Assembly (NCBI GenBank): GCA_030698575.1
Contig: JAUYMQ010000329.1
Coordinates: 1 to 6,620, forward strand
Length of the DNA: 6,620 nucleotides
Direction: 5' to 3'
Source of the DNA: Deltaproteobacteria bacterium
Lineage (GTDB): Bacteria; JAUYMQ01
Both the position numbers and the translations under genes were made by a program. The notes beneath the pieces are model-generated. The model had not been told where the DNA came from and did not search any database. It saw nothing but the letters and a program-made list of their open reading frames with translations. Shown one piece after another: positions 1 through 6,620 of the stretch (positions within the stretch are counted from its first letter, which is position 1; each line of letters begins with the position of its first letter).

Positions 1-1
1 C

Positions 2-286
2 ATTTCGGACATCGACAAGGCGAAGATGTGCTTCAACCTGGCGGTCGTTTATGAAAAATTGGAGAGCGACGGCGAAGCGCTGGTGTGGTGCGCGGCGGGC
101 ATCGACTATGAGACGCGGCACGGGCGTTACTATGTGGCGGAGCAGCGCGCGGCCTACTACGCGCGCCAGGGGAAGCATCGCGAGAGCCTGAACGAATACA
201 GGGATATCCTGGGGCGCCCGTCACTTGCAGAGCAGGAGAAGGAGCGAATCCGGCAAACCATCGAGGTGCTCGGCAAGCAAACCTGA
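2..286 (+). CDS. TPR-like helical repeat protein, C-terminal fragment
   Basis: This is the 3' end of a longer gene. The frame is open from the first bases of the window (upstream residues read ISDIDKAK before the first Met at 26), so the Met at 26 is probably internal and the true start lies outside the window. The visible 95 or so residues are alternating amphipathic helices with TPR-like spacing. Helix pairs include FNLAVVYEKLESDGEALVWC, then AEQRAAYYARQGKHRESLNE, and a closing helix around EQEKERIRQTIEVL. TPR proteins act as protein-protein interaction scaffolds; no partner or catalytic domain can be seen in this fragment. It ends with TGA at 284-286 and a GC-rich hairpin follows at once. 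It is probably not co-transcribed with the nfeD gene 179 bp downstream, though read-through cannot be excluded. The coding call is fairly secure; the TPR family assignment is moderate. Confidence 0.75.
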   Translation: MSDIDKAKMCFNLAVVYEKLESDGEALVWCAAGIDYETRHGRYYVAEQRAAYYARQGKHRESLNEYRDILGRPSLAEQEKERIRQTIEVLGKQT

Positions 287-465
287 CGAGGCCCGCCGGT
301 GGGGACGGCCGCTGCCTCGGGCGGCTCCCACGGGTGATACCGCCGCCTCCCGTCGCTCACACCGTTGGCGGAAAATTAGACTGCGCCTCCGGGTAGCTGG
401 TAAGATGCAGTAACTGGGCTGGAGGTCGTGCCAGAAGTCGATATCGACCCGGGGAGGGTGTCGCG
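287..465. other. Intergenic region with hairpin after the TPR gene and a palindrome before nfeD
   Basis: A two-tier inverted repeat starts directly after the TPR stop codon: CGAGGC (287-292) pairs with GCCTCG (314-319), and inside it GCCG (295-298) pairs with CGGC (306-309). No T-tract follows, so it is at best a weak or factor-assisted terminator. A loose promoter candidate for the next operon is TAGACT (377-382), 18 bp, then TAAGAT (401-406), about 4/6 matches in each box. A perfect 12-bp palindrome, GTCGATATCGAC, lies at 437-448 just before the nfeD ribosome binding site. No convincing ORF is present. Confidence 0.35.
453..457 (+). promoter_or_regulatory. Ribosome binding site of the nfeD-like gene
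   Basis: GGAGG lies 8 nt before the ATG at 466, inside a G-rich run. It supports the start chosen for the NfeD-family protein. Confidence 0.7.
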
Positions 466-888
466 ATGCCTTGGTGGGGTTGGTTGGTCGTGGGCGCGGT
501 GCTCCTGGCGACGGAGACTGTAATCCAGACGGATTTCTGGCTGGCGTTGCTGGGTGTCGCCGCCTTCGCAATGGCGGCGCTCGTTCGTTTCGGGCTGATC
601 GAGACCATCTGGATCCAGTGGGCCGCCTTCGGCGTTCTCGCGGTTTTCTTCTCGGTCTTCGTCCGGAGGCGGATTCACAAGCTGGTGGCCCCCGCGCCCG
701 GACTCAAGGCGGAGCTCATCGGAGAGTACGGGACCGTCCAGACCGAGATCGCGCCGGCAGGTGTCGGCACGATTGAACTACGCGGATCGAACTGGAAGGC
801 GAGAAACGTGGGAGACAGCCCTCTTGCTGTCGGTGCGAGGGTGCGCGTGGAGGCCGTGGATGGATTCCTGCTCGACGTTCGAGTATGA
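466..888 (+). CDS. NfeD-family membrane protein (short YbbJ-type)
   Basis: A 140-residue membrane protein of the short NfeD type, lacking the N-terminal ClpP-like protease domain of long NfeD proteins. Three hydrophobic segments are visible at about residues 4-20, 23-43 and 48-66. The Arg-rich RRRIHK at 67-72 then marks a cytoplasmic edge. Residues 84-140 form the soluble OB-fold (NfeD C-terminal) domain, recognisable by the pattern LIGEYGTVQTEI, then GTIELRGSNWKARN, then the closing VGARVRVEAVDGFLLDVRV. Family members pair genetically with stomatin/SPFH proteins and are thought to help assemble them or act with them in the membrane. Here the qmcA-like gene follows after 37 bp on the same strand, exactly that pairing. 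The length is normal for the short subfamily and the start has a good GGAGG site. Family assignment is strong; the cellular role is inferred from the family. Confidence 0.9.
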   Translation: MPWWGWLVVGAVLLATETVIQTDFWLALLGVAAFAMAALVRFGLIETIWIQWAAFGVLAVFFSVFVRRRIHKLVAPAPGLKAELIGEYGTVQTEIAPAGVGTIELRGSNWKARNVGDSPLAVGARVRVEAVDGFLLDVRV

Positions 889-911
889 CGCGGCTTCGAT
901 GATGCCTGCAT

Positions 912-919
912 AGGGAGAG
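912..919 (+). promoter_or_regulatory. Ribosome binding site of the SPFH gene, decides the start
   Basis: GGGAGAGA sits 6 nt before the ATG at 926. Another ATG at 921 is too close to this site and is in a different frame, so 926 is the start. Confidence 0.6.
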
Positions 920-925
920 AATGGC

Positions 926-1882
926 ATGGGGACATTGATTGGCATCGGCGTTCTGGTCGCCCTCGTGATCGTGGTAATTGCGAAAACCGCCGTGGTCGTC
1001 CCGCAGCAGAACGCCTTCGTGATCGAGAATCTCGGCAAGTACAGTCGGACTCTCGATGCGGGATTTCACATCCTGGTGCCGTTCATCGAGCGCATTGCTT
1101 ACAAGCATTCTCTCAAGGAAGTCGCGTCGGACATTCCAGAACAGGTATGCATCACCAGGGACAACGTTCAGGTCCATGTTGACGGCGTGCTCTATCTCCA
1201 GGTGCTCGATCCGAAGCGAGCCTCCTATGGCATCGGCAACTTCTATTACGCCATCTCGCAGCTCGCCCAGACCACGCTACGAAGCGAGGTGGGCAAGATC
1301 GATCTGGACCGGACATTCGAGGAGCGATCGACGATCAACGGCTACGTGGTTTCGGAGCTGGACAAGGCCTCGGAGGTCTGGGGCGTGAAGGTCCTGCGCT
1401 ACGAGATCAAGAACATCACGCCGCCCAAGGACGTGCTCCAGGCCATGGAGAAGCAGATGCGCGCCGAGCGCGAGAAGCGCGCCGTCGTTCTCGAGTCGGA
1501 GGGGCAGCGCGATGCCGCAGTCAATCGGGCCGAGGGCGACAAGCAGAAGGTGATCAAGGAATCTGAAGCAACACGGCAGCTGCAGATCAACGAGGCGCAG
1601 GGCGAGGCCGAGGCGATCCTGGCGGTTGCAACCGCCACTGCCGAGGGGCTGCGCCAGGTTGCCCAGGCGCTTCAGAGCCCTGGAGGAGATTCGGCGATGC
1701 AGTTGCGCATCGCCGAGCAGTACATCACCGAGTTCGGAAAGCTGGCCAAGGAAGGAAACACGTTCGTCGTGCCGTCGAACCTGAGCGACATCGCCTCGAT
1801 CATCGCGCTTGCCACGGGCGTGGTGCGCGACGGATCAGGCCGCTCCCTCGGAGGCCCGCCCAAGACGCCGATCGATCGCTGA
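926..1882 (+). CDS. qmcA: SPFH/stomatin-family membrane protein, QmcA-like
   Basis: A 318-residue stomatin/prohibitin-type protein, close to the usual 300-320 residues of bacterial QmcA/paraslipin proteins. An N-terminal membrane anchor (residues 3-20) is followed by the SPFH domain (about 21-180), with the diagnostic VVVPQQNAFVIENLGKYSRTLDAGFH start, the PEQVCITRDNVQVHVDGVLY core strand (71-90) and the LRSEVGKIDLDRTFEERSTIN segment (118-137). The long charged helix at about 170-235 (EKQMRAEREKRAVVLESEGQ and onward, rich in Ala, Glu and Gln) is the coiled coil that drives oligomerisation. The C-terminal region has the usual AEQYITEFGKLAKEGNTFVVPSNLSDI signature (263-289). Such proteins form large oligomeric rings in detergent-resistant membrane domains; E. 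coli QmcA is linked to FtsH quality control. It follows the nfeD-like gene in a two-gene operon. There is no clear terminator in the 36 bp before the convergent gene. Family assignment is very secure; the symbol is by family analogy. Confidence 0.93.
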   Translation: MGTLIGIGVLVALVIVVIAKTAVVVPQQNAFVIENLGKYSRTLDAGFHILVPFIERIAYKHSLKEVASDIPEQVCITRDNVQVHVDGVLYLQVLDPKRASYGIGNFYYAISQLAQTTLRSEVGKIDLDRTFEERSTINGYVVSELDKASEVWGVKVLRYEIKNITPPKDVLQAMEKQMRAEREKRAVVLESEGQRDAAVNRAEGDKQKVIKESEATRQLQINEAQGEAEAILAVATATAEGLRQVAQALQSPGGDSAMQLRIAEQYITEFGKLAKEGNTFVVPSNLSDIASIIALATGVVRDGSGRSLGGPPKTPIDR

Positions 1883-1918
1883 CGTCTTCAGCCGGGATTC
1901 AATCCGTCCGCTACAACC

Positions 1919-3178
1919 CTACTCGCCGCGACCCGAATACCGCGAGGCGCTGTTGGCCTTGGCGGGTGACGCATAGGAAGCCTCCCAGCAGGGGCCCTGG
2001 AGCGCCAGGAGCTGGACGGTGACCTGGCTGTCTTCCGATAGGGGCATGGGCGGCATGGACAGGCCGTTGCCCCTTGCCTCCGCGCGAATGTCCGCGCGGC
2101 CACCCACGCCCGGGCGGAGCGAGACGCGCGTTATGCCGCCGGCCGCAGGCGTCTTGTCCTTGTAATCGAAACGCCCCTTCTTCCCCGCCCAGTTGCCGCC
2201 CGGCGGCGCGAACGCGCTCATGACGAGAACGGGCGTGTCGCTCACGTGATCATAGACGCAGAGGCTGTAGGGCGTCCCCGTCTCCGGATGGCCGAACTCA
2301 TCGGTCGTCGTCGCGGCGCCGTTCGACCAGCGCCACCGCCAGCCGTGCTTCGAGCCCTTCACGGAAAGTTCGAATGCCGCCCGCCCGGCCGCCACGGGAC
2401 TGCGACAATCGTTGCGGGGCGCGGCGCCGCAAACGGCCGAGGTGGGCTGCGCGAACGCCAGGCTCTCGAAGCGGCCGGAGGGGACTTTCTCCACCAGCGT
2501 TGCGACGCCGGTCGCCTTGTCGATCGTTCCCGTTTCGCCCGGTGGATCGGTGACGGTCCAGAGCGTGTCGTCAGGCGCGAACGCGATGCCTCCGCCGGAC
2601 ATGGTCGTCAGGTTCACGAGCGCCCCGACCGGAGCCGCCGCGCCCGTCGAGGTGTTGATCATGACCAGGTTGTTCGCGCCGTCGCCGCCGAGGCCGTAAA
2701 GCGTCGTGCCGAAGGCCGCGAGCCCCGTGACGGACTGGCCCATCGGTCCCACGGCCGAAGCGGCGCCCGACAGCGGGTCGACGGCGTAGAGGGTCTGACT
2801 GCTCCCCGCGCTCATCCAGAGGTTGCCCATCTGGTCGAAGGCAAGTCCGAGCCCCGCCACGGTAACGCCGAGATTGCCCGCACCCGCGCCGACGGCAGTG
2901 CCGGCGCCGGTCAATCTGTCGATGTTCAGGAGCGTTCCGGTTGCGGCGTCGACGCCGTGGAGCACGCCCGTCAGTGGATGAAAGGTCAGGCCCTCCACGT
3001 CGGCAAAGCCCACCGGCCCCACGAGGTTCTCCTGGCCGGTCGAGAGATCAAGGCGGTAGAGCTTGTCGTCGCCCTCGGAGGAGACCGAGTAGGCGAACAC
3101 CTGGGCCTCTGCAGGGCCGCCGGCCAGAAAAAGGAAGAGGACGGTCAGTATGGCGAGTGCCTGGACTCGAAGCATCAT
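1919..3178 (-). CDS. Secreted beta-propeller protein with Trp/Cys-rich C-terminal module
   Basis: A 419-residue exported protein of unknown function. Residues 1-25 are a signal peptide (MMLR charged start, hydrophobic core ALAILTVLFLFLAG, probable cleavage after AEA). Residues 30-245 contain about five imperfect blades with the pattern L-Y-x-h-D-x-x-TG-x-x-x-x-VG followed 15-25 residues later by GLxF/LYG, for example at 40-75, 83-121, 130-162, 171-208 and 217-242. This is typical of WD40/YVTN-like propellers. After two Cys (250 and 258) comes a separate module (about 258-419) with WRWRW (280-284), FGHPETGTPYSLCVYD (295-310), GRFDYKDK (335-342), VTVQLLALQGPCWEASY (386-402) and a Ser/Arg-rich tail. 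Its four Cys could form disulfides outside the cytoplasm. I recall similar modules at the ends of secreted proteins in deltaproteobacteria-like genomes but cannot name a family. GAAGAG, 6 nt before the ATG, supports the start. The gene is monocistronic and convergent with qmcA. No catalytic residues were recognised. Confidence 0.85.
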   Translation of the reverse strand: MMLRVQALAILTVLFLFLAGGPAEAQVFAYSVSSEGDDKLYRLDLSTGQENLVGPVGFADVEGLTFHPLTGVLHGVDAATGTLLNIDRLTGAGTAVGAGAGNLGVTVAGLGLAFDQMGNLWMSAGSSQTLYAVDPLSGAASAVGPMGQSVTGLAAFGTTLYGLGGDGANNLVMINTSTGAAAPVGALVNLTTMSGGGIAFAPDDTLWTVTDPPGETGTIDKATGVATLVEKVPSGRFESLAFAQPTSAVCGAAPRNDCRSPVAAGRAAFELSVKGSKHGWRWRWSNGAATTTDEFGHPETGTPYSLCVYDHVSDTPVLVMSAFAPPGGNWAGKKGRFDYKDKTPAAGGITRVSLRPGVGGRADIRAEARGNGLSMPPMPLSEDSQVTVQLLALQGPCWEASYASPAKANSASRYSGRGE

Positions 3179-3184
3179 GAGATT

Positions 3185-3190
3185 CTCTTC
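3185..3190 (-). promoter_or_regulatory. Ribosome binding site of the secreted propeller gene
   Basis: Read on the minus strand this is GAAGAG, 6 nt before the first of two adjacent ATG codons (3178 and 3175). Either Met could be used; the first fits the spacing better. Confidence 0.45.
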
Positions 3191-3252
3191 GGAAATCCAG
3201 TGGATAGCTTGAGTTGGGGAGATCCGAGCCGCGGGGCCGGAGGGAGGGTCGG

Positions 3253-3269
3253 ACCCGGGGGTCCCGGGT
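3253..3269. repeat. Perfect 7-bp inverted repeat beside the terminator
   Basis: ACCCGGG (3253-3259) and CCCGGGT (3263-3269) are exact inverted copies around a 3-nt centre. They lie just beyond the T-tract of the oxygenase terminator and upstream of the secreted propeller gene. The repeat could form a second, back-up hairpin in transcripts leaving the oxygenase operon, or it could be a protein-binding site for the propeller promoter. The sequence alone does not decide. Confidence 0.4.
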
Positions 3270-3275
3270 TCAGGG

Positions 3276-3310
3276 AAAAAAAAACCCCCGTCCCGGAGTC
3301 GGAACGGGGG
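3276..3310 (-). terminator. Rho-independent terminator of the TetR-oxygenase operon
   Basis: Read on the minus strand, CCCCCGT (3310-3304) pairs with ACGGGGG (3291-3285). Two further G-C pairs sit inside past a single bulged A, with a loop of about 7 nt. The stem runs straight into nine T residues (3284-3276). It lies 30 bp downstream of the oxygenase stop codon and ends that operon before the next minus-strand gene begins at 3178. Confidence 0.88.
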
Positions 3311-3339
3311 TGGAAGTGACGCCGCGCGCGGCGGGCCTG

Positions 3340-4824
3340 TCAGACGACGCCGTGCGCGTAGTTGCCGTGGAAGCCCATGGGCATGCGGTGGCTGAGGTGC
3401 GCCTTCGCCAGCGGCTTGCCCTCGATGTTTCGTGCGTCGAGCACGCTAACGAAACTCTTCCGCGTGGCGCCGTCGTAGACCACGCTCACCACGAAGCCGT
3501 CGTCCTCGGCCGCGTCGGGTGCGCGCGGCACGAAGACGGCTTCACTCGTCCACTGCCCGACACCGAAGTCGTGGCAGGCGCTGGGGCCGCCCTGGCGGTC
3601 GTACTTCTGGATGCAGCCCAGCACGCGCTCGTAGGAATTGCCGGCTTCGCGGCGCGCGACGACGGCATAGCCGAAGCGGTTCGGGTGCCCCACGAGCCGG
3701 TCGTCGAGGCGGGGGAACTCGGAGCCGCGATCGCTCAGCTGCTTCTCGCGGCACTCCCCGGTTTCGAGATCCAGCTCGTAGAGGTAGGGCACGGCGTCGA
3801 CGTAGTTCATCTTGCCCGTGCGCCACTCCCGGATGCCTTCGAGCAGATTGTCCGGATTCTGGTAGGTGCAGGCATCGAGGAAGATCTTGCCGTTCTCCTC
3901 GTAAGCGTTCCCCACGTGGAAGAAGAACGCCGACGAGGGCGCATCGAACCAGCGCACCTCGCCGCCCGCGCTGCGAGGCCGGACGCCGAAGCGAAGGGGC
4001 TTCTCGCGGTCCCAGCTCAGGGCCTGGTTGAGCGAGCCGCCGCCCATGAGGACGTTTCCGTCCATCATGATCGGCGCCAGCGGGAAGATCGCGTGGTTCT
4101 GCGAGATGGCCATGTCGTGCATCATCACGGAGTAGGGCGCGTCGACGCCCTCGGCCAGCGAGCAGTGTCCGTCGGGCTCGATGACGTAGAGCTGCAGGTA
4201 CGGCTCGTACCACTGATAGCCGTGGATGAGCATCTGGCCCGTGCGCCCGTCAATCTTCGGGTGCGCGCTCACGCTGTAGCCGACCATCGGCTTGTCGAAC
4301 ACGTAGTTGCCGATGGAATCCAGAGTTCGGGGATCCAGCTCGAAGGGGTAGGCGTTTTCCACCAGCGCCAGGAGCTTCCCGGCGTGGTGGACGACGTTCG
4401 TGTTGTGCTGCTGACGGATGGTGAACTCGTCGTTCTCCGGCGGGACGACGACGTTGACGCCGTTCGGGTAGTAGCGCCCCAGCTTCTGCTCACGAAGGTA
4501 CGACGCGTCTTTCACGAATCGCCCCCTGTAGTGCAGATGGCCGTCGTCGAAGCGGAAACCGTTCACGAGCCCGTCGCCGTCGAAGAGATGAAGCTTGTGG
4601 TAGCCCTCCTCGGGAAGAACCACCTGCGAGGGACCGTTGCGGTAGAGCGTGCCGTGAAGCTCCCGCGGGATCTCCCCCTCGATGTCGGTGATCTCGTAGG
4701 TTTCCTCCTTCGTGGCCGGGCTCCAGGCCTCGGTCCACCAGGCGCGTAGCGCCTGGGCATCGGGATGCGTTTCCGTGGCGATCGCGGGTCGCGCCGCCGT
4801 TGCCGACTGTCTTTCAACGCTCAT
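3340..4824 (-). CDS. Carotenoid cleavage oxygenase (RPE65/apocarotenoid oxygenase family)
   Basis: A 494-residue non-haem iron dioxygenase of the carotenoid oxygenase family, which splits a C=C bond in carotenoids, apocarotenoids or stilbene-type substrates to give two carbonyl products, usually as a soluble or membrane-associated seven-bladed propeller. All four iron-binding His are visible: H188 (SAHPKIDG), H236 (MMHDMAIS), H303 (FFFHVGNAYEE) and H485 (GFHGNYAHG). The second-sphere Glu are E156 (LLALVENAYP), E369 (GSEFPR) and E428 (GQWTSEAVFVPR). Other family signatures are LHGTLYRNGPS (56-66), HLFDGDGLV (79-87) and NTNVVHHAGKLLAL (141-154). The positions agree closely with those I recall for the cyanobacterial apocarotenoid 15,15'-oxygenase (H183/H238/H304/H484), so the enzyme looks complete and active. 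The start has a strong AAGGAGG site 7 nt away. It is the second gene of an operon, 12 bp after a TetR repressor. The substrate cannot be told from sequence: retinal-forming, apocarotenoid and lignostilbene-type activities are all possible. Confidence 0.95.
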   Translation of the reverse strand: MSVERQSATAARPAIATETHPDAQALRAWWTEAWSPATKEETYEITDIEGEIPRELHGTLYRNGPSQVVLPEEGYHKLHLFDGDGLVNGFRFDDGHLHYRGRFVKDASYLREQKLGRYYPNGVNVVVPPENDEFTIRQQHNTNVVHHAGKLLALVENAYPFELDPRTLDSIGNYVFDKPMVGYSVSAHPKIDGRTGQMLIHGYQWYEPYLQLYVIEPDGHCSLAEGVDAPYSVMMHDMAISQNHAIFPLAPIMMDGNVLMGGGSLNQALSWDREKPLRFGVRPRSAGGEVRWFDAPSSAFFFHVGNAYEENGKIFLDACTYQNPDNLLEGIREWRTGKMNYVDAVPYLYELDLETGECREKQLSDRGSEFPRLDDRLVGHPNRFGYAVVARREAGNSYERVLGCIQKYDRQGGPSACHDFGVGQWTSEAVFVPRAPDAAEDDGFVVSVVYDGATRKSFVSVLDARNIEGKPLAKAHLSHRMPMGFHGNYAHGVV

Positions 4825-4831
4825 TGTTCTT

Positions 4832-4838
4832 CCTCCTT
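4832..4838 (-). promoter_or_regulatory. Strong ribosome binding site embedded in the tetR stop codon
   Basis: On the minus strand AAGGAGG lies 7 nt before the oxygenase ATG. Its first two A bases are the last two bases of the TAA stop (4839-4837) of the upstream regulator. This arrangement fits translational coupling, with ribosomes ending on the regulator re-initiating on the oxygenase. Confidence 0.8.
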
Positions 4839-5448
4839 AGTTTCCGCCCGGTGCTGAGTTTCCCCTGACCAGCGTCGCCATCATGGGCTCGACGAGGTCC
4901 TTGACTGCTGCGCCGAAGGTCAGCTTTCCAGCGAGGTGGAGGGTGATCACCCCGTGGAGGCCCGCCCAGAGAAGATGAGCGACGACATCGGGGTTCCCGG
5001 TAATCACGCCGGCCTCGACGGCCTGGGCGACCGCGTCGCGAAGCGGGCGCCATGTGCCGAGCGCCGCCTCGTCCAGCTCGGCATAGCTTTCGGGGGGATC
5101 CCTGTGAATCTCGAACATGATCCGGTAGCCGTCCGGATCGTCGAACGCGAACTGAACATAGGCCCCGCCAAGTTTCCCGAGCCGATCGAGCGGATCAAGC
5201 GAGGCGCGACTTGCCTGCTCCTGCGCCTGCGCGAAGCGCGCGTAGAGGCCCGCCTTGATCATTGCGAAGATCTCGTCCTTGTCCCGGAAGTAGCGGTAGG
5301 GGGTCATGGGGCTGCAGCCGAGCTCGGCCGCGATGGCGCGCATGGTGACGCCGGCGTAGCCGCGCTCGGCGAACAGATGCGTCGCCGCATCGATGATGCG
5401 CTCGCGGTAGGCCTCTATGGCGTCCTGGCTGAGGGCGGGGCGGGGCAT
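4837..5448 (-). CDS. TetR/AcrR-family transcriptional repressor, WHG-type C-terminus
   Basis: A 203-residue one-component regulator of typical TetR length. The DNA-binding domain covers residues 10-62: helix 1 RERIIDAATHLFAERGYAG, then the helix-turn-helix VTMRAIAAELGCSPMTPYRYF (34-54) ending in the usual FRDKDEIF. The C-terminal half (about 75-190) carries WAGLHGVITLHLAGKL (161-176), the Trp-x-x-x-His-Gly pattern of the TetR WHG C-terminal domain, which binds a small hydrophobic ligand and forms the dimer. The start is fixed by an in-frame TAG two codons upstream (5454-5452), and no Shine-Dalgarno precedes it. The promoter boxes place transcription start at or next to the ATG, so the message is probably leaderless. 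It heads an operon with the carotenoid oxygenase and has a palindromic operator over its own promoter, implying autorepression relieved by a substrate or product of the oxygenase. The ligand is inferred, not visible. Confidence 0.93.
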   Translation of the reverse strand: MPRPALSQDAIEAYRERIIDAATHLFAERGYAGVTMRAIAAELGCSPMTPYRYFRDKDEIFAMIKAGLYARFAQAQEQASRASLDPLDRLGKLGGAYVQFAFDDPDGYRIMFEIHRDPPESYAELDEAALGTWRPLRDAVAQAVEAGVITGNPDVVAHLLWAGLHGVITLHLAGKLTFGAAVKDLVEPMMATLVRGNSAPGGN

Positions 5449-5454
5449 CCACTA

Positions 5455-5483
5455 CTTTTACGCGGTAAAATTTACGCTGTCAA
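5455..5483 (-). promoter_or_regulatory. Promoter of the tetR-oxygenase operon
   Basis: On the minus strand the -35 box TTGACA (5483-5478) is a perfect consensus match. A 17-bp spacer leads to TAAAAG (5460-5455), 4/6 matches to the -10 consensus. Upstream of -35 the DNA is AT-rich (about 5484-5510), resembling an UP element. A start 6-7 nt after the -10 box falls at 5449-5448, that is on the ATG itself. Confidence 0.75.
5456..5483. promoter_or_regulatory. Tandem palindromic operator, probably for the TetR-family repressor
   Basis: TTTTACGCGGTAAAA (5456-5470) is a perfect 6-bp inverted repeat around GCG. A second, degenerate copy, TTTACGCTGTCAA (5471-5483), follows with its centre 14 bp away and one mismatch between its 5-bp arms. 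The two share TTTACGC, and the middle GTAAA-A-TTTAC is itself symmetric. Together they cover the spacer and both boxes of the operon promoter, so a bound repressor would block RNA polymerase. Ownership by the adjacent TetR protein is inferred from position. Confidence 0.75.
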
Positions 5484-5519
5484 CTAATTTATTTCCCTTT
5501 AATTCAAGCTACTTAGGAT

Positions 5520-5607
5520 GGGATCAGGTCTTGAATTTGACCCTCAAAGTCCGGCGACGCCTGGATCCTGCCCACCCCGGCGCTGGTCAAATTCTAGACC
5601 TGACCCC
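5520..5607. repeat. 88-bp imperfect inverted-repeat element (REP/MITE-like)
   Basis: Two 23-bp arms, 5520-5542 and 5585-5607, are inverted copies matching at 21 of 23 positions, separated by 42 bp of GC-rich DNA. The outer ends read GGGATCAGGTCTTG on the left and the complement of GGGGTCAGGTCTAG on the right; the inner ends are identical (GAATTTGACC). From memory, sequences of the GGGGTCAGGTCTTGAATTT type occur as dispersed palindromes in many bacterial genomes, often near REP-associated tyrosine transposases, but no transposase lies in this window. No clear target duplication flanks it. It sits between the divergent tetR and thioesterase genes and could also fold as a hairpin in RNA. Confidence 0.7.
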
Positions 5608-5714
5608 GAATTACGCGCGCAAGCCCCGTGAAGTGATCGCGGCGCCGCCACCCCAGCGTCGAAGAGCAGGTGTAAACTGGTCCGGTCGACCGCGAACTCA
5701 CCAGGAACGAGGAT

Positions 5715-5720
5715 AGGAGG
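5715..5720 (+). promoter_or_regulatory. Ribosome binding site of the thioesterase gene
   Basis: AGGAGG lies 12 nt before the ATG at 5733, longer than ideal. A GGAG at 5728-5731 is too close to serve. No other in-frame start fits better. Confidence 0.5.
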
Positions 5721-5732
5721 AAGATCCGGAGC

Positions 5733-6167
5733 ATGCCTAGACCTAGCGAGATATTGGATTTGATCCTCAAGGGTCAGGGAACGCCGCCGCCCTTCGTGCA
5801 CGCGCTGCGCTTCCCCAAAATCGAAGGGTGGGAGCCCGGTCACGTCTGGGCGAAGTGGGAGGTCGACCGCGACTTCTTCCACCTTTTCGGCGCGGTCTTC
5901 GGCGGCTATCTTGCCGCGCTTGCGGATCAATTCGTCGGGCTCGCAATGCTTTCAACACTGGACGAAGGCGAGCGCTTCACGACTTCCGATCTGCGATATT
6001 CGTTTTTTCGCCCCGTGACCGGCGGCACGCTCACGATCGATGCCCGGGTCGTCCACCGCGGGCGCCGCATGGGGCACGTCGAGGCGATTTTCACCACCGC
6101 GGACGGCAAGGTCGCCGGCAAGGCGACCGCCACCCAGGTGATCATCCCCGTCCGCGAGGCGGACTAG
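5733..6167 (+). CDS. PaaI-like hotdog-fold thioesterase
   Basis: A 144-residue single-domain 4HBT/PaaI-type protein of normal family length, expected to hydrolyse acyl-CoA or aryl-CoA thioesters in the cytoplasm as a hotdog dimer or tetramer. The long hotdog helix is marked by HLFGAVFGGYLAALADQFVG (50-69). The later strands show LRYSFFRPVTGGTLTIDARVVHRGRR (87-112), HVEAIFTTADGKVAGKATAT (115-134) and a terminal QVIIPV. In typical PaaI enzymes the helix begins N-x-x-G-x-x-HGG and contains a catalytic Asp. Here the Asp is kept (D65) along with G53, G57 and G58, but the Asn position is His50 and the His before GG is Phe56. Substrate or mechanism may therefore differ, or the protein may bind a ligand without catalysis. 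The gene is alone on its strand, divergent from tetR across the inverted-repeat element and convergent with the HxlR regulator. Family call strong, substrate unknown. Confidence 0.88.
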   Translation: MPRPSEILDLILKGQGTPPPFVHALRFPKIEGWEPGHVWAKWEVDRDFFHLFGAVFGGYLAALADQFVGLAMLSTLDEGERFTTSDLRYSFFRPVTGGTLTIDARVVHRGRRMGHVEAIFTTADGKVAGKATATQVIIPVREAD

Positions 6168-6177
6168 GCCCGGGCGG

Positions 6178-6519
6178 CTACACGCGCGTCCTGCGCGGGC
6201 GGGCCGCCCATGATTTTGCCCACTTGTGCAGCGGCGCCAGTGCCAGCAGCAAGCCACGCCCTTCCCGCGTCAGCACGTAGCCCCCTTCCTCGCGGAGTAC
6301 GACCACCCCCGCCTCCCGGAGTTCCGTCAGCCTCTGATTGAGAACGCTCGGCGACATCGCGTCACACCGATCGCGCAGATCCCGAAACGTCGGTGTCTCC
6401 TCGCGCAGCTCCCAGAGAATCCGGAGCGTCCAGCGGCGACCCAGGAGATCCAGAAGCGCCATGATCGGGCGCCCAGTTCGGGAGCCCCTGACGCGCTTTC
6501 CCGGTCGAGGCACGGCCAT
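6178..6519 (-). CDS. HxlR-family winged-helix transcriptional regulator
   Basis: A 113-residue DNA-binding protein of usual HxlR length. The winged helix spans about residues 18-97. PIMALLDLLGRRWTLRILWEL (18-38) is the hallmark opening of the family. FRDLRDRCDAMSPSVLNQRLTELREAGVV (45-73) gives the recognition helix, and LREEGGYVLTREGRGL (75-90) forms the wing. The family usually has a Cys just before the PIM/PVE segment that can sense oxidants or aldehydes. Here that position is Gly/Arg (TGRPIM), and the only Cys is C52 next to the recognition helix. AAGGGG, 5-6 nt before the ATG, supports the start. The gene is convergent with the thioesterase, with 10 bp between the two stop codons, so the two genes do not share a promoter and no regulatory link between them is shown. 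Its targets may lie beyond the right edge. Confidence 0.9.
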   Translation of the reverse strand: MAVPRPGKRVRGSRTGRPIMALLDLLGRRWTLRILWELREETPTFRDLRDRCDAMSPSVLNQRLTELREAGVVVLREEGGYVLTREGRGLLLALAPLHKWAKSWAARPRRTRV

Positions 6520-6620
6520 AACCGCCCCTTTTTCCTTCAGGCATTTCCCCCTGGCGCTACGGATTTCATAGTGCTAGGCTGTTGCTACTGAATCCGAAGC
6601 GGAGCTTAGGCTACAAGCGG
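6520..6620. other. Upstream region of the HxlR gene to the window end
   Basis: This stretch holds the 5' side of the HxlR gene. Reading the minus strand, TATGAA is a possible -10 box with a poor TTCAGT -35 box 16 bp before it; this is weak. No coding frame or repeat is convincing here. Confidence 0.25.

Follow-up and report, generated by a model that had tools for sequence, protein, structure and literature searches.

A predicted operator array over the promoter of a probably leaderless tetR–oxygenase operon and its conservation in related TetR regulators

The tetR–oxygenase operon and its promoter region

The window, the whole stretch of DNA that was analysed, covers 6,620 nucleotides of contig JAUYMQ010000329.1 from a Deltaproteobacteria bacterium (assembly GCA_030698575.1). 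On its minus strand a regulator gene comes first and an oxygenase gene follows after a 12-nt gap, the same order as in acuR-type operons (Table 1). The product of the first gene matches PF00440 with 58.7 bits (cut-off 24) and PF13305, TetR_C_33, with 62.2 bits (cut-off 26.8), which identifies it as a TetR/AcrR family regulator. It is distant from every named NCBIfam entry and from every solved structure compared. Since most orthologs align with it from residue 1 (M/V-P/A/G-R), the ATG at 5448 is very likely the right start of tetR.

The second gene encodes a protein in which the PF03055 match extends over residues 36-490, a full-length RPE65 domain. Apocarotenoid 15,15'-oxygenase and lignostilbene dioxygenase belong to this RPE65 / carotenoid-cleavage family, and the match of the window enzyme to the family is full-length. 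Its HPK, MHD, FFH and GFHG positions align to those of the solved dioxygenase 5v2d, and the iron-ligand histidine positions are retained; we take these aligned histidines to be the four iron ligands. The enzyme scores under every NCBIfam equivalog cut-off.

Table 1. Features of the operon and of the region before tetR, in positions of the window
Feature	Position	Strand	Basis and remarks
RPE65 / carotenoid-cleavage-type dioxygenase, 494 aa	3340..4824	-	PF03055, E 4e-121
Shine-Dalgarno TAAGGAGGA of the oxygenase gene, strong	4831..4839	-	Sequence, duplex -11.9 kcal/mol; overlaps tetR stop codon
TetR-family regulator, 203 aa (TetR_N + TetR_C_33)	4837..5448	-	Pfam above cut-off
Predicted transcript start, A of tetR ATG	5448	-	Spacing, and 8-9 nt gap kept in most orthologs
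In-frame stop TAG, two codons 5' of tetR ATG	5452..5454	-	Sequence
-10 hexamer TAAAAG, weak, without T at position 6	5455..5460	-	Sequence
Proximal operator (predicted) TTTACCGCGTAAA	5457..5469	-	3' half-site GTAAA gives most of the -10; best-conserved part of the array in orthologs
Spacer, 17 nt	5461..5477	-	Sequence
Distal operator (predicted) TTGACAGCGTAAA	5471..5483	-	Sequence; 5' half-site TTGAC is also the -35; kept in orthologs as TTGAC or TTTAC
-35 hexamer TTGACA	5478..5483	-	Sequence; TTGAC or TTTAC at the equivalent place in orthologs
A+T-rich stretch 5' of the -35, possible UP element	5484..5514	-	Composition; UP role inferred

Read on the minus strand from about 5490, the DNA before tetR is ...AAATTAG TTGACA GCGTAAATTTTACCGCG TAAAAG TAGTGG ATG. 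We found that positions 5483-5457 consist of TTGACAGCGTAAA-T-TTTACCGCGTAAA, two 13-bp palindromes that lie 14 bp apart from start to start and are both copies of TTKAC-NNN-GTAAA. The initial annotation had described a perfect palindrome and a second copy covering the whole promoter within 5448-5483. When the proximal palindrome is extended to TTTTACGCGGTAAAA (5456-5470) its 6-bp arms are indeed perfect, but the GCG centre is asymmetric, and the array proper occupies 5457-5483. It covers the TTGACA of the -35 and all of the 17-nt spacer, as proposed, but only four of the six bases of the -10, a weak hexamer. A sigma-70 consensus scan called no promoter in this region because of the weakness of TAAAAG, in which the T usually found at position 6 is missing. 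Six bases separate the -10 from the ATG, so that a transcript starting at the usual distance would begin on the A of this codon. Such a geometry fits the acuR-type layout and is kept in orthologs, but it has to be set against the weak -10 and the blank scan. The GC content is 0.275 at 5480-5519 compared with 0.65-0.78 within tetR.

Just 5' of the tetR promoter, at 5520-5607, is an inverted repeat with arms like GGTCAGGTCTWGAATTTGACC that are 42 nt apart. Similar arms occur elsewhere in the genome on three contigs (C605, C327 and, as a pair, C498), which makes the repeat a REP- or MITE-like element of the dispersed kind. A link to Y1 transposases was considered; the genome contains three Y1 transposase genes, and the loci retrieved around these genes did not contain the arm motif. 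Beyond the repeat lie a hot-dog thioesterase gene (5733-6167), divergent from tetR, and after it a convergent gene for an HxlR-type regulator (6178-6519); both are without an array. At the other end of the window tandem NfeD-like and SPFH/Band-7 genes (466-1882) form an ordinary partner pair.

Conservation of the array and the genes behind tetR

In a scan of genome contigs with the TetR protein we found four distant regulators (28-32% identical) and no orthologs, and the best match in a plasmid search was 36% identical. A domain-wide sample gave one clear ortholog, 48% identical, and searches centred on its genome gave more. The upstream sequences of 52 orthologs, including that of the window, were then compared; the others are 37-56% identical to the window TetR, and all were taken from outside the phylum of the window, for which the search covered the window's own genome. 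Each array was scored as the best match to 20 positions within 60 nt of the start codon, and shuffles of the same stretches served as the null. A score of at least 15/20 was reached by 43 of the 52 orthologs and at least 17 by 33, while shuffles reached 15 in 0.05% of cases and never reached 17. Conservation of the palindrome before orthologous tetR genes had been named in advance as a test of the original proposal, and we find it in tens of orthologs, with unchanged spacing to the start codon.

Among the first 35 orthologs the array lies 8-9 nt from the start codon in 28. In these 28 the specified columns of the array hold a mean of 1.53 bits of information, compared with 0.25 bits for the 40 bases upstream and 0.35 for the gap. 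Retention of the array at 37-56% protein identity would not be expected of unconstrained DNA. One clade has a perfect distal palindrome (TTTAC) and a degenerate proximal one, and in another the distal half-site is TTGAC and the proximal palindrome is perfect. This exchange would suit two functional sites that share bases with the promoter hexamers, although it is confounded with ancestry. The closest layouts (L170 and L174) have a TetR with 46-47% identity, an array that scores 19/20 and lies 9 nt from the start codon, and an oxygenase with 49-50% identity; the arrays of some more distant RPE65-linked relatives (L160 and L168) are degraded.

In the genome of the window, 4.13 Mb in size, the full array has one match, a reversed control pattern has none, and TTTACGNNGTAAA occurs once. 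We then scanned 317 genomes of the ortholog's class for the array with at most two mismatches. It was present in 26 genomes, in 23 of which it lies directly 5' of the tetR ortholog, and 16 of the 18 exact TTTACGNNGTAAA sites in 21 tetR-bearing genomes are also at the tetR ortholog. The array thus goes with this TetR clade and marks what seems to be an autoregulator with a single target. We rejected a multi-gene regulon, as each genome has essentially a single array. The assignment of the array to the TetR protein and its placement over the promoter, both first made from the window by itself, are strongly supported by this near-exclusive position and by the ortholog conservation. Array-like matches in unrelated genomes look like chance, with no relative of this TetR there. 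At one locus (L147, about 1501-1527) a perfect double array, TTTACTGTGTAAAATTTACTGTGTAAA, stands some 90 bases 5' of a gene for a secreted trypsin-like protease; no relative of this TetR is nearby, and this array is probably another regulator's or due to chance.

The gene behind tetR varies. Among the 52 loci the partner is a CrtI/phytoene-desaturase-like flavoprotein in 35, an RPE65-type oxygenase in six (the window included) and an HlyD-type efflux adaptor in four; five have none of these partners and two offer too little sequence. The efflux adaptors (L169, L171, L172 and L173) lie behind arrays that range from good to poor. In the TetR tree, many deep forks of which are weakly supported, the RPE65 partners occupy four separate positions. 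We at first regarded the RPE65 partner as unconserved, and gave this up when the wider search yielded five more tetR-RPE65 pairs. Since two of the partner enzyme families act on polyenes, the partners suggest that the inducer may be a polyene-type compound.

The start of tetR and the contrast in Shine-Dalgarno sequences

The two genes of the operon differ in their predicted ribosome binding. For tetR the best duplex has an energy of -0.6 kcal/mol and TAG stands in frame at 5454-5452; for the oxygenase, with TAAGGAGG upstream, the energy is -11.9 kcal/mol. The initial annotation had read a missing binding site and an upstream stop at tetR and a very strong site at the oxygenase gene, and all of this was borne out. 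The comparison was extended to 18 ortholog pairs with a readable partner start. We found a Shine-Dalgarno core before 17 of the 18 partner genes and before one of the 18 tetR genes. The mean duplex energy was -7.5 kcal/mol for the partners and -1.3 kcal/mol for tetR (Wilcoxon p 0.0002, which overstates the independent evidence because the 18 rows are mutually related). In the single tetR with a core (L041) the possible Shine-Dalgarno, AGGA, overlaps the operator.

The fixed spacing and the lack of a Shine-Dalgarno sequence provide strong circumstantial evidence for a leaderless start of tetR. Some orthologs depart from the common spacing: five have a gap of 11-13 nt, which would give a very short leader, and in L064 the gap is 22 nt. 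A counter-example with a leader is L144, placed on the TetR tree's longest branch, which has a 40-nt gap and a Shine-Dalgarno sequence. The earlier proposal that transcription starts on the ATG therefore agrees with the spacing and with the missing site, and has this ortholog against it.

Proposed regulation, known systems and significance

The best explanation of these observations, and one that we hold with good confidence, is an autorepressed and probably leaderless tetR-oxygenase operon that would yield little repressor and much enzyme per transcript. Two TetR dimers may occupy the two palindromes. The half-sites TTGAC and GTAAA are themselves the -35 and most of the -10, and binding would therefore mask both hexamers and exclude RNA polymerase. 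An inducer, which may be a substrate or product of apocarotenoid, retinoid-like or stilbenoid type, would free the promoter from the repressor. Transcription would then begin at, or a few bases from, the tetR start codon. With neither leader nor Shine-Dalgarno the repressor would be poorly translated and the enzyme, from its strong site, well translated, so that the ratio of the products would be set on each transcript.

A different arrangement would keep the array as the operator of TetR and put the promoter 5' of it, within the A+T-rich stretch; the transcript would then have a leader, and the repressor would serve as a roadblock or a blocker of the start region. The weak -10, the A+T-rich tract at 5484-5514 and the leader with Shine-Dalgarno of L144 would all suit it. 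We nevertheless consider it unlikely, since a Shine-Dalgarno sequence is missing in the window and in nearly all orthologs, the gap from array to start is fixed at 8-9 nt, and the flanks 5' of the array are unconserved. An activating role of the TetR protein, or ownership of the array by another regulator, is more doubtful still. TetR-family activators do exist, one being reported in PMC6873888, but sites over both the -35 and the -10 suit repression, and within a genome the array goes with this TetR clade and is found hardly anywhere else. Palindromes rich in T and A arise more easily in an A+T-rich region such as this one, and they might be accidental or a functionless fossil of common descent. 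To this we attach hardly any weight: shuffles never attain the 17/20 that 33 of the 52 orthologs equal or exceed, and the adjoining columns are randomised.

The autorepressed operon that we favour has an experimentally proven precedent in acuR-acuI-dddL of Rhodobacter sphaeroides, in which the operator overlaps the promoter, acuR has no Shine-Dalgarno and its AUG forms the 5' end of the message; transcription of acuR is no lower than that of the genes behind it, its translation is far lower, and the layout recurs in diverse lineages (PMC3017554). The ratio of little repressor to much enzyme that we infer for the window would follow this precedent. Both operons place a TetR-type repressor gene first, have an inverted-repeat operator overlapping the promoter and carry the Shine-Dalgarno at the enzyme and not at the regulator, here as read from sequence alone. 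However, the acuR operator is a single TAATAGAC-N6-GTCTATTA, in contrast to two TTKACNNNGTAAA sites 14 bp apart in the window, and the enzymes serve acrylate/DMSP metabolism and not RPE65-type oxygenation. Because the operator differs, the identity as AcuR was rejected. PMC3017554 also cites Tn1721 tetR and lambda cI as leaderless repressor messages from which small amounts are made. The predicted message of the window resembles both in being leaderless, although cI, unlike the window regulator, is not a TetR protein. Tn1721 tetR is divergent to its target gene, unlike tetR in the window operon. Rv3160c-Rv3161c of Mycobacterium tuberculosis likewise joins a TetR repressor and a putative oxygenase in one operon, with nested palindromes and a -10 region needed for binding (PMC7810876), but both the operator layout and the putative oxygenase are different from those of the window. 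A search mostly outside subscription journals found no paper on this TetR clade.

The design is thus already known from other repressor genes, and that the window operon is a new example of it is well supported. In other bacteria, the genes of dozens of related regulators have the same layout in front of them. We suggest, tentatively, a widespread autorepression cassette, also outside the phylum of the window, in which half-sites double as promoter hexamers, the leaderless geometry is fixed, and the enzyme (CrtI-like flavoproteins or RPE65-type oxygenases) or an efflux adaptor can be exchanged; it might act as a modular sensor of polyene or apocarotenoid-like compounds. With its defined 27-bp array and its pattern of one site per genome, the system would be convenient as a candidate sensor in the search for the inducer. 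The analysis provides a testable predicted operator for a TetR clade of which we found no description and which in several lineages has carotenoid-type enzymes as neighbours; the depth of conservation and the exchangeable partner enzymes add to its interest. After acuR, it would be a further case of a leaderless repressor gene and a strongly translated enzyme gene kept together by evolution, and it supports the idea that leaderless starts serve to hold repressor levels low.
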